Shown: positions 1 to 64,000 of the stretch, piece by piece
Numbering within the stretch: position 1 is the first letter of the stretch
Layout of the letters: every line of letters starts with the position of its first letter
Origin: Deltaproteobacteria bacterium
GTDB taxonomy: Bacteria; Myxococcota_A; Polyangia; JAAYKL01
Assembly (NCBI GenBank): GCA_016935665.1
Contig: JAFGQN010000244.1
Location: 62,001 to 126,000, forward strand
Direction: 5' to 3'
Length of the DNA stretch: 64,000 nt
Notes under the pieces: model-generated
The model's database searches: none
What the model was told of the DNA's origin: nothing
The model's input: only the letters and a program-made list of their open reading frames with translations
Program-made: the position numbers and the translations under genes

Positions 1-912
1 CCCGACGAGGAGTCCAAGCTGCAGTTGTCGAAGTTTGTGGGTGCATGCGGATATTCACTGTCACCGGATCATTCCCTGTCGGAATTGAACCGTCTCATCA
101 CAGAGGTGGAAGGGAAAGACGAGTCGTATGCGGTCAATCTCGCCGTGTTGAGGTCCTTCCAGCGTGCCAGTTATGCGTTGGAGCGCGAAGGTCATTTTGC
201 GCTCGCCAGCAAATTTTATTGTCATTTTACCAGCCCCATTCGCCGCTATCCGGATTTAGTGGTGCATCGACTGATTGAAACGCTGCTTAGAAAAGATTCA
301 TTCGATACGTCGTCGGAATATGAGGCGCAGCAAAAGGAGGACGCGGCCATTTTTTCGGCAGTGGAGCGTTCGGCCCAGGCGGCGGAGACAGAGTTGCGTC
401 TGGTGCTGGTTTTGGAATTTTTAAAAGCGAAAACCGGTGAATTGTTCAACGGTATTGTGACGGGCGTGACCGATTTTGGGTTGTTCATTCAGCACCCCAA
501 ATTTCTGATTGAAGGCCTGGTTCGGCTGCAGGATTTGGGGGATGACTGGTGGGAGGTTTCGGTTGATGAAGGTAAGGTTCGCGGTGAATATTCCGGGCGC
601 GTTTTTAAAATAGGATCGGTTATTGAAGTGCGGATAGATGGTGTGGATACAGCCAGACGACAGTTGATGTTATCACCGTCGTGGATGCCCAAAAAAGTGG
701 AGAAGGAAGTCGGATTGTCCGAATACTTTTATTCGTCTTCGCAGGGAAGTACTGCACCCAAAACGCAAAACACGCGAAACGCGCAAAATGACGAAAAGCC
801 CCCAAATAAACGTTCTGGCCCGCTGCGTGGTAAAAGTCATAGTCGACGGGGGACGGGTCCTCAAAATAAACGCGGGCGCCGTATTGGCGGCAAATCCAAA
901 CGGGGGGCATGA
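1..912 (+). CDS. rnr: Ribonuclease R, C-terminal part (5' end outside window)
   Basis: The reading frame is open from base 1, so the N-terminal cold-shock domains and most of the RNB nuclease core lie upstream. About 303 residues are visible. The RNB signature CHFTSPIRRYPDLVVHR lies near residues 74-90. It is followed by an S1 RNA-binding domain (about 143-225, with GIVTGVTDFGLFI) and a very basic, low-complexity tail (about 255-303) rich in Lys, Arg, Gly and Ser. RNase R is a processive 3'-to-5' exoribonuclease that degrades structured RNA, and basic tails of this kind help bind RNA and ribosomes. The stop overlaps the next start as ATGA, which suggests translational coupling. RNase II is the alternative, but the Lys-rich tail after S1 favours RNase R. 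Confidence 0.93.
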   Translation, partial: PDEESKLQLSKFVGACGYSLSPDHSLSELNRLITEVEGKDESYAVNLAVLRSFQRASYALEREGHFALASKFYCHFTSPIRRYPDLVVHRLIETLLRKDSFDTSSEYEAQQKEDAAIFSAVERSAQAAETELRLVLVLEFLKAKTGELFNGIVTGVTDFGLFIQHPKFLIEGLVRLQDLGDDWWEVSVDEGKVRGEYSGRVFKIGSVIEVRIDGVDTARRQLMLSPSWMPKKVEKEVGLSEYFYSSSQGSTAPKTQNTRNAQNDEKPPNKRSGPLRGKSHSRRGTGPQNKRGRRIGGKSKRGA

Positions 913-2747
913 TTAGTCCCATGAAATGTTTTCGACGTTGGCCCGTCGCCAATAGCCATCCGCCGAGGTTTTGCAGCATTGGTGCGGCCGTATTCGGTTT
1001 GTGTTTTGTGGCGTTCAATGTTCTGGCCTCTTCGACTGGCGATGGGGATGGTGCATCGCAGCCCCCAAAAAAAGAAGGGATTTCCGGAGAGTACGAAAGC
1101 ACTCTGAAATATGTGGGCGACAACGGACGAACACCAGTGGAGTTCGCGTTGGGCGAAGACGATAATCGCGCATCGGTCCTGCAGCAGCTGATGTTGTCAG
1201 TAAAACGCGGTGACACCGACGGGGGGGCCACGTTGCAGCTGCGGATGTTTCCGGCCTCTCCCGCGTATTGGCCAATAGATAATATATCGATGTATCGGTT
1301 TGGTAACGATGTTCGCATCGAACGGTTTTGGTATCATCATAAGGCCCAGTCCATTGAGGTGACGTTTGGCGACTTTTCACTGACACTCGGCCGCAAGCTG
1401 GCATTTTATGTGGATGGCGACGCAACAGGCTGGGATCAGGCAACACTGCGAGGCGCTTCGCTTGAGTTTGCACAACCGGGGCGTTTTTTATTGGGTCTGT
1501 ATGGCGGCAGTACCAATACCCAGAATACGGATCCGGTGACCGGAAGTATGCTGGAAGCAGAAGCGGCCGATACGGTGGTTGCCGTTCAGGTGCAGTGGCA
1601 CGCCAAAGAGGTCGTTCGCTTTGGTATGCACGGCGTCCATTTTGAACCCAGATATAAATTGGCCACCGACATTCCACAGCAACAGTTATGGGTGGATAAA
1701 GGTCCCGGGATTCGCATTTCCACCGCAGGGGCGTTGCTGGACTTTCGTTTGGGCGGCATTTCGTTTTATGCGGAAGGGAATTTTCAATCTCACGACAATT
1801 TCAGGACCATCTCTTCAGAAGGCGTACACAATGAATCAGGCAGCGCGGTATATGCGGAACTGGCGTGGGATTCAGGGCCGTATTTCAGGCGAATAAAACT
1901 GCAGTTGCAGACCGAAGGGGTGTGGTATCGGAGATTCCTTGCGGAGGGAACCTATCGCAGCGCATTTGGCGAATATCTGCTGTCTGAGCTTGACCCGGCG
2001 GTGAAATATCATCAGATGCCCACGCTGGAGCCCGATTGGGTGCTGATTCGTTCGCTTGGAAATGAGTTGGGTGGTCGTGTGACCGGCAATGTGCTGTTTA
2101 AGAGAACAGAGACCAGCGTTGAGGTTGCCACCAGCTATATCCATTATTTGGGCGGTATCGGTCCTGTTGGAAGATGGGACCGCTTTAAAGGGGTGGAGGC
2201 CTTCCATGGCGTTGTTTCATTATCGCAACCTTTTTGCAGTAGCCGGGAAACGAAATTGGTTCTGGAGGCGGGAGGGCGTTACGAACAGACAGACGCTCCA
2301 ACGTCTGGATACGCTGAAAACGGATATTTATATCATGGGAAGATGTCGCTGTTTATTCGCGCGTCGGCCAGGCACGGATTTGGGTTTTCAACCCTGTTGC
2401 GACGGCACAAACTGGGCGTGATGCAGCAAAATGGGGATTTCCGGGTCAGTGACAGTGAGCTGGAGTACCGGTGGATGTCCCAATGGCGTTTTGTCGTTCG
2501 GTTGCAGTATAGCGATGAATTGCAGGGGGCGGAAAAACAGCGACTGATATTGGGCAGACAGGTGTCCTGGTCACCGGACTGGTTTGTCAATGGTACGGTG
2601 ACGTGGTCGGGTAGGGGGATGTGGGCACCTTTATCCGCTTCGCTTTCGGGAGGGACTGTTCGAGGTGGATTTGTGTGCGAGCACGGCAGCTGCCGCATGT
2701 TTCCCGATGCCACAGAGGCAATGTTGTCTGTGAGGTACTATCGATAG
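909..2747 (+). CDS. Predicted outer-membrane beta-barrel protein, function unknown
   Basis: 612 residues. The start ATG overlaps the RNase R stop (ATGA); a second in-frame ATG at 921 is possible. An N-terminal basic and hydrophobic stretch (about 18-41, ending near VLASS) looks like a signal peptide. The mature part has many alternating short strands rich in aromatic residues and Gly, and ends in Tyr-Arg, as expected of a large outer-membrane barrel. The segment GDFSLTLGRKLAFYVDGDA recalls the plug or early-strand region of uncharacterised barrels that carry a GDF..xLGRG motif (DUF6029-like), but this is only a resemblance. No substrate can be assigned. It is probably co-transcribed with rnr. 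Confidence 0.7.
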   Translation: MISPMKCFRRWPVANSHPPRFCSIGAAVFGLCFVAFNVLASSTGDGDGASQPPKKEGISGEYESTLKYVGDNGRTPVEFALGEDDNRASVLQQLMLSVKRGDTDGGATLQLRMFPASPAYWPIDNISMYRFGNDVRIERFWYHHKAQSIEVTFGDFSLTLGRKLAFYVDGDATGWDQATLRGASLEFAQPGRFLLGLYGGSTNTQNTDPVTGSMLEAEAADTVVAVQVQWHAKEVVRFGMHGVHFEPRYKLATDIPQQQLWVDKGPGIRISTAGALLDFRLGGISFYAEGNFQSHDNFRTISSEGVHNESGSAVYAELAWDSGPYFRRIKLQLQTEGVWYRRFLAEGTYRSAFGEYLLSELDPAVKYHQMPTLEPDWVLIRSLGNELGGRVTGNVLFKRTETSVEVATSYIHYLGGIGPVGRWDRFKGVEAFHGVVSLSQPFCSSRETKLVLEAGGRYEQTDAPTSGYAENGYLYHGKMSLFIRASARHGFGFSTLLRRHKLGVMQQNGDFRVSDSELEYRWMSQWRFVVRLQYSDELQGAEKQRLILGRQVSWSPDWFVNGTVTWSGRGMWAPLSASLSGGTVRGGFVCEHGSCRMFPDATEAMLSVRYYR

Positions 2748-2773
2748 CCCGTTGGGACGCACCATGGAATGTC

Positions 2774-2790
2774 GCCAGAAACAATCTGGC
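2774..2790 (+). terminator. Possible weak terminator hairpin after the barrel gene
   Basis: A perfect 6-bp inverted repeat (GCCAGA, 5-nt loop, TCTGGC) lies 27 bases after the stop at 2747 and is followed by a short T-containing run (TTTGATT). The stem is short and the T tract is poor, so it may not terminate efficiently. Confidence 0.35.
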
Positions 2791-2869
2791 TTTGATTGAT
2801 ATAAAAGCGCGTTAAATGAAAACAAAGGGTGAATAAAACCAAAAGCAATTGAGGCAGGCGAGGCAGGCA

Positions 2870-3700
2870 ATGATACCCGGCGCAGCAAAATCCGCAGTGA
2901 AAACGTTTCGAGATGGCATGGCCGCTTTTTTTAAAGGGCAGCGATATGTGATTTCTACTCATTCGGAGCTGCTTAAATACTGTTTAATCCCAATGACTTT
3001 GGGGACAGTTGTGTTCGTGGCGCTGGGCGTGGCATTTGTTTTTAATATTGATGATTTGCTTCAACTGATATGGGGGAAACCCACTCACATTGCCTGGCAG
3101 ATTTTGTGGTATGTATTTGCCACAGTGACGGTGGTCCTGTCTGCGGGCACCACTGTTCTTTTGGCGTATCTCATATTCATGATTCTGTGTGCTCCTTTTA
3201 ACGACTTATTGTCCGAAAAAGTGGAAGAAATCGAAGGGACCTTCACTGTATCGCCATTCGACTGGTCGTTTTTTGTCCGGGACGCCTGGCATTCTGTTGC
3301 CGTTGAGTTCATGAAAATGCTGCAGAAACTGGCCTGGCTGACGCCGTTGTATCTGATAAGTCTGATTATTCCGGTGGTGGGGCAGATTGTGTATGCAGTG
3401 ATTGGCGGTTACAAAATGTCGTTCTGGCTGGGGGTGGATTACGTGGATTGGGCGCTGGCGCGGCGGGGATACACTGCGAAGGAGCGCCTGCTGTTTGCCA
3501 GGGAACATCGGTCGGCGCTGCGGGGATTTGGCCTGATGATGACGCTGGCTTCCCTGATTCCCCTTTGCGCTGTCATCTGCTGGCCAGGGGCCGTTGCCGG
3601 AGGGACATTACTTTGTACTGGACTTTCTCCTTTGGATCGCCGAAAAGGGGGCGACCATGCCGCGCCTGTTGAGCTCGGTCTGGAAGAACGAAAGAATTAA
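2870..3700 (+). CDS. EI24/CysZ-like integral membrane protein
   Basis: 276 residues from the ATG at 2870; the frame stays open back to a TTG at 2849. I prefer 2870 because purine-rich GAGG elements precede it. After an amphipathic start (GAAKSAVKTFRDGMAAFFKG) there are about four hydrophobic segments (near 38-60, 75-105, 145-180 and 220-245). The conserved layout, with FNDLLSEKVEE and a late GYKMSFWLGVDYVDWALARRGY segment, matches the EI24 (Pfam) family that includes CysZ sulfate permease. No sulfate-assimilation genes are nearby, so sulfate transport is not supported here. It lies 12 bases before the acyltransferase gene and is likely in the same operon. Confidence 0.72.
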   Translation: MIPGAAKSAVKTFRDGMAAFFKGQRYVISTHSELLKYCLIPMTLGTVVFVALGVAFVFNIDDLLQLIWGKPTHIAWQILWYVFATVTVVLSAGTTVLLAYLIFMILCAPFNDLLSEKVEEIEGTFTVSPFDWSFFVRDAWHSVAVEFMKMLQKLAWLTPLYLISLIIPVVGQIVYAVIGGYKMSFWLGVDYVDWALARRGYTAKERLLFAREHRSALRGFGLMMTLASLIPLCAVICWPGAVAGGTLLCTGLSPLDRRKGGDHAAPVELGLEERKN

Positions 3701-3712
3701 CACGAGGTCGGC

Positions 3713-4426
3713 ATGATTCCCAATTTAAAAACTGTCCTGATGCTGCTGTATACATTGATAATTGCTTCATTTGCTGTTGTGGGACTTCTGTTTGATCCGA
3801 CAGGTCGATTGTATATCTGGATGGCGCGCTATGCATGGGGAAGAGTGTTGTTGGCGATAGGCGGTATTCGCCTCGTCGTAAAAGGTGGGGAAGAAATTCT
3901 GCTGAAGCAGCCGTATGTTATTTGTGCCAATCATGCCAGCCAAACGGATATTCCGGCCATTTTTTGCGGATTGAGCATCCCCGTTCGCTTCATGGCAAAA
4001 AAAAGTCTCTTCTTTATTCCCATTTTCGGATGGTCAATGTGGCTGGCCAGAATGATTCCAGTAAATCGCAGTAGTTCTCGCAAAGCAAGGGAATCAATAA
4101 GAAAAGCGGCACAGAAAGTAAAAAATGGGACGTCGGTTCTCGTCTTCCCCGAGGGGACACGCAGTCTGGATGGGCAGGTTGGAAACTTTAAATCCGGCGC
4201 GTTTGTATTGGCCGCCATGGCGGGAGTTCCCATTTTACCCATCGCCATTCGTGGTTCCCACGACGTGCTTCCCAAAGACTCTGTTCGCGTAAAATCGGGA
4301 ACGATCGAAATGATTATTGGGTCGCCCATATCGGTTGAAGATGTGGCGACGTCCGAAAAAGACCAGTTGCGCAAAAGAACCCACGATGCCATTTCCCGGA
4401 TGTTTGAAACGGGGAATCCTGTTTAG
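3713..4426 (+). CDS. plsC: 1-acyl-sn-glycerol-3-phosphate acyltransferase (PlsC family)
   Basis: 237 residues. It carries the HX4D catalytic motif in NHASQTD (near 73), the phosphate-binding block FPEGTRS (near 145) and the downstream VPILPIAIRG block, in the order and spacing of the PlsC/LPLAT superfamily. An N-terminal hydrophobic segment (about 7-28) anchors it to the inner membrane. The expected reaction is transfer of an acyl chain to the sn-2 position of lysophosphatidic acid to give phosphatidic acid, the precursor that feeds phosphatidylserine decarboxylase encoded just downstream. A second PlsC paralogue sits at 62171-62914, so acceptor specificity cannot be fixed from sequence alone. 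Confidence 0.9.
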   Translation: MIPNLKTVLMLLYTLIIASFAVVGLLFDPTGRLYIWMARYAWGRVLLAIGGIRLVVKGGEEILLKQPYVICANHASQTDIPAIFCGLSIPVRFMAKKSLFFIPIFGWSMWLARMIPVNRSSSRKARESIRKAAQKVKNGTSVLVFPEGTRSLDGQVGNFKSGAFVLAAMAGVPILPIAIRGSHDVLPKDSVRVKSGTIEMIIGSPISVEDVATSEKDQLRKRTHDAISRMFETGNPV

Positions 4427-4514
4427 TTCCGATTGAATTATTTATAAATATTGGACTTGTTGGCCAGATAATCTGCCGCAACTTCCGGTTTTCCTCAGTT
4501 CGTAGAGTATTAAT

Positions 4515-4544
4515 TTGAAATCATTACGTTTTGTCGTCTATAAT
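4515..4544 (+). promoter_or_regulatory. Sigma-70-type promoter for psd
   Basis: A -35 box TTGAAA (4515-4520), an 18-base spacer and a perfect -10 TATAAT (4539-4544) lie about 45 bases before the psd start. The 160-base plsC-psd gap is otherwise AT-rich and free of genes. Confidence 0.6.
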
Positions 4545-4589
4545 AATTGGGCTTAAATTTAAGTAAAGACAGCCTTGGAGCAGGTGAGA

Positions 4590-5441
4590 ATGAAGGACAA
4601 AATATTATCCAGAGTGGCAATGGGCATATGCGGTTCAATGGGGACTCTGGCGGAATTGAAAATACCTCAGGTCATTTTAAAGCCGGCCATCGAGGCATAT
4701 TCGCTCGGATTTGGCGTGAATCGAAGCGAGATACAGGAACCAACGGATGGGTATGCCTGTTTTGGAGATTTTTTCGCGAGATCGTTGAAAGACGGTGTTC
4801 GTTCAATCTGCCCCGACGATGACGCGTTTATCAGTCCGTGCGACGGGACCATTGCGGCAGTGGATTCGATTGAATCAGCTGGGCATTCCGAAGACAGCAC
4901 GACCTTTTTGGTAAAAGGTTTTGATTACAGCATTAATCAATTGGTGGGCAACGACGTTGGAAATCTGTTCTCCGGTGGAGGCGGAATGGTCATCTATCTG
5001 CATCCACGGGATTACCATCGTGTTCATGTGCCGGCAGGGGCGGTATTGCGTCAGGTTCGGCACATTGCGGGCAGTCGATTTCCCGTGGCGCCATGGGCCG
5101 AAAAACGCGTCTCCGGGATTTTTCAGCGAAATGAACGAATGGTGTTTCATTTCGAGCTGGGAAAGGGCACGTTGGTACTGATTATGGTAGCGGCGTTCGG
5201 TGTGGGGCATATTGTGACTCCCTTTGCACCGCCTAAAGGTGGACATACCAGCGCGGTGCGCTTCTTCGATGCGCCGATACCTCTGAACAGGGGTGATGAA
5301 CTTGGGGCGTTCAGGTTGGGGTCGACCGTTGTAATGCTATGGACCGAGCAGTTGCTTTCTCTTTCTCCGGCAGCTGTTTCGGGAACAATTCGGTTTGGTG
5401 AGAAACTGGGTGTGATTACTCAGAACAATGCCGTTGAATAA
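4590..5441 (+). CDS. psd: Phosphatidylserine decarboxylase proenzyme
   Basis: 283 residues from the ATG at 4590, which follows a GGAGCAGG ribosome-binding stretch; the frame also has a TTG at 4575. It decarboxylates phosphatidylserine to phosphatidylethanolamine at the inner membrane. The self-cleavage motif LGST (in FRLGSTVVMLW, near residue 247) is present; its serine becomes the pyruvoyl group of the alpha chain. The catalytic histidine region YLHPRDYHRVHVPAGG-like (about 136-151) and the late histidine in FGVGHIVTPF (near 205) are present. Length and motif order match the larger PSD type (PSD-B, E. coli-like). Confidence 0.94.
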   Translation: MKDKILSRVAMGICGSMGTLAELKIPQVILKPAIEAYSLGFGVNRSEIQEPTDGYACFGDFFARSLKDGVRSICPDDDAFISPCDGTIAAVDSIESAGHSEDSTTFLVKGFDYSINQLVGNDVGNLFSGGGGMVIYLHPRDYHRVHVPAGAVLRQVRHIAGSRFPVAPWAEKRVSGIFQRNERMVFHFELGKGTLVLIMVAAFGVGHIVTPFAPPKGGHTSAVRFFDAPIPLNRGDELGAFRLGSTVVMLWTEQLLSLSPAAVSGTIRFGEKLGVITQNNAVE

Positions 5442-5458
5442 CTGCTGGAGTGAAACGA

Positions 5459-7231
5459 ATGAGTGAAGAGTCCCGAAAAGACGAAATTCTCGAACTGAGT
5501 GACAATTTGACTGCAACCGATAACGGCAGCGGCGAGAACGCACCAGCACAAAACGGGGCCGAAAACTCCGTGGTCGCCGGTAAGCCACCTGTGCCATCCA
5601 GACCACCGCTGAAAGATATACCGATGGCTCGAATCAGTTTCATCCCGGCAAGCTCGCCTCCGCCAGCTCATATGGACGATGACGGACATGATGAATTATT
5701 TGAGCTGCAGGAGGGGCATGTAGTGGAAGAGGGGGATTTGATTCCGGAGAGCGACAGCGATGACGTGGACGGTGATGTGGATATGGGCACTCCCGAGATG
5801 GTTTTTGACGATACTGTGGATGAGTCCAGCCAAAGTCGTGATGCACGGCTTCCCGATGCGGCAGAAATGGAATCTCAACCCAAACACGCCGTTCCTGTGA
5901 ATCAGCCCCTGGATACCAGCGGCAAAGAACATAGAGGCAGGGATTTCAGTAGTTTTATGGGCGCTGTGCGCAGCAGTTCGCCTGCGGCATCCGTGGGGGA
6001 GGCCGTTGCGGCGCATGCAGCGGCAACTTCCGGACAGCCGGAAAAACGAATATCGGTAGAGGAGATGGCGGCGGCCGTTTTTGATACTGACCTCGAGTCC
6101 GGTGACGATGATGGTCCCAGGGAATCCACATTGGATAATTATGTGGGATACATGAATCAGGGAGATGCAACCGGGCCGGCCATGGCATCGCCGGAAGAGA
6201 TGTTTCCTGGCGCCGTTGTTCCCGCACAGGAGTTTCCATCAGAAGCGTCGTCTGATGACGAACTTGATATTGACATCACCGAAGAGGTGGAAGAAGTGGT
6301 GGATGGAACCCAGACCACGTCAGGTGGCGTTGATGCCTCTGGTGTTCAGAAGCCTCCCCCGCCCCCCCCTCCTGGAGGCGGGCGTCCAGTCAGCAGTTTT
6401 TTCAAGAACGATAAAATTGATGCCGCCAATGCAGCACTGAAACTGGCAGCAAAGACCTCCCGAAAATCTCGAACCAAGAAGCGGGAGTGGTGGGCAACCA
6501 TTTTTGACGACGAGTATCTCATGCTGCTGCCGGAGCGTTCTGCTTATGAACAGCAAAAACAAATCGATTTTATTCAACGCACTCTGGGACTGCCCCCTGG
6601 CGCGTTGCTACTGGATTTGGCGTGCGGAAACGGTCGTAACTCAATCGGTATGGCACAGCGTAATTATCGTATTGTTGGCGTGGATTTGTCGCTCTCAATG
6701 CTGGCGCGTGCCGGCGATGCGGCACAGGAAGCCGGACAGAAAATCAATTTCATTCATGGCGACATGCGCGATTTGGGCTTTGACAAAACCTTTGATGGCG
6801 TATTCAGCATGGACACGAGTTTTGGCTATTTTGATGAACCGACCAACATGAGAGTGTTGCAGGGGATTTACAGAGCGCTGAAACCGGGCGGTACATTTTT
6901 GCTGGAACTGGCCAACCGAGACTTTGTGATTCGACAGCAACCCAACATGGTCTGGTTTCAAATGGACAACATGGTGTGCATGGAGGAAACGGATTTTAAT
7001 TACATCAACAATCGCCTGTATATCAGCCGTCAACTGATCATTGGAGACAATTCGAGACAGAGTAAACACGAGTTCTCGTTGCGTCTGTATTCGTTGCACG
7101 AAATTGGCCAGCTTCTTCATCAGGCCGGTTTTGCGGTTGTTAAAGTGTCGGGCCATCGGGCCACACCGGGCGCCTTTTTTGGGCCGGAATCCTCCAAACT
7201 CATCATCGTGGCCGAGCGCCGCGGAGAATAA
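5459..7231 (+). CDS. SAM-dependent methyltransferase with long acidic disordered N-terminus
   Basis: 590 residues from the ATG at 5459; GGAG lies about 9 bases upstream. Residues 1 to about 340 are low-complexity and very acidic (many Asp, Glu, Ser, Gly and Pro), with a proline run PPPPPPPGGG near 305. A basic patch (KTSRKSRTKKREWW, near 335) separates this from a class-I Rossmann methyltransferase domain (about 350-590). Motif I is intact (LLDLACGNGRNSIGMA), the acidic motif II loop is GVDLS, and the motif IV region is FDGVFSMDTSFGYF, so it should bind SAM. The substrate is unknown. The acidic tail suggests a protein- or nucleic-acid-associated role. It is 9-18 bases after psd and probably in its operon. 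Confidence 0.75.
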   Translation: MSEESRKDEILELSDNLTATDNGSGENAPAQNGAENSVVAGKPPVPSRPPLKDIPMARISFIPASSPPPAHMDDDGHDELFELQEGHVVEEGDLIPESDSDDVDGDVDMGTPEMVFDDTVDESSQSRDARLPDAAEMESQPKHAVPVNQPLDTSGKEHRGRDFSSFMGAVRSSSPAASVGEAVAAHAAATSGQPEKRISVEEMAAAVFDTDLESGDDDGPRESTLDNYVGYMNQGDATGPAMASPEEMFPGAVVPAQEFPSEASSDDELDIDITEEVEEVVDGTQTTSGGVDASGVQKPPPPPPPGGGRPVSSFFKNDKIDAANAALKLAAKTSRKSRTKKREWWATIFDDEYLMLLPERSAYEQQKQIDFIQRTLGLPPGALLLDLACGNGRNSIGMAQRNYRIVGVDLSLSMLARAGDAAQEAGQKINFIHGDMRDLGFDKTFDGVFSMDTSFGYFDEPTNMRVLQGIYRALKPGGTFLLELANRDFVIRQQPNMVWFQMDNMVCMEETDFNYINNRLYISRQLIIGDNSRQSKHEFSLRLYSLHEIGQLLHQAGFAVVKVSGHRATPGAFFGPESSKLIIVAERRGE

Positions 7232-7236
7232 CCTTA

Positions 7237-8241
7237 TTGCCATCGATACTGCTTGCATACCTCTGGCAACGAATGCTGGTGCGCTGCAGTGTGGTGTTCA
7301 CATTGTTACTGTCACTGTATGTGGCTATCGATTATACCGAAGTGGCCGGGCAAATCGATTCTCCGTCTCTGCTTAGTGCGTATTGGTTCAAGCTGCCGGA
7401 AGTAGTGTCTCATTTGCTTCCGCTGGCGCTCACCACTGGCATCCTGCTGACGGTGACCCATGCCAAACGTTCCGGCGAATGGGTAGCGGCTCAAATGGCA
7501 GGCATTTCGACGGTTTGTATCTTTATCGCATTGATGCTTTTACCTACGGTATTGCTTCCGCTAACGCATCTGAATTGTCACGTTTTTGCGCCTCAGGCGG
7601 TGGCAAAGTTTGAGCAGACACTTCACTATGATAGCCGGCAACCCATGAATCAGTTTTCCATGAATGAATGGATTGTGTCCAATGGAAACGATGACACTCG
7701 GATTTCAGTGCAGCGCACCCGGATTGGGCGGGCGAAACAGTTGATTGTGACCGAATCGCATAATGGGGCTGTCTCTCAGAGATGGCAATCGCCGCAGATG
7801 TCGCCGGAAGGGGGCGGGGGTGAGGTGTTCATCTGGCCACCACAACTGCAGACGTTGATGGTGCCTCGCGCTGGTGTCAATGGGATTGTGGCAGCATCAA
7901 TTCCGTCAGGGGAACTGAATGATTTCGCCAAAGACGTAGCGCTTAGAGGGGGAGAGGCATCTGCCCTTGAATCCACAGTGGCACTGCGACATGGAACCGT
8001 CATGGCCCTGTGGTTTGTACCGTTTCTGGCGTTGTCACTACTGGTGTCGATGGAAACCTTTACATCGTCAATTTTTGCCGTTTTTCTGTCTGTGGCGGTG
8101 GCCGTTGTATACTGGGCCATGATGGCGTTCACATGGGGACTGGTTTCTGCCGCACACTGGCCAACCACTTTCATTCCTTTGCTTGGCGTGGGGGCATTTC
8201 TCAGTGTTGGTGCTTTGGTGTTGAAGGCTATCCGCCATTGA
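7237..8241 (+). CDS. LptF/LptG-family permease
   Basis: 334 residues, with a TTG start 11 bases after GGAG. The layout is that of the YjgP/YjgQ (LptF/LptG) family: three hydrophobic segments in the first 110 residues, a periplasmic beta-rich domain (about 120-250) and three C-terminal membrane segments (about 255-330). The early segment SGEWVAAQMAGIS matches the family's coupling region (often E-x-x-A-L-x-x-G-x-S). LptF and LptG form the membrane part of the LptB2FG transporter, which extracts lipopolysaccharide for outer-membrane delivery. Only one subunit is encoded here and no LptB ATPase is adjacent. It could be LptF, LptG or a divergent paralogue. Confidence 0.75.
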   Translation: MPSILLAYLWQRMLVRCSVVFTLLLSLYVAIDYTEVAGQIDSPSLLSAYWFKLPEVVSHLLPLALTTGILLTVTHAKRSGEWVAAQMAGISTVCIFIALMLLPTVLLPLTHLNCHVFAPQAVAKFEQTLHYDSRQPMNQFSMNEWIVSNGNDDTRISVQRTRIGRAKQLIVTESHNGAVSQRWQSPQMSPEGGGGEVFIWPPQLQTLMVPRAGVNGIVAASIPSGELNDFAKDVALRGGEASALESTVALRHGTVMALWFVPFLALSLLVSMETFTSSIFAVFLSVAVAVVYWAMMAFTWGLVSAAHWPTTFIPLLGVGAFLSVGALVLKAIRH

Positions 8242-8690
8242 GATGTGCAGGGCTGAGCCGCTGTGGCCATGGAAATCGCTTCTTCCATTACATCTGTGGC
8301 GTTCATGGTGGGATTAGGTCCTCTAACCAGTGCTGCGGCTCCTGCGACGTATTGTGCTGCCGCTGCCACTTCTCATATCGGCGGAAGTGATATTTACACC
8401 GGGGGCGAACAGATCCCCACAGGGACCCCGGTTTGAAAAGTAGGCGCGAGTGTCTGTATTATCGGATGCCGCCACCGTTAGCGCCTCCGGAGTGGATGCC
8501 GGGGAGTAGTTGAAGGCGTTAATATCGTCATTGCCCGTAGCAATTGTTCACTGTGGCGCCGTAATTCTGGCGCACGCTGGCGGCCATGGCGTTCACACTT
8601 TTTGCTTTGGGACCTTTCAGGGTGCCTTTTTCCAATACAACGATAGACGTTTTGCAGATAGCTGCGCCCTTTTATAAAGGCGGCTGACGG
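8223..8690 (-). pseudogene. Remnant of a subtilisin-family (S8, proteinase K-like) protease gene
   Basis: Translating the minus strand in shifting frames gives consecutive pieces of a subtilase catalytic domain. First comes a helix (VNAMAASVRQNYGATV), then after a frameshift the oxyanion-hole region GNDDINAFNYSPASTPEAL. The same frame continues through TVAASDNTDTRAYFSNRGPC and GDLFAPGVNITSADMRSG. After a second disruption it resumes as QYVAGAAALVRGPNPTMNA. The order matches proteinase K-type enzymes exactly. The catalytic Asp and His regions are missing, and the GTSMA block with the nucleophilic Ser is destroyed at the second break. No ribosome-binding site or full-length frame exists, so the gene is dead. 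It fills most of the 597-base gap after the LptF-like gene. Confidence 0.8.
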
Positions 8691-8722
8691 CGAAATTACA
8701 AAAACTAATCAATTAATAATCG

Positions 8723-8754
8723 CATTTTGATTTGTTGTCGAAAAATTCAAAATG
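8723..8754. repeat. AT-rich inverted repeat in the intergenic gap
   Basis: CATTTTGA (8723-8730) and its exact reverse complement TCAAAATG (8747-8754) are separated by 16 bases. The repeat lies between the end of the minus-strand beta-helix lipoprotein gene and the decayed protease. Read on the minus strand it is followed by AT-rich sequence with a T run, so it might act as a weak terminator for the lipoprotein gene. Confidence 0.35.
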
Positions 8755-8837
8755 AGGCATCAGTTTTGAAGAATAACATTTTCGTATCATGTATGTCGTC
8801 CTGAAATGTTTGTTGGTTTCAAAAGTGTAAAGACAGT

Positions 8838-10811
8838 TCAGCGGTATTCATACGCACCAATATCCGCATAATTGGGGGTGCCGGTTCCCGTATTGGGAAC
8901 AGTCGGGTGGTCATAGCGGCTTTCATTGTCCCGGTCGGTGGAGGGCGCGTTGGCTCCGTCCGCCGCATCAATGCAGACGGACCCCGCCGAAATGCGCAGA
9001 TTTCCTGTAGCCGAATCTGCAAACAGCGGGTCTGCATTCAGGTTGTTGTTGTAACTTGTATCGATGCCGTACACGTCACTGAAAGATATGTTCAGACCGC
9101 CACCTGGGGAATTGTAATTGTGTTGGTACGCGATTGGCACATTGCCCCAGATGATGGTGTTCCATATGCTTGCCGTTAAACCGCTTACATATACGGCTGC
9201 ACCTCGTTCGTAGGCGGCGCCATCGGCGGCGGTGACTTCATTGCCAGAGAATGTGCAGTTGGCAATTTTTAAAAATCCCCCCGTTTGATACAGTGCTCCC
9301 CCGTATGCCTCCATCCCTGAGGCCAGATTGTTAGAAAACACGGTGTTGGTGATAGTGGCATCGATGTTGCCCAGATACACTGCACCGCCTTTGGCAGTTG
9401 ATGCGCTGACAGGTGCCGAGTACGAGTGGTTTTCAATGGTGCAGCGCTCGATGGCAATGGCGTTGTCCAGTGCTGCAGTGGCGTGGACAGCGGTTCCGCT
9501 TGAATCAGTGGATCGGTTGTTGTCAAAAACACAATCGGTAATCATAGCATCGCCAAAGACCACTTGAACGCCGCCGCCGCCCTGATCGCCAAAATTGTCC
9601 CGGAAGGTGCAGCTGGAAATTTGAACTGCTCCCGTCGAATTGTTCAGAATGCCACCGCCGCCGCCTTCGTATGTGGTATTGGATTCAAAAATAGAGTTGG
9701 TGATGACTGTGGTGGCTCCGGTGGTGTTGAAGATGGCACCACCGCCGCCGGTGGAACCGGTATTTCCGTTGAAATAACAATGGTCTACCGTTGCGTTGGA
9801 ACTTTCATCGGCATAGATGGCGCCGCCCTTGGACCAGGAGGTGTTGTTTAGAAATCGGCAGTTGCGGATGGTGGGTGCGGCGCTGGGATGAATCCACATT
9901 CCGCCACCTTTTCCATCTTCTGAGCCGGAACTGGCATTCTGAATGGTGAAGCCGTCTATCAACCCTCCTGATTCGGCAACAAGCACGTGGTAAACGGCGT
10001 TGGCCCGGGTCACATCGTTACCGTCCAATATGGTTTCATTTGTGTTGAAGTCGCGCTCGCTGCGGTGCGTTTCTATTGCGTTAAAACCGCCATATACTTC
10101 CACATCGGGAAGAAGGTTCACGGTGTTGGCCACATTATTGTAGTAAATATGGTACGTGCCCGACTTCACCCACACTTCACAAATGGCAGCACTGCCGCCC
10201 GAGACCGCTTCTGCGCATTTGCCAATGCCGCTTTGCACATCGTTTAGTGCATCCGCCCACGTGGTACCGGAAACACCGGCGTTGCCTCCAACCACATAAC
10301 GAACAGCATGCGCGCAGTGATCGTCGTTGTTGGTGAATCCGGCAATGCAGGTGGTGCAGTCAGTGGCGTTGTCCCAATGGCCCAGGCAGGTGCAACTGGC
10401 CGTTTGTTCGGAAGTATTTTCGCATATGGCATTTGTATCGTGGCAGTCGGTCACCACTCCCTCATCCTGCCCGCAGGAATTAAACGAATGCACATCGCCG
10501 CCGGCGCATTGCTCTGTTACGCTGGCGACACACGTTTCACTGTCACTGGTCGAATCCGACCCTGTGTCTGCTGAACCAGTGCCTGAATCTGTGACAGAAC
10601 CAGAGTCTGGATCCGTATCTGACAAGGTGTCTGAACCAGTGTTTGACACCGAATCCGCCGCCGTCTCCGAGGAGGTATCTGGCCATATATTGGTATCCGT
10701 GGATGTATTGGTGTCATTTCCATTCTCGTCGAAATGGTATCCATCCAAATCGGCCATGCCGACGCATCCCGACATCACAACGGTTCCCAGCGTTTGCAGC
10801 CACCACCTCAT
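8838..10811 (-). CDS. Surface lipoprotein with beta-helix repeats and choice-of-anchor Q C-terminus
   Basis: 657 residues. The N-terminus (MRWWLQTLGTVVMSGCVG) has a lipobox ending in SGC, so the protein should be lipidated at about Cys16. A long Asp/Ser/Thr/Gly linker (about 25-90) follows, then a Cys-rich module (about 92-165) with a CTCLGHWDNATDC-type pattern. The rest is a right-handed parallel beta-helix (about 170-640) with repeated 'N..F.NN.a..GGa' coils such as GGAIYADESSNATVDHCYFNGN. It ends NYADIGAYEYR, the hallmark of 'choice-of-anchor Q' proteins. Such proteins are exported to the cell surface; adhesion or polysaccharide binding is a guess. The gene starts two bases after the PEGA-like gene stops and is its operon partner. 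Confidence 0.82.
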   Translation of the reverse strand: MRWWLQTLGTVVMSGCVGMADLDGYHFDENGNDTNTSTDTNIWPDTSSETAADSVSNTGSDTLSDTDPDSGSVTDSGTGSADTGSDSTSDSETCVASVTEQCAGGDVHSFNSCGQDEGVVTDCHDTNAICENTSEQTASCTCLGHWDNATDCTTCIAGFTNNDDHCAHAVRYVVGGNAGVSGTTWADALNDVQSGIGKCAEAVSGGSAAICEVWVKSGTYHIYYNNVANTVNLLPDVEVYGGFNAIETHRSERDFNTNETILDGNDVTRANAVYHVLVAESGGLIDGFTIQNASSGSEDGKGGGMWIHPSAAPTIRNCRFLNNTSWSKGGAIYADESSNATVDHCYFNGNTGSTGGGGAIFNTTGATTVITNSIFESNTTYEGGGGGILNNSTGAVQISSCTFRDNFGDQGGGGVQVVFGDAMITDCVFDNNRSTDSSGTAVHATAALDNAIAIERCTIENHSYSAPVSASTAKGGAVYLGNIDATITNTVFSNNLASGMEAYGGALYQTGGFLKIANCTFSGNEVTAADGAAYERGAAVYVSGLTASIWNTIIWGNVPIAYQHNYNSPGGGLNISFSDVYGIDTSYNNNLNADPLFADSATGNLRISAGSVCIDAADGANAPSTDRDNESRYDHPTVPNTGTGTPNYADIGAYEYR

Positions 10812-10813
10812 GG

Positions 10814-11824
10814 TCAGAATTGTCCCTGCAGCAGAAAACCTGCCGCTGAGGCGTTGGCAAAGGGAGTCACCCTTGCGGCACGCTCGTTGCGCTGTCGCTT
10901 TCTGTCCACAAGCAGGAGCACCAGCCCGGTTGCAGCTGTTACGCCCCCTGCCACCAGAAGAATATCGGTGGCAATGGCCAGATTCTTCGTCGTGCTGTGT
11001 CTGTCTTTCGCATCGGGATCATCACACACCTTATTGGGGCAATCCTCCTGCAGTTTTGAGGACTTGGCCATGGTGATTCCACCGGTGATGCTGCCAGCGA
11101 TCAGCAGGGCGCCTCCGGCCCCAATGAGGCTCCATCCGGTGACTTTGAGGGGGTGAGATGAAGAAGTCTGCATTTTGGGCAAATGATCGGCTTTTTCAGC
11201 TGTGGTATCGGTTTCGCTGGCGGGTGTATCAGTATTTTTATCTTCGGGATTGTTGGATGCAACCGCCGCATCCGGATTGCCGTTGACAATCACTTCCAGG
11301 GTTTCCTCACTGCCGATGCGCACGCGTCGATCGAGCAGCACCTCCTCCCCCTGTTTGACCACCAGATGATGTTCCCGTCCGGAGGCCAGACGTACATATC
11401 CTGGCAGGGGTGTCGTGCCTCGGGTCGTGTCATTTATAAGGATTGTGGCACCTGCAGGAGCCTTGAGCGCGAGGTTGCCCACTTTCAGTTTGAGTCGTCC
11501 CATTTCGTCTGCCACTTCTGATTCTCGGGCAGCAGGTATCGCATCCCCGCCCTCAGCCAGATATCGTTCAAATGCGTCCAGTGCCAGACCGTAATTTTTC
11601 GCCGCAGCCTCGGATTGTGCGATGTTGTAGAGCAGCTTCCATGACGGCCTAAGCCTGTAGGCGTCTCTAAATGCGCGGGCCGCGGCTGTATAATTCAAAT
11701 TTTCGAATTCCCGTTTCCCCTCTTTAAACAGCGTGGCCGCCAGGTCGTCCACCTCATCCGCTGATGCCGGAGGGGCTGCAGCAATAAAAACAGATAAAAG
11801 GATGGGTACAATCATTTTGTTCAT
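10814..11824 (-). CDS. TPR/PEGA-like exported protein with C-terminal membrane segments
   Basis: 336 residues from the ATG at 11824, preceded by AGGTGAG; an upstream ATG (11896) lacks such support. A signal peptide (MNKMIVPILLSVFIAAAPPASA) leads to tetratricopeptide-like helices (about 28-115; LYNIAQSEAAAKNYGLALDAFERYL). These are followed by a PEGA-like beta domain (about 120-190: APAGATILINDTTRGTTPLPGYV), a Thr/Glu-rich linker and two hydrophobic helices (about 230-255 and 285-310) before a basic tail. This TPR-PEGA-TM layout is common in myxobacterial-type genomes, but its role is not established. The neighbour downstream is a surface lipoprotein, so a role in the envelope is likely. Confidence 0.72.
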   Translation of the reverse strand: MNKMIVPILLSVFIAAAPPASADEVDDLAATLFKEGKREFENLNYTAAARAFRDAYRLRPSWKLLYNIAQSEAAAKNYGLALDAFERYLAEGGDAIPAARESEVADEMGRLKLKVGNLALKAPAGATILINDTTRGTTPLPGYVRLASGREHHLVVKQGEEVLLDRRVRIGSEETLEVIVNGNPDAAVASNNPEDKNTDTPASETDTTAEKADHLPKMQTSSSHPLKVTGWSLIGAGGALLIAGSITGGITMAKSSKLQEDCPNKVCDDPDAKDRHSTTKNLAIATDILLVAGGVTAATGLVLLLVDRKRQRNERAARVTPFANASAAGFLLQGQF

Positions 11825-12057
11825 TGGTCTCACCTGTGTTGTTTTTGGATATGGGCTAAATGAAACATAGTGTGTTTTTGATGGTTTGTCCGACAAAATC
11901 AGATTTGAAAAGACAAAAAATCATTATTCGATAAAAAAAAAACGGCAGAATTGCCTGAGGATTTGGTTTTGCACGAAATGTTCGATAAACTGAGAGGCGC
12001 AACCAGAAAACAAAAAACGATGTCACCTGCGTATCGGCAATCAGCGAAGGGGGTCCC

Positions 12058-12795
12058 ATGAATGATGCACTTACCAGTCCAATCCTGTCTTACAACGGTT
12101 TAAAGCGATCGCATCGGGCAATTGTGAATCTGCATGATTTCTATTTTCCGTTGTATAATCTGGATTCCGACTTTCTTGTTCGAAATTATCCCATTCTTGT
12201 GTTTACCGAAGGTTTTGTCTACGAACTGGACCGACTGACTGAGGCGGCGCAGGATGCTGGGAACATATCTGACGATATTTACGCCATTTGCGCCCCGGTG
12301 CAGGCGACCCTTGAATCTCAGGATCTGTGGGACGATAAAATCGAGGCGGAACTTCGAAATCTGGTCCGCTACTTTCAGCTGGAAACGCGCATCATGCTGG
12401 AAGGAGGGGCCACTCTGGAAGATTTGATCGCAATAAATGGCGTTCGAAGCAGTGATATTCGGATGCTGCACCGCATTCTGTGTCGGATGGCGACGATTCC
12501 CTATGATGAAAGGGTTTTTGAGGCGGTGCATCCCATGGAAATGGTGTTCGAAATTGAAGACGATATCGGTTCGTTTGAGGAAGATGTCCAGGGGGGGCGA
12601 TTTAATACCCTCGCCATATTGAAGAATATTTTTGGGGACGACGCCTCTGCGGAACTGGACGCTATGACTTCTGCCATAGAGGCCACATTCCGCCAGCGAC
12701 TTTCAAAAGTGAGAGGCACCATGAACCAAACGCTGGCTTCTGCCTACGACACCTTCCGAGGCAGTTTTCCCAGGCAGACGGGCGTTGTGTTTTAA
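12058..12795 (+). CDS. Unknown protein, possibly class-I isoprenoid-synthase-like
   Basis: 245 residues, almost entirely helical, no signal peptide. Residues about 160-180 read EIEDDIGSFEEDVQGGRFNT. A DDxxxxxED motif followed by GxxN is like the second metal-binding motif of class-I isoprenoid or terpene synthases (NDxxSxxxE/DTE) and of small 'class 1 isoprenoid biosynthesis enzyme' proteins. An upstream acidic motif (SDDIYAI, about 75-81) could be the first metal site. The similarity is by eye only, and the protein could instead be an unrelated helical family. GGGGG lies just before the ATG. It precedes the nif island on the same strand but is separated from nifA by over 500 bases, including a sigma-54 promoter, so it is probably not part of the nif regulon. 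Confidence 0.45.
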   Translation: MNDALTSPILSYNGLKRSHRAIVNLHDFYFPLYNLDSDFLVRNYPILVFTEGFVYELDRLTEAAQDAGNISDDIYAICAPVQATLESQDLWDDKIEAELRNLVRYFQLETRIMLEGGATLEDLIAINGVRSSDIRMLHRILCRMATIPYDERVFEAVHPMEMVFEIEDDIGSFEEDVQGGRFNTLAILKNIFGDDASAELDAMTSAIEATFRQRLSKVRGTMNQTLASAYDTFRGSFPRQTGVVF

Positions 12796-13122
12796 TGTAG
12801 AAATTAATTATTATTACGATGCTGTTTTGGCCAGATATGTGGCTTTGTGCGCATCCTGGAATGAAATGTGCTTAATTCATGGGAAATCCTGTTGTCAAAC
12901 CCCATGCGATTTGTTTGATTTTAGAGTTGCTGGAAGATTAGAAGGTACAAAAATGTACGTTGTTTACAGGTAAAGAACGGAAATGAATCTGTTTTGGGGG
13001 GTGAACGCTGTGTTTTATGCATTTTTTGATCTGATGTAAAACCGAATAAAATTTAGTTGTAACGCACTGTTCCCCGAAAAACTGAAATGGGCCTGCGATA
13101 AAAAGATACATTTTGGGAATCG

Positions 13123-13138
13123 TGGCACACATATTGCT
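13123..13138 (+). promoter_or_regulatory. Sigma-54 promoter upstream of nifA
   Basis: TGGCACACATATTGCT matches the -24/-12 consensus TGGCAC-N5-TTGCW at every fixed position. Transcription should begin near 13150, leaving a leader of about 185 bases before the preferred nifA start. A sigma-54 promoter on the gene for a sigma-54 activator implies autoregulation or control by another enhancer-binding protein. Confidence 0.85.
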
Positions 13139-13159
13139 CAAAATACGGTCGTTCGGACG

Positions 13160-13171
13160 ATGTTCGAACAT
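13160..13171. repeat. Perfect 12-bp palindrome ATGTTCGAACAT
   Basis: The palindrome lies about 10 bases downstream of the predicted transcription start of the nifA sigma-54 promoter, where a repressor could block transcription. It sits inside a slightly longer imperfect repeat (CGTTCG..CGAAC). No known regulator is assigned. Confidence 0.4.
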
Positions 13172-13334
13172 TGCGGTTGAATTCACACTTTGGTTTAAAA
13201 ATTGGACCACATCGGACAAAAATTTCGCTGCGATTGATTTTAGGCGAAATTCAGTAAGCAGGACGGTAACCGTCAATAAAAACGCTCTGAATACCGAGAC
13301 GGTCCAAATGCAAATTACGACATTGAGGCCACCT

Positions 13335-15017
13335 ATGGTAATGACGAGCAGTTCCACAAACAATCCCATGATGAACAGAACCGGTAACAATAGTCCGCGA
13401 AATGACATGACTCCAGGCACAAGCGCCATGAACAGCAGTTCCATGCCAAACAGCCCCAAAAAGATGCTGTTGCTCTATGAAATCAATGACATTCTCGGCG
13501 AGGAAGATGATATTCACAAAGCCCTGTACCGTGTGCTGAGGCAGATGAATGAAACCATGGGGATGCTGCGGGGCATGATCAGCATTTTCAACCGGCGGAC
13601 CAACCAGATTTTTGTGGAGGAAGCCTATGGGTTGACTGACGTGGAGAAGGAGCGTGGCAAATACAGTCTGGGGGAAGGGATTACCGGGAAGGTGGTTGAG
13701 AGTGGCGAACCAGCGATTGTGCGGGCAGTGGGTGAGGATCCGGATTTTCTGGATAAAACGCAGTCTCGCAGAGCGGATGAAAAAAAGGACATATCGTATA
13801 TCTGCGTGCCAATCAAGTGGTATAAAGAAGTGATAGGAACCATCAGCGCAGACCGTCAGTTCGGGGCTCATCTGCCCCTTGAGGAAGATGTCAAATTGCT
13901 CACCATCATTGCCTCAATGGTTTCCCAGAAGGTGAGTCTGCATCGGGCTGTCCATGAAGAGAATCAGTCGCTGCTTGACGAAAATGTGCGGTTGCAGGGA
14001 GAGCTGAAGGAACGGTATAAACCGTCCAATATTATTGGGAACTCAAAAAGCATGCGGGTGGCCTATGATTTGGTGGCCAAGGTCGCACCGGCTCAAACGT
14101 CTGTGTTGCTGCTGGGAGAAAGTGGTGTGGGAAAAGAGTTGTTTGCCCATGCCATTCACTACAAAAGCCTGCGTCACAACAAGCCATTCATTAAAGTGAA
14201 TTGTTCTGCGCTTCCCCCCAATCTGATTGAAAGTGAATTGTTTGGACATCAGAAAGGTGCCTTTACAGGCGCCGTCAGTACTCGCAAGGGACGATTCGAA
14301 CTGGCTGAAGGCGGTACCATATTCCTGGATGAAATTGGCGAACTGGGACTCGACACCCAGACCAAACTTTTACGTGTGCTGCAGGAGCGGGAATACGAAC
14401 GCGTCGGTTGCGCAACACCGATGCGCGCCGATGTTCGGATTATTGCAGCAACCAACCGGGATTTGGCTCAGCGTATTAAAGACGGTCATTTTCGGGAGGA
14501 CCTTTTTTATCGTTTGAATGTTTTTCCCATAACCATTCCACCGTTGCGGGAACGGAAGACTGATATTCCTTTGCTGCTGGATTACTTCATCGAGAAGTAC
14601 AGCCATTACATGGGAAAACAGATTTCGAGAATTTCCACGCCCGCTATTGACATGGCAGTATCATACCACTGGCCGGGGAATGTGAGGGAGCTGGAAAACT
14701 GTATCGAACGCGCGGTTATCATGTGTGAAGGCGACGTCATTCGAAGCCAGCATCTGCCGCCAACGTTACAGACAGTGAAAGCGCACGATGCGAAGCCCAA
14801 AGGGACGTTGCAGGCGCAGCTGGATGCCATTGAGTACGAAATTATTATGGAGGAGCTGAAGCGATGCAAAGGCAACATGTCCAAAGCTGCGGAGGCATTG
14901 GGGCTCACCAAACGTATTATGGGACTGCGGGTGAAAAAGTATGGCATTGAAATAAAAAATTACAAACATGTGGGAAGACAGGATGCCGACGGCTTTGCCC
15001 AGGATGCGTCTTTCTAA
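13335..15017 (+). CDS. nifA: Nif-specific sigma-54 activator NifA
   Basis: 560 residues from the ATG at 13335, which follows GAGG by six bases. A Met/Asn/Ser-rich stretch (1-40) precedes a GAF domain (about 45-200). Next comes the sigma-54 AAA+ domain: Walker A GESGVGKE near 262, the sigma-54 contact loop GAFTGA near 308, Walker [13 protein letters not shown] and arginine-finger region [15 protein letters not shown] NifA-type helix-turn-helix ([17 protein letters not shown], about 510-526) binds DNA near the end. NifA activates nif promoters with sigma-54 RNA polymerase. The cysteine-rich linker that makes alpha-proteobacterial NifA oxygen-sensitive is not evident: CIERAVIMC is the only pair near the AAA+ end. 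It is read in the same direction as the nif operons. Confidence 0.93.
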
Positions 15018-15399
15018 TTTTTCAAGGTGGTTCCTGTTACCTCAGCGTGTTAAGCCCAGCGCGTTTATCCAGGTGCGTCCGCCCCGATTTTTTTTACTGA
15101 TATTGTATAAAATTTGAGACTTCAGCGACGGGATGTTTTTACTGAATATTCCGGCATGATTTTTCTTTGTCGTCGAACTGTAGGCGGATTGTCTCGACTT
15201 TGGAAAGTTTCCTAAATGTAAGCACTTTGAGGGTTTCGTACAATATTGTATCTGCCTAAAGACAGCCAGCCCATCGATTTCTCGCATAAACACAGCTGGT
15301 TTCACGTCATTTTGACGAACATATCACTTGGCACACATCATGCTCTATCCCATGGCAGGAAGGGATGCAGTGCCCCTTACAGAAAAGCTCGGAGACGTT
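15018..15399 (+). other. Gene-free nifA-nifE intergenic region
   Basis: 382 bases holding the sigma-54 promoter at 15329-15344. No exact TGT-N10-ACA site was found. TGT-N10-AGA near-matches occur around 15105 (TGTATAAAATTTGAGA) and 15247 (TGTATCTGCCTAAAGA). No clear terminator for nifA is visible. The short frames here lack ribosome-binding sites and do not resemble proteins. Confidence 0.55.
15329..15344 (+). promoter_or_regulatory. Sigma-54 promoter for the nifENBV operon
   Basis: TGGCACACATCATGCT fits TGGCAC-N5-TTGCW with a single change (A for the first T of the -12 element) and exact GG/GC spacing. Transcription should start near 15355, about 45 bases before the nifE ATG. The in-frame extension of nifE upstream to 15328 would lie across the promoter and is therefore not translated. 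Confidence 0.85.
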
Positions 15400-16752
15400 A
15401 TGCCAGCAATAGATGTTTTAAAGGCCAGACAAACACAGGTGTTCAAAAAGGGGCAGGGCGAGTTTGAAATGGACTGCAACAGGAAGAGTCTGTCGGGGGC
15501 GGTGAGCCAACGGGCCTGTGTATTCTGCGGTTCACGAGTAGTCCTGTATCCGGTGGCGGATGCCGTGCATCTGGTGCATGGGCCGATAGGATGTGCCGCG
15601 TATACATGGGACATTCGAGGGTCGTTGTCGTCGGGACCGGAGTTGCATCGCTTGAGTTTTTCCACTGATTTGAGAGAGCAGGACATCATTCATGGCGCCG
15701 AAAAAAAGATGGAAAAGTCCGTCCGGGATTTGGTGGCGAAATATCAACCCGCAGCGGTGTTTGTGTACGCAACTTGTATCGTGGGGATTATTGGCGACGA
15801 TGTGGATGCGGTATGTAAAAAACTGCACAGGGAACTGGAGCTGCCGGTTATCCCCGTGCATTCGGAAGGGTTCAAGGGAACAAAGCGGGATGGGTATCGG
15901 GCAGCGTGCGACGCATTGTTTAAATTGATTGGTACTGCAGAGCCGGAAAAACCCGAACCCATCAGTATTAACATTATGGGCGAATTTAATCTGGCGGGTG
16001 AGGCGTGGATAATTAAAAATTATTACGAAAAAATGGGAATAAAAGTCGTTTCTGTGTTTACCGGCGATGGGCGCGTGGCAGAAATTAAACAGGCCCACCG
16101 GGCGGCGTTGAATGTGGTTCAGTGTTCCGGATCGATGCTGGGATTGGCCCAAATGATGAAGGAAAAATACGGAACACCATTCATTCGTGTATCCTTCTTT
16201 GGTATCGAAGACACATCCAATGCGCTTTACGATGTGGCGTCCTTTTTTAAAAAGGACGAGATTTACAAACGTACGCAGGAATTGGTGAAATCTGAAGTGG
16301 CGGAAATTTATCCGCTACTCAAAGAGTACCGAAAAAAATTAAAAGGAAAACGCGCAGCGGTGTATGTGGGGGGCGCATTTAAAGCATTTTCTCTTATTCT
16401 GGCACTTCGGTCCATCGGTATTGATGTGGTGTTGGCCGGTTCTCAAACTGGAACCAAAGAAGATTACGAAATCCTGAAAGACATGTGTGATGACGGAACC
16501 ATCCTTGTGGACGATTCCAATCCCATAGAACTGTCCCGATTCGCTCTTGAAACGCGTGCAGATATCTTTATTGGCGGAGTGAAGGAGCGTCCCATGGCCA
16601 TGAAGTTGGGGATTGGATTCTGTGACCATAATCACGAACGAAAAATCGCACTGGCCGGTTTTGAAGGAATGATGAATTTTGCCAAAGAAGTGCATGACAC
16701 AATTTGTAGTCCGGTGTGGAACTATTACAGGAAGAAGGCATGGTATGAGTAA
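15400..16752 (+). CDS. nifE: Nitrogenase FeMo-cofactor scaffold protein NifE
   Basis: 450 residues from the ATG at 15400, five bases after GGAG. NifE and NifN form an E2N2 scaffold, homologous to NifDK, on which the NifB-cofactor is matured to FeMo-cofactor. The family features are present: RACVFCGSRVVLYP near the start, HGPIGCAAYTWDIRG (NifD-like cluster cysteine), FSTDLREQDIIHGAEKK, YATCIVGIIGDDVDAVC and HSEGFKGTKRDGYRAAC. The late block GVKERPMAMKLGIGFCDHNHE is typical of NifE. It overlaps nifN by eight bases, so the two subunits are translationally coupled. It is first in the nifE-N-B-V operon. Confidence 0.94.
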   Translation: MPAIDVLKARQTQVFKKGQGEFEMDCNRKSLSGAVSQRACVFCGSRVVLYPVADAVHLVHGPIGCAAYTWDIRGSLSSGPELHRLSFSTDLREQDIIHGAEKKMEKSVRDLVAKYQPAAVFVYATCIVGIIGDDVDAVCKKLHRELELPVIPVHSEGFKGTKRDGYRAACDALFKLIGTAEPEKPEPISINIMGEFNLAGEAWIIKNYYEKMGIKVVSVFTGDGRVAEIKQAHRAALNVVQCSGSMLGLAQMMKEKYGTPFIRVSFFGIEDTSNALYDVASFFKKDEIYKRTQELVKSEVAEIYPLLKEYRKKLKGKRAAVYVGGAFKAFSLILALRSIGIDVVLAGSQTGTKEDYEILKDMCDDGTILVDDSNPIELSRFALETRADIFIGGVKERPMAMKLGIGFCDHNHERKIALAGFEGMMNFAKEVHDTICSPVWNYYRKKAWYE

Positions 16753-18091
16753 AGCGGTCACTCAAAATTCGTGCAGTTATTGCACTCCACTGGGTGCAAG
16801 TCTTGCGTTCAAGGGCATTGAAAATGCAATTACAATGCTACATGGATCACAGGGGTGCGCAACCTACATGCGGCGGTTTTTAATCAGTCATTTTAGAGAA
16901 CCGATAGATATTGCATCTTCAAGTTTTACTGAAGAAACTGCGATTTTTGGTGGTGGGGCAAACTTGCATCTGGGGCTCGACAATCTCATTTCGCAATATC
17001 ATCCAGAATTGATTGCCGTTGCATCCACGTGCCTTTCAGAAACCATCGGTGATGATATGAATCTTCATATCAAGGATTACGTGGCAAGGAAAAAGGGTGA
17101 GTCCATTCCGTTTATCGTTCCGGTATCCACGCCCAGTTATCAGGGAAGTCATATTGAAGGATTTTATCTGGCAGTAGTGGCACTGGTTCAGGCGTTTGCC
17201 AAAGGTGAAAGCAATCCATCCGGCCCGGTAAATGTGTTCCCGGGGATGGTTTCCTGTGAGGATTTGCGTTATTTAAAGGAAGTTCTGAAAGAATTTGATT
17301 TGTCTTATGTGATGGTGCCCGACTACTCCGAAACTCTGGAGGGTGGAAATTGGGAGGAACATCATCCCATTCCGCCGGGCGGAACCCCTATACAGGTATT
17401 GAAACATACTGGCACTGCCAGAGCATCAATTGAATTTGGTCAGGTTATTTCCGATAAACAAAGTGCAGCGAAATACCTTGCACAAAAGCATGGAGTGACT
17501 TCCGCTCGCATTCCTCTGCCTATTGGGATTCGCTGTACTGACATCTTTTATCAGACACTTGAAGAAATTTCCGGAAAATCAATTCCTTTTAGCTTGCGTA
17601 AAAACAGAGGTCGTTTAGTGGATGCATATGGCGATGCTCACAAGTATGTTTTTGGGAAGCGCGCAGTGGTTTACGGGGAAGACGATTTTGTACTTTCGAT
17701 TGCATCCTTTTTGCTCGAAATCGGGATGCAGCTCTCGGTATGTGGCGGCTCAGGAAAAGGAGAGGGATTTGAAGAAAAAATGATGCAGTTGGTGAACGAC
17801 AACCACGCAGAAGTTCCAATTATTTATGAAGGATCTGATTTTAAGGAAATCGAAATGGCTGCAATGGAAAAAGGCGCCGATGTTTTTATTGGCAACAGCA
17901 AGGGATATTCCATTTCTCGATCGTTCGACATTCCGCTGGTTCGTGTGGGGTTTCCAATACATGATCGTATTGGCGGTCAGCGAATTTTGCATTTGGGTTA
18001 CAAGGGAACATTGAATCTCCTCGACTTGATTACCAATGAATTGATTCGAACCAAACAGTCTCTCAGTTCGGTTGGATACAGCTACATTTAA
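16745..18091 (+). CDS. nifN: Nitrogenase FeMo-cofactor scaffold protein NifN
   Basis: 448 residues from the ATG at 16745 (AGGAAG upstream, inside the end of nifE). NifN is the NifK-like partner of NifE. It has the NifK/NifN pattern: SCSYCTPLGASLAFKGIENA, then HGSQGCATYMRRFLISHFREP, SSFTEETAIFGGGANL, STCLSETIGDD and STPSYQGSHIEGF. These include the cysteines that hold the scaffold cluster. The C-terminal part (PLVRVGFPIHDRIGGQRILHLGYKGT) also aligns with NifK. A longer frame from 16679 reads through the nifE end and is not used. The stop overlaps the nifB ribosome-binding site. Confidence 0.93.
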   Translation: MSKAVTQNSCSYCTPLGASLAFKGIENAITMLHGSQGCATYMRRFLISHFREPIDIASSSFTEETAIFGGGANLHLGLDNLISQYHPELIAVASTCLSETIGDDMNLHIKDYVARKKGESIPFIVPVSTPSYQGSHIEGFYLAVVALVQAFAKGESNPSGPVNVFPGMVSCEDLRYLKEVLKEFDLSYVMVPDYSETLEGGNWEEHHPIPPGGTPIQVLKHTGTARASIEFGQVISDKQSAAKYLAQKHGVTSARIPLPIGIRCTDIFYQTLEEISGKSIPFSLRKNRGRLVDAYGDAHKYVFGKRAVVYGEDDFVLSIASFLLEIGMQLSVCGGSGKGEGFEEKMMQLVNDNHAEVPIIYEGSDFKEIEMAAMEKGADVFIGNSKGYSISRSFDIPLVRVGFPIHDRIGGQRILHLGYKGTLNLLDLITNELIRTKQSLSSVGYSYI

Positions 18092-18101
18092 GGAGCGCAT
18101 C

Positions 18102-19367
18102 ATGGATATTAGAAATCATCCCTGTTTTAATGGCGAGGCGAAAACAAAGTACGGACGAGTACATCTGCCTGTTGCCCCCAAATGCAATATTCAATGCAAT
18201 TTTTGCAACAAAAAATATGATTGTGTCTCCGAAAGCCGACCGGGCGTATCCAGTGCAGTGCTGACTCCAGGGCAATCTGTGGCATACCTGGAAGACTTGT
18301 TGGCGCAGAAACCCAATATTTCTGTTGTGGGAATTGCCGGGCCAGGGGATCCATTTGCAAACGCTGACAAAACCATGGAAACGCTGCGACGCGTACGAGA
18401 AATATTCCACAATATGTTACTTTGTGTTGCGACGAATGGTTTGGAAATTGAACCCTACATCGATGAACTGGTGGAGCTGGATGTCAGCCATATCACGATT
18501 ACAGTAAATGCCATCGATCCCGAAGTGGCCAGGAATATTTACAGTTGGGTACGATTTGAAAAGCATCGTTATATTGGTGTCGAAGCCGCAAAAGTTCTAT
18601 TGGCACAGCAGCACAAGGCCATTTCGAAACTGGTAAAAACAGATACGATTGTCAAAGTAAACACGGTGGTGATTCCCGGTGTGAATGACCATCATATTAA
18701 AGACATTGGTAATTATCTGTTGGACATGGGCGTCGATATGCAAAACTGTATGGCGTTTCATCCCGTCGAAAAAACAAAGTTCGAAAACATTCAGGAACCG
18801 GACCCACTTTTAATGGCGCAGGTGCGTCTGACTGCATCAGGATACGTGGAGCAAATGACCCATTGTCAACGGTGTCGGGCCGATGCCGCCGGGCTTCTGG
18901 GTGAAGGATGTTCATCTGGAACCAGCGACATGTTGGAAAAATATTCAAAACTTCCGGTGAATCCCGACGAATATCGACCCTATGTGGCGGTAGTCAGCAA
19001 TGAGGGAATGCTGGTGAATCGACATCTTGGAGAAGCCGATGAGTTTTTGATTTATGAGGAAAAAAATGGTGAAATAAGTTTGGTTGAAAAACGTCAGGCG
19101 CCAATGCCCGGGGGAGGCGATTCCAGATGGGAGAATGTGGCAGGGATACTCAATGATTGTAAGTCTCTTCTGGTTAAAGATGCCGGGCCGAAGCCGGCAT
19201 CGATACTGGACGCCAATGGTATTAAACTGTTGCGGATGGAAGGGATGATTGATGACATTCTTCCTGTATTGTTTGAGGGCAAGGATTTACGAAAATATTT
19301 TAAGACCGAGAAATTCAAATGCGCCAGTGGAAAGGGATGCACTGGCAAAGGAATGGGTTGCATGTAA
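18102..19367 (+). CDS. nifB: NifB-cofactor synthase with C-terminal NifX-like domain
   Basis: 421 residues from the ATG at 18102, seven bases after AAGGAG. The radical-SAM motif is CNIQCNFC (near residues 28-35), with the conserved NKKYDCVSESRPGV just after it. NifB fuses two [4Fe-4S] units, inserts a carbide from SAM and makes NifB-co, the core of FeMo-cofactor. Residues about 300-400 (YVAVVSNEGMLVNRHLGEAD onward) form a NifX/NafY-type dinitrogenase iron-molybdenum cofactor-binding domain. No separate nifX is seen, so this fusion may cover carrier function. The extreme C-terminus is Cys/Gly-rich (KCASGKGCTGKGMGCM) and could bind an Fe-S cluster or metal. Confidence 0.95.
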   Translation: MDIRNHPCFNGEAKTKYGRVHLPVAPKCNIQCNFCNKKYDCVSESRPGVSSAVLTPGQSVAYLEDLLAQKPNISVVGIAGPGDPFANADKTMETLRRVREIFHNMLLCVATNGLEIEPYIDELVELDVSHITITVNAIDPEVARNIYSWVRFEKHRYIGVEAAKVLLAQQHKAISKLVKTDTIVKVNTVVIPGVNDHHIKDIGNYLLDMGVDMQNCMAFHPVEKTKFENIQEPDPLLMAQVRLTASGYVEQMTHCQRCRADAAGLLGEGCSSGTSDMLEKYSKLPVNPDEYRPYVAVVSNEGMLVNRHLGEADEFLIYEEKNGEISLVEKRQAPMPGGGDSRWENVAGILNDCKSLLVKDAGPKPASILDANGIKLLRMEGMIDDILPVLFEGKDLRKYFKTEKFKCASGKGCTGKGMGCM

Positions 19368-19369
19368 AT

Positions 19370-20488
19370 ATGGCAGTGCGCATCATTTATATTAATGATA
19401 CGACGTTGCGCGATGGCGAACAGGCTCCGGGTGTATCCTTTTCGGAGCTGGAAAAAATTCAGATAACAGAAGAATTACTACAGATTGGCGTACACGAAAT
19501 CGAAGTGGGCATCGCACAGACGCTTATTTGGGAGAAACGGTTTTTAACCTATCTGCAACGCAGTGAATACCGTGACAGGTACGGCATCTGGTGCCGAGCG
19601 AATCGTGAAGATATTGAAAAGGCGCTTTCTCTCGGACTTGGAACAATTCATATTAGCGTACCGGTTTCTGATTTCCAGTTGGGGCATATGGGGTATTCGC
19701 CACAATGGGTTCTGGACACGCTGGAAAAATGTATTGAATTCGTATATCAACATGCCGACCAAATCAGTATTGGAGCACAGGACGCCACACGTGGCAATCG
19801 CGCCTTTCTATTGGAAATGATGTCTCTTTTAAATTCGTACAATGTATCCCGCCTGCGTTTTTCCGATACTGTCGGCATTGGTATTCCATCGAGTATCGCA
19901 AGCCTGGCAAATTTTCTAAGTCATCATTTTTGTGGGGAACTTGATTTTCATGGGCACAATGATTTGGGGATGGCCACTGCAAATTGCGTTTCAGCCGTTG
20001 AAAACGGCGTAACACAGTTGAGTACAACTGTTAATGGTATTGGTGAGCGGGCAGGAAATGCGCCATTGGAACAGGTGGCCGTTGCAGTTGCGATGGGGAT
20101 GGAGCGTGATACTCATATCCGATTGCCTGGACTTCAACATTTGTGTGAAGCCGTCTCCATGATCACGGAGCGCCCTATTGCGCCAGATAAACCGATTGTT
20201 GGAGCCAATGTGTTCACTCACGAATCGGGTGTTCATTGTCATGGCCAGACAAAACATTCATTGATGTATCAACCCTTCTCTGCAGAAACTGTTGGGCGGA
20301 CATCCAAAATGGTTATTGGTAAACATTCCGGGAGCACAACTGTACGCGAAGTTTTTGCACAGATGGGTGTGGATGTTTCCAGAACCACCGCACGAAACCT
20401 GTTAAAGCATGCGCATACGAACGCCATGAAGATAGATACCTCGAATCTGCTGTCGCTGCTTACCACCTCTGCACATCAAAACAATTGA
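19370..20488 (+). CDS. nifV: Homocitrate synthase NifV
   Basis: 372 residues from the ATG at 19370, two bases after the nifB stop. NifV condenses acetyl-CoA with 2-oxoglutarate to give homocitrate, the organic ligand of FeMo-cofactor. The HMGL-like TIM barrel begins INDTTLRDGEQAPGVSFS. The metal-binding HxH is in FHGHNDLGMA (near residue 200). GERAGNAPLEQVA and the late VGANVFTHESGVHCHGQ block follow as in NifV and isopropylmalate synthase. The regulatory LeuA dimer domain is absent, as expected. Location in the nif operon separates it from lysine-pathway homocitrate synthase. A weak GACA/TGTC hairpin with a T run follows the stop. Confidence 0.93.
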   Translation: MAVRIIYINDTTLRDGEQAPGVSFSELEKIQITEELLQIGVHEIEVGIAQTLIWEKRFLTYLQRSEYRDRYGIWCRANREDIEKALSLGLGTIHISVPVSDFQLGHMGYSPQWVLDTLEKCIEFVYQHADQISIGAQDATRGNRAFLLEMMSLLNSYNVSRLRFSDTVGIGIPSSIASLANFLSHHFCGELDFHGHNDLGMATANCVSAVENGVTQLSTTVNGIGERAGNAPLEQVAVAVAMGMERDTHIRLPGLQHLCEAVSMITERPIAPDKPIVGANVFTHESGVHCHGQTKHSLMYQPFSAETVGRTSKMVIGKHSGSTTVREVFAQMGVDVSRTTARNLLKHAHTNAMKIDTSNLLSLLTTSAHQNN

Positions 20489-21859
<1,371 letters not shown>

Positions 21860-21886
21860 CGCAAAGACTTTTTTGGAGGTATGAAA

Positions 21887-22222
21887 ATGAGTTCAAAATA
21901 TTTAATGGTTCGTTCTATCATTAGGCCCGAAAAAGCAGACGCAGTACTGGAATCACTACTGGAAGCCGGTTACCCTGCAGTCACTAAAATTCCCGTGTTT
22001 GGTCGTGGTAAGCAACGTGGACTTAAAGTTGGCGAAGTTACCTATGATGAATTGCCCAAGGAAATGCTGCTTTGTGTGGTTCCCGACAATGACAAGGATT
22101 TTGTTGTAAAAACCGTGTTGGATAAAGCTAGAACCGGCAAAGGAAATTATGGTGACGGTAAGATATTTGTATCCCCTGTGGAAGAGATCTACACAATTAG
22201 TTCAGGTGTAAAACAGGACTAA
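21887..22222 (+). CDS. nifI1: PII-like nitrogenase regulator NifI1
   Basis: 111 residues from the ATG at 21887. An ATG at 21881 is only one base from GGAGG and is less likely. It is a GlnB-family protein (LMVRSIIRPEKADAVLESLLEAG at the start, RTGKGNYGDGKIFVSPVEEIYTI at the end). It sits between nifH and nifD, where NifI1 and NifI2 are always found. In methanogens, NifI1 and NifI2 form a complex that binds NifDK and blocks it when nitrogen is plentiful, and 2-oxoglutarate and ATP relieve the block. The T-loop region (RGKQRGLKVGEVTYDELPKE) lacks the GlnB uridylylated Tyr context (RGxxxxYRG). Confidence 0.92.
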   Translation: MSSKYLMVRSIIRPEKADAVLESLLEAGYPAVTKIPVFGRGKQRGLKVGEVTYDELPKEMLLCVVPDNDKDFVVKTVLDKARTGKGNYGDGKIFVSPVEEIYTISSGVKQD

Positions 22223-22255
22223 CAACAAGTGCCTTTTCACTGAAGGAGCTGTGCT

Positions 22256-22666
22256 ATGAAAGAAATTATGGCTGTCATCAGACAAAATAAGGTGAACCCC
22301 ACCAAGAAGGCGCTTGCGGATGCTGGTATTACATCCTTTTCCGCCACGGGCCGAGTCGCCGGACGCGGTCTTGGACTTGTGGATTTAAAAGTGCTTAAAG
22401 GCGCCGAAGAGGGGGACACCCAGGCAATCAGTCTGCTTGGCCAGGGACCGAGGCTGATTCCCAAACGACTAATCACGGTGATTGTCTCTGACGATTGGAA
22501 AGACAGAACAATTGAGGCAATCATCAAAGCAAACCAAACAGGTAACCCCGGCGACGGAAAAATTTTCGTTCTGCCCGTTTACGAAGCGACCCGAGTGCGA
22601 ACAGCTGAGACAGCTTCAGGCCACAGTGGTGGTAACGTTCTCGACTCGTCTGGAGGACTTGAGTAA
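22256..22666 (+). CDS. nifI2: PII-like nitrogenase regulator NifI2
   Basis: 136 residues; AAGGAG precedes the ATG by eight bases. It is the second GlnB-family protein of the nif operon (KEIMAVIRQNKVNPTKKALADAG, then GNPGDGKIFVLPVYEATRVRT). It is longer than NifI1 in the T-loop and carries a Gly/Ser-rich C-terminal tail (ETASGHSGGNVLDSSGGLE), as is usual for NifI2. It should partner NifI1 for ammonia switch-off of nitrogenase. Its stop overlaps the nifD start (TAATG), so expression is coupled. Confidence 0.92.
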   Translation: MKEIMAVIRQNKVNPTKKALADAGITSFSATGRVAGRGLGLVDLKVLKGAEEGDTQAISLLGQGPRLIPKRLITVIVSDDWKDRTIEAIIKANQTGNPGDGKIFVLPVYEATRVRTAETASGHSGGNVLDSSGGLE

Positions 22667-24297
22667 TGGTTGACAAAAAAGATTTCCCAAATCCAGAAGC
22701 ATTCAAAAAACAAATTCTGGAGAAGTATCCAACAAAGGTAGCCAGAAAACGTGCCAAAGCAATGGTTGTCGTGGATGAAGAAGGCTCTGCACCAATAGTG
22801 CAGGCGAATGTGAGAACTGTCCCTGGTATTATTACCCAGCGCGGTTGCTCTTACGCCGGTTGTAAAGGTGTGGTTCTTGGACCTACCAGGGACATCATCA
22901 ATATTACTCACGGTCCGATCGGCTGCGGTTTTTACAGTTGGTTGACACGACGAAATCAGACAAAGCCCGACGAAGGCGGCGAGAATTATATGGCGTATTG
23001 TTTTTCCACCGATATGCAGGAAGAGAACATTGTGTTTGGCGGTGAAAAAAAATTGCGTGAAGCGATTCAGGAAGCATACGATATGTTTCACCCCAAAGCC
23101 ATCAGTGTGTTCGCAACGTGCCCAGTGGGATTGATTGGTGACGACATTCACGCCATCGCTGCTCAGGCGAAAGAGAAATTTGGCGACTGTAATGTTTTTG
23201 CTTTTAGTTGCGAAGGGTATAAGGGCGTGAGCCAATCCGCCGGACACCATATTGCCAACAATCAGATTTTTAAACATGTGGTTGGTAACGACGATACCGT
23301 TCAGGAGGGCAAATACAAAATTAATTTACTGGGTGAGTACAACATCGGTGGCGATGCCTTCGAAATCGAGAGAATCCTGGACCTTTGCGGTATTTCGTTG
23401 ATTTCAACATTTAGCGGAAACTCCAGTATTGATCACTTCGCCAATTCGCATACGGCAGATCTGAACACGGTAATGTGCCATCGTTCCATCAACTACATGG
23501 CAGATATGATGGAAACAAAGTTTGGCATTCCGTGGATTAAAGTGAACTTCATTGGCGCGGAGGCAACTGCGAAATCGCTTCGTAAAATTGCTGCCTACTT
23601 TGAAGACAAGAAACTGATTGATCGAGTGGAAGAAGTGATCAAAGCCGAGTTGCCGGCAGTGGAAGAAGTTATTTCCACCATCAAACCCAAAACAGAGGGT
23701 AAAGTGGCAATGCTGTTTGTTGGCGGTTCTCGGGCACATCACTATCAGGAACTGTTTACAGAAATTGGCATGGAAACCGTCAGTGCCGGGTATGAGTTTG
23801 GTCATCGGGACGATTATGAAGGTCGCGAGGTTCTTCCCTCAATTAAACTCGATGCGGATACCCGCAACATCGAAGAACTGAAAGTGGACAAAGATCCAGA
23901 ACGGTACAATCCGCGCAAAACTCCTGAACAACTCGAAAAGCTGTCAAAGCAAAAAGGTCTGGATTTCGCTGGTTATCACGGTATGTCAAAGGAAATGAAA
24001 AAAGGCTCGATGGTTATCGATGATATTTCCCAATGGGAAACTGAAAAATGGATTGAGTACTACAAACCGGCTGTTTTTTGTGCGGGTATCAAAGAAAAGT
24101 ATGCTGTTCAAAAAATGGGTGTTCCGCTTAAACAGCTTCACAGTTACGACTACGGTGGACCGTATGCGGGATTCAAAGGTGCAATCAATTTCTACAAAGA
24201 CATTGAGCGAATTACGACAACCAGGGTCTGGAGTCTGATTTCGCCGCCCTGGGATTACAGTAACGGCATCAAAGCGGACCTGGTAAGCAACGGGTAG
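22666..24297 (+). CDS. nifD: Nitrogenase molybdenum-iron protein alpha chain
   Basis: 543 residues. P-cluster cysteines appear in RGCSYAGCKGVV, HGPIGCGFYSW and FATCPVGLIGDD. The FeMo-cofactor ligand cysteine is in NTVMCHRSINYM and the ligand histidine in LKQLHSYDYGGPYAGFKG. The active-site Gln/His pair is in CEGYKGVSQSAGHHIANN. All cofactor contacts are therefore present and the enzyme should be active. A segment near 385-440 (TRNIEELKVDKDPERYNPRK onward) is longer than in Azotobacter NifD, as in clostridial and sulfate-reducer types. No delta subunit (VnfG/AnfG) is nearby, which argues for the molybdenum enzyme. Confidence 0.96.
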   Translation: MVDKKDFPNPEAFKKQILEKYPTKVARKRAKAMVVVDEEGSAPIVQANVRTVPGIITQRGCSYAGCKGVVLGPTRDIINITHGPIGCGFYSWLTRRNQTKPDEGGENYMAYCFSTDMQEENIVFGGEKKLREAIQEAYDMFHPKAISVFATCPVGLIGDDIHAIAAQAKEKFGDCNVFAFSCEGYKGVSQSAGHHIANNQIFKHVVGNDDTVQEGKYKINLLGEYNIGGDAFEIERILDLCGISLISTFSGNSSIDHFANSHTADLNTVMCHRSINYMADMMETKFGIPWIKVNFIGAEATAKSLRKIAAYFEDKKLIDRVEEVIKAELPAVEEVISTIKPKTEGKVAMLFVGGSRAHHYQELFTEIGMETVSAGYEFGHRDDYEGREVLPSIKLDADTRNIEELKVDKDPERYNPRKTPEQLEKLSKQKGLDFAGYHGMSKEMKKGSMVIDDISQWETEKWIEYYKPAVFCAGIKEKYAVQKMGVPLKQLHSYDYGGPYAGFKGAINFYKDIERITTTRVWSLISPPWDYSNGIKADLVSNG

Positions 24298-24333
24298 CCA
24301 GCGAACCTTGCAACAAAGATACGGAGAAATACA

Positions 24334-25716
24334 ATGCTTTTAAGACATACATTACCCGAGGTGAAAGAGCGCAAAGCGCTGACAATTAACCCGGCCAAAA
24401 CCTGCCAGCCGATTGGCGCGATGTATGCGGCACTTGGGATTCACGGCTGTTTGCCTCACAGCCATGGTTCGCAGGGGTGTTGCGCTTATCATCGCAGTGC
24501 GCTGACCAGACATTATAAAGAGCCTGTTATGGCGGCAACCAGTTCGTTCACGGAAGGTTCGTCTGTGTTCGGTGGTCAATCCAACTTGATTCAGGCCATT
24601 AACAACATTTTTACGATTTATGAACCAGATATTATTGCGGTGCATACCACCTGCCTGTCTGAAACCATTGGTGACGATGTAGATCAGATCGTTGCTAAAG
24701 CAAAGGATGACGGAAAGATTCCGGAAGGCAAGTATGTCATTCATGCAAGTACGCCCAGTTATCAGGGATCTCATGTCACCGGGTATGCGAACATGCTCAA
24801 GGGCATTGTTAAAGGGTTCGCCCAAAAAAGCGACATTCCCAGAGAGCAGCTGAACATCATTCCAGCATGGGTTGAACCCGCTGACATGCGGGAGATTAAG
24901 CGAATTGCCAATATGCTCGGCGTTAAATTTGTGATGTTCCCCGATACCTCAGATGTATTGGATGCACCTCAAACGGGAAAACATGTGATGTATCCCGAGG
25001 GTGGAACCACCATTGCCGAGTTGGAGAGTTGTGGTGACAGTTCTTACACACTGGCTCTCGGCGAGTGGTGCACACAGGCCGCTGCCCAGGATCTCGATAG
25101 AAAGTGCAAAGTGGGATACGATATGCTGGATGTACCAATTGGTATCAAAGCCACAGATCGCTTCATCATGAGCCTTTCCCGCCATGGAAAAGTCGAAGTG
25201 CCTGCGCTGATCACCGCGGAACGCGGTCGTGTTGTGGACATCGTTACGGATATGGAACAGTACCTTCATGGCAAAACCGTTGCATTGTGGGGTGATCCGG
25301 ATACATTAATTCCCCTTGTGGAATTCCTGGTTGATTTGGAGATGAAGCCCAAATACATCGTGAGTGGTACACCTGGCAAAAAATTCAAGCAGAAGCTGGA
25401 GGAATTGTTGAAGGACGCTGTACCAGATGCCAAAATCGCAAATGGTCCTCAGGCGGATATGTATCTGATGCACCAGTGGATCAAAAACGAGAAAGTGGAT
25501 TTGCTGATTGGAAACACCTATGGCAAGTACATCGCCCGCGATGAGGATATTCCATTCCTTAGAATGGGCTTCCCGATTCTGGATCGCATAGGTCATAGTT
25601 ATTTCCCCACCGTTGGGTATACGGGAGCCATGCGCATTCTCGAAAAAATTCTGGGGCTCTTCATGGATCGGCAGGATCGCGATGCGCCTGAAGAGAGTTT
25701 CGAACTGGTTATGTAA
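24334..25716 (+). CDS. nifK: Nitrogenase molybdenum-iron protein beta chain
   Basis: 460 residues; GGAG eight bases before the ATG. It partners NifD in the alpha2-beta2 dinitrogenase and shares the P-cluster. Ligand cysteines are in KTCQPIGAMYAALG, HGSQGCCAYHRSALTRHY and TTCLSETIGDDVDQ, and the conserved STPSYQGSH holds the Ser region. The C-terminal MGFPILDRIGHSYFPTVGYTGAM block is standard. The protein lacks the about 50-residue N-terminal extension of Azotobacter NifK, typical of the short beta subunit in Group II/III enzymes. It is 36 bases after nifD. Confidence 0.96.
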   Translation: MLLRHTLPEVKERKALTINPAKTCQPIGAMYAALGIHGCLPHSHGSQGCCAYHRSALTRHYKEPVMAATSSFTEGSSVFGGQSNLIQAINNIFTIYEPDIIAVHTTCLSETIGDDVDQIVAKAKDDGKIPEGKYVIHASTPSYQGSHVTGYANMLKGIVKGFAQKSDIPREQLNIIPAWVEPADMREIKRIANMLGVKFVMFPDTSDVLDAPQTGKHVMYPEGGTTIAELESCGDSSYTLALGEWCTQAAAQDLDRKCKVGYDMLDVPIGIKATDRFIMSLSRHGKVEVPALITAERGRVVDIVTDMEQYLHGKTVALWGDPDTLIPLVEFLVDLEMKPKYIVSGTPGKKFKQKLEELLKDAVPDAKIANGPQADMYLMHQWIKNEKVDLLIGNTYGKYIARDEDIPFLRMGFPILDRIGHSYFPTVGYTGAMRILEKILGLFMDRQDRDAPEESFELVM

Positions 25717-25739
25717 CTGGGATACAAAGGAGACAGAAA

Positions 25740-26048
25740 ATGGAAAAACCAACTCATCATATTTTTGTCTGTGGCAGTTTTCGCACCAGTGGCGAGCCCA
25801 AAGGCATTTGCCACAAAAAAGGCTCGCTGGATTTACTGGGCTACATTGAAAATGAGGTCATCGACCGGTCCATGGACGGTATTCTCGTGTCCTCCACAGG
25901 TTGCTTGAAAGTGTGTGATCGTGGGCCTGCACTTGTCGTCTATCCGCAAAATGTGTGGTACGGAGGTGTGGATTCGGAAGATGTGGTAGACGAGATTCTG
26001 GACGCTCTCGAAGATGGCGAAGTTGCCGAGAAGTATCTCATTACCTGA
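25740..26048 (+). CDS. Thioredoxin-fold [2Fe-2S] ferredoxin of the nif operon
   Basis: 102 residues, 23 bases after nifK with AAAGGAG upstream. Four cysteines in the pattern VCGSFR (near 11), GICHKKG (near 24) and GCLKVCDRGP (near 55 and 59) match the thioredoxin-like ferredoxins of Clostridium pasteurianum and Aquifex. The FVxPQNVWYGGV-like segment (VYPQNVWYGGVDSEDVVDEI) is conserved in that family. Proteins of this type bind a [2Fe-2S] cluster, and the clostridial one interacts with the nitrogenase MoFe protein. Position at the end of nifHDK suggests it carries electrons or protects the enzyme. It is the last gene of the island; no clear terminator hairpin follows before the convergent PilZ gene. 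Confidence 0.88.
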   Translation: MEKPTHHIFVCGSFRTSGEPKGICHKKGSLDLLGYIENEVIDRSMDGILVSSTGCLKVCDRGPALVVYPQNVWYGGVDSEDVVDEILDALEDGEVAEKYLIT

Positions 26049-26220
26049 TACCCAGTCGCTTTCCCTCCTCTGAAACAATTCGCGCACGTTTCCTTGCAAC
26101 AACAATTCCGTACTGATTGAAATCAACATCAACAGTTCTTTTGGGGCTCAGTTTGGAAATTGTTCAGGTCGAACCAATGAACCAATGTCGAGTTGATGAC
26201 ATCTTGCGTAGACTGAACGA

Positions 26221-26943
26221 CTACTTTTTCACGGGCGGAATTTGAAATGTGCCGGTGACAGGTCGAGGGGGAGGAAATGTGCTGCGTCGGATGATTTCCT
26301 GCGCACGCGTTTCCGGTGTCTGAACGCCGACGATGGGCATCTCTTCGAATGCGAGTCGCAATCCCTGCGGAAGCCGGAGGAATCGGGCGCCGGCCACGTA
26401 TGTGGATTGATCTTTTTCCACTCGCTCCACAAGCACGCTGCATTCGGCTGCGGTATCACCACCATCGAGATATACGACGCAGGGCAAGGTTGTCCGCTGT
26501 TCCAATTTTTCCTCGGACATCAACATGACGCCACCTGCTCCCAGATTCGCTATTTTGGCGGGAATCCACGTGTCGTGAATTCGAACGCGACAGTCGTGTT
26601 CTGCTCGACGTCTGGGGCCGGAACGTCTGCGATCGGTTACCTTTCCCGCGGCGAATTTAAGGAGAAAATCCCGTTTGGCCTGATCTTCAACGTGAAACTG
26701 AAATCCGATTCCCGAAGGCAGAGATGAACTCCATGCCCGTGGCCTTCTATGCCACGCGACAGTTCCTTTAAACTCAAGCTCTTCACGCAGCCCCACCATC
26801 TGCAATTTCAGAACAATTGGGGCTCCCAGATGGAACGCTTCTTCGGTTTGAAGAAATAACCCGCCCGCCGGCAGGTCTTTCAGATAACAGTCAAGGAACT
26901 GTTCCTTGGTGATTACTGCATGTAGGGCCAGAGTATTACGCAT
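26221..26943 (-). CDS. Protein with two PilZ-like domains
   Basis: 240 residues. The first half (about 10-105) resembles a PilZ-like domain (YLKDLPAGGLFLQTEEAFHLGAPIVLKLQMVG) without the c-di-GMP-binding arginine motif. The second (about 112-205) starts RRRAEHDCRVRI, an RxxxR-like element, followed by NLGAGGVMLMS, the D/NxSxxG-type half of the binding site. It may therefore bind c-di-GMP in the second domain only. A Pro/Thr-rich C-terminal tail follows. Two-PilZ proteins of this kind are common in deltaproteobacteria and act in motility or surface control. It is convergent with the nif operon and not regulated with it. Confidence 0.7.
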   Translation of the reverse strand: MRNTLALHAVITKEQFLDCYLKDLPAGGLFLQTEEAFHLGAPIVLKLQMVGLREELEFKGTVAWHRRPRAWSSSLPSGIGFQFHVEDQAKRDFLLKFAAGKVTDRRRSGPRRRAEHDCRVRIHDTWIPAKIANLGAGGVMLMSEEKLEQRTTLPCVVYLDGGDTAAECSVLVERVEKDQSTYVAGARFLRLPQGLRLAFEEMPIVGVQTPETRAQEIIRRSTFPPPRPVTGTFQIPPVKK

Positions 26944-27002
26944 TCTTGTAAAATCCTCATATTCGGTTCAACACCAATCATATCTGTTCACAAAAATGAT
27001 GT

Positions 27003-27344
27003 CTATTGGGAAGTCGCCGCCTTGCAGGATAGGTTTTTTAGTAAAATTTTAAAAATACCTTTCACCTGTATAGTGCTCTCGTCTGTAATGGAATTCAGCA
27101 ACAAATCTGCACATCCGAGCAGTGTTTTAAATGAGAGGTCGTCGCAAATGTCATTTTGTTTGAGAATCGTTTGAATCCATTTTTTTTCCGAGTGAGACGA
27201 AAATGTGAGTTCGGGAAGAACTCTCGTAGTGGATTCGGCCATCAGGACCATTTCGAAAATATCTCTGGCCTGCAACAGGACATCCACCGGCCCCTCGGAA
27301 TCCAAAAGCGATTCCAGCATTGATTTAATCGAAACCGGTATCAC
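27003..27344 (-). CDS. Small conserved-looking hypothetical protein
   Basis: 113 residues, starting with GTG that overlaps the upstream gene's stop (GTGA), so it is probably translationally coupled to the LysM/M15-like gene. No signal peptide, no recognised domain. It is helical with conserved-looking Leu spacing (SMLESLLDSEGPVDVLLQARDIF). A function cannot be assigned. Confidence 0.55.
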   Translation of the reverse strand: MIPVSIKSMLESLLDSEGPVDVLLQARDIFEMVLMAESTTRVLPELTFSSHSEKKWIQTILKQNDICDDLSFKTLLGCADLLLNSITDESTIQVKGIFKILLKNLSCKAATSQ

Positions 27345-28654
27345 TGTTGTTTATCCGACTCCCCCAACGCGTCAGAGGTACCGTCAGCATTTGGATTTTC
27401 ATAGATGGCCTTTTCGCCCGGACGACTGTAATCGGTCCAGGTGGCCGACCGGTTTCTGGCATCCATGTGAATAAATACCGAATTGGGATAATAGCCACAT
27501 CCCGCATTGGGAAGTCCGGTACAAAATTCATAGAGCTCCCGGTTGGGAACGCCGCGCACTCTGAAATCCATTGCGCGCGCCTGTGTGTGCATGGATTCCT
27601 GACCGGTTTCACCGGGGCGATAACCTGAAACGATTTCAATGGTCTTGCCGGGGTAACGCTCCGCAACCCGCTGAATCATATGAATCAGGCGCGAATGCAA
27701 TATTCGGCTGCGGTATTCTTTTTGGCGGGGCCCAGACAGTTCGCTTAGCTTTCGACGCGCATATGGACTGACGCGGCCAGTTTTATTCATCAATCGGAGC
27801 GATATCGATTCGTTGTTGTGCACTCGAACGAATTCTATGGGCTGAACGACATAGCCGCGGACGCGCACTGGAACCACCTGCCGGGCGCCGGGAATCAGAA
27901 TGTTTTCTCCCGCATTGAGTGGCGCATCCACTTCGATATTGTTGCGAGCGGCGATTTTTTCTTTGGGAACATGATATGCCCGGGCAATAATCCAGAGTGT
28001 TTGACCTGGTTGGACGGTGTGTTGAACGCCGCCGGGAACTTTGCTTCCACTTTTGATCAGTTTATTCGTTTTCTTCGGCACGTATTTTCCCGTCGAATCC
28101 TCTTCGGGGATAACCAGTGTGCGGCCGGGTCGGAGGGACGTGGAATCTTTCAATTTATTGGCAGCCATCAGATTTCGCACTTTAACATTATGTTTTTGTG
28201 CGATGCCGGCGATGGTGTCCCCCGGACGGATGACATGCCCTTTGGCGCCGCCCCGCAAACGACGGGGAATCTGAATGGTTTGTCCAACTTTTAACTCCCC
28301 CCTTTTTCCCATATTATTCAGGCGGCGCACATCATCCTGCGCCACGCCGTAAAAATCCGCCACACTGGCCACTGAGTCGCCACTTTTTACAACGTATTCA
28401 CTTCGGGCGGCCTGGTTTTTTTGGGGGATTTTCAGGTTCAAACCTACGGGGAATGGATCACCTGGAGCCATTGTATTGAAACGGTAAAGTTCATCTGCCG
28501 ATATTCCAAAACGTCTGGCGATGCCCAAAGGGGTATCGCCCTGTTTGACGGTGTAGTTTTTATTTTCCGCACTGCAGACCGGGCTGGCAAGCGTCATGTG
28601 TCCAAAAACAACGGCGGTGAATATGATAAATGTGAGTTTATGAATGCTGAACAA
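27341..28654 (-). CDS. LysM-repeat peptidoglycan protein with C-terminal M15/DUF882-like domain
   Basis: 437 residues. A signal peptide (about 1-29, ending VCSA) leads to four LysM repeats (about 33-77, 86-129, 138-182, 212-256; for example YTVKQGDTPLGIARRFGIS and HTVQPGQTLWIIARAYHVP), which bind glycan strands. Residues about 320-415 form a YcbK/DUF882-type domain related to M15 D-Ala-D-Ala peptidases. Likely zinc ligands are in SMHTQARAMDFRV and SVFIHMDARNR. It should act on the periplasmic cell wall. In the minus-strand run of genes it follows the LolC/E-like permease gene, and it overlaps the 113-residue gene. Confidence 0.85.
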   Translation of the reverse strand: MFSIHKLTFIIFTAVVFGHMTLASPVCSAENKNYTVKQGDTPLGIARRFGISADELYRFNTMAPGDPFPVGLNLKIPQKNQAARSEYVVKSGDSVASVADFYGVAQDDVRRLNNMGKRGELKVGQTIQIPRRLRGGAKGHVIRPGDTIAGIAQKHNVKVRNLMAANKLKDSTSLRPGRTLVIPEEDSTGKYVPKKTNKLIKSGSKVPGGVQHTVQPGQTLWIIARAYHVPKEKIAARNNIEVDAPLNAGENILIPGARQVVPVRVRGYVVQPIEFVRVHNNESISLRLMNKTGRVSPYARRKLSELSGPRQKEYRSRILHSRLIHMIQRVAERYPGKTIEIVSGYRPGETGQESMHTQARAMDFRVRGVPNRELYEFCTGLPNAGCGYYPNSVFIHMDARNRSATWTDYSRPGEKAIYENPNADGTSDALGESDKQQ

Positions 28655-28786
28655 AACGGAATATCTCTTTCGTTGCTGCCAATTGACGCGTGCATTTCAC
28701 TGCGTCGTCAAAAAAAGACGCCTGCGAAGTCTATTTTATTCCAATCGTCTTTTCAGACAACCCCTTGTGGCAGGGGCGAGATGAGA

Positions 28787-30295
28787 TCAGTCTTCGCGAA
28801 GGCCATCCACAGGGCGAAGCAATGAAGCGGTTAGGCTGGGGATGGCTGTTGCCACGATGCAAATAACAAACGCAACTAATGCCGAAGAGATAAAATTGAC
28901 CCAATCGATGGTGACGGGCAGATGATCGATGAGGTACACCTCCGGATCCAGTGGCCAGCCGACTTCTTCAAGTATGTAGCAGATGAGAAAGCCTGCTGAG
29001 AGACCAATTCCGATGCCAACGGAACCGACCACCGTTCCGGCGTGCAGGAATATTTTCAATATGCCCATGTGGGAAGCGCCCATTGATTTCAATATGGCAA
29101 TTTCCTTGCGCTTGTCGAAAACCATCATTACCAGCGTGGCAATAATATTAAACGCGGCCACTCCCACGATAATGGATAACAACACGGTAAATGCGAGTTT
29201 CTGCGTTTTGAGCGCGGTGAACAGCGGACGGTTCAACTCTTCCCAGTCAACTGTACGGTACGGGCCATCTTTAAGGATGTCATCTATGTCCTGTGCAATC
29301 CGGGGCGCGCGATTGATGTCACTGACCACCAATTCAATGCCGGTGACGGAATCTCCCTGATCGAAAAACCGCTGTGCTTCGAAGTAATCAACGAACACCA
29401 GTTTGGTGTCGTATTCGAGAAATCCAGCATAAAAAATCCCCGTAACTCTGAATTTAAGAAACTTCGGTGCCTGGCCGGAAGGAGACCAGCCGAGCATGTC
29501 CAATCCAATGAGGGGTGTTGTGATTTGTATCACATCATTTACTTTGGCGCCGAGATTTTCGGCCAGTGTTTTTCCGATGATAATGCCGGGGAGTGAGGAT
29601 GGCGGGGGCTCTGGTGCAACGTTGCCTTCAGGCGTTTCGCCAGGTGCACCATCAGTCATATCTTCTTTGCCGATATAGGTTGTATCGACCCCTGGCAAAT
29701 CCGACTGTTTCTCGATCCGATTTTTTTTCGCAATGTTGTTTGATTTCTTACCCGCAGACGCCAACACATCGTCCCCGGTGGAGCCGGCTACCTTGCGCGT
29801 CGCTTCCGAAAGGGCGGCAGTGATGCTTTTCTGTTTGGCTTCTTCGTAGGCGGTTTTAGGAGGGCGGGCATCCGGTACTCTTAAATTTTTCATATCGCCC
29901 TGTACAATATGCCCCGGCAAATCCAGTACCTCCGCCACCAGGTTGGGATCCACCCCTTTTAGCAACACACCGGCGCTTTTGTCGTTGAGTGAAATCATCA
30001 TTTCCTGGATGACGAATGGCTCCGATGCCTTTACGCCAGGCACCTTGCGGATGTCTTTCATTACGCTGCGATATTCCCTGAAATCCATTCCGTACTTCAT
30101 CACCAGAACGTGGGCGTTCACGCCAAGCACCTTTCGAGTGAATTCGTCCTGGAAACCCGTAGAAATGCAGAGTACCGCAGATAATGCACCGACTCCAAGT
30201 GCTACACCGGTAATCGCAATAAACGTGATAGCGGAAATGGTTCGCTTTTTTTTGGATTTGATATACCTGGAACCAATAAACGTTGAATAATCCAT
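28787..30295 (-). CDS. LolC/LolE-family lipoprotein-releasing permease
   Basis: 502 residues from the ATG at 30295 (MDYSTFIGSRYIKSKKK), preceded by AAGG/GGAG; the frame extends to 30388 but the added residues do not fit the family. There is one N-terminal membrane segment (about 25-50) and three C-terminal ones (about 360-385, 410-440, 460-490), giving the FtsX/MacB topology. The conserved FKTQKLAFTVLLSIIVGVAAFNI-like region is ALKTQKLAFTVLLSIIVGVA. LolCDE extracts lipoproteins from the inner membrane. About 90 extra, charged and Pro/Gly-rich residues (about 125-215) are inserted in the periplasmic domain before LPGIIIGKTLAENL. No LolD ATPase gene is adjacent. Confidence 0.8.
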   Translation of the reverse strand: MDYSTFIGSRYIKSKKKRTISAITFIAITGVALGVGALSAVLCISTGFQDEFTRKVLGVNAHVLVMKYGMDFREYRSVMKDIRKVPGVKASEPFVIQEMMISLNDKSAGVLLKGVDPNLVAEVLDLPGHIVQGDMKNLRVPDARPPKTAYEEAKQKSITAALSEATRKVAGSTGDDVLASAGKKSNNIAKKNRIEKQSDLPGVDTTYIGKEDMTDGAPGETPEGNVAPEPPPSSLPGIIIGKTLAENLGAKVNDVIQITTPLIGLDMLGWSPSGQAPKFLKFRVTGIFYAGFLEYDTKLVFVDYFEAQRFFDQGDSVTGIELVVSDINRAPRIAQDIDDILKDGPYRTVDWEELNRPLFTALKTQKLAFTVLLSIIVGVAAFNIIATLVMMVFDKRKEIAILKSMGASHMGILKIFLHAGTVVGSVGIGIGLSAGFLICYILEEVGWPLDPEVYLIDHLPVTIDWVNFISSALVAFVICIVATAIPSLTASLLRPVDGLRED

Positions 30296-30455
30296 GGCTC
30301 CGTATACCTTGTCCTGCAAGAAAATAGCAACACGGGTTTTTTTTATTTTTTGTATCTTCTTAAGTTGACCGTTATAACAAAAGCGCATAAGTTCCTTCCA
30401 ACAATTTGGGCCAGTTTGAGGGATAATTGGCGCGCAACGCTTTAAATGGAGAAAA

Positions 30456-30674
30456 ATGCCAAAACAGGATCACATAGAGTTGGATGGAGTTGTCGAAGAA
30501 GTGCTTGCCGGGGGCATGTTCCGGGTTCGCCTGGAGTCCGGGTTAACGGTTCTGGCGCACCTGGCCGGGAAAATGCGTAAATTTCGAATTCGTATCGTGT
30601 TGGGAGATTCTGTTCGGATTGCGGTGTCCCCTTACGACCTGACAAGAGGCAGGATCATTTATCGAAATAAGTAG
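30456..30674 (+). CDS. infA: Translation initiation factor IF-1
   Basis: 72 residues, the standard length. It is a single OB-fold (S1-like) protein: [20 protein letters not shown], then [20 protein letters not shown] and [13 protein letters not shown], all diagnostic. It binds the 30S A site and helps initiation. The gene is divergent from the LolC/E-like gene and stands alone, not in a ribosomal-protein operon. A tRNA-Cys gene with its own promoter follows. Confidence 0.96.
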
Positions 30675-30717
30675 CTTCAATTTTTGTTCTTTTGAGGAAA
30701 TCAAGACAGCTTTTTTA

Positions 30718-30746
30718 TTGACAGGATAGTTTGTGGTGATTATAAA
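30718..30746 (+). promoter_or_regulatory. Sigma-70 promoter for tRNA-Cys
   Basis: TTGACA (30718-30723), 17-base spacer, TATAAA (30741-30746), 17 bases before the mature tRNA 5' end. This is near-consensus and well placed for a tRNA gene. Confidence 0.8.
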
Positions 30747-30762
30747 TCACCCGTTTTTTAAC

Positions 30763-30833
<71 letters not shown>

Positions 30834-30863
30834 CAAATCAAAAAGATGCCATCTTTAGAAAGA

Positions 30864-30887
30864 TCGTCTCCTGACGACTTTTTTTTT
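30864..30887 (+). terminator. Intrinsic terminator after tRNA-Cys
   Basis: A 5-bp stem (TCGTC, loop TCCT, GACGA) is followed by a C and a run of nine T. It lies 30 bases downstream of the tRNA. Confidence 0.6.
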
Positions 30888-30987
30888 GCAATAATAGTGA
30901 ACAATGCGTATTTGTGTATAGTCCAAAGATGCGTTTTGACTTTGAAACCGTCACCTGATTCAGGTGAATTTTGGAAGGTGCTGGAAA

Positions 30988-32250
30988 ATGCGAATTGTTC
31001 TTTATTCAGTGTGCTTATTGCTTATAGTCCCTGCCGCATTTGCTAAACAATCTGTTAAAAATCCACTCGATGACCTTGCTGAGAAAGCAGATATCGCCGA
31101 AGAGCTGATGCGAGTTGGAAACCTGAATCTGGAGGCCAATCGGGACAACGAAGCGAAGCGGTTATTTAAACTCGCGGAAATTAAGCTTCGCAATCCCGCA
31201 GAAGCGAGACTGGGGCTGGCCGAAATCCGTATTCAGAATTCAGATTTGCGTCGTGCCAAGTACGGGTGCCGGAAAATGGAGCGGGATTTCCCCAAATCCC
31301 CGTTGGGGGCAATTTGTTTTGGTCGAATGTGGCTTAAGTTTGACCGTTCTGCCAGGGCCATTGAGAATTTCGAAGCTGTTCGGCAGAGTGGTGACGTTCG
31401 AGCGATTGTGGGGCTGGCAAGAACCTACGATTATATGAACGAGTGGGATAAATCAGTTGAGTTGTACAAAGAGGCAATAGAAAAGGGTGCAGGATATGAC
31501 GCCTGGCTGGGACTTGCATTGGTCCGGGAGCGAAAAGGGGAGATGTCGGATGCGTTGAAGGCTGCCAAAAAAGCGGTTGAAATAGAGTCGCACTCTGCAT
31601 TTGCGCTGTATCATTTGGGCCGTATGTTGAAAACGGGTACAGACGCCGCTGCGTTGGTTGAAAAGGCGCTTCTGATTCGTCCAAACTGGGCAGATGCCTA
31701 TGGTACATTGGGCGAAATCTGGATTTCAGAAGACCCGGGCAAGGCAGTGGAGGCGTTTAGAAAGGCGATAGCGCTGGAGCCGGATAGAGGGACCTTTCAT
31801 ATCGGACTGGGAACGGCATTGTTTCATCAGAAAAAAAATGAGGAGGCCCGTGTTGAGTTGAACAAAGCACTCGAACTTGTCCCCAATCATATCGAAGCGA
31901 CTCGAATGCTATCCCAGGTGGAACTGGAAGCCGGCAACACAGAGCGCGCTATTCAATTGGCAGAGACAGCAGTTCAGTTGAGTCCCAATAACGCGGAAAT
32001 CTGCTTTGAGACCGCCTTTCTCTTTTTTAAAATTAAGCGGTTTACTCAGGCGAATGCCTACTTTATTCGCACGCTTTCAATGGTTCCCGATAGCACTGCC
32101 AGCAAAGTATACATGGGAGATATTGCCTGCGACCGACGAATGTATTCGGATGGAGTCAGCCATTACAAAGAGGCGCTAAAGGGCGATATGAAAGGATTCT
32201 CAAAGAGCGATATTGCCAGTCGTATAAAAAAATGCTCCAGTCAGAAATGA
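30988..32250 (+). CDS. Exported tetratricopeptide-repeat protein
   Basis: 420 residues from the ATG at 30988 (GGAAGG upstream); the frame opens at a GTG at 30964. A signal peptide (MRIVLYSVCLLLIVPAAFAK) is followed by about ten TPR units over the whole length, with typical W/G/Y/A/P spacing (AIENFEAVRQSGDVRAIVGLARTY, ALEPDRGTFHIGLGTALF, ALELVPNHIEATRMLSQVEL). TPR arrays are scaffolds for protein complexes; this one should act in the periplasm. No catalytic domain is present and the partner is unknown. Confidence 0.8.
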   Translation: MRIVLYSVCLLLIVPAAFAKQSVKNPLDDLAEKADIAEELMRVGNLNLEANRDNEAKRLFKLAEIKLRNPAEARLGLAEIRIQNSDLRRAKYGCRKMERDFPKSPLGAICFGRMWLKFDRSARAIENFEAVRQSGDVRAIVGLARTYDYMNEWDKSVELYKEAIEKGAGYDAWLGLALVRERKGEMSDALKAAKKAVEIESHSAFALYHLGRMLKTGTDAAALVEKALLIRPNWADAYGTLGEIWISEDPGKAVEAFRKAIALEPDRGTFHIGLGTALFHQKKNEEARVELNKALELVPNHIEATRMLSQVELEAGNTERAIQLAETAVQLSPNNAEICFETAFLFFKIKRFTQANAYFIRTLSMVPDSTASKVYMGDIACDRRMYSDGVSHYKEALKGDMKGFSKSDIASRIKKCSSQK

Positions 32251-32330
32251 TTCCCACTCTTTAAATTTATAAAAACAAAATACGGAATTATTTTTATCAT
32301 CACTCGACATATTTAAAGGTGTGATGCAAA

Positions 32331-32906
32331 ATGGTCGTTATGGAAACGCAATTGGCACCTGGATTTCTTGTGGCTTCGCCTCAGCTGAAAGATCCGTTTT
32401 TTTCCCGGACGGTGATTTTTCTTCTGGAGCATGAGCATTCTGAAGGAACATTTGGCATCATTTTAAATAAAACGGTCGATATTCCCATGAACGACGTGTT
32501 TCTTGAATTGGGCATCTCTCCTTGTGAGGAAGCGCTTTTTAAAGAATTTCCGCCCGTGTTGGAAGGGGGACCTGTGACCCCCGAATTGGGCTGGTTGATT
32601 CATTCACCGGATTGGAAAAGCGAGAAAACCAGAATCTTTGGAGGAGAAGTTGGCGTTACAGCGTCCCTTGAAATATTGGAGGATATTGCTGCGGGTAAAG
32701 GGCCAAAGCAGTTTCTGTTCTGTCTTGGATATTCGGGATGGGGCCCCAAACAGCTAATGGAGGAGATACAATCCGGTTCATGGTTGCACGTGCCTTTTTC
32801 CTCTGATTTATTTTTCGACGTATCTCGCGAAAAGTTGTGGGAAATCGCTTTTTCCAAACTGGGTATTGATCTCGCTTATTTTTCGCCATCCATGGGTGGC
32901 GCGTAA
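32331..32906 (+). CDS. YqgE/AlgH family protein
   Basis: 191 residues. It matches the UPF0301 (YqgE/AlgH) family: LAPGFLVASPQLKDPFFSRT at the start, VIFLLEHEHSEGTFGIILNK, then VLEGGPVTPELGWLIHSPDW and LFCLGYSGWGPKQLMEEI. Biochemical function is unknown; AlgH was linked to alginate regulation in Pseudomonas. It often neighbours ruvX in other bacteria but not here. The next gene starts two bases after the stop. Confidence 0.92.
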   Translation: MVVMETQLAPGFLVASPQLKDPFFSRTVIFLLEHEHSEGTFGIILNKTVDIPMNDVFLELGISPCEEALFKEFPPVLEGGPVTPELGWLIHSPDWKSEKTRIFGGEVGVTASLEILEDIAAGKGPKQFLFCLGYSGWGPKQLMEEIQSGSWLHVPFSSDLFFDVSREKLWEIAFSKLGIDLAYFSPSMGGA

Positions 32907-32907
32907 T

Positions 32908-33501
32908 ATGAGGATTGTCTTCACCTTTTCAATTTTGCTGATTCTTTTTTGCGTGGGGGTTGCTCACTGTGCGACAAATGACCGGGCAGAACAAAACCTT
33001 ACATTGCCTGCACGGGACAAGATGGATTGGCATTTTTCGGCGGATGTGGAACTGAACAGTCCGCTGATAGGCGCATTGGTGGGGGGCACGCGCCTTTTGA
33101 ATACCTGGGCGGTTGGGATTCGCGTGGGGGCAGAGCGTGAACGCGTCGGGATGTACGCGTTTTTAGAACGCAGCCATTTGGAGGAACCGTCTTACAACGA
33201 TGATGTGAGCAACGACCTGATCTCGTTTGGTGGTGCTGGCTGGGTCAGCTATTTTGAGAATCGAATGCGTTCCATGATTCTTTTGGGGACCACGATATTG
33301 ATGACGGAGAGTTTTCAGAACCCACAGGGCACGATGGGCCTGTATTCTGAACTTCGCCCCGCCGGATTTGTGTTTCATATTGGCAAGGCAAATATACAGC
33401 TCTATCCCATTACGCTTTGCTGGCTTGTTCCCGTACTGCAGAATGTCCCTCTGTTCTATTTGCACTATCGCACTGCAGTCAGCCTGGGAGGTACGTTCTG
33501 A
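32908..33501 (+). CDS. Small exported protein, first of a paralogous pair
   Basis: 197 residues from the ATG at 32908, one base after the YqgE stop. A signal peptide (MRIVFTFSILLILFCVGVAHC) precedes a beta-rich mature part that ends in Phe, as outer-membrane barrels do. Its last 75 residues align by eye with the next protein: LLGTTILMTESFQNPQGTMG against the partner's GTSTLMFDTYFDKRGTTG, ending HYRTAVSLGGTF against AFRTSLGMEWQF. I do not recognise the family. Together with the next gene it looks like a small barrel or an outer-membrane-associated lipocalin-like protein. Confidence 0.6.
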   Translation: MRIVFTFSILLILFCVGVAHCATNDRAEQNLTLPARDKMDWHFSADVELNSPLIGALVGGTRLLNTWAVGIRVGAERERVGMYAFLERSHLEEPSYNDDVSNDLISFGGAGWVSYFENRMRSMILLGTTILMTESFQNPQGTMGLYSELRPAGFVFHIGKANIQLYPITLCWLVPVLQNVPLFYLHYRTAVSLGGTF

Positions 33502-34121
33502 TGCCGGACTGGTGCAGACATCGCTTGTTTAACGTTGCAAGGCGTGTCACCGCACAGGGACAGGGCCATTGGGTGATTGGGTTGACGGTGCTGGCGATGT
33601 TCCTGGTGCCCTGGCCTGTTTGTGCCAAAGACGCTGCGGATTCCCACCAATGGTACGTAACATTGACTGGATTTGGATCGTCCGGTAGTGATATGGAGGC
33701 CATGTCAAATAACGCGGTCGGTGTGGGAGGAATGGTTCGGGCCGGAGTGCGGATGCAGCGGATGGGCCTTTTTTTGGAAGGGCAGCGCGATTACTGGCTG
33801 GCAACAGATTTGGATGTGGAAATGACAAAGGGGGTTTTGAATCTGGGGATGGGCGCGGATATTCTGTTAATGGATGAGCGTTTGAAACTGTCGCTGACCG
33901 CTGGCACATCGACGCTTATGTTTGATACATACTTTGACAAAAGAGGAACAACCGGTATCTATTTCGCTTTTGAACCCACAGTGTTTCGTTGGGCATTGAC
34001 TGGCCACCTGATTGTGGAATTCAGTCCGTTTGGTGTCATAGTCATGATTCCGGCCGTAGCTGAACCAATGCTGAAACGGCTGGCATTCAGAACGTCACTG
34101 GGAATGGAGTGGCAGTTTTGA
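33501..34121 (+). CDS. Small exported protein, second of a paralogous pair
   Basis: 206 residues from the ATG at 33501, which overlaps the previous stop by one base (TGATG); GGGAGG lies upstream. A basic start and a hydrophobic stretch ending PVCAK (about 26-44) form a signal peptide. The mature region alternates polar and hydrophobic residues (VGGMVRAGVRMQRMGLFLEG, LNLGMGADILLMDERLKLSL), and the protein ends WQF. It is homologous to the preceding protein at its C-terminal half. Function unknown; probably outer-membrane-located. Confidence 0.6.
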   Translation: MPDWCRHRLFNVARRVTAQGQGHWVIGLTVLAMFLVPWPVCAKDAADSHQWYVTLTGFGSSGSDMEAMSNNAVGVGGMVRAGVRMQRMGLFLEGQRDYWLATDLDVEMTKGVLNLGMGADILLMDERLKLSLTAGTSTLMFDTYFDKRGTTGIYFAFEPTVFRWALTGHLIVEFSPFGVIVMIPAVAEPMLKRLAFRTSLGMEWQF

Positions 34122-34126
34122 GACAT

Positions 34127-35140
34127 ATGCGATTTTTATTTGAATTTTGTATTCTTGTATTTGTTTTGCAGCTGTTTTCCCAGCAGAGAGCGGAAGCTTA
34201 TTACATTGATACAGGCGTATCCGATCCCTGCCACGAGAAAATGACTGCAGAAATGTTGTTGAACTTTCTGGAGAAATATCCGGATGTGGCAATGGATATA
34301 CCTCTGCCCGAATCAAATCTGTGGGAGATGTATGCCGATGCTATTTTCGAGAAATTTCAATTCCCCAAACTGCATCCGTCTCAGAAATACTTTATTTCAA
34401 GTCTTCTCATTGGTACGAGATGGCCGGATGAACATGGTCGTTCGGTGACGAGTCTGGCTTCTCTTTATGATACGCACGGAGATCCGGATGACCAGCAGGA
34501 GCATTTCCTGCGCCGTCTGGAACACGATTTCGATACGGGCAATGTGGTGGCGATGTCTGCGGCTAAAGATTTTATCCATGCGCGCATTGATAAAGCGTTT
34601 GCGCTGATGTCGAAGCCGAAGAATCAGCAAATCGTGTCAATAACCGAATACGTGGAGTTTTACGGTCAGATTTCCTTGCGGCTGTGGGGGCCAGCATATC
34701 ATGTGGGAGTGGCCATACACACGTTGCAGGACAGCTTTTCTCATACGGTTCGGACGGATGATTTGCACCGAATTGTACACGTCATGAATTTTCTCGATGC
34801 AGTGACTGACGACGACGACATACATCGCGATGGATTGGCGCATTCATTTGGTATGGATGAATGTTCTGCCAGGAACGAGCCCATATACACTGCCGCCAGA
34901 GAGGCGGCCTCAGAGCTGGTGGAAATTTTTGTTTACCACGATCCACAGATTTTTCTTGATGTGGAAGATGAATGGTTGATGTACACACCGGGGTGTGACG
35001 TGGACAATCATTTTTGTGACTCTATTTGGTACAGCCACGTAACGAGTGATCCCACCGGTCCGATTGTGGGATGTACATATACTGACAGTGTGACGGCTTC
35101 TCGAGGGTTGTTGGCATTGCTCACAGGAATTTTTTTCTGA
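34127..35140 (+). CDS. Zinc phospholipase C/S1-P1 nuclease-like exported protein
   Basis: 337 residues from the ATG at 34127; alternative GTG (34109) and TTG (34118) starts are closer to GGAA/GGAG, so the start is uncertain. The signal peptide region ends near RAEAYY. The segment YHVGVAIHTLQDSFSHTVRT is the hallmark helix of zinc-dependent phospholipase C and related proteins. Further His/Asp pairs (EKMTAEMLL with CHEK before it, RWPDEHGR, FDTGN and HRDGLAHSFG) could complete a trinuclear zinc site. Several cysteines near the end may form disulfides. The exact reaction is not predictable from the sequence. It follows the paralogous pair with no gap and is probably co-transcribed. Confidence 0.55.
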   Translation: MRFLFEFCILVFVLQLFSQQRAEAYYIDTGVSDPCHEKMTAEMLLNFLEKYPDVAMDIPLPESNLWEMYADAIFEKFQFPKLHPSQKYFISSLLIGTRWPDEHGRSVTSLASLYDTHGDPDDQQEHFLRRLEHDFDTGNVVAMSAAKDFIHARIDKAFALMSKPKNQQIVSITEYVEFYGQISLRLWGPAYHVGVAIHTLQDSFSHTVRTDDLHRIVHVMNFLDAVTDDDDIHRDGLAHSFGMDECSARNEPIYTAAREAASELVEIFVYHDPQIFLDVEDEWLMYTPGCDVDNHFCDSIWYSHVTSDPTGPIVGCTYTDSVTASRGLLALLTGIFF

Positions 35141-35161
35141 TACGCGACGGATATTAAAGAG

Positions 35162-36478
35162 ATGGATTCATTGATTGCCGAGTTGATTCAAGCTGTTGGC
35201 AGCACACGCGGGGTGCAGGTTGTTGGAAAGGTAAAAGCGGTCTCAGATACGGTATTGTCGGCCGTATTGCCTGGTTGTGCAGTTGGTGCATTCGTTCAAA
35301 TTGGGAAGGATGGTATCGCCCAGGTCGCTCAAGTGGAACAGGACATTTGCAGGTTGGTGCCGCTCTTTTTGCCAACACCGCCGGATGCAGGCACCATTGC
35401 TACTCTACTGGAACGCGTGCCGACCATCCCTGTTGGAAATGATTTGCTGGGGCGGGTCATTTCTCCTTTGGGAATTCCGATGGACGGTTCCCCAAAAATG
35501 AATGTTCAAAAGCGCTGGGCCATTCATCGTGCGGCACCACATCCCTTTGAGCGTCCACAGGTGACGCAGCAACTGGTTACAGGAGTCAAGGCGATTGATG
35601 GACTTCTCGCTATTGGGAAAGGGGCGCGAGTGGGTCTGTTTGCCGGGCCAGGCCAGGGAAAATCCACTTTGCTGGGGATGCTGGCCATGGAGTGCACTTG
35701 CGATGTGGCGGTGATATGCCTTGCCGGTGAGCGGGGTCGTGAAGCAGGTGAATTTGTTCATCGCATACTCGGCAAGCGGGGACTCGAAAAATCGGTTGTG
35801 GTTCTGGCCACTTCGGATACGCCTGCCGCACAGCGCGTTCTGGCGTTTCAATGCGCCACAGCAGTTGCCGAGTGGTTTAGAGATCAGGGACGCAGTGTGT
35901 TGTTACTGGTGGACTCCCTGACGCGGGTGGTGCGCGCCAGACGGGATTTGGATTTGTCGCTGGGGATTCCTGCCGGTCCCGGTGGTTTGGCCGCCACAAC
36001 ACTCTCGTTTTTGCCCGGGCTCATTGAGCGCGCATCTCCCAACGCCAAAGGCAGTATCAGTGCCGTTTACTCGGTGCTTTCCGAAACGCAGGGGGATGAA
36101 CTCATCTCGAGTGAAATAACATCTCTTCTGGATGGGCACATTCTTCTTTCGAAAAAACGGGCCGATGCGGGGAAATGGCCGGCCATCGATGTGGTTCGAT
36201 CCATCTCTCGAGTGATGAACGCAGTTACACAGCCATCGCATCAGCAACTTGCGGCCACAATACGGGCCGTTGTGGCCGCGTACGAGGAAAATGAGGAGAT
36301 GCTCCTGATGGGCGCGTACACAAAAGGAAGCTGCCCCCACACAGATGCATATCTGCGTTGGCGAGCCCCAATTGATGCGTTTTTATCCCAGGGGTTGAAT
36401 CCCGTTGCCTTTAATAGGATGTACTCGCAACTTGAAAAAATTGCCGGTGATATCAGTCGTCAGTTGGTGTCCGTGTAA
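35162..36478 (+). CDS. Type III secretion/flagellar-type ATPase (SctN/FliI-like), orphan
   Basis: 438 residues. This is an F1-beta-like hexameric ATPase of the SctN/FliI branch: VTGVKAIDGLLAIGKGARVG, Walker A AGPGQGKST (near 160), the catalytic-Glu block LAGERGREAGEFV, ATSDTPAAQRVLAFQCATAVAEWFRDQG, Walker B VLLLVDSLTR and SLLDGHILLSKKRADAGKWPAIDV. The family's usual AQREIGL segment is ARRDLDLSLG here, and the N-terminal beta-barrel domain is short. No FliH/SctL stator, FliJ/SctO stalk or export-gate gene is in the window, so the partner machine must be elsewhere or lost. The gene ends 20 bases from the convergent CBM6-like lipoprotein gene. Confidence 0.85.
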   Translation: MDSLIAELIQAVGSTRGVQVVGKVKAVSDTVLSAVLPGCAVGAFVQIGKDGIAQVAQVEQDICRLVPLFLPTPPDAGTIATLLERVPTIPVGNDLLGRVISPLGIPMDGSPKMNVQKRWAIHRAAPHPFERPQVTQQLVTGVKAIDGLLAIGKGARVGLFAGPGQGKSTLLGMLAMECTCDVAVICLAGERGREAGEFVHRILGKRGLEKSVVVLATSDTPAAQRVLAFQCATAVAEWFRDQGRSVLLLVDSLTRVVRARRDLDLSLGIPAGPGGLAATTLSFLPGLIERASPNAKGSISAVYSVLSETQGDELISSEITSLLDGHILLSKKRADAGKWPAIDVVRSISRVMNAVTQPSHQQLAATIRAVVAAYEENEEMLLMGAYTKGSCPHTDAYLRWRAPIDAFLSQGLNPVAFNRMYSQLEKIAGDISRQLVSV

Positions 36479-36497
36479 ATCAGTGGGCAGGTCCCTT

Positions 36498-38081
36498 TTA
36501 ATTTTCAGCATTGGTGACCGTTTGGCCGCTGTTCTGGATTTTTGTACATTTGATTTCTGTGGCACACTGCGTGGGACACACATCGCACATCACACATTGG
36601 CGATACGCTTCGAAGAGTGCTTCACCATTTGGGGTTTTGCTGACGCAGTCAGAGAGACACCGGGTCCTGCTTTCCGTGTCGTCGGGGGGGCCGCACGACT
36701 GCTCAATACATTTTAGGATTACGTTGCACCATGTGTCTGCTGCACAATTGATATGGTGCTGGTAGCAATAGTCTTCTTTGGCACAGGTCCAGCAGTCAGC
36801 ATAGCAATCATCAAATTCCAGACAGTTTTCCGCCTGGTGATCATCGACATCCGTGTCGCCTTCAATGAGTTCAGGAGTAAGTTCCAACCAGTCAATATCC
36901 GCATTTCCACCGGATGAATTCACCAGACCGTCACCCACAATATAAAAATAACGGGCGGCGCCATCAAAGGGTTCGATGTGTGCGGCCACAAGCGCGAAAT
37001 TGCTCCAGCTGCCCGTGTAAATGGGCACCGTGGCCAGTTCGTGACCGTTTTGCAGACTCTCTCCGACGACCAGCCGCAACCGGCCATTTGGATTGGCGCT
37101 GGCGGCTTTGATAATTACACTGTTGTATGGAGAAAAATCAATATCATGGAAAACTATCATCGCATTGGTGTTCATGTATTCCACCACCTTCGAGAGTGAA
37201 TTACACAGAGGTACATTTTTTTCAAGGTCTGTATCGACGACATCGTTGGGAATAGATCCATAAATGGAACTGTTGCAGTCGCCCCTTTGCAAACCGCATG
37301 CACATTCTGCCTCAATGTGCAGCACCGTGTCCCTATCAGATGTTTCAGCGGACGTGTCTGTTTGCGAATCGGTGTCCTCGCGAACCAACTCAGTATCGGT
37401 GTTCGCAGCGGTATCCGTTTCGGATTCAGAAGCGCTGTCTCCCTGGCTGTCGACTCCATTGCTCGATTCTGTGGATGGTTCTGTGTCACTGACGGTCCCG
37501 GTGGATGTATCAGGGAAGGGGGAGGAATCCTTTTCCCGCTGCGACTCCGTATCAGACGTCGTTTTTTCTTCCGGGCGTTTCAGTTGGAAGGTGCCCTCTG
37601 CGGGCGGACCGTCTGGCAAAACAACAGTATATGTGTACCGAATACTGTAAATGTCCGCATTGCTGTCCAAATCCGGGCGGGTTCGCAAAAATTCGGCGTC
37701 CTCTTTTATGAATTCGGCGGTGATTTTCTGATTGCTGTAGCTGTACTCAACGATGTCGAGGGGTCGCGCTTCGTTGTCATCGGCGTTTCTGCGATATGTG
37801 ACCACCGCGTCATCCTGAAGAATAACCCCTCCATTGTTACAGCCCAGGTTTCGCTCGGCAACCGGGAGATATCCCCGAGTGGCAATTTCGAGCCTCATTT
37901 TATGGTGCTCCGTATCGTAGATGGCGGTTGCATGCTCGGTTGTCATGGGTTGCGCATCAGGGGAGGCCTGGCAATTGATTAGGACCATTCCCAGTAAACC
38001 GGCGAGAAAAAGCCATGGCCGGTAAACGAATCGTGTGCCAGGGAACAGGATTGCGGCTGTTATTTTGATGTTGTTATGCAT
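36498..38081 (-). CDS. CBM6-like surface lipoprotein with Thr/Ser/Asp linker and Cys-rich C-terminus
   Basis: 527 residues. The N-terminus has a hydrophobic segment (about 22-36) ending VLINC, a loose lipobox. A beta-rich region (about 45-165) is followed by a long Asp/Thr/Ser/Glu linker (about 168-252). Residues about 253-395 resemble a family 6 carbohydrate-binding module: it starts LHIEAECACG and ends NADIDWLELTPEL, with the usual RLRLVVG...YTGSWSNFALVAAHI core. A Cys-rich module (about 410-500; CLEFDDCYADCWTCAKEDYC) closes the protein. It is probably displayed at the cell surface and binds glycans; no catalytic domain is present. It is transcribed divergently from the coiled-coil gene. 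Confidence 0.72.
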   Translation of the reverse strand: MHNNIKITAAILFPGTRFVYRPWLFLAGLLGMVLINCQASPDAQPMTTEHATAIYDTEHHKMRLEIATRGYLPVAERNLGCNNGGVILQDDAVVTYRRNADDNEARPLDIVEYSYSNQKITAEFIKEDAEFLRTRPDLDSNADIYSIRYTYTVVLPDGPPAEGTFQLKRPEEKTTSDTESQREKDSSPFPDTSTGTVSDTEPSTESSNGVDSQGDSASESETDTAANTDTELVREDTDSQTDTSAETSDRDTVLHIEAECACGLQRGDCNSSIYGSIPNDVVDTDLEKNVPLCNSLSKVVEYMNTNAMIVFHDIDFSPYNSVIIKAASANPNGRLRLVVGESLQNGHELATVPIYTGSWSNFALVAAHIEPFDGAARYFYIVGDGLVNSSGGNADIDWLELTPELIEGDTDVDDHQAENCLEFDDCYADCWTCAKEDYCYQHHINCAADTWCNVILKCIEQSCGPPDDTESRTRCLSDCVSKTPNGEALFEAYRQCVMCDVCPTQCATEIKCTKIQNSGQTVTNAEN

Positions 38082-38315
38082 CAGAGTGATCCACAGTCTG
38101 AAAAAACAAAAATGAAAATGCTTTTTTTAAAAAACGTCAATCGAAATTTAAGATTTTGAAATCAATCGGTGTCCATAAAAAGATGGTTTCTGCAACATGT
38201 GCAGCTGCGCTATGCTGGTTTTGTGGCGAAAAATAAAGTAACTTTGCGATGTTCCAATATATAATTTTCGATTAAAACTTCCTATATCGTTTTTACGTTA
38301 TATAATTTCGTGACT

Positions 38316-41300
38316 ATGCAGGCTGGAAACCACATCCCCTCTTATCTGCTGTTGGAGCGATTTGCGAAAGGCAGAATTATCCTGGACATGTGCGCCCCCA
38401 ATGAACAGGGCGTGGACTTGTTGCTCCCCCTTGCTGAGTCAATCACTCTGGTACAGGGGCGCGCTTCGGATCATCAGACCGAAATGAAACAAGGACTTCA
38501 GCGCATTGTTGCCCAGGAAGGGGATATTCCTTTTCGCAACGGCGTCTTCGATATGGTCCTCATGCTGAATCCCAACGTTCAAAGTGAAGCATTTGTGTTG
38601 GAAGAAAGCATAGATATGTGCCGCAATCTGCTGTCGCCTTCCGGTATCGCCGCATTTCTTTTTCCCAATGTTGAAAGTGTCGCCGGCCGAGGCGCCCTGT
38701 CGAAAGTACCGGATTTTCTTGATTTGGAGCGGTTGCTGAGACGGTATTTCCCCCATTTGATGCTGTTTGCACAACAACCCCTGTTTGGCGCCACACTGTC
38801 CCCCATTGGTCGGCGCGTGAAGGAAGATGGACCGTTGCTGGATGATCGGCTGCTGCCGGCGGAGGGGGAAACTCCGGATTATTTTGTGGCACTTGGTTCC
38901 GCCAAATACCACCGACTGGATGATACGGTGATTGCGCAACTGCCGTTTTTACCGGTGGCAGAAGGATATCGTCTTAAGGAAGAAAAATACGAGGGAACGA
39001 TTCATCTGGTCCAGGCGGAGAAAAAGGCACGGGACAGAAAGATTGATCAGTTGCGTGCGCAGGTGGACGAACTGAATGAAAAGCTGTTGCAGGCAGAGCT
39101 GGAGGTTCGTGACAGAGAATCGCTGGTTGCCCGAATCGCTTTTTTGGATGAGCAAATTGTACGCAAAGATGCCGCTGTGGCGGAAGCGGTACGAAAGGCC
39201 TCTGAAAAATCCCACCATCAGCTGGAACTGGAAGAATCTGTCCATGAACTGCAACGGGCCATTCGCCGCCTGGAGCAGCAGATAGCCGACAGGGAACAGA
39301 CCATTGAACTTCTGCAAAAGGAACGGGAAGACCACGACCAGGAACGACAGGCTCTCGTTAAGGATTTGCATTTGGTTCGCTCTGAGTTGAAGGGGATGCA
39401 GCGAAAGCTGGATGAACGAATTGAGGAAGTGGCCTCCCGGGAGGCAGAGCTGGAGCAGTTGCGCCGGGAGGGCGCACAACTCAGGGAACAGCTGCAGCGG
39501 GAGCGGGAGGAAAAACGGGTTCTGGAAACCCAGGCCAGACAACAGGAAGACCACGACGCCATTCTTGGGGCGCTTGAAAATGAATTGAACAAAATCCGCG
39601 TGCAGGCACAGGCGGAACGACAGAGGCTGGAAGTACAATTCGAAGAAGAGCACCGCAAACTGCTGGATGAAATTACGATTCGCGAAGATATGCGACGCAA
39701 GGCGCACTTGTTTGAATTGCAGGTGAAGGAGCTGGAGCTGGAGCTGGAAACTGACAAGTCTCGTGCCGAAGCTCAGGCGGAGGATATTCAGGCTCTGAAA
39801 ATTCGTCTGGAGATGTTTCAAACCGAAAAAAAGGAGTTCCAAAAAGAGAAGCGGGAACGGGATGGTCAATTGGAAGAGTTGCAGCAAAAACTGCAGCTTG
39901 CCAGCGATGAGCTGGGACGCTCAAAACATATGATTCGGATGGTGACCACCCGTGCCGAGGAAGCGGAAGAGCGCAGCAGGGAACTGCAGCAGCGAATGAC
40001 CGATGTTCAGACGCAACTGAACAATTCCGAACAGCATTGCGGTGAATTGCAGCTTCAGGTGAACAGGCTGCCGCAACTGGAGGAAAAATATAACAACGCA
40101 TTGACCAAAATGGCACAGCTCGAAGAATCGCTGGCCGTGGCAGAGGGGCGTTCCAGAGCTGTTGCGGCCCATCGCAGTGAGCATGTGGCGGAGTTGGAGG
40201 AGCGCTACAGCGATGCGATGAACCAGGTTCGCGAGCTGAAAAAGACCAATCAGGAGTTGGAAGGGCAGATTATTGAATTGGAAGTGGATTCTCTTCGGCT
40301 CTCTCAATTGGAGAAGCGCCATCGCGCCGCGATGACCCAGGTGGAAAAATTGCAGCGGGAGGCGGAGGAGTATTGGCCAATAGTGAACAGTGCGGCTGTT
40401 CAGCGACAACAGGCGGAATCCGCGGAACTCAAGTATCTGGAAGAACAGACCGCCCACCAGAAAACCCGTGCCATGCTGCTGGACGCCAGGGGGAAAGTGT
40501 CAAAGATGGAGGCGGACTTGACGGAGGAAGAGCAGGCGCACGACCAGACACGACAGGAGCTTCGGGAGACCAACGAGCGAATTGTGCACCTGGAGGCCGA
40601 CCTGACGCGAGCCATGGGGATGATGGCGGAACGAAGCGAAGGGGCAGAGCAGGAAGTGCATACGGCTGCGGAAAAAGTGCGTCATTTACGCAACGAGCTG
40701 GTGAGGCTGCAACACGAGAATGAAACCGAGCTGCTGTGTGTGCGTGAGGATTTGGAAACTGAACTGCGACATTCCATGCGCCGTCTGGAACAGGCCCAGC
40801 AGGAAATCTGGGAGTTGCGGGAAGAAGTGATTCGACTGAAGGCGCAATCGGCGGCCACAGCTGCAGCGGCGGCGAAGAAAGGGATCAACGAGGAATTTCA
40901 AAAAACGCTGATTGAACAGGAATTTCAAATCGAATCCGTCAAGAATGAACGGGATGCAATCAGAGTTGAAAATGAGGATTTGAAAAAATCGCTTCTCAAC
41001 CGTAAAAAGAACGTTCGCATTCTGGCCACCCTGTTGCGGCGAGAACATCATGACCATGTGTTGTCAAAATCATACGGTACGCCTTCCAGACTGCCGGATA
41101 TTCGGAGACTGATTGAGTCCGAGGGCGGCGAAGTGGAGGACGAACTGGATTTTCTGGACGACCATGCCGCGTCTGTTTCCATATACGAATCTGCTCCCCC
41201 GGATATGGCGTTTTCAGATGATGAGGTGGTGGATGCCATCATGGAGAGTGTGGTTGTTAAAAATGAGAGTTTTATGCATGGGCATGAACCGTCCACACAT

Positions 41301-41525
41301 ATTCATGTGGATGAATTGTCGCTGGAGAATACCCTGTTAGATTCCGCAGCCATCAAACGGGGTCGTATCGAGAATTTGCCGTCTATCGTCCCTGAAGTGA
41401 TTGACAATCGACCGTCATACGACCCGGATGCCATTCCCCATTTAAATCTGAATCTGGGCGATGACACTGTCGAAACGTCGGTGCTTGAAGACACCGATGA
41501 CGACGAAAAAAAATCGGACGACTGA
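38316..41525 (+). CDS. Giant coiled-coil protein with degenerate methyltransferase-like head
   Basis: 1069 residues from the ATG at 38316 (GTG at 38310 also in frame); no clear ribosome-binding site. Residues about 5-230 have the layout of a class-I methyltransferase: an ILDMC strand at motif I, VFDMVLMLN at motif IV, LSPSGIAAFLFPN at post-motif. The SAM-binding glycines of motif I are replaced (CAPNEQGVDLL), so binding of SAM is doubtful. Residues about 235-910 are an almost unbroken heptad coiled coil rich in Glu, Gln, Arg and Leu. The last 150 residues are acidic with several repeats of DD/EE and no coil. Such a protein could be a structural scaffold or a polar organiser. It converges with the glycosyltransferase gene. 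Confidence 0.75.
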   Translation: MQAGNHIPSYLLLERFAKGRIILDMCAPNEQGVDLLLPLAESITLVQGRASDHQTEMKQGLQRIVAQEGDIPFRNGVFDMVLMLNPNVQSEAFVLEESIDMCRNLLSPSGIAAFLFPNVESVAGRGALSKVPDFLDLERLLRRYFPHLMLFAQQPLFGATLSPIGRRVKEDGPLLDDRLLPAEGETPDYFVALGSAKYHRLDDTVIAQLPFLPVAEGYRLKEEKYEGTIHLVQAEKKARDRKIDQLRAQVDELNEKLLQAELEVRDRESLVARIAFLDEQIVRKDAAVAEAVRKASEKSHHQLELEESVHELQRAIRRLEQQIADREQTIELLQKEREDHDQERQALVKDLHLVRSELKGMQRKLDERIEEVASREAELEQLRREGAQLREQLQREREEKRVLETQARQQEDHDAILGALENELNKIRVQAQAERQRLEVQFEEEHRKLLDEITIREDMRRKAHLFELQVKELELELETDKSRAEAQAEDIQALKIRLEMFQTEKKEFQKEKRERDGQLEELQQKLQLASDELGRSKHMIRMVTTRAEEAEERSRELQQRMTDVQTQLNNSEQHCGELQLQVNRLPQLEEKYNNALTKMAQLEESLAVAEGRSRAVAAHRSEHVAELEERYSDAMNQVRELKKTNQELEGQIIELEVDSLRLSQLEKRHRAAMTQVEKLQREAEEYWPIVNSAAVQRQQAESAELKYLEEQTAHQKTRAMLLDARGKVSKMEADLTEEEQAHDQTRQELRETNERIVHLEADLTRAMGMMAERSEGAEQEVHTAAEKVRHLRNELVRLQHENETELLCVREDLETELRHSMRRLEQAQQEIWELREEVIRLKAQSAATAAAAAKKGINEEFQKTLIEQEFQIESVKNERDAIRVENEDLKKSLLNRKKNVRILATLLRREHHDHVLSKSYGTPSRLPDIRRLIESEGGEVEDELDFLDDHAASVSIYESAPPDMAFSDDEVVDAIMESVVVKNESFMHGHEPSTHIHVDELSLENTLLDSAAIKRGRIENLPSIVPEVIDNRPSYDPDAIPHLNLNLGDDTVETSVLEDTDDDEKKSDD

Positions 41526-41561
41526 CTATTGAAAAAAATTGTTGCGCAGTGCCGGGAAGCG

Positions 41562-42740
41562 CTACAGGTCGTCTGTTGCAGCGTTCAGATATTGCTCAGC
41601 GACATATTCGAGTGTGGCAACCGAATGGGCGATGCGTTTGCGCAGTTGAACAAATTGGGACGGATTGCTGTAAATTCCCAGTGCCTTGGTGACGGCCTCA
41701 TTTATATGCCCCCCAGTATACAGCAGCCCCGTGCCGCTTTGGGCATCATTGGAGAGTTCCAGTATGGACGTGTTTTCCCTCGCAGCGACGATGGGAACCG
41801 TGCCAGACAGCAGTGTTGTGGCAATCGCATCCGGGTGGTGCCGTTGTATCCGGAAATCAACACCGTTTACAATACTGTCATCTTTGGCATCAGGCGGTAA
41901 CGCACAGAGTCTATCAGGGTACGTTTCCAGCAATTCTTCGATGGCATCTGATTGGCATTTACACACCACCTGCACATTTTGAGTCAGCATCTTCGGAAGT
42001 GCATCCATGAATTGCGCCATGGGGAGATTTAAATAAAAGAAGGGTACATCCGATCGCACTGGAAGCCCCAGGGTGTTTTGAAGCGATGCCTTGGTGGAAC
42101 TTTTGACCTCCAATGATGCGCCAGGAGCATCTCCGCAGGCAGGCATGATTTCGGCCACTCCAGTGGCAATCGCTTTGGCGATTTGAGTACTCGGCGCCGT
42201 CTGCATAATCTGTGCGGCTAAAACGGTCCCGTGCACGATAATGCGGTCGCTTTGAGCCTGCGTTGTCCCCGAATGCGGAGATGCATTACCAGGGACAAGT
42301 ATGTCGGAGGTGAACGCGGCTATTTTTCGAGGGCACTTGGCGATGTCCCCAGCGAATGAGGCCTCGCCGTTGAATACGATGGCCATTTCCGGTGTAAAAT
42401 CCGCATTGCGGACAAGCGCATCGGCAGCCGATCCCATTGCTGTGGGGGAGTATGCCTCAGGTATTTCGTTTCTCGATTTTAAAACATGAAGATGGACACC
42501 CGAAGTGGTTTTTGTGTCAAAACGGGTATATTCGTAAGTCGTGCCATCGACATTGGCCGCAACTGGAGATAAACGCTGCGCCATAGGGGTTTGCACGCGC
42601 TCAAACTGGAAGTTGCCAGCGACAATCATTCGAACATCGTGTCCGGATTTAACAAATTGACCCGCTAGTTTGCGAAAAAATGCTTCGTCAGCGGGTTTGT
42701 TTTCTGGTGTATATCGAGTACTTACAAAAAGTATCTGCAT
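41562..42740 (-). CDS. Glycosyltransferase-like protein (starch/glycogen-synthase-like N-terminus)
   Basis: 392 residues from the ATG at 42740, preceded by GAGGAAAATA; the frame runs upstream to 42914 without support. The N-terminus MQILFVSTRYTPENKPADEA leads into a Rossmann strand and FFRKLAGQFVKSGHDVRMIV, as in GT-B enzymes of the GT5/GT4 kind. A second lobe is visible as SDVPFFYLNLPMAQFMDALP, VQVVCKCQSDAIEELLETYP and NTSILELSNDAQSGTGLLYT, which recalls the EX7E/nucleotide-binding end of GT4 enzymes. The catalytic lysine and GIP.E motif region is not obvious, so activity is uncertain. It could be an inactive GT-B-fold protein. Confidence 0.55.
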   Translation of the reverse strand: MQILFVSTRYTPENKPADEAFFRKLAGQFVKSGHDVRMIVAGNFQFERVQTPMAQRLSPVAANVDGTTYEYTRFDTKTTSGVHLHVLKSRNEIPEAYSPTAMGSAADALVRNADFTPEMAIVFNGEASFAGDIAKCPRKIAAFTSDILVPGNASPHSGTTQAQSDRIIVHGTVLAAQIMQTAPSTQIAKAIATGVAEIMPACGDAPGASLEVKSSTKASLQNTLGLPVRSDVPFFYLNLPMAQFMDALPKMLTQNVQVVCKCQSDAIEELLETYPDRLCALPPDAKDDSIVNGVDFRIQRHHPDAIATTLLSGTVPIVAARENTSILELSNDAQSGTGLLYTGGHINEAVTKALGIYSNPSQFVQLRKRIAHSVATLEYVAEQYLNAATDDL

Positions 42741-43068
42741 TATTTTCCTCATTTGAGTGTAATGCCAGGGGGGCGCACGGTACACAGCCTCCATATCACA
42801 GAAACTTTTGTCACATAACCTGTTTCGAATCATTTTTTTTAACAGGGGGCGCCAGATGAACACCAGCTTGGTCACAAACTCATGAGAATCGTGGAAATTT
42901 AAATAAAAAGGCACTGGCAGAAAGTTGCGGTTTCTGTATGCTTGCCATGGTTGTTTCTGGTTGCCGGCCCGCTATGAACACGTGTGCGCGTCCTGAAAGT
43001 ACTGGTGACATCCATATCTGGAAAGCACTTTTTTGTCGGCAGAAACCGATACAAACTGGAGGTTTGAT
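42741..43068. other. Divergent intergenic region
   Basis: 328 bases between the divergent glycosyltransferase-like and Asp-rich lipoprotein genes. It is where both promoters should lie. I see no clear -35/-10 pair, RNA gene or repeat. Confidence 0.4.
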
Positions 43069-44040
43069 ATGACTTTTAGAATGATGTTTTTTCTTATGTT
43101 ACTCACCGGTCTGGTGATTTTTTCGGGGTTTGGCTGCGGTGGTTCAGACAGCGGAGATTCCGGTTCGAAGGATGAAGACTCGAGCGGAGATGATGACGAT
43201 GACGATGATGACGATGATGTACTGCAGGCGCCTCCCAGCGAAATGACACAGGGTGGGGGGTACGTGAGTGTGAATGACGGTGAATGGAAGGGGTATGCAT
43301 GGGCCACAGCGGAAGGAGAATGGGAGGATTTGAAGAGTTCTTTTGAGCCGGAAGATTTTTCCAGTATTGAGGCGGGCAAGGCGCTGTGTGTGAAGGGGGA
43401 TATTGTGACCACTTTTGATGAGGAAGAAAATCATACGTACAAGGGATTGGCGATGATTGGTGTGAACATCAATCAGGAGCAGAACGAAGATGAGGATGCG
43501 GACAATGAAATGCCAATGGACGTCCTCAAACTTTCGGATAAAGGAGACGGTCTAAAGATCAAAGCCGTTTGGCAGGATTCAAACAATCCCAATATGGATC
43601 TTAAGGTCCGCGTCCAATTAAGTGGTCCCGATGCGGAAGACGATGAGACCGATCGCTGGTGTTATACCATGTTTGCTTCGGAACCTCAGGACGCTGATGG
43701 CTACAGGTTTGTCAAATGGGAGGATTTCAATTCCTATTGTTTTAAACCAAGTTACGATCAGGCTGAAGAAGATGCGTACAGTGGGCAGGATGTGGAAGCG
43801 ATTGTGCTGATGATGCCAGAAGAAAGCGGCAAGCCGGGCACTGTTCGCAAGTATGAAATGTGTTTGGTGGACATCGCTTACGGGGAAGCGCCCGAAGAGG
43901 TTGATACAGGGGAGCCGGAGGACGAGGATACAGGCGAACCCGGTGATACAGATGATTCAGATGACGAAGGGGGGCCCTCAACTGATGATGATGCAGGTGG
44001 CGATACGGACAGTGAACAGTCCGACACTACAGAAGAGTAG
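43069..44040 (+). CDS. Acidic lipoprotein with poly-Asp linker
   Basis: 323 residues from the ATG at 43069 (GGAGG nine bases upstream). The signal peptide MTFRMMFFLMLLTGLVIFSGFGCGG has a lipobox ending FGC. A Ser/Asp linker with a run of ten Asp (about 40-50) follows. Residues about 55-280 form a beta-rich domain (GYVSVNDGEWKGYAWATAEG, then ALCVKGDIVTTFDEEEN and KYEMCLVDIAYGEAP) that resembles galactose-binding-like/CBM jelly rolls. The tail (about 283-323) is Asp/Glu/Thr-rich. It should be anchored in the outer membrane or on the surface. Ligand unknown. Confidence 0.7.
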   Translation: MTFRMMFFLMLLTGLVIFSGFGCGGSDSGDSGSKDEDSSGDDDDDDDDDDVLQAPPSEMTQGGGYVSVNDGEWKGYAWATAEGEWEDLKSSFEPEDFSSIEAGKALCVKGDIVTTFDEEENHTYKGLAMIGVNINQEQNEDEDADNEMPMDVLKLSDKGDGLKIKAVWQDSNNPNMDLKVRVQLSGPDAEDDETDRWCYTMFASEPQDADGYRFVKWEDFNSYCFKPSYDQAEEDAYSGQDVEAIVLMMPEESGKPGTVRKYEMCLVDIAYGEAPEEVDTGEPEDEDTGEPGDTDDSDDEGGPSTDDDAGGDTDSEQSDTTEE

Positions 44041-44230
44041 AACGAATCAGACAAATCTGTTTTGAGGTCAGTCCTTTTAAGCCTCAGGAAAATCAAAACC
44101 AGTTTCCTCTCCACAAATCTGCAAACGTGTCTGAATGGTTTTCGGCCTGTTGTGTTCAGCCTCATGTTCATTTGCGGGTTGTGTGAAAAGGCGTCTTTTT
44201 TTATCGAATGGGGATTATGGACGATAACTG

Positions 44231-44851
44231 TCAATTCTGTTTTGCTGATTTCTTCCTTTTGGGATTGGCAAGAATTTGCAGCCCCATCAGTGCGATACCC
44301 ACAACAATCGAGACATCGGCAACGTTGAATGTGGGCCAGTGGTGTGGCTTCCCATCCATTACCACGAACCAGTCCACAAAATCGATGACATAGCGGTAAA
44401 TCATTCGGTCCAGTAGATTGCCCAGAGCTCCAGAGAGAATAAACGGCAACGCCAGAAGGGTGTATTTATGTTCAACGGGCGTCCTTAAGTACATGTAAGG
44501 AATGAAGAAACATGCCAGTATGGAAATGATCAGCAAAAACGGAAAGCGAAAACCTTCCGGCACATTCTTCATGAGACTGAACGCATTGGAGCAATTCTCC
44601 ACATATCTGAAGGTGAACAGGTCCTCCACTACGGTGATGGGCGTGGAGTTCAGGTAGACAAAACGACCGCGCGCCTGCTCCTCATCCGGGGAGGCGCATG
44701 CGGGAAACTGATCCGTTTTTTCGTGAAATTCATCCGTCAGCAGCGCATGGTGTGCCCAGTATTTCGATGCCTGATCGGCAGCGGTAAACACCAGAAAAAT
44801 GATAATCGCCACGGCAATGGGGCGTTTTGTATTGTTTTTTTTGTCTGTCAT
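44231..44851 (-). CDS. lspA: Lipoprotein signal peptidase II, second tandem copy
   Basis: 206 residues. Its ATG overlaps the stop of the first copy (ATGA, 44848-44851). LspA cuts the signal peptide of prolipoproteins before the lipidated Cys, in the inner membrane. The two catalytic aspartates are in GALGNLLDRMIYRYVIDFVDW and FNVADVSIVVG. The four membrane segments are at about 12-28, 88-107, 117-138 and 165-185. Compared with the family there is an extra periplasmic stretch (about 35-85) with FPACASPDEEQ and YVENCSNAFSLM; the corresponding cysteines are also in the other copy. The usual N-x-G-A-A-F-S/G motif reads ENCSNAFS. Confidence 0.88.
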   Translation of the reverse strand: MTDKKNNTKRPIAVAIIIFLVFTAADQASKYWAHHALLTDEFHEKTDQFPACASPDEEQARGRFVYLNSTPITVVEDLFTFRYVENCSNAFSLMKNVPEGFRFPFLLIISILACFFIPYMYLRTPVEHKYTLLALPFILSGALGNLLDRMIYRYVIDFVDWFVVMDGKPHHWPTFNVADVSIVVGIALMGLQILANPKRKKSAKQN

Positions 44852-45579
44852 TGTTGTGTTTCCTCTTCTGCGCCGTTGGTTCGCGCGGACGGTTTGGGCG
44901 AGAGTTGAACGTCGTTTTCATTGGCCATGCCATCCTCTTTGGGGAATCCGCCATTTGAGGCGGCTTCCCTGGAGGCGGCTGCGGCGTCTCCTCTGTAAAG
45001 CTGTACTCCCATCAACCCCAGACCGATCAGTATCAATGCATCGGCGATGTTGAAAGTGGGCCAATGGTATTCTTTGCCACGAAATACCACGAACCAGTCC
45101 ACAAAATCCACTACGTATCGATACATAATCCGGTCAAGCAGGTTGCCAATGGCGCCCGCCAGTATCAGCGGCAGTGCGTACAGCATAAACGCCTGATGTC
45201 TGGGGGTGCGCAGGTACAGGAAAGGCACCACAAGACATGCAAAAAGGGTGATGAATACAAAGAAAGGAAATCGCAAACGTTCAGATACGTTTTCCATCAG
45301 ATTAAACGAGCTGCCGCAGTTTTCCACATAGCGAAATTGGAACAGATTGGGGATGATGACTTTTTTTTGCGAATGGACGCGCACTAAATGCGCACGGCGG
45401 GTTTCAGTTTTTGTGTCCCTGCAGGCGGGATAGTTTTGTTGCATTTCCAAAAATCTGTTGGACACCAGTGTCTGCTGTGCCCAGACTTTGGTGCCAAAGT
45501 CCAACGCAATTGCGCAAATTACAATAATCAGTGCGAGCTGCCACGGCTTTTGACGAATGGAAAGGAATTGGGCGTGCAC
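44848..45579 (-). CDS. lspA: Lipoprotein signal peptidase II, first tandem copy
   Basis: 243 residues, directly after ileS (3 bases). The catalytic region is AGAIGNLLDRIMYRYVVDFVDW and WPTFNIADALILIG, with both aspartates. Membrane segments lie near 15-32, 105-124, 134-155 and 183-200. Like the second copy it has an elongated first periplasmic loop with YPACRDTKT and YVENCGSSFNLMEN. The two cysteines are therefore conserved between paralogues and could form a disulfide. A polar C-terminal tail of about 35 residues follows, absent from typical LspA. ileS-lspA linkage is widespread in bacteria. Confidence 0.9.
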   Translation of the reverse strand: MHAQFLSIRQKPWQLALIIVICAIALDFGTKVWAQQTLVSNRFLEMQQNYPACRDTKTETRRAHLVRVHSQKKVIIPNLFQFRYVENCGSSFNLMENVSERLRFPFFVFITLFACLVVPFLYLRTPRHQAFMLYALPLILAGAIGNLLDRIMYRYVVDFVDWFVVFRGKEYHWPTFNIADALILIGLGLMGVQLYRGDAAAASREAASNGGFPKEDGMANENDVQLSPKPSARTNGAEEETQQ

Positions 45580-45582
45580 GTA

Positions 45583-48396
45583 TTATTCCCCAGGTGTGTA
45601 TTGTCCTGTGCTGATGAGATGAGTGATGACCTCGGCACAGCGACTGCATAGCTCGGGGTGTTCGGTTTGGCTGCCCACTCCATGTCCCATTCGCCAGCAG
45701 CGCGGACATTTTTCGTCCGGACTGGGCGTTGCGGTAATCGATGTATTCCCGTCGCCCTTTTTCAGTTTGCACAAAGAGACTAAAAAGACATCGGTAATCA
45801 ATTCCTCTCCCATATCCGCCAGGGTGTCGTAAGTGGCGCCCGACGCCGTCACTTCCACGCTGGCCTGAAGCGCATTTCCGATTTTGCCATCTTTTCGCAT
45901 GTCTTCAAGAACCTTGGTCACCTCCCGGCGCACTTCTCTGAGGGTCTGCCACCTGGCGAGCAGTGCATCATTTTTCCATGCATCATCAGCGACCGGAAAT
46001 CCTGCCAGAAATACTGACTCTGCAGCCTTGTCGGCACCGGGGAGATGCTGCCAGACTTCCTCCGCGGTAAAACTCAGCACCGGGGACAATATGCGGGAAA
46101 TGTCGCGCGCCATGATGAACAGCACGGTTTGTGCGGAACGGCGCAATGTCCCATTGGGATCTTCGCAATAGAGGCGGTCCTTGATAATATCCAGATAAAA
46201 TGATGACAGTTCGCTTGTAATCAGTTCTACGGTGCGGTGGAAAATAAGATGGAAGTTGTATTCCGCGTATGCTCTGTCCAGCCGATTCAAATACAAATGG
46301 AATCGCGCCAGCATCCAGCGATCGAGTTCGGGCATGTCGGCGATGGATACCGTATGCGTTTCGGGATTGAACCCATCGGTATTTCCCAGCATGAACCGCA
46401 TGGTATTGCGGATTTTACGATATGAATCGGTAAGGGCCGTGATGATTTTGGGCGAATAGACGATGTCTGAACGATAGTCCTCATATCCCACCCACATTCT
46501 GAGAATTTCGGCCCCCTGCGCATTGATGGTTTTGCTGGGAGGCACAAAGTTCTTTTGACTCTTGGAGTATTTTTTTCCCTGCTCGTTGCAAATGAACCCG
46601 TGGGTGAGAACCGCTTTGTAGGGGGCTTTGCCTGTGGTAGCCACCGAGGTGAGCAGTGACGTGTGGAACCAGCCGCGATGCTGATCGGAGCCTTCCAGAT
46701 ACAAATCCGCTGGCAATCCCAAACCGTCTACCTGAGCAGCCACTGCAGCCCAGCTGACGCCGGACTCGAACCACACATCCACAATGTTTTCATCTTTTGT
46801 AAATTCCGTGCATCCACACGTGCATACTGTCCCCTCGGGGAGCAACTCGGACGGCTCGCGCTTGAACCATTCGTCGCTCCCATACTCACCAAAGATGGCT
46901 GCAATATGCCGAATAATGTCGCCGTCCACGAGACTTTCGCCGCAATCTTTGCAGAAAAAGAACGGTAGCGGTACGCCCCACAGGCGCTGCCTTGAAATGC
47001 ACCAGTCGGGGCGGTCTTCCACCATACCTCGGATGCGATCGCGCCCCCACGGTGGAATCCATCGCGTGGCATCGATTTCGTTTAACGCCTGCTCCCGAAG
47101 ACCGGTTTTGTCCATGGAGATGAACCACTGCGCCGTCGAACGGAAAATGACCGGCGTTTTGCAGCGCCAGCAACAGGGGTACTGGTGATTGATTTTTTGT
47201 CCGGCGGGATTCATCAATCGTTTAATCTCGGACAGGTACTCAACGATATGTGGATTCGCGTCGGTGACTTTTATGCCTTCCCATTTTTCCACAGCCTTCT
47301 CAAATCGGCCCTTTTCATCTACGGGAGCGTAGGGTTCAATACCGTGGGCGGAACAAAGAACGTAGTCGTCCTGACCATGTCCTGGCGCGGTGTGCACACA
47401 GCCTGTCCCCGCTTCCAGGGTCACATAATCTGCAAGCAATATGGGGATTTCGCGATTTTCAATAAACGGGTGTCGGCACTTCAGTTTTTCCATTTCCTGG
47501 CCGGCAAACGGTTGTCCCACGGCTTCATATTCCAATTCAGACGCCTTGAATGCGGAATTGGCCATTTCTTCGGCCATGATCACCAACTCGTCACCCACCC
47601 GGAACGCGCGGTAGGTGTAGCGGGGATGGACGGCTATCACCAGAGACGCGGGAAGCGTCCAGGGCGTTGTGGTCCAGATAACCAGTGACAACTGACTGCC
47701 GTCATCCTCAAGACCGGCGAGTTTCAAAAGCGCTGCTCTATCGATGGCGTCGTATCTCACATACACGGACGGAGACGTGTGATCCTGATATTCCACCTCG
47801 GCCTCCGCCAGTGCGGTGGTACATTCGGAACACCAGTACACAGGTTTGGAACCTCGGTACAGCATGCCCTTATCCACAATGGCAGCCAGCTGATCGGCGA
47901 TGGACTTTTCGTATTTGGGCGAAATGGTGCGATACGGATGGTCCCAGTCGGAAAAAACGCCCAGTCGCTTCATTTCCGCCATCTGAGTGGTGGACCATTT
48001 CATGGCAAATTCTTCGCATCGCTTGCGGATGGAGAGTTTGTCATCGCTGTCTTTAGGCTTGCCCAATTCTTTTTCAGCGTTCAGTTCGATGGGCAGACCG
48101 TGACAGTCCCAACCGGGAATGTATCGGACATAATCACCTTTTAACATGCGATATTTCACCACAATGTCTTTTAATACCTTGTTGAGAATGTGTCCGTGGT
48201 GAATGGTGCCGTTGGCGTACGGTGGGCCGTCGTGAAAAATGAACTTCTCATTGCCTTCATTTTTCTTCAACATCTTCGCGTATATGGCTTTTTCCTCCCA
48301 GAATGTGAGAAATTCGGGCTCTCGTTTGGCAAGACCGGCTTTCATTGGAAACTGTGTTTTGGGGAGGCAGATACTGTTTTTATAGTCGTCACTCAT
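45583..48396 (-). CDS. ileS: Isoleucyl-tRNA synthetase
   Basis: 937 residues from the ATG at 48396 (AAAGGA upstream; a GTG at 48402 is also in frame). This is a class-I synthetase with the HIGH motif in PPYANGTIHHGHILN, the editing domain, and the KMSKS motif as KYSKS in NEQGKKYSKSQKN. The W-rich recognition block is GWFHTSLLTS. Four C-terminal zinc cysteines are in CPRCWRMGHG and LCSRCAEVI. It charges tRNA-Ile. It is the first gene of the ileS-lspA-lspA run. No T-box-like leader is seen in the 180 bases upstream. Confidence 0.97.
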   Translation of the reverse strand: MSDDYKNSICLPKTQFPMKAGLAKREPEFLTFWEEKAIYAKMLKKNEGNEKFIFHDGPPYANGTIHHGHILNKVLKDIVVKYRMLKGDYVRYIPGWDCHGLPIELNAEKELGKPKDSDDKLSIRKRCEEFAMKWSTTQMAEMKRLGVFSDWDHPYRTISPKYEKSIADQLAAIVDKGMLYRGSKPVYWCSECTTALAEAEVEYQDHTSPSVYVRYDAIDRAALLKLAGLEDDGSQLSLVIWTTTPWTLPASLVIAVHPRYTYRAFRVGDELVIMAEEMANSAFKASELEYEAVGQPFAGQEMEKLKCRHPFIENREIPILLADYVTLEAGTGCVHTAPGHGQDDYVLCSAHGIEPYAPVDEKGRFEKAVEKWEGIKVTDANPHIVEYLSEIKRLMNPAGQKINHQYPCCWRCKTPVIFRSTAQWFISMDKTGLREQALNEIDATRWIPPWGRDRIRGMVEDRPDWCISRQRLWGVPLPFFFCKDCGESLVDGDIIRHIAAIFGEYGSDEWFKREPSELLPEGTVCTCGCTEFTKDENIVDVWFESGVSWAAVAAQVDGLGLPADLYLEGSDQHRGWFHTSLLTSVATTGKAPYKAVLTHGFICNEQGKKYSKSQKNFVPPSKTINAQGAEILRMWVGYEDYRSDIVYSPKIITALTDSYRKIRNTMRFMLGNTDGFNPETHTVSIADMPELDRWMLARFHLYLNRLDRAYAEYNFHLIFHRTVELITSELSSFYLDIIKDRLYCEDPNGTLRRSAQTVLFIMARDISRILSPVLSFTAEEVWQHLPGADKAAESVFLAGFPVADDAWKNDALLARWQTLREVRREVTKVLEDMRKDGKIGNALQASVEVTASGATYDTLADMGEELITDVFLVSLCKLKKGDGNTSITATPSPDEKCPRCWRMGHGVGSQTEHPELCSRCAEVITHLISTGQYTPGE

Positions 48397-48580
48397 TACC
48401 ACTGTCCTTTTTTTGGAGAAGGGCTCCGTCGTGAACCGTTCTCTTTGAATTCATAAAGAGCGCGGAAGATACCATGTTCGATGATTTTTAGAACATAAAA
48501 TGCACTTAATTTATTCCCCCAACCCGGCGCCAACAAGCGCAAAGTCATGTTTACCGAACGCGATGGGCGCATGGACAAAG

Positions 48581-49783
48581 TTACATTTGCGGAATTTCAA
48601 TTTCCTTGAGGCGGTTGCGCAGGGTGGTGCGTGGAATGCCAAGGGATTTTGAGACAGCCGATACATTTCCATCCAGCCGACACAATTCATGAACGATGGT
48701 ATCGTCGTCTATCTGGTGATTACGTCTGTTTTTGTGCATCGCCCCCATCTCAAAATCCGATGCGCCAAGGGTGGTCCCGGTACTGAAAGCCGCGGCTTTA
48801 TACAGGGCATTTTTCAGTTCTCGGCAGTTTCCTGGCCAATGATAATCGTAAAGCCGCATCAGTGCTTCGTTGCGCAGTTGTTTGGGCCCCACATCATTGG
48901 CAAGCTCTTTGAGAAAATGGGTGGCCAGCAATGAGATATCCGATTTTCGGTGTCGCAGTGGCGGAGGCGAAAGTTGCAGTGTGGCAATTCGATGATACAG
49001 GTCGAGCCGAAAAGCGCCGCTTTCCACCATTTTTTTTAAGTTGCGATTGGTTGCGGCCACCAGGCGGAAATTTATCAGTCTCGCTTGTTCCGAACCGATT
49101 CGATAGACGGTGCGGGTATCCAGAACGCGCAGGAGAGACGCCTGCTGACACAGCGGCAACTCACCTATTTCGTCGAGAAAAAGAGTCCCGTTGTGCGCCC
49201 GTTCAAATGCACCGCGATGATGTTGATTGGCGCCGGTAAATGCGCCTCTCTCATGGCCAAAGAAAATATCCTCCGCCATGGAGGTGGTAATGCCGCCACA
49301 ATTGACGGCCACAAACGGCCCGTCGTGCCTTTGAGAGGAGTCATGTACAGCGCGTGCCGTTAGTTCTTTGCCGGTTCCGCTTTCACCTTCTATCAAGACC
49401 GGTCCGTTTAATGGCGCCAGTTGGCGAATTCGGCGTCGCAACTGTTTCATGGCCGGAGACTGACCAATCAATCCCAGATCATCTTCCTTTATTGAGCATG
49501 GCGCAGTTTCAAGGGTGGAGAGCGCTATTTGATATTCGCCAAGCTTAATGCGTTTGCCGGGGAACATTTCGGCCCGAACGGCGCCATTTTCGATGGTGTC
49601 GCCCTGTAGATGCGACTGCCATTTTCCCTGCTTGTCGAGCGCGAGGGTGATGCGACATTCCCGCAACTGGGAAGACGCAACAATCAGATCGTTGTCCACT
49701 GCCGTACCAATGTGAATTTGACTTTTTGAAATAGGCTTGTGAATGATTGGTGTGCCCCTGTAAAATAATGTCACAGTTTTCAT
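48581..49783 (-). CDS. Sigma-54-dependent activator with FHA-like N-terminal domain
   Basis: 400 residues from the ATG at 49783 (AGGAGGAATC upstream). Residues 1-95 resemble an FHA domain (SQIHIGTAVDNDLIVASSQL), which would bind phosphothreonine peptides. The AAA+ domain follows: Walker A GESGTGKEL, GAFTGA contact loop, Walker [12 protein letters not shown] and the arginine finger RLDLYHRI. A Fis-type HTH at the end (NVSAVSKSLGIPRTTLRNRL) binds DNA. FHA-type enhancer-binding proteins are typical of myxobacteria and signal through Ser/Thr kinases. Target promoters are not known, and a direct link to the nif promoters is not shown. Confidence 0.88.
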   Translation of the reverse strand: MKTVTLFYRGTPIIHKPISKSQIHIGTAVDNDLIVASSQLRECRITLALDKQGKWQSHLQGDTIENGAVRAEMFPGKRIKLGEYQIALSTLETAPCSIKEDDLGLIGQSPAMKQLRRRIRQLAPLNGPVLIEGESGTGKELTARAVHDSSQRHDGPFVAVNCGGITTSMAEDIFFGHERGAFTGANQHHRGAFERAHNGTLFLDEIGELPLCQQASLLRVLDTRTVYRIGSEQARLINFRLVAATNRNLKKMVESGAFRLDLYHRIATLQLSPPPLRHRKSDISLLATHFLKELANDVGPKQLRNEALMRLYDYHWPGNCRELKNALYKAAAFSTGTTLGASDFEMGAMHKNRRNHQIDDDTIVHELCRLDGNVSAVSKSLGIPRTTLRNRLKEIEIPQM

Positions 49784-49914
49784 GATTCCTCCTACCTGCA
49801 GACAGAACAAGTTGTTCCCCCCCCTTTCGGCCGTTTTTCGGATTTGTTGCAAAAAAAGTGAAAAAAGTTTGAAAATGTTGACTGCGCGTCGCGATGCGGT
49901 GGGAATAAATGGAA

Positions 49915-50706
49915 TTATTCCACTTTCTGGTTGATGCGCTCGATGAGGGTGGCTTTGCCGGAATTGGCATCTGCTTCGATATATACAGCCTGAAAGCGAG
50001 GGCCGTTTTTGGCGGGGCGGAAGCTTTCAGGCATCCCGGTTACAAAGCGACCTAAAACCAGCTCTTTTTGCATACCAATAATGGAGTCGTGCGGCCCGGT
50101 CATTCCCACATCTGTGATAAACGCGGTGCCTGAATCCAGAATCTGCTCATCCGCGGTCTGGACATGGGTATGGGTTCCAACGACTGCGGTGACGCGACCA
50201 TTGAGATAGTATCCGAGTGCGCGTTTTTCGCTGGTGGCCTCAGCGTGAAAGTCCACCAGAACCAGGCTTGTTTTCCCCATTTGTTTCAGGATATCGTCTG
50301 CCGCGGTAAATGGATTGTCTGGGTTGACATCCATGTAGACCTGGCCCGCAAGGTTAATCACGCCAATTTTTACTCCGGCAACCGTTTCAAATATGCCGAA
50401 TCCCAGGCCGGGTTGCCCTCTCATAAAATTATGCGGCCGGAGCAATGCCGGTGTTTTTTCAATGTAAGAACGAATCTCGCGTTGACGCCAGATATGATTT
50501 CCAGATGTGATCACGTTCACACCGTGTTCAAATAAATCGTCTGCCAGTTCGGGTGTGATTCCAATGCCTCCGGCGATATTTTCACCATTGGCAATCACGA
50601 AGTCGATTTCCCGGTTGGCGATGATACCGGGAAGAATCTTCCGCACGGCATATCGTCCGGTTTTGGCCATTACATCGCCAATCATCAGTATTTTGAGGGA
50701 AGACAT
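49915..50706 (-). CDS. ymdB: YmdB-family metallophosphoesterase
   Basis: 263 residues. It has the TIGR00282/YmdB signature: LKILMIGDVMAKTGRYAVR with the first metal Asp, IANGENIAGGIGITPEL with Asn/Glu ligands, SGNHIWRQREI, VDFHAEATSEKRALGYYLNG and GTHTHVQTADEQIL with late His ligands. Members hydrolyse 2',3'-cyclic nucleotides in vitro. In Bacillus it affects biofilm genes. It lies 12 bases after rny, a conserved gene pair. Confidence 0.93.
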   Translation of the reverse strand: MSSLKILMIGDVMAKTGRYAVRKILPGIIANREIDFVIANGENIAGGIGITPELADDLFEHGVNVITSGNHIWRQREIRSYIEKTPALLRPHNFMRGQPGLGFGIFETVAGVKIGVINLAGQVYMDVNPDNPFTAADDILKQMGKTSLVLVDFHAEATSEKRALGYYLNGRVTAVVGTHTHVQTADEQILDSGTAFITDVGMTGPHDSIIGMQKELVLGRFVTGMPESFRPAKNGPRFQAVYIEADANSGKATLIERINQKVE

Positions 50707-50718
50707 GGGGGATTCCTC

Positions 50719-52284
50719 TTATTTCGCGGTGGCGACTGCCCGGGTTTCCCGTATTACTGTGACTTGAATCTGTCCGGGATAGGTCAATTCCGATTCAATG
50801 CGCGCGGCAATATCTTTGGACAACATCACAGCGTCGTTATCGGAAATGGTTTCATTTTGAACCAGAACGCGGACTTCACGGCCCGCCTGAATGGCATATG
50901 ACTCGTTGACACCTTCGAAACTTTTACAAATATTTTCGAGACTTTCCAGCCGCTTCACGTAGGATTCCAGCATTTCACGCCGGGCGCCAGGACGTGCTCC
51001 GGACAGTGCATCTGCTGCGGCAACAAGGTGAGCGATAACGCTACCGGCGGCTTCATCCTCATGGTGAGACGCAATAGCGTTTACAATGAGTGGTTCTTCT
51101 TTGTGCTTCTTGGCAAACTGTGCACCGATGACGGCGTGAGACCCTTCAATTTCATGGGTCATGGCTTTACCAATGTCGTGCAGCAAGCCCGCACGACGTG
51201 CCTTTCTCTGATTCAAGCCCAGTTCAGCCGCCATCATGCCGGCGATAAATCCGCACTCCACAGAATGGCGCAGAACGTTTTGGGCATAACTGTATCGGAA
51301 TTTTAATCGGCCAAGCATTTTGACGATCTCGGGATGGACCCTGGCCAGTCCCAGTTCGAGAATGGCCTGTTCACCGGCATCTTTCACGGCCTTGTTCACA
51401 TCATTTCGCGCTTTGGATACGATTTCTTCGATACGGCTTGGATGGATTCGACCATCCTGAATGAGCCGCTCCAGCGACAGACGCGCCACCTCTCTGCGAA
51501 CCGGATCGAATCCGGAAATTACAACTGTTTCCGGTGTATCGTCCACGATCAGGTCGATGCCGGTAGCTGCTTCGAGGGCTCGAATGTTACGACCTTCACG
51601 GCCGATGATGCGTCCCTTAAGTTCATCGTTGGGAAGGTGAATGACCGAAACAGCGCGTTCCTGAATGTGTTCACCGGCATAGCGCTGAATGGCGATACCA
51701 ATCACGCGTTTGGCGCGTGTCTCGGCTTCTTCCTTGGCTTCTTCTTCAATTTCCCGAACCGAAAGCGCTGCCTTGCGTTTGGCTTCGTCGGTAATGCTTT
51801 CGATGAGTTCCTTTTTGGCTTCATCTCTTGATAGTGCGGCTTTTCTCTCAATGGTTTGCTGCACTTCCAAAATCTTTTTATCTAGAGAACGCTTGCGCTC
51901 CAACAGGGTTCGTTCCGTTCTCTCGATTCCGGCTTCCCTTTTGGAAATATCGATTTCCTTGCCGGCCAGCATATCTTTTTTCTTGTTGAGCAGATCTTCC
52001 TGTGAGCGGAACTTTTTTTCTTTCAGTGACAGTTCCTTCTGCAGCTGTTCTGTCTCCTTTTCCACCGAAGCCAGAACCTTCATTTTTTCTTCTCGTGCGG
52101 CGATTTCACCATCCTGTCGAATTTTTGCCGCTTCTCTTTGGGCGTTGCCAAGGATGATTTCAGCTTCCCTTTTTGCTTCCTCGCTTTCAAGCGCTTCCTT
52201 TTTGGCTTTTATAATCCGACCGATAACCAGACCGCCACCCAGGCCGCCAATCAGGCCCAGCAATACGTAAATAATGGGTCCCAT
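50719..52284 (-). CDS. rny: Ribonuclease Y
   Basis: 521 residues. An N-terminal membrane segment (about 4-24, [15 protein letters not shown]) is followed by a long coiled coil (about 25-190). A KH domain (about 210-270; [20 protein letters not shown]) and an HD domain (about 335-430; [20 protein letters not shown], then [21 protein letters not shown] and IASHHEDE) come next. RNase Y is the endonuclease that begins mRNA decay at the membrane. GGAG precedes the start. The downstream partner ymdB is read from the same message. Confidence 0.96.
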
Positions 52285-52713
52285 CGAACCACTCCTTTAC
52301 ATTATGATAAAGCACTCTGACTACATTGGATCAGGTGCAGTTAAATAAATGCACTACACTCCTTTGACACTGGAATGAAATCGGAACAGGGAGATACGAA
52401 GTACCCGGACAGGTACATCAAAATATATGAGGAACACCTTTTTACTGTGTTCCCAACCTGGCTGCATAGAGCAGTTAAAAAAATATCGCTCGCTTGTTTA
52501 GCGAACGGAGAACATATATTCAGATTTATATCTCAACATTCCAGAAATCAGGAATGATTACAAAGAAGTATTACTTCCTAACTGGAAAAAGTGCAAGCCG
52601 GATATCTTCCGGAATACCTTTCCAGGTCGCTTTCCTTTCATTGGTACGGAACACACCCACATTGTGTTCGTTTTGGGTCGGGATGATGGCAGAACAGAGA
52701 ATGCCAGTGATGT
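52285..52713. other. Intergenic region, no gene recognised
   Basis: 429 bases between the NlpC/P60-like lipoprotein gene and rny, both on the minus strand. It should hold the rny promoter. A small inverted repeat (GTGCA at 52335-52339, TGCAC at 52350-52354) is seen. Short plus-strand frames here are not convincing genes. Confidence 0.4.
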
Positions 52714-55700
52714 TCAATCGCGAACCGGCCGCTTGCGTTGACGAAACCAGGGCCGATACGCCTGCATTCGGGCATGCTGCTCATCGGGGGCATGGCGCTT
52801 GCAAGTGGAAGACTCATCCGATTTCTCTTTAGCGCCCCATCTGATTTCCGGGCAATCATTTGGATTATAGGCCATTTCAAGGGCTTTTTGCCGCTGCGCC
52901 ACATCCGAGAGGGAAAGTCGCCATCGGGACGCATCGCTTCGGGTATACTGAAATTTTCGATTATCCAGCTCGGCTTCCATTATTCGGGTTAAATTATCGA
53001 TGACTCGGTTTATCTCAAAACTATCTGAAATCCCGTATTGTTTTGGGTTTTTAGCAACGTGATTGGGCGTCATGAGCACCGCATCGAGCGCAATCAGTAA
53101 CCGCATATCTCTGGAAGGCGTGGAATAATCCTCCCACGGGCCTTCTGTTTGAAAGATGGCCTGTCCCTCAGGCATTTCGATTGGATTGAAGTCGTTCTCC
53201 GCCATGAAGGCTTCTCCATTTTCAATGGCCTGTCCCCGTCTTTTTACCGCTTCGTGAAGAGCGTCAATCTGACTTTGCAACAATTCTTCAGCATTCAGGG
53301 GCATGGGATTTATCAATTGCTGCATTTTTGCGTAGAATGCATCTATTCCATTTTCATATTGCGATAAACTGTATCTGGAAAAGATGCGACTTTTGCGCAG
53401 GGACCTGTTGTCCATCGTCTCTGGAACTTTCACCGTGCCGGTGTCCGTGATTTCATCCACTATTTCAATTGGGCGAAATCGTTTAAAACCGGCACCGTAA
53501 CTTTCGGTGTCCGCATCAAACAGGAAATCACCGCGCCAGAACCGTCGTCTGCCAATGGTGCCATCGGGCTGTCCGTCCACCGCCATCAGAATGCCATGTC
53601 CACCGGCGGGTTGCGGCACCCATTTGCTCAATATCATGATGTGACCGTATGGGTCGGCGAAGATGGTGCCCGGGGGCAGTGACTGGCGAGATAAATTGAC
53701 CGGGTAAAAGTCACTTTCATCGGATGCCGGGTGAGTGCGGCCGCTGGCGGAATGCGCGTTCCAGCCAATTACCACGTTGGCAAAGCGCTCGAAGATTTTG
53801 GCTTCACTGTCCAGTTCTTCTTCAAAAGGCGCTTCAATCAGATTTGTTTGAAATTCGCTGCAGGATGGTGGGCGCCCTTTTCGGCCTCGGCTACATGAAC
53901 GAACACCAAACGGCAATCCGGTTTTCCATGAGAAATACGCGCGAAGGAAATAGGGAAGGTCTGCGCAATCCGGCGTTAGTTGCAGTTCATCATCCTCGTC
54001 CTGGCCCAGATGATTATACAGCAGATTACGATTGGCATCCTTCAGCACTTCCTGCAATCCATGCCAGGTGATGTCGGATTCAACGGGCAAGTCAAACAGC
54101 TGCTCCACGAAGGCGGAAAAAAAGTTCTCGGTATCCGGTTCCCACTTCCAGCGATTTTCCCAATAGGGACCGGGTTCTTCCCGCGCTTTTTTTTTTGAGC
54201 GCCAGGGGCGGACAGTGAATTCATCACATGCAAATATGGTTTCGCCGTCTCCCAGTACAGCCGTATACGTTCCCACTTCGAGGGGAACAAATTGGGTCCA
54301 GACCGTATACGGCGGTCCCCCCAGCTGATGCACCGTATGGGAGAGTGGACGGCCCAATGGTCCGAAAATCTGTAGCGTGGATGGACCTGGATTCTGTGAA
54401 CCGGTTGCAATGAGCCGGGCCGGCTCATTCGTTATCAGTCGGCGAGGCGATTGAAAAATACGCTGTTCGATGGAGTCAGTGCATTTGTCCGTTGGCATCA
54501 CCGGGCGCTTTGCTGCGCGATGGTTTAGCACCGGTTGCAATTCGGTGGCCGGTGATGAACCGAAAATGACAAGATTCGTTGTCCTTTCCAGAAATGAACG
54601 TCTGGAGCTCCCAAGTCCCAGTGAAAGATCGGTAACTACCACCTTTTTTACGCGAAAGACCGTTTCGCCCCTCCTGGAATCTGTGGTGTCGCAAGGACGG
54701 GCGTACTCTCCCAGTGCATGAATGGCCATTGGGACGCCGCTTTCACTCCGACCCAGATAAAACATAATATGTCCAGGGAAGTACAGGGCCACGATGCCAC
54801 TTTGATTGGCAAGGTCCAGATAGTGCTGCTTCTGAGACAGGTCCTTTACTTTCGATACATCCACCGAAAATACGCCGGCAACGGATTGCTGTTTACTGTT
54901 TCTGGGCAGGACAATGTGGAATGTGCCCATGACATCCATTACAAATCTGGAACAATCCAGTCCATTGCCCGATCCGCCATAACCATATGGGTGCCCCAGG
55001 TACTGGAACGCGGTGTCGATAAATGTGCGGCGTGTGAGCGCTCTGCGGGTATGGATAGCATCTTTGGGAATAGCGGACGCGCAAAACGAGTCGGAGCGTG
55101 CGACGAGTATTTCCTGGTTGGGTAGTGTCGGGACGTATATGCGTGGCTGCAGCGCCACAACCGTGTCATCACAAGCCACATTGGATTCACTGGTCAACCA
55201 CATCTTTGGCGCATTTATGTATGCATCGCGGTACTTGTCGGGGATATTGGGCGAGTGTGGCACGTTGCGCGATACGAATCCAAATGCATACGGGGTGCGA
55301 ACAAAAAGCATGTCATTCTTCCACTGTCCAAGCACCTCGAACGGTTCCTGGGCCCCAATAGTGCTGCATGCATTTTTGTCGTATGTCATATCGGAATCTG
55401 CGTTGTAGAGAGGCGCATCGAAAGGCACGCATCGCATCTGGATTGGATTTATTGCCACGTACCAGATTCTGGCCTGTTCTTCACTGCTTAAAATCCCGGC
55501 GTCCCGCTGCAAATTTTTTCTCTGCGGCGGCGGCATTGGCTTGCCAGTGTGGGTTACCAGCAGATTTTGCTCGACGAGTGACGATATGGCCTGAAGGCGA
55601 GTGTGTATTTCAACTTCCTGTCGTTCGGGATTGATAGGCTCCAGCAGATTCCATTGACTCGCAGGCAAAATTCCGCTTTGCCCTACAGCCGCATTTTGAC

Positions 55701-55992
55701 TGGCAATGTCCCTTGTTGTGAGTAACGGTTTGTCCAGCTCACTGGTTTTCCATCGGGAAAGCCAGAATTCGGGCGTTTGATGTTCCGGCTGGATAAAGGG
55801 GAAGGCGCCCCTGTGGTTGGCCGTCTCAGGACAATTAACGACAGGGCGCGAGTGCGCCAAGGTCGACCCTTTGACGGTTGCGCGGGACGATGGTTTGGTA
55901 ATTGAACGGCGGGATTCCGAACACCCCTGGATGCACGCCACCAGCGATAAAAGAATGAGCCTCGCGCAGAGAATGTAAAAACGATTTTTCAT
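52714..55992 (-). CDS. Large lipoprotein with two cysteine-peptidase-like domains (NlpC/P60 type)
   Basis: 1092 residues. The signal peptide ends in a lipobox (SLVAC near residue 20). SH3-like strands lie at about 170-300. Residues about 320-450 are NlpC/P60: GNGLDCSRFVMDVMGTF with the nucleophile near 347, and YFPGHIMFYLG with the catalytic His near 407. An immunoglobulin-like stretch (about 525-600) follows. Residues about 650-840 look like a second papain-fold domain: LTPDCADLPYFLRAYF with Cys near 676, and FADPYGHIMILSKW with His near 782. The rest is helical. NlpC/P60 proteins cleave cell-wall peptides next to D-Glu. The function of the second domain is inferred only from spacing and motif shape. 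Confidence 0.75.
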   Translation of the reverse strand: MKNRFYILCARLILLSLVACIQGCSESRRSITKPSSRATVKGSTLAHSRPVVNCPETANHRGAFPFIQPEHQTPEFWLSRWKTSELDKPLLTTRDIASQNAAVGQSGILPASQWNLLEPINPERQEVEIHTRLQAISSLVEQNLLVTHTGKPMPPPQRKNLQRDAGILSSEEQARIWYVAINPIQMRCVPFDAPLYNADSDMTYDKNACSTIGAQEPFEVLGQWKNDMLFVRTPYAFGFVSRNVPHSPNIPDKYRDAYINAPKMWLTSESNVACDDTVVALQPRIYVPTLPNQEILVARSDSFCASAIPKDAIHTRRALTRRTFIDTAFQYLGHPYGYGGSGNGLDCSRFVMDVMGTFHIVLPRNSKQQSVAGVFSVDVSKVKDLSQKQHYLDLANQSGIVALYFPGHIMFYLGRSESGVPMAIHALGEYARPCDTTDSRRGETVFRVKKVVVTDLSLGLGSSRRSFLERTTNLVIFGSSPATELQPVLNHRAAKRPVMPTDKCTDSIEQRIFQSPRRLITNEPARLIATGSQNPGPSTLQIFGPLGRPLSHTVHQLGGPPYTVWTQFVPLEVGTYTAVLGDGETIFACDEFTVRPWRSKKKAREEPGPYWENRWKWEPDTENFFSAFVEQLFDLPVESDITWHGLQEVLKDANRNLLYNHLGQDEDDELQLTPDCADLPYFLRAYFSWKTGLPFGVRSCSRGRKGRPPSCSEFQTNLIEAPFEEELDSEAKIFERFANVVIGWNAHSASGRTHPASDESDFYPVNLSRQSLPPGTIFADPYGHIMILSKWVPQPAGGHGILMAVDGQPDGTIGRRRFWRGDFLFDADTESYGAGFKRFRPIEIVDEITDTGTVKVPETMDNRSLRKSRIFSRYSLSQYENGIDAFYAKMQQLINPMPLNAEELLQSQIDALHEAVKRRGQAIENGEAFMAENDFNPIEMPEGQAIFQTEGPWEDYSTPSRDMRLLIALDAVLMTPNHVAKNPKQYGISDSFEINRVIDNLTRIMEAELDNRKFQYTRSDASRWRLSLSDVAQRQKALEMAYNPNDCPEIRWGAKEKSDESSTCKRHAPDEQHARMQAYRPWFRQRKRPVRD

Positions 55993-56299
55993 GTTAATGT
56001 TGTACAGTGAATAACTTTAGCAACAAACGTTACAAACCTGGTTGAACTGTTAAAAAAGGTTGTGTTTTCTTGTTCGGAGACATGCTCTTTCGTTTTCCAA
56101 ATCAATCATGTTATCGTTTTAAGAGACAGGTGTGACATATTTATTCCATAACGTTGCAAAAACTCAACGGATTTCCCTTTTTCCCGGCTCAAAGTTCCTT
56201 CTTTAGCATGGGTTCTGCTACTTTTGGAGCTGCATTTATGATAGTATGAACAAGATTTCTCGGATTTACGAGAAAAGATAAAAAGAGGGAGGACAAATC
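55993..56299 (+). other. Intergenic region upstream of the fibro-slime lipoprotein gene
   Basis: 307 AT-rich bases between divergent genes. It contains the inverted repeat at 56256-56275. No gene or clear sigma-70 promoter was recognised. Confidence 0.4.
56256..56275. repeat. Perfect inverted repeat in the leader of the fibro-slime gene
   Basis: TTTCTCG-GATTTA-CGAGAAA, 7-bp arms and 6-base loop, ends 24 bases before the start codon. It could be an operator or an RNA hairpin just above the ribosome-binding site (GGGAGGA at 56286-56292). Confidence 0.4.
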
Positions 56300-57142
56300 A
56301 TGAGATTTTCCATTTTCGTCCTGATGGCATTGTTGGCTGGAATGCTGGGGACTTTGGGATGTGCGGCAGAAGATGATACCGCTGGAGCCGATGGAGATTC
56401 GGATGGCGACAGCGATTCAGATGGCGATTCGGACAGCGATTCGGATGGCGACAGTGATGGGGATTCGGATGGCGACAGCGATGGCGACAGTGACAGCGAC
56501 GGCGATAGCGATGGCGATAACGATGGGACCCTGACTGGTATCCTTCGCGATTTCTACGAAGAACATCCCGATTTTGAGTATGTCATTCGATCGGAAAAAG
56601 GAATCGTTGAAGATCGATTGGGAGACGATCGAAAGCCGGTTTACGCTGGAGATGAAGAAGGTACCAATACTACCCACGGTCCCGAAGAATTTTCCCAATG
56701 GTTTAACGACGTTGAAGGGGTGAATAAATCGATGGAGTTTACCCTGCCGCTGGAATTGGATTCAACAGGCCAATGGGTCTATGACAACCAGAAATTTTTC
56801 CCCATCGATGACGAGTTGTTTGGAAATGAGGAGAGAGACCACAACTACCATTTCACTTTTGAACTGCATACAGAATTTACTTACAATGGCAATGAAGTGT
56901 TTACGTTCATCGGTGATGATGATTTGTGGGTGTTCATCAATGATCGTCTCGCCATTGATCTTGGAGGCGTGCACAATAAGGAAACCGGGTCCGTTGATCT
57001 GGATGAGGATGCTGACGCGCTGGGCATTGAAGTGGGCGAAAAATATTCATTGGATTTCTTTTTTGCCGAACGGCATTCCACGGAATCGCATTTCCGTATC
57101 GAAACCACTATTGAAGAATTGAACGTGATTTTTGTGGAATAA
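56300..57142 (+). CDS. Fibro-slime domain lipoprotein with Ser/Asp/Gly repeat linker
   Basis: 280 residues. The signal peptide MRFSIFVLMALLAGMLGTLGC has a lipobox ending in LGC. Residues about 30-75 are a repeat of DSDGDSDG units. Residues about 78-280 are a fibro-slime domain (TIGR02148, PA14-related): GILRDFYEEHPDFEYV, GVNKSMEFTLPLEL, FTFIGDDDLWVFINDRLAID, LGGVHN and YSLDFFFAERHSTESHFRIE. Such domains occur in cellulosome-associated and slime proteins and may bind glycans with calcium. It is presumably exported and displayed. GGGAGGA precedes the start. Confidence 0.88.
   Translation: MRFSIFVLMALLAGMLGTLGCAAEDDTAGADGDSDGDSDSDGDSDSDSDGDSDGDSDGDSDGDSDSDGDSDGDNDGTLTGILRDFYEEHPDFEYVIRSEKGIVEDRLGDDRKPVYAGDEEGTNTTHGPEEFSQWFNDVEGVNKSMEFTLPLELDSTGQWVYDNQKFFPIDDELFGNEERDHNYHFTFELHTEFTYNGNEVFTFIGDDDLWVFINDRLAIDLGGVHNKETGSVDLDEDADALGIEVGEKYSLDFFFAERHSTESHFRIETTIEELNVIFVE
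56391..56522 (+). repeat. Short-unit tandem repeat coding the Ser-Asp-Gly linker
   Basis: Six-base units of the form GATTCG/GATGGC/GACAGC/GATAGC recur about 22 times in frame and encode alternating Asp-Ser and Asp-Gly dipeptides. The units are in phase with codons, so length change would alter the linker without frameshift. Confidence 0.7.
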
Positions 57143-57218
57143 CTAAGGTTTCCGCATCTGTTTCCTCAACATCACTATAATTTGCATTCGAATAAAATTG
57201 TGTAGTATGCTAGGCCAC

Positions 57219-58061
57219 ATGTGGGTTTGTGTCAGAAATTGTTTGATTCTTATTGGCGCGATGATATTACTTGTCGGGTGCGGTGCCGCAGGGTCGGGTT
57301 CACGGTCGCATCAAAAGTCGTCTTCGCTGAACCGCAATTCGCTCCGGGATGACGGACGGTCAGTCGGAATTCAGAAAAATCGGGGCTCGGTTCGATATCA
57401 TGACGCGACAGCGCTAAAAGGGAAAGGGAGCAAAACCGAAGTTGCATCCCGAAATACGACTGCCCGGAGGATGGCTGGATGGGACGTCACCGCGGAAAGG
57501 GTGATGGAAGTGGCGCCGCTGGTGGAAGAAGCAGCTCAAAAATACGGTCTGCCGGCCAGTCTGATATATGGGATCATCTGGGTGGAGTCCCGGTTTAATC
57601 CGGATGCCGTATCGCCGGTGGGCGCCCGGGGACTGATGCAGTTGATGCCCAGAACAGCGGCGTATCTGGCCGATTGCATGGAATGGGAAGGTTCCACCAA
57701 TTCTTTTAATCCACGTTTTAATATTGCAGCAGGGAGTTATTATATCGCACGGTTGATAAAGCAGTTTGACGGCGACGTGGATTTGGCGCTGGCGGCGTAT
57801 AATGCAGGACCTACAAATATTCGTCGCTGGATGAAAAACACTGGATTACCCGAGGTTTCCATAGAGTATTACACGATGGTGCAGACCGCTCAGCAATATT
57901 TTCCCGCATCCGGGACCGATTCTTCTGACGCCGGGGAGGTTGGACTGCCGACGGATGATGATCTTGATCGGCTTGGACTGGCAATATTGATAGCCGGTTT
58001 GTCCCAACGTGAATTTGGGCTGGAGCGGCCAGATGATGCCAATCCGTTTGATGACATGTAG
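57219..58061 (+). CDS. Lytic transglycosylase lipoprotein (SLT domain)
   Basis: 280 residues from the ATG at 57219; an ATG at 57207 is also possible and the ribosome-binding site is weak. The signal peptide ends LLVGCG, a clear lipobox. After a basic linker, residues about 100-215 form a soluble-lytic-transglycosylase fold: catalytic Glu in GIIWVESRFNPDAVSPVGARGLMQLMP, then AAGSYYIARLIKQFDGDVDLALAAYNAGP. It cleaves the MurNAc-GlcNAc bond with anhydro-ring formation. It should sit in the outer membrane facing the cell wall. The C-terminus is polar, ending FDDM. Confidence 0.92.
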   Translation: MWVCVRNCLILIGAMILLVGCGAAGSGSRSHQKSSSLNRNSLRDDGRSVGIQKNRGSVRYHDATALKGKGSKTEVASRNTTARRMAGWDVTAERVMEVAPLVEEAAQKYGLPASLIYGIIWVESRFNPDAVSPVGARGLMQLMPRTAAYLADCMEWEGSTNSFNPRFNIAAGSYYIARLIKQFDGDVDLALAAYNAGPTNIRRWMKNTGLPEVSIEYYTMVQTAQQYFPASGTDSSDAGEVGLPTDDDLDRLGLAILIAGLSQREFGLERPDDANPFDDM

Positions 58062-58295
58062 CTGACAGCTGTCCCGGAATTCCATGCACGGGCATTCCAT
58101 GCATTTTCGCGCATCACTCCGGGTGACTGCGTAAAAAAAGCTGTTGCTTGCGGCCGACCAGAATTGGCGGGCGTTTTGTACGTTCAAACGAGCCGAATGC
58201 ATGATTTGATGGGCCCGATTTGATTTGTACTGTTTTTCAACAATGATTAGATGTAAAACAATTTCTCTCTTTTCGTCTTAACAGGAGAAAACAAA

Positions 58296-60914
58296 ATGGG
58301 TTTATTTCGATTCCTGCATTTATCAATCTTCACGTTATTGGCTGTGGCAGTCCTGTTCTCCGTCAACGCGAGAGCACAGAAAGTGTATAACGCCCCAACT
58401 GAAGGCATTTTTCTGCCGTCACCGTCCCTGACCGAAGTGAGCGACGCGACAGCCATTGCCACCAATCCGGCCAATATCGGGTTTCTGGATTCGTGGAGTT
58501 TTGTGTATGCCGCGGCGTCATCGACGAAGTATTCTCATTTGCCCGGTCAGGGGCATGGTTTTTTTCTGGCTTTTCCCGCAGGACCATTGGGATTTGGTGT
58601 GGGAACCGAATTGCTGCTTCCTCATGAATACATCAGGGATTGGCAGGGACTCGATAAGCGAGGGCGTCTGTCGCTGGCCATGTCGCTGAATCCGTCCAAA
58701 GGTCTGGGGCTGGGAATCGCCTATCGCCGCTCCATGCGGTATCACACCGGTGATGTCATGCGCAGTCTGGATTTGAGTCTCTCGGTGCGTCCCATTAATC
58801 ATTTGAGTGTTGCGTTCACCTACAGCGATGTGAATGCGCCCAAAGTGAGCTATCGTCCCATCGAATATCAGTCCGTGCGTATGCCGGCCCGGCGGGAAGA
58901 TGCTCCCAAACGGTTTGTGTCGGCGCTGACGGTTCGCCCATTTGGGGACGATCGCGTGGCGCTGGGGGCTGAATTGCACTATATGCATGGCGATCGGAAA
59001 CTGTATGATTTGATTGATCAAAATTTCACGACAGATTCGTTTCACCGCACTGACTTGCATGCCATTGCGACGGTGGTGCTCACCGATGGTATTTCCCTGC
59101 GCGGCAGATTTGTGGCTGAAGGCATTCATACAGATGACATTCCAAATGAGTATTATATGGACGCGTCCATTTCCATCGATTCCGCACGATTCCCGTTCGG
59201 TTTTTTGGCATCTCCATATTTCAAATTATACCCGGCGAGCCACGATGGATTTGAAGGGATGAGCATGGCGGTTCGTTTTTCGGGAGATACGCCCCGATCC
59301 ATTCCACTCATTCTGGCCCCCGCCTACATTGTGCCAATTGAAATCGAACGAAAAATGGGGACATTGGAATTTGGGCAGTTAATGGAAGGCATGGAGCGCA
59401 TACGGCTCGACAAAAGTGTGGATATGCTGTTGTTCAAACCAAAGCCGGGAACCATTCCGCTCACTTTGGCCCTCGGTGTGCGGCGGGAACTTCAGGCCAT
59501 TAATCGCACCGGCAAAAAGACGTTGTGTTATTTGGAGGAAGCCGATGCGGGAAGCTATGTGGCCTGCAGCGCAGCTTCCCAAATCTGGGTGAATCCGGCT
59601 GGCGGGATGCATCTCTCCGGACTGTCGACCCATATGGTGTACTTCAAAAATCTGCTGGATAAAATTGGAGTAAAAGCCGAAGTGATCCAGGTTGGCGAAT
59701 ATAAAAGCGCCCCTGAAACTTTTACTCAAACAGGTCCCACCCATCCGGCGGATAAGGCGATGAATCGGTTTATGGATTCCGTATACGGCGCCATGGTGCG
59801 TGCGATTCAAAAAGATCGCGGATTTAGGAATATGGAAGACGCCAGAAAAGCCATTGAGTCCGGGCCGTTTCTGGCGGATGAGGCGGTGCAGTTTAAACTG
59901 GCCGATCGCGCTGTGGGAGCCGATGAATTGGAGGCCGAGTTTGAAAAGCTGTTTGAAAGTCCAATTTACATTGCGGAAAACTACGGCCGCAAACCCCAAA
60001 GAAGTCAACAGTATCTGGATTCTCCCGCTGTGGCCGTGTTGCATATCGAAGGAGACATAAAAGAAGGTGAAAGCGTGCATCTGCCCTTCTTTGGCGTTAA
60101 TACCGTTGGTTCCGATACACTGAAAAAACAAATCCGGGAACTAAAAGATGACAGTCGCATCCGCGCGGTAGTCGTACGCATCAATTCGCCGGGGGGATCC
60201 GCATTGGCCTCGGATATCATCTGGCGTGAGCTGATGGCGTTGCGTAGAGAAAAACCGGTGGTTGTGTCCATGGGAAGTGTGGCAGCATCCGGCGGTTACT
60301 TGCTGGCGTCTGCGGCGGATGTGATTTTTGCGGAGTCTACAAGCCTCACGGGGTCCATTGGGGTTTATTACGGCAAAGCCGATATTTCGGGGTTGCTGGA
60401 TAAGGTGGGCATTTCCACCAAAACCTATGCGCGAGGGGCCTTCTCGGATATGCAGTCCTGGATACGACCATACACGCCGGAAGAGCGGGAGAAGCTTTTG
60501 AAACAAGTGACCAAAGTGTATCAGAACCTGAAAAAACACATCGCCGAGGGACGTGGCAATCGTTTGTCTCTGGCAGCTGTTGAAAAAGTGGGGCAAGGAC
60601 GCATATGGAGCGGTTCCGACGCGAAGCTTCATAATCTGGTCGATCGTATTGGCGGGTATCAGGACGCGTTAAACTACACACGTGTGCTGGCGCAAGTCAG
60701 TTCCGGCACCAGAGTGCGACATGTCCCGGAACCGTCCAGAACCATGATGACCTTTATTGCGCGCCAGATGGGCATGGCAAAGGCCGGGAATCAGAACCTG
60801 CTCACGCTTTCTAAAGAGACCCGCGAAACATTGAAGGCGGCGTTGCCATTCGCGCTCTCCAACCATGCTTCGGCGCAGGCACGACTTCCGTTTGCGATTA
60901 TCGAAACGGAATAA
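58296..60914 (+). CDS. sppA: Beta-barrel/SppA fusion: signal peptide peptidase with N-terminal outer-membrane-like domain
   Basis: 872 residues, AGGAG before the ATG. A signal peptide (1-28, ending NARAQ) leads into a domain of about 330 residues with the start of a PorV/TraF/OMPP1-like barrel (SDATAIATNPANIGFLDSWS) and many amphipathic strands. From about 365 on it is an SppA protease of the long, tandem-domain kind. The general-base Lys is in VGEYKSAPETF (near 472), the nucleophile Ser in SVAASGGYLLASAADVI (near 667), plus INSPGGSALASDI and LTGSIGVYYGKADI. SppA normally sits in the inner membrane and degrades cleaved signal peptides. A barrel-like domain on the same chain would move it to the outer membrane or surface. 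Confidence 0.85.
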   Translation: MGLFRFLHLSIFTLLAVAVLFSVNARAQKVYNAPTEGIFLPSPSLTEVSDATAIATNPANIGFLDSWSFVYAAASSTKYSHLPGQGHGFFLAFPAGPLGFGVGTELLLPHEYIRDWQGLDKRGRLSLAMSLNPSKGLGLGIAYRRSMRYHTGDVMRSLDLSLSVRPINHLSVAFTYSDVNAPKVSYRPIEYQSVRMPARREDAPKRFVSALTVRPFGDDRVALGAELHYMHGDRKLYDLIDQNFTTDSFHRTDLHAIATVVLTDGISLRGRFVAEGIHTDDIPNEYYMDASISIDSARFPFGFLASPYFKLYPASHDGFEGMSMAVRFSGDTPRSIPLILAPAYIVPIEIERKMGTLEFGQLMEGMERIRLDKSVDMLLFKPKPGTIPLTLALGVRRELQAINRTGKKTLCYLEEADAGSYVACSAASQIWVNPAGGMHLSGLSTHMVYFKNLLDKIGVKAEVIQVGEYKSAPETFTQTGPTHPADKAMNRFMDSVYGAMVRAIQKDRGFRNMEDARKAIESGPFLADEAVQFKLADRAVGADELEAEFEKLFESPIYIAENYGRKPQRSQQYLDSPAVAVLHIEGDIKEGESVHLPFFGVNTVGSDTLKKQIRELKDDSRIRAVVVRINSPGGSALASDIIWRELMALRREKPVVVSMGSVAASGGYLLASAADVIFAESTSLTGSIGVYYGKADISGLLDKVGISTKTYARGAFSDMQSWIRPYTPEEREKLLKQVTKVYQNLKKHIAEGRGNRLSLAAVEKVGQGRIWSGSDAKLHNLVDRIGGYQDALNYTRVLAQVSSGTRVRHVPEPSRTMMTFIARQMGMAKAGNQNLLTLSKETRETLKAALPFALSNHASAQARLPFAIIETE

Positions 60915-61009
60915 TCCTCAGGCTTCTTAAAATGAAACCCTTCTTACGAATGACTCGTGCGACGCGAACGATACATGTATTGGCACCGGGTGCGGTCGCC
61001 GGTGGCGGG

Positions 61010-61456
61010 TTATACCAGTGAAATACCCGCACGGTCCGCAAGCACCAGGGCCGTCCATGTCGCCGCAGTGATAATTGGAAAAAGGATAGTTGCAATTACA
61101 ATACCTGCGGTGCGCCGTTTTTTTCTGGCAGCAATCTGCACGGCGACAAACAGGGGGAACAGGATGGCGATACACAGCGCAGATGTGTTCAGGGGGATGG
61201 GCAGTATCAGATTGTCCAATGCGCCGGCTGCGTACTTGATTTGAAAACCGAATCCCGCAGCGGATGTACCGATGCCGTACACCCATGCCGCCACATCCAT
61301 CCCCATGGCGGGAGGGGGCGTATTGCGATTGGTCATGCCGATGATACCGAGTATTACGCCCATGCCGGCACATGAAATGCCCAGCCAGCCAAATACACCG
61401 GGAATAAAGCAACTGGATAAGCCGATAACCGTTAAAATCATTGCAGTGGTATTCAC
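61010..61456 (-). CDS. Small four-helix membrane protein, unknown
   Basis: 148 residues with about four hydrophobic segments (near 5-42, 60-82, 92-108 and 118-138) and a basic RKKRR loop between the last two. The Gly-rich first pair (GVFGWLGISCAGMGVILGIIG) resembles DUF4190-like proteins. Its ATG overlaps the stop of the tag gene (ATGA), so the two are coupled. Function unknown. Confidence 0.6.
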   Translation of the reverse strand: MNTTAMILTVIGLSSCFIPGVFGWLGISCAGMGVILGIIGMTNRNTPPPAMGMDVAAWVYGIGTSAAGFGFQIKYAAGALDNLILPIPLNTSALCIAILFPLFVAVQIAARKKRRTAGIVIATILFPIITAATWTALVLADRAGISLV

Positions 61457-62064
61457 ATTACCTCGTTTTTTTGCCGGCGAATTTCCTTATATCGATAACA
61501 GGAGATGAGGTGATCATTCACCATGCCTGTCGCCTGCATGAAGGCGTACATTACGGTGGGGCCAACAAATTGAAAACCCCTTTTACGCATATCCTTGCTG
61601 ATTTGGTTGGATAATGAAGTATGGGGTGGGATTTCGGACATCTCTTTGTAACGATTCTGAATGGGTTTTCCATTGGTAAACTGCCAGCAGTATTGAGAAA
61701 ATGTTCCAAATTCGTTTTGAACTTCGATGAATTTTCTGGCGTTGCAGATGCTGGCCGCGATTTTCTTTTTGTTTCGAATGATGCCGGTATCTTCCAGCAG
61801 TCTTTGTTGGTCCAGTTCGGTCATTGCTGCTACTTTTTGAACATCGAAACCCGCGAACGCACGGCGATATCCCTCCTGTCGTCTTAAAATGGTTATCCAG
61901 CTCAAACCTGCCTGCGCCGTCTCCAGAACCAGAAATTCAAAAAGCCTGCTGTCGTTAAACACAGGTATGCCCCATACCTCGTCGTGATAGGCAACGTACA
62001 GCGGATCATCTCCGCACCAGGGGCATCGCTGAAGTTGATTAGAGTGGGTTGAATGAGATTTCAT
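61453..62064 (-). CDS. tag: DNA-3-methyladenine glycosylase I
   Basis: 203 residues. It has the TagI signature: RCPWCGDDPLYVAYHDEVWG at the start, including a zinc-binding Cys and the YHDxEWG-type motif, then FEFLVLETAQAGLSWITILRR with the catalytic Glu region. FQFVGPTVMYAFMQATGMVNDH, followed by C in ISCYR, carries the other zinc ligands. It removes 3-methyladenine from alkylated DNA. Overlap with the small membrane-protein gene indicates an operon. Confidence 0.95.
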   Translation of the reverse strand: MKSHSTHSNQLQRCPWCGDDPLYVAYHDEVWGIPVFNDSRLFEFLVLETAQAGLSWITILRRQEGYRRAFAGFDVQKVAAMTELDQQRLLEDTGIIRNKKKIAASICNARKFIEVQNEFGTFSQYCWQFTNGKPIQNRYKEMSEIPPHTSLSNQISKDMRKRGFQFVGPTVMYAFMQATGMVNDHLISCYRYKEIRRQKNEVM

Positions 62065-62170
62065 TTTTCACCGCTTCCGTTTGTAGCCTCAAAACTGTTT
62101 TATCTGTAGACAAAACAGTTGAACAGCATAAAAATATCCATCATTTCTGGCTGGGACAGTGAGGTTATGC

Positions 62171-62914
62171 ATGCAGAAAGTCATTAAAATTTGTAAAGCG
62201 ACATGGGTAGTTTGGTGGTGGATGCTGGTGTCTGCGGTAATGTGGCTACCCATTTTTGTCAGTGGGTTCTTTTCCAGAAGTGGAAAATTTTCATTCCGGC
62301 TGTGTCAGATTTGGGTCTGGATTGCCAAGAGCATGACATTCTCAAAAATAGAGACCAGAACCAACCCCAAACTGGATAAATCCAAATCCTATGTTATCGT
62401 CTCGAATCATCAGTCCTTCCTGGATATTCCCGCACTCATGCTGAATACCGGTTTGCAGTTTCGCTGGGTGTTGAAAAAGGAGCTGGGATTTATTCCTTTT
62501 TTTGGGTGGGCGCTCTGGGGCGCAAGACATATTTTTGTGGATCGTTCTCAACCGAAACGCGCGCTCAAAAACATGAATGCGGCCATCAAACAATTGCCCA
62601 AAGGGGTGAGTGTGGCCATTTTCCCGGAGGGTACACGATCGGATACCGGTGTGTTGGGAGATTTTAAGGTTGGGGGATTCCTGATGGCGATATCATCCGG
62701 ATTGCCCATTTTGCCGGTGACCATAAATGGCAGCTGGAAGCGGATGCCGGATAAAAGAAGTCTCGCGTTTCATCCAGGGAAAATTCAACTGGTGGTGGGC
62801 GAGCCAATCGATACCACCCAGTATTCGAAACGCGAAATATCCAAACTGATGGCAGACACCAAAAATGCGGTGGCTTCACAATTGGATCCCGACTATCCGG
62901 ACAAAAGCGCTTGA
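62171..62914 (+). CDS. Second PlsC-family lysophospholipid acyltransferase
   Basis: 247 residues from the ATG at 62171 (GAGG seven bases upstream); a GTG at 62159 is in frame. HX4D is in SNHQSFLDIPA, and the second block is IFPEGTRSDTGVLGDFKVGG, with LPILPVTINGS after it. A hydrophobic N-terminal segment (about 15-38) anchors it. It is more diverged from the plsC at 3713 than a recent duplication would be. It could act on phosphatidic acid synthesis or on another lysolipid or hopanoid/ornithine lipid acceptor. A strong terminator follows. Confidence 0.9.
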   Translation: MQKVIKICKATWVVWWWMLVSAVMWLPIFVSGFFSRSGKFSFRLCQIWVWIAKSMTFSKIETRTNPKLDKSKSYVIVSNHQSFLDIPALMLNTGLQFRWVLKKELGFIPFFGWALWGARHIFVDRSQPKRALKNMNAAIKQLPKGVSVAIFPEGTRSDTGVLGDFKVGGFLMAISSGLPILPVTINGSWKRMPDKRSLAFHPGKIQLVVGEPIDTTQYSKREISKLMADTKNAVASQLDPDYPDKSA

Positions 62915-63023
62915 ATTTCTGCTGGTTTCGCATTGCATCCTGAACATGCTGTCCATTGGATTGGAGCAATGGCGTATCTTTTTTCAAATCGAAACAGTAT
63001 CAAATGATTGTATATCGTTATGT

Positions 63024-63064
63024 AACCCGCTACAGTATCTCACTGTTTTTGAGCGGGTTTCTTT
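63024..63064 (+). terminator. Rho-independent terminator or attenuator before the last gene
   Basis: AACCCGCT (63024-63031) pairs perfectly with AGCGGGTT (63052-63059), followed by TCTTTT. Inside the loop a second perfect stem (ACAGT-ATCTC-ACTGT, 63032-63046) stacks directly on the outer stem. The AAGGAG ribosome-binding site of the next gene begins two to five bases after the T-rich tract, so it may also act as an attenuator. Confidence 0.75.
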
Positions 63065-63077
63065 TAAGGAGAATTGG

Positions 63078-64000
63078 ATGGCTAAAAAGAAAAAGAATGC
63101 CAGGGCAGCCGATAAGGTGCCATTTTACAAGAATATCAACAACATTATTACTGCGCTGATTACGGTTGGCGTGGTGGTGTTCCTGTTCACGTTTCGGTTT
63201 GAGCAGGACAATCTGACGGGGGCACAGCGGCTGTACAACCTGTTGTACAAGGGGGTGCAGACGGTCACCGCGGGGTGCGCCAAACCGTCGAACAGCGAGA
63301 TAGAAGCCTATTATAAAGACAATAGCGGTTCCATACCTGTCGATCCGGGATTCGATGCAGATCCGGATGAAATTTGCGGCAACGGCAAAAAGTATTGGTG
63401 TACATCCCTGCCGCCGGATAAACCCGTTCCATTTGGTTGGGAGAAGCCCCCGAGAGTCGGTGCAGATCCCAATTACGAAGGTCCCAGTCCGTTGGCGCCA
63501 TTCAAGGAATCTCCCCATGCCATGCCGTCCAGCAAGGCGGTATTGACGCGCCCAGCCATTAAAGACCGCCAGGACAAGGATTTGGTTCGGTATATGGAGG
63601 CCGCGTTGTCGTTATCGCCGGACGCGAAGATTGCGCTGGTGGGCGCCAAAGCAGTGACGTCTCAGCTGAGTCAGTTTTCAGCGAAAATGGCGCCGGTGGA
63701 TATTGAATGGTTCAATGTGGACGACGATGAGGTGGTGGCCAACAAGCTGGCGGCGGAGGGATATAATTATGTGTTGTATGATCGAACTTTCGGCGGCCGA
63801 CCGAAACCCTGGATTGAAGAAACGATGGGGCAGGTGTCCACTCGTATGAGAGATGCGGTATCGTTGCATTGGTTCTATCCGGTGGTTCTGGGATCCCGCT
63901 ATGCCCTGTATCGGCGTGTGAATCCATTTGAAATCGAGAAATATGTGAAACGTCGGCTCACCAAACGGGTGCGCGCGATGTTCTCCGGCGAAACACCTGA
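63078..64000 (+). CDS. Membrane-anchored protein of unknown function (3' end outside window)
   Basis: At least 307 residues; the frame stays open to the window end. AAGGAG precedes the ATG by six bases. A basic start (AKKKKNARAADK) and one membrane segment (about 23-40) put the rest in the periplasm, or reversed. Residues about 65-160 are Pro/Gly/Asp-rich with three cysteines (AGCAKPSN, DEICGNGKKYWC). A later part reads ALSLSPDAKIALVGAKAV and WFYPVVLGSRYALYRRVNPFEIEKYV. I do not recognise the family. Its promoter may lie in the hairpin leader. Confidence 0.65.
   Translation, partial: MAKKKKNARAADKVPFYKNINNIITALITVGVVVFLFTFRFEQDNLTGAQRLYNLLYKGVQTVTAGCAKPSNSEIEAYYKDNSGSIPVDPGFDADPDEICGNGKKYWCTSLPPDKPVPFGWEKPPRVGADPNYEGPSPLAPFKESPHAMPSSKAVLTRPAIKDRQDKDLVRYMEAALSLSPDAKIALVGAKAVTSQLSQFSAKMAPVDIEWFNVDDDEVVANKLAAEGYNYVLYDRTFGGRPKPWIEETMGQVSTRMRDAVSLHWFYPVVLGSRYALYRRVNPFEIEKYVKRRLTKRVRAMFSGETP

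Follow-up and report, generated by a model that had tools for sequence, protein, structure and literature searches.

The gene described here, barrel-SppA, encodes a complete tandem SppA protease preceded by what structure prediction indicates to be a FadL-type outer-membrane barrel. It occupies positions 58296-60914 on the + strand of the window, by which we mean the whole 64,000-nucleotide stretch of DNA that was analyzed, and reads as 872 amino acids without internal stops on a 133.5-kb contig from an assembly of 8.16 Mb in 249 contigs. All of its features given below lie on the same strand. An earlier note on this DNA had proposed a fusion of an N-terminal barrel-type domain with SppA, and that fusion is found at exactly these positions and recurs in relatives. 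The order of signal peptide, outer-membrane barrel and full tandem SppA, together with its orientation, is well supported by the predicted structures. We consider it probable that the product is anchored in the outer membrane with its SppA facing the periplasm, and that it clears hydrophobic polypeptides that have failed or are left over there. Both halves belong to known families, and their combination and spread appear undescribed: a search of the literature, mostly of papers accessible without subscription, found no description of this layout. This agrees with the earlier suggestion that no characterized protein has it, although the layout itself is common in uncharacterized genomes of three phyla.

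SppA is textbook inner-membrane machinery that clears signal peptides. The protease half of barrel-SppA is matched twice by PF01343 (E 6.1e-65), which indicates two Peptidase_S49 domains in tandem. The first forms the SppA N-terminal domain at residues 344-575 (59325-60020), delimited from PF01343, TIGR00706, the alignment with 3bez and Foldseek, and the second forms the C-terminal domain at residues 576-800 (60021-60695), where the best PF01343 stretch covers residues 649-801. The score against the domain model TIGR00706 is above its cut-off (225.7 versus 155.45), and that against the full-length equivalog TIGR00705 falls slightly below its own (288.2 versus 311.45). The alignment with E. coli SppA (3bez, E 3.6e-54) covers residues 397-814 and pairs the catalytic lysine K470 (59703-59705, within VGEYKSAPE) with the lysine of the E. 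coli YKSA motif and the catalytic serine S687 (60354-60356, within LTGSIGVYYGK) with the serine of TGSIG. K470 is kept in 41/41 homologues and S687 in all 40 with sequence at that position, one of the 41 rows being incomplete, and the earlier claim of a complete tandem SppA with both catalytic residues is borne out. Judged from the aligned motifs, the Ser/Lys dyad is divided between the two S49 domains, as in long tandem SppA. Barrel-SppA shares with E. coli SppA (protease IV; 3bez, 3bf0; TIGR00705, S49) the tandem S49 domains over their full length and a lysine and serine in the same motifs, whereas a predicted outer-membrane barrel takes the place of the inner-membrane helix by which the E. 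coli enzyme is anchored.

The full-length model (pLDDT 87.1, pTM 0.84) finds E. coli SppA 3bf0 as its closest match in the PDB (TMt 0.82 over ~495 columns), with FadL next. The high whole-protein pTM suggests a defined placement of the modeled barrel and SppA relative to each other. Strand 14 of the barrel stops at residue 329 in this model and the first SppA strand starts at residue 343, which bounds the linker that joins the two (residues 331-343; 59286-59324), a variable and poorly conserved stretch. The C-terminal tail (residues 801-872; 60696-60911) is of low confidence, with pLDDT values of 47-71 from about residue 811, and ends in the family motif ARLPF, which lies close to the C-terminus in most aligned members of the barrel-SppA family.

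Inspection of the remaining genome reveals a second SppA, a barrel-less protein of 594 amino acids (C102) with the lipobox LISGC. It is a tandem SppA like barrel-SppA but lacks the barrel, and in the SppA tree it occupies a branch separate from barrel-SppA. A lipoprotein SppA copy is likewise present in each other genome of the family that was examined, and further members of the class carry lipoprotein or helix-anchored SppAs. The ordinary SppA role could be filled by the 594-residue lipoprotein copy.

The domain ahead of the protease spans residues 28-330 (58377-59285), and its assignment as a FadL-type 14-stranded outer-membrane barrel draws on AlphaFold2, Foldseek and strand amphipathicity. 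An AlphaFold2 model of the barrel domain, generated from a 41-row alignment without templates, has two short helices (residues 53-63, in the NPA segment) ahead of 14 strands, most of which alternate between hydrophobic and polar residues. Its pLDDT of 89.1 and pTM of 0.84 answer the AlphaFold check suggested in the earlier note. When the model was compared with the PDB using Foldseek, ranks 1-16 were all FadL, TodX, TbuX or CymD (E 5e-10 to 9e-7) with moderate TM-scores (TMq 0.49-0.57), which supports, at the level of a model, the idea of a protease embedded in the outer membrane. The two helices belong to a hatch segment (residues 52-66; 58449-58493), defined by motif conservation and the model helices, whose NPA motif (N57-P58-A59) retains N in 39/41, P in 39/41 and A in 35/41 homologues. 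The 14-stranded barrel and an N-terminal hatch with NPA are shared with the FadL/TodX/TbuX/CymD channels for hydrophobic compounds (PF03349); FadL stops after its last strand, whereas barrel-SppA continues for ~540 more residues that hold the protease. The label 'PorV/TraF-like' that this region had been given was right in kind, given that PorV belongs to the FadL family (PMC12578637), but the closest solved fold is FadL/TodX, and TraF_2 (PF13729) appears below threshold only.

Kinship with FadL is seen by fold comparison only, as a search of PDB sequences with a profile of the barrel alignment returned no match. The N-terminal domain of the window's protein matches this profile, which includes it, with E 7.2e-109. 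The sole other match in the window's genome is a stand-alone FadL/OMPP1-like protein (L177:1365-2864; G000:C210), which reaches E 5.5e-4 via the NPA segment.

The barrel strands of the full-length model also speak to topology. On the termini side, the turns between them measure 2, 2, 2, 7, 2 and 3 residues, and loops on the opposite side measure 8, 13, 7, 27, 4, 9 and 6 residues. Conservation is highest in the hatch (2.48 bits), which is the best conserved part of the barrel domain, and declines through the turns (2.28) and strands (1.94) to the opposite loops (1.34, with 25% gaps). Short conserved turns inside and long variable loops outside are the usual pattern of an outer-membrane barrel. 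Because the termini-side turns are short and conserved and the opposite loops are longer and variable, SppA is placed in the periplasm and not on the cell surface, an orientation that the model supports well. The 'displayed' of the earlier note, if taken to mean the cell surface, is not supported by this predicted topology. Conservation of the hatch and periplasmic turns next to variable outer loops favors a function directed inward and argues against a specific ligand outside the cell.

From the architecture, the conserved dyad, the barrel fold and topology, the deep conservation and the separate lipoprotein SppA, as read from sequence and prediction, we infer the following role. Sec would export barrel-SppA, the signal peptide would be cleaved off, and the 14-stranded FadL-type barrel would be assembled into the outer membrane. 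The C-terminal barrel strand would end in the periplasm, such that SppA, with Ser687 and Lys470, would lie next to the outer membrane on its inner side, and the barrel would stand in for the usual inner-membrane helix as the SppA anchor. The protein may assemble like the SppA tetramer, and its protease would presumably digest, at the outer membrane, hydrophobic peptides as well as polypeptides that have failed or stalled. Quality control or digestion of exported proteins, as proposed in the earlier note, is a plausible role. A role in signal-peptide clearance is less obvious for an outer-membrane SppA, since signal peptides are released at the inner membrane. The barrel would serve as the anchor and possibly as a docking site, by analogy with the FadL-type BamG in the Bacteroidota BAM complex. 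Because BamG in that complex and PorV in the T9SS are FadL-family barrels with non-transport roles (PMC12611786, PMC12578637), docking of barrel-SppA near assembly machinery is, on this analogy, a fair idea. Both resemble barrel-SppA in that a FadL-type barrel is put to use beyond simple transport at the outer membrane; unlike barrel-SppA, neither is described in these two papers as fused to an enzyme. Deletion of sppA in Flavobacterium columnare, where SppA is helix-anchored, raises vesicle output 3.8-fold, a result that links SppA in general to envelope homeostasis (PMC13236525).

How much the barrel itself contributes can be read in several ways. The barrel may have no role of its own beyond tethering an ordinary SppA to the outer membrane, for instance for periplasmic peptide clean-up, a reading to which we give limited credence. 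Many SppAs in the phylum are anchored by other means, that is by lipoprotein signals or transmembrane helices, and the poor conservation of the linker is likewise consistent with a tether; however, the hatch and periplasmic turns are conserved more than a simple tether seems to require, and a lipoprotein signal of the kind found on the other SppA of the same genome would be cheaper. At the other extreme, we hold only as a tentative idea that these proteins are outer-membrane proteases of a single class that spans phyla, whose FadL-type barrel passes hydrophobic polypeptides, or outer-membrane proteins that have misfolded, straight from the outer membrane into the SppA bowl. Such a class would, just as tentatively, be the outer-membrane counterpart of inner-membrane SppA quality control.

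A nutrient or predation device, in which hydrophobic peptides from the exterior or the outer leaflet would pass through the lumen or wall of the barrel and on to SppA, is an unlikely alternative. FadL-type barrels are known as a family to import hydrophobic molecules (a role restated in PMC12611786), the NPA hatch is retained in most members, and covalent fusion would make direct hand-over possible. However, no other part of the barrel is as poorly conserved as its extracellular loops, which is unlike a dedicated receptor; 59/59 of the Poribacteria sampled have the architecture as well, and no conserved transport partner adjoins the gene at the loci compared.

The N-terminal region was also considered as a soluble beta domain, with the N-terminal helix anchoring the protein in the inner membrane. 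The first 22 residues do form a hydrophobic helix in the full-length model (residues 2-22), and Pfam barrel families all remain below cut-off. Residues 1-350 of the window's protein have no Pfam or NCBIfam match above cut-off; PF03349 (FadL/Toluene_X), below its gathering score throughout, leaves the window's protein unmatched and meets 5/41 homologues weakly (best E 0.016). The weak, sub-threshold Pfam hits to the 41 N-terminal domains are nevertheless headed by outer-membrane barrel families, with Toluene_X/FadL, MtrB_PioB and TraF_2 in front, and speak for a barrel. Against a soluble domain stand the confident 14-strand barrel, its FadL top matches and its topology of short turns and long loops. 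Furthermore, the helix falls within a predicted Sec signal peptide (residues 1-27, MGLFRFLHLSIFTLLAVAVLFSVNARA, followed by Q; 58296-58376) with cleavage between ARA and Q, and a hydrophobic stretch followed by A-x-A is aligned in nearly all homologues. No further hydrophobic helix is found in the protein. Prediction gives a cleavable-looking signal peptide and a barrel where a soluble domain or an SppA-type N-terminal inner-membrane anchor, the outcome by which the earlier note would have been refuted, might have appeared, and a soluble N-terminal region is very improbable.

A wider search for related loci found relatives of barrel-SppA with an alignment as query and none with the single sequence. 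Among 59 related genomes, full-length relatives occur in most families of the window's class. The same family holds 10 complete genes with 42-56% identity, aligned over nearly their full length, and the same genus holds one gene cut by a contig end with 69% identity; relatives in the rest of the class show about 30% identity. Signal peptide, ~300-residue N-terminal domain and SppA follow in the same order in the aligned members (30, then 41). Only a negligible probability attaches to the fusion being an artefact of assembly or gene calling, for although the window comes from a 249-contig assembly, this reading is refuted by recurrence, with an uninterrupted fusion in the 10 complete family genes and the one cut by a contig end as well as in many other families and phyla, and with the short exceptions checked in the phylum stopping at contig edges.

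The fusion was read directly in the 41 aligned members, and its wider spread is given by a barrel match together with ORF length. By this measure 192/284 genomes have the barrel domain in the window's phylum, assigned to Myxococcota from the named relatives L036, L037, L047 and L053, and there 138/150 among the matches listed lie in ORFs of at least 785 residues; the short ORFs with a barrel match that were checked (n=4) are those that stop at contig edges. The architecture is also present in the complete genome of Nannocystis poenicansa, a named Myxococcota strain. In Poribacteria, all 59 genomes sampled carry the barrel domain, each with its best match in a 774-914-residue frame. All 80 Zixibacteria genomes have a barrel match, a count that overstates the fusion, since Zixibacteria also hold weaker stand-alone homologues of 300-340 and ~620 residues; about 66 have a match in a frame of at least 770. 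The search for the same architecture in related genomes that the earlier note had called for is thus positive, and, as judged from these matches, the combination is one that recurs in at least three phyla: Myxococcota, Poribacteria and Zixibacteria.

Three loci from genomes of the Zixibacteria phylum (L185 in G416, nt ~3450 being the break; L186 in G446, nt ~2950; L188 in G418, nt ~2960) have barrel and SppA in different frames. Each break falls at a T9 or A9 run, at or just past the domain junction. None of the in-frame homologues checked carries T9 or A9 at the break position, and one has an A9 nearby and remains in frame. These breaks could be sequencing errors in homopolymers, or could reflect slippage by which both a barrel-only and a fused product are made.

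A tree of SppA cores, built by a quick method, places 33 barrel-SppAs in one group (SH-aLRT 98), of which a single one comes from outside both the window's phylum and the named Myxococcota. This grouping indicates that the anchor has long been retained by this SppA lineage. The Poribacteria and Zixibacteria barrel-SppAs fall apart from the 33-member group, with 4 changes on the tree; the fusion may have had a single origin.

Directly upstream of barrel-SppA lies a lipoprotein lytic transglycosylase with an SLT domain (57198-58061, + strand; PF01464, E 5.4e-34). Three more genomes of the family have a homologue in the same position and orientation, and the transglycosylase is a probable operon neighbor. 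Neighbors differ between families, with no partner common to all loci compared, and for this reason function is not fixed by gene context. Farther upstream, the window encodes a lipoprotein in which a long Asp-Ser-Gly repeat precedes a PA14/fibro-slime-like domain (56300-57142, + strand; PF07691, E 2.6e-8) and a 1092-amino acid lipoprotein-like protein (52714-55992, - strand) with an NlpC/P60 domain within a large sequence otherwise without match.

Convergent barrel-SppA pairs lie close together at L183:3375-15069 (G043), at L184 (G027) and in Nannocystis poenicansa (G322, ~4.025-4.033 Mb). At L183 and L184, which come from another family than the window's, a GroES-like gene is directly upstream of the first copy, and at L183 an M16 peptidase is directly downstream of it. 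The upstream neighbor in Zixibacteria is an exported protein of 350-370 amino acids (L185:4391-5500, L186:3905-5017, L188:4005-5060, L190:1043-2089) that has no confident Pfam match and is at best weakly toastrack-like; it is a possible partner of barrel-SppA.

Taken as an outer-membrane-anchored, periplasm-facing protease, barrel-SppA would be a second SppA that some bacteria seem to maintain at the outer membrane, on its periplasmic side, instead of at the inner membrane. If this is true, peptide clearance of the SppA kind would exist at the outer membrane too, beside the ordinary SppA copy, and FadL-type barrels would have been recruited to a third role, after those of PorV and BamG.
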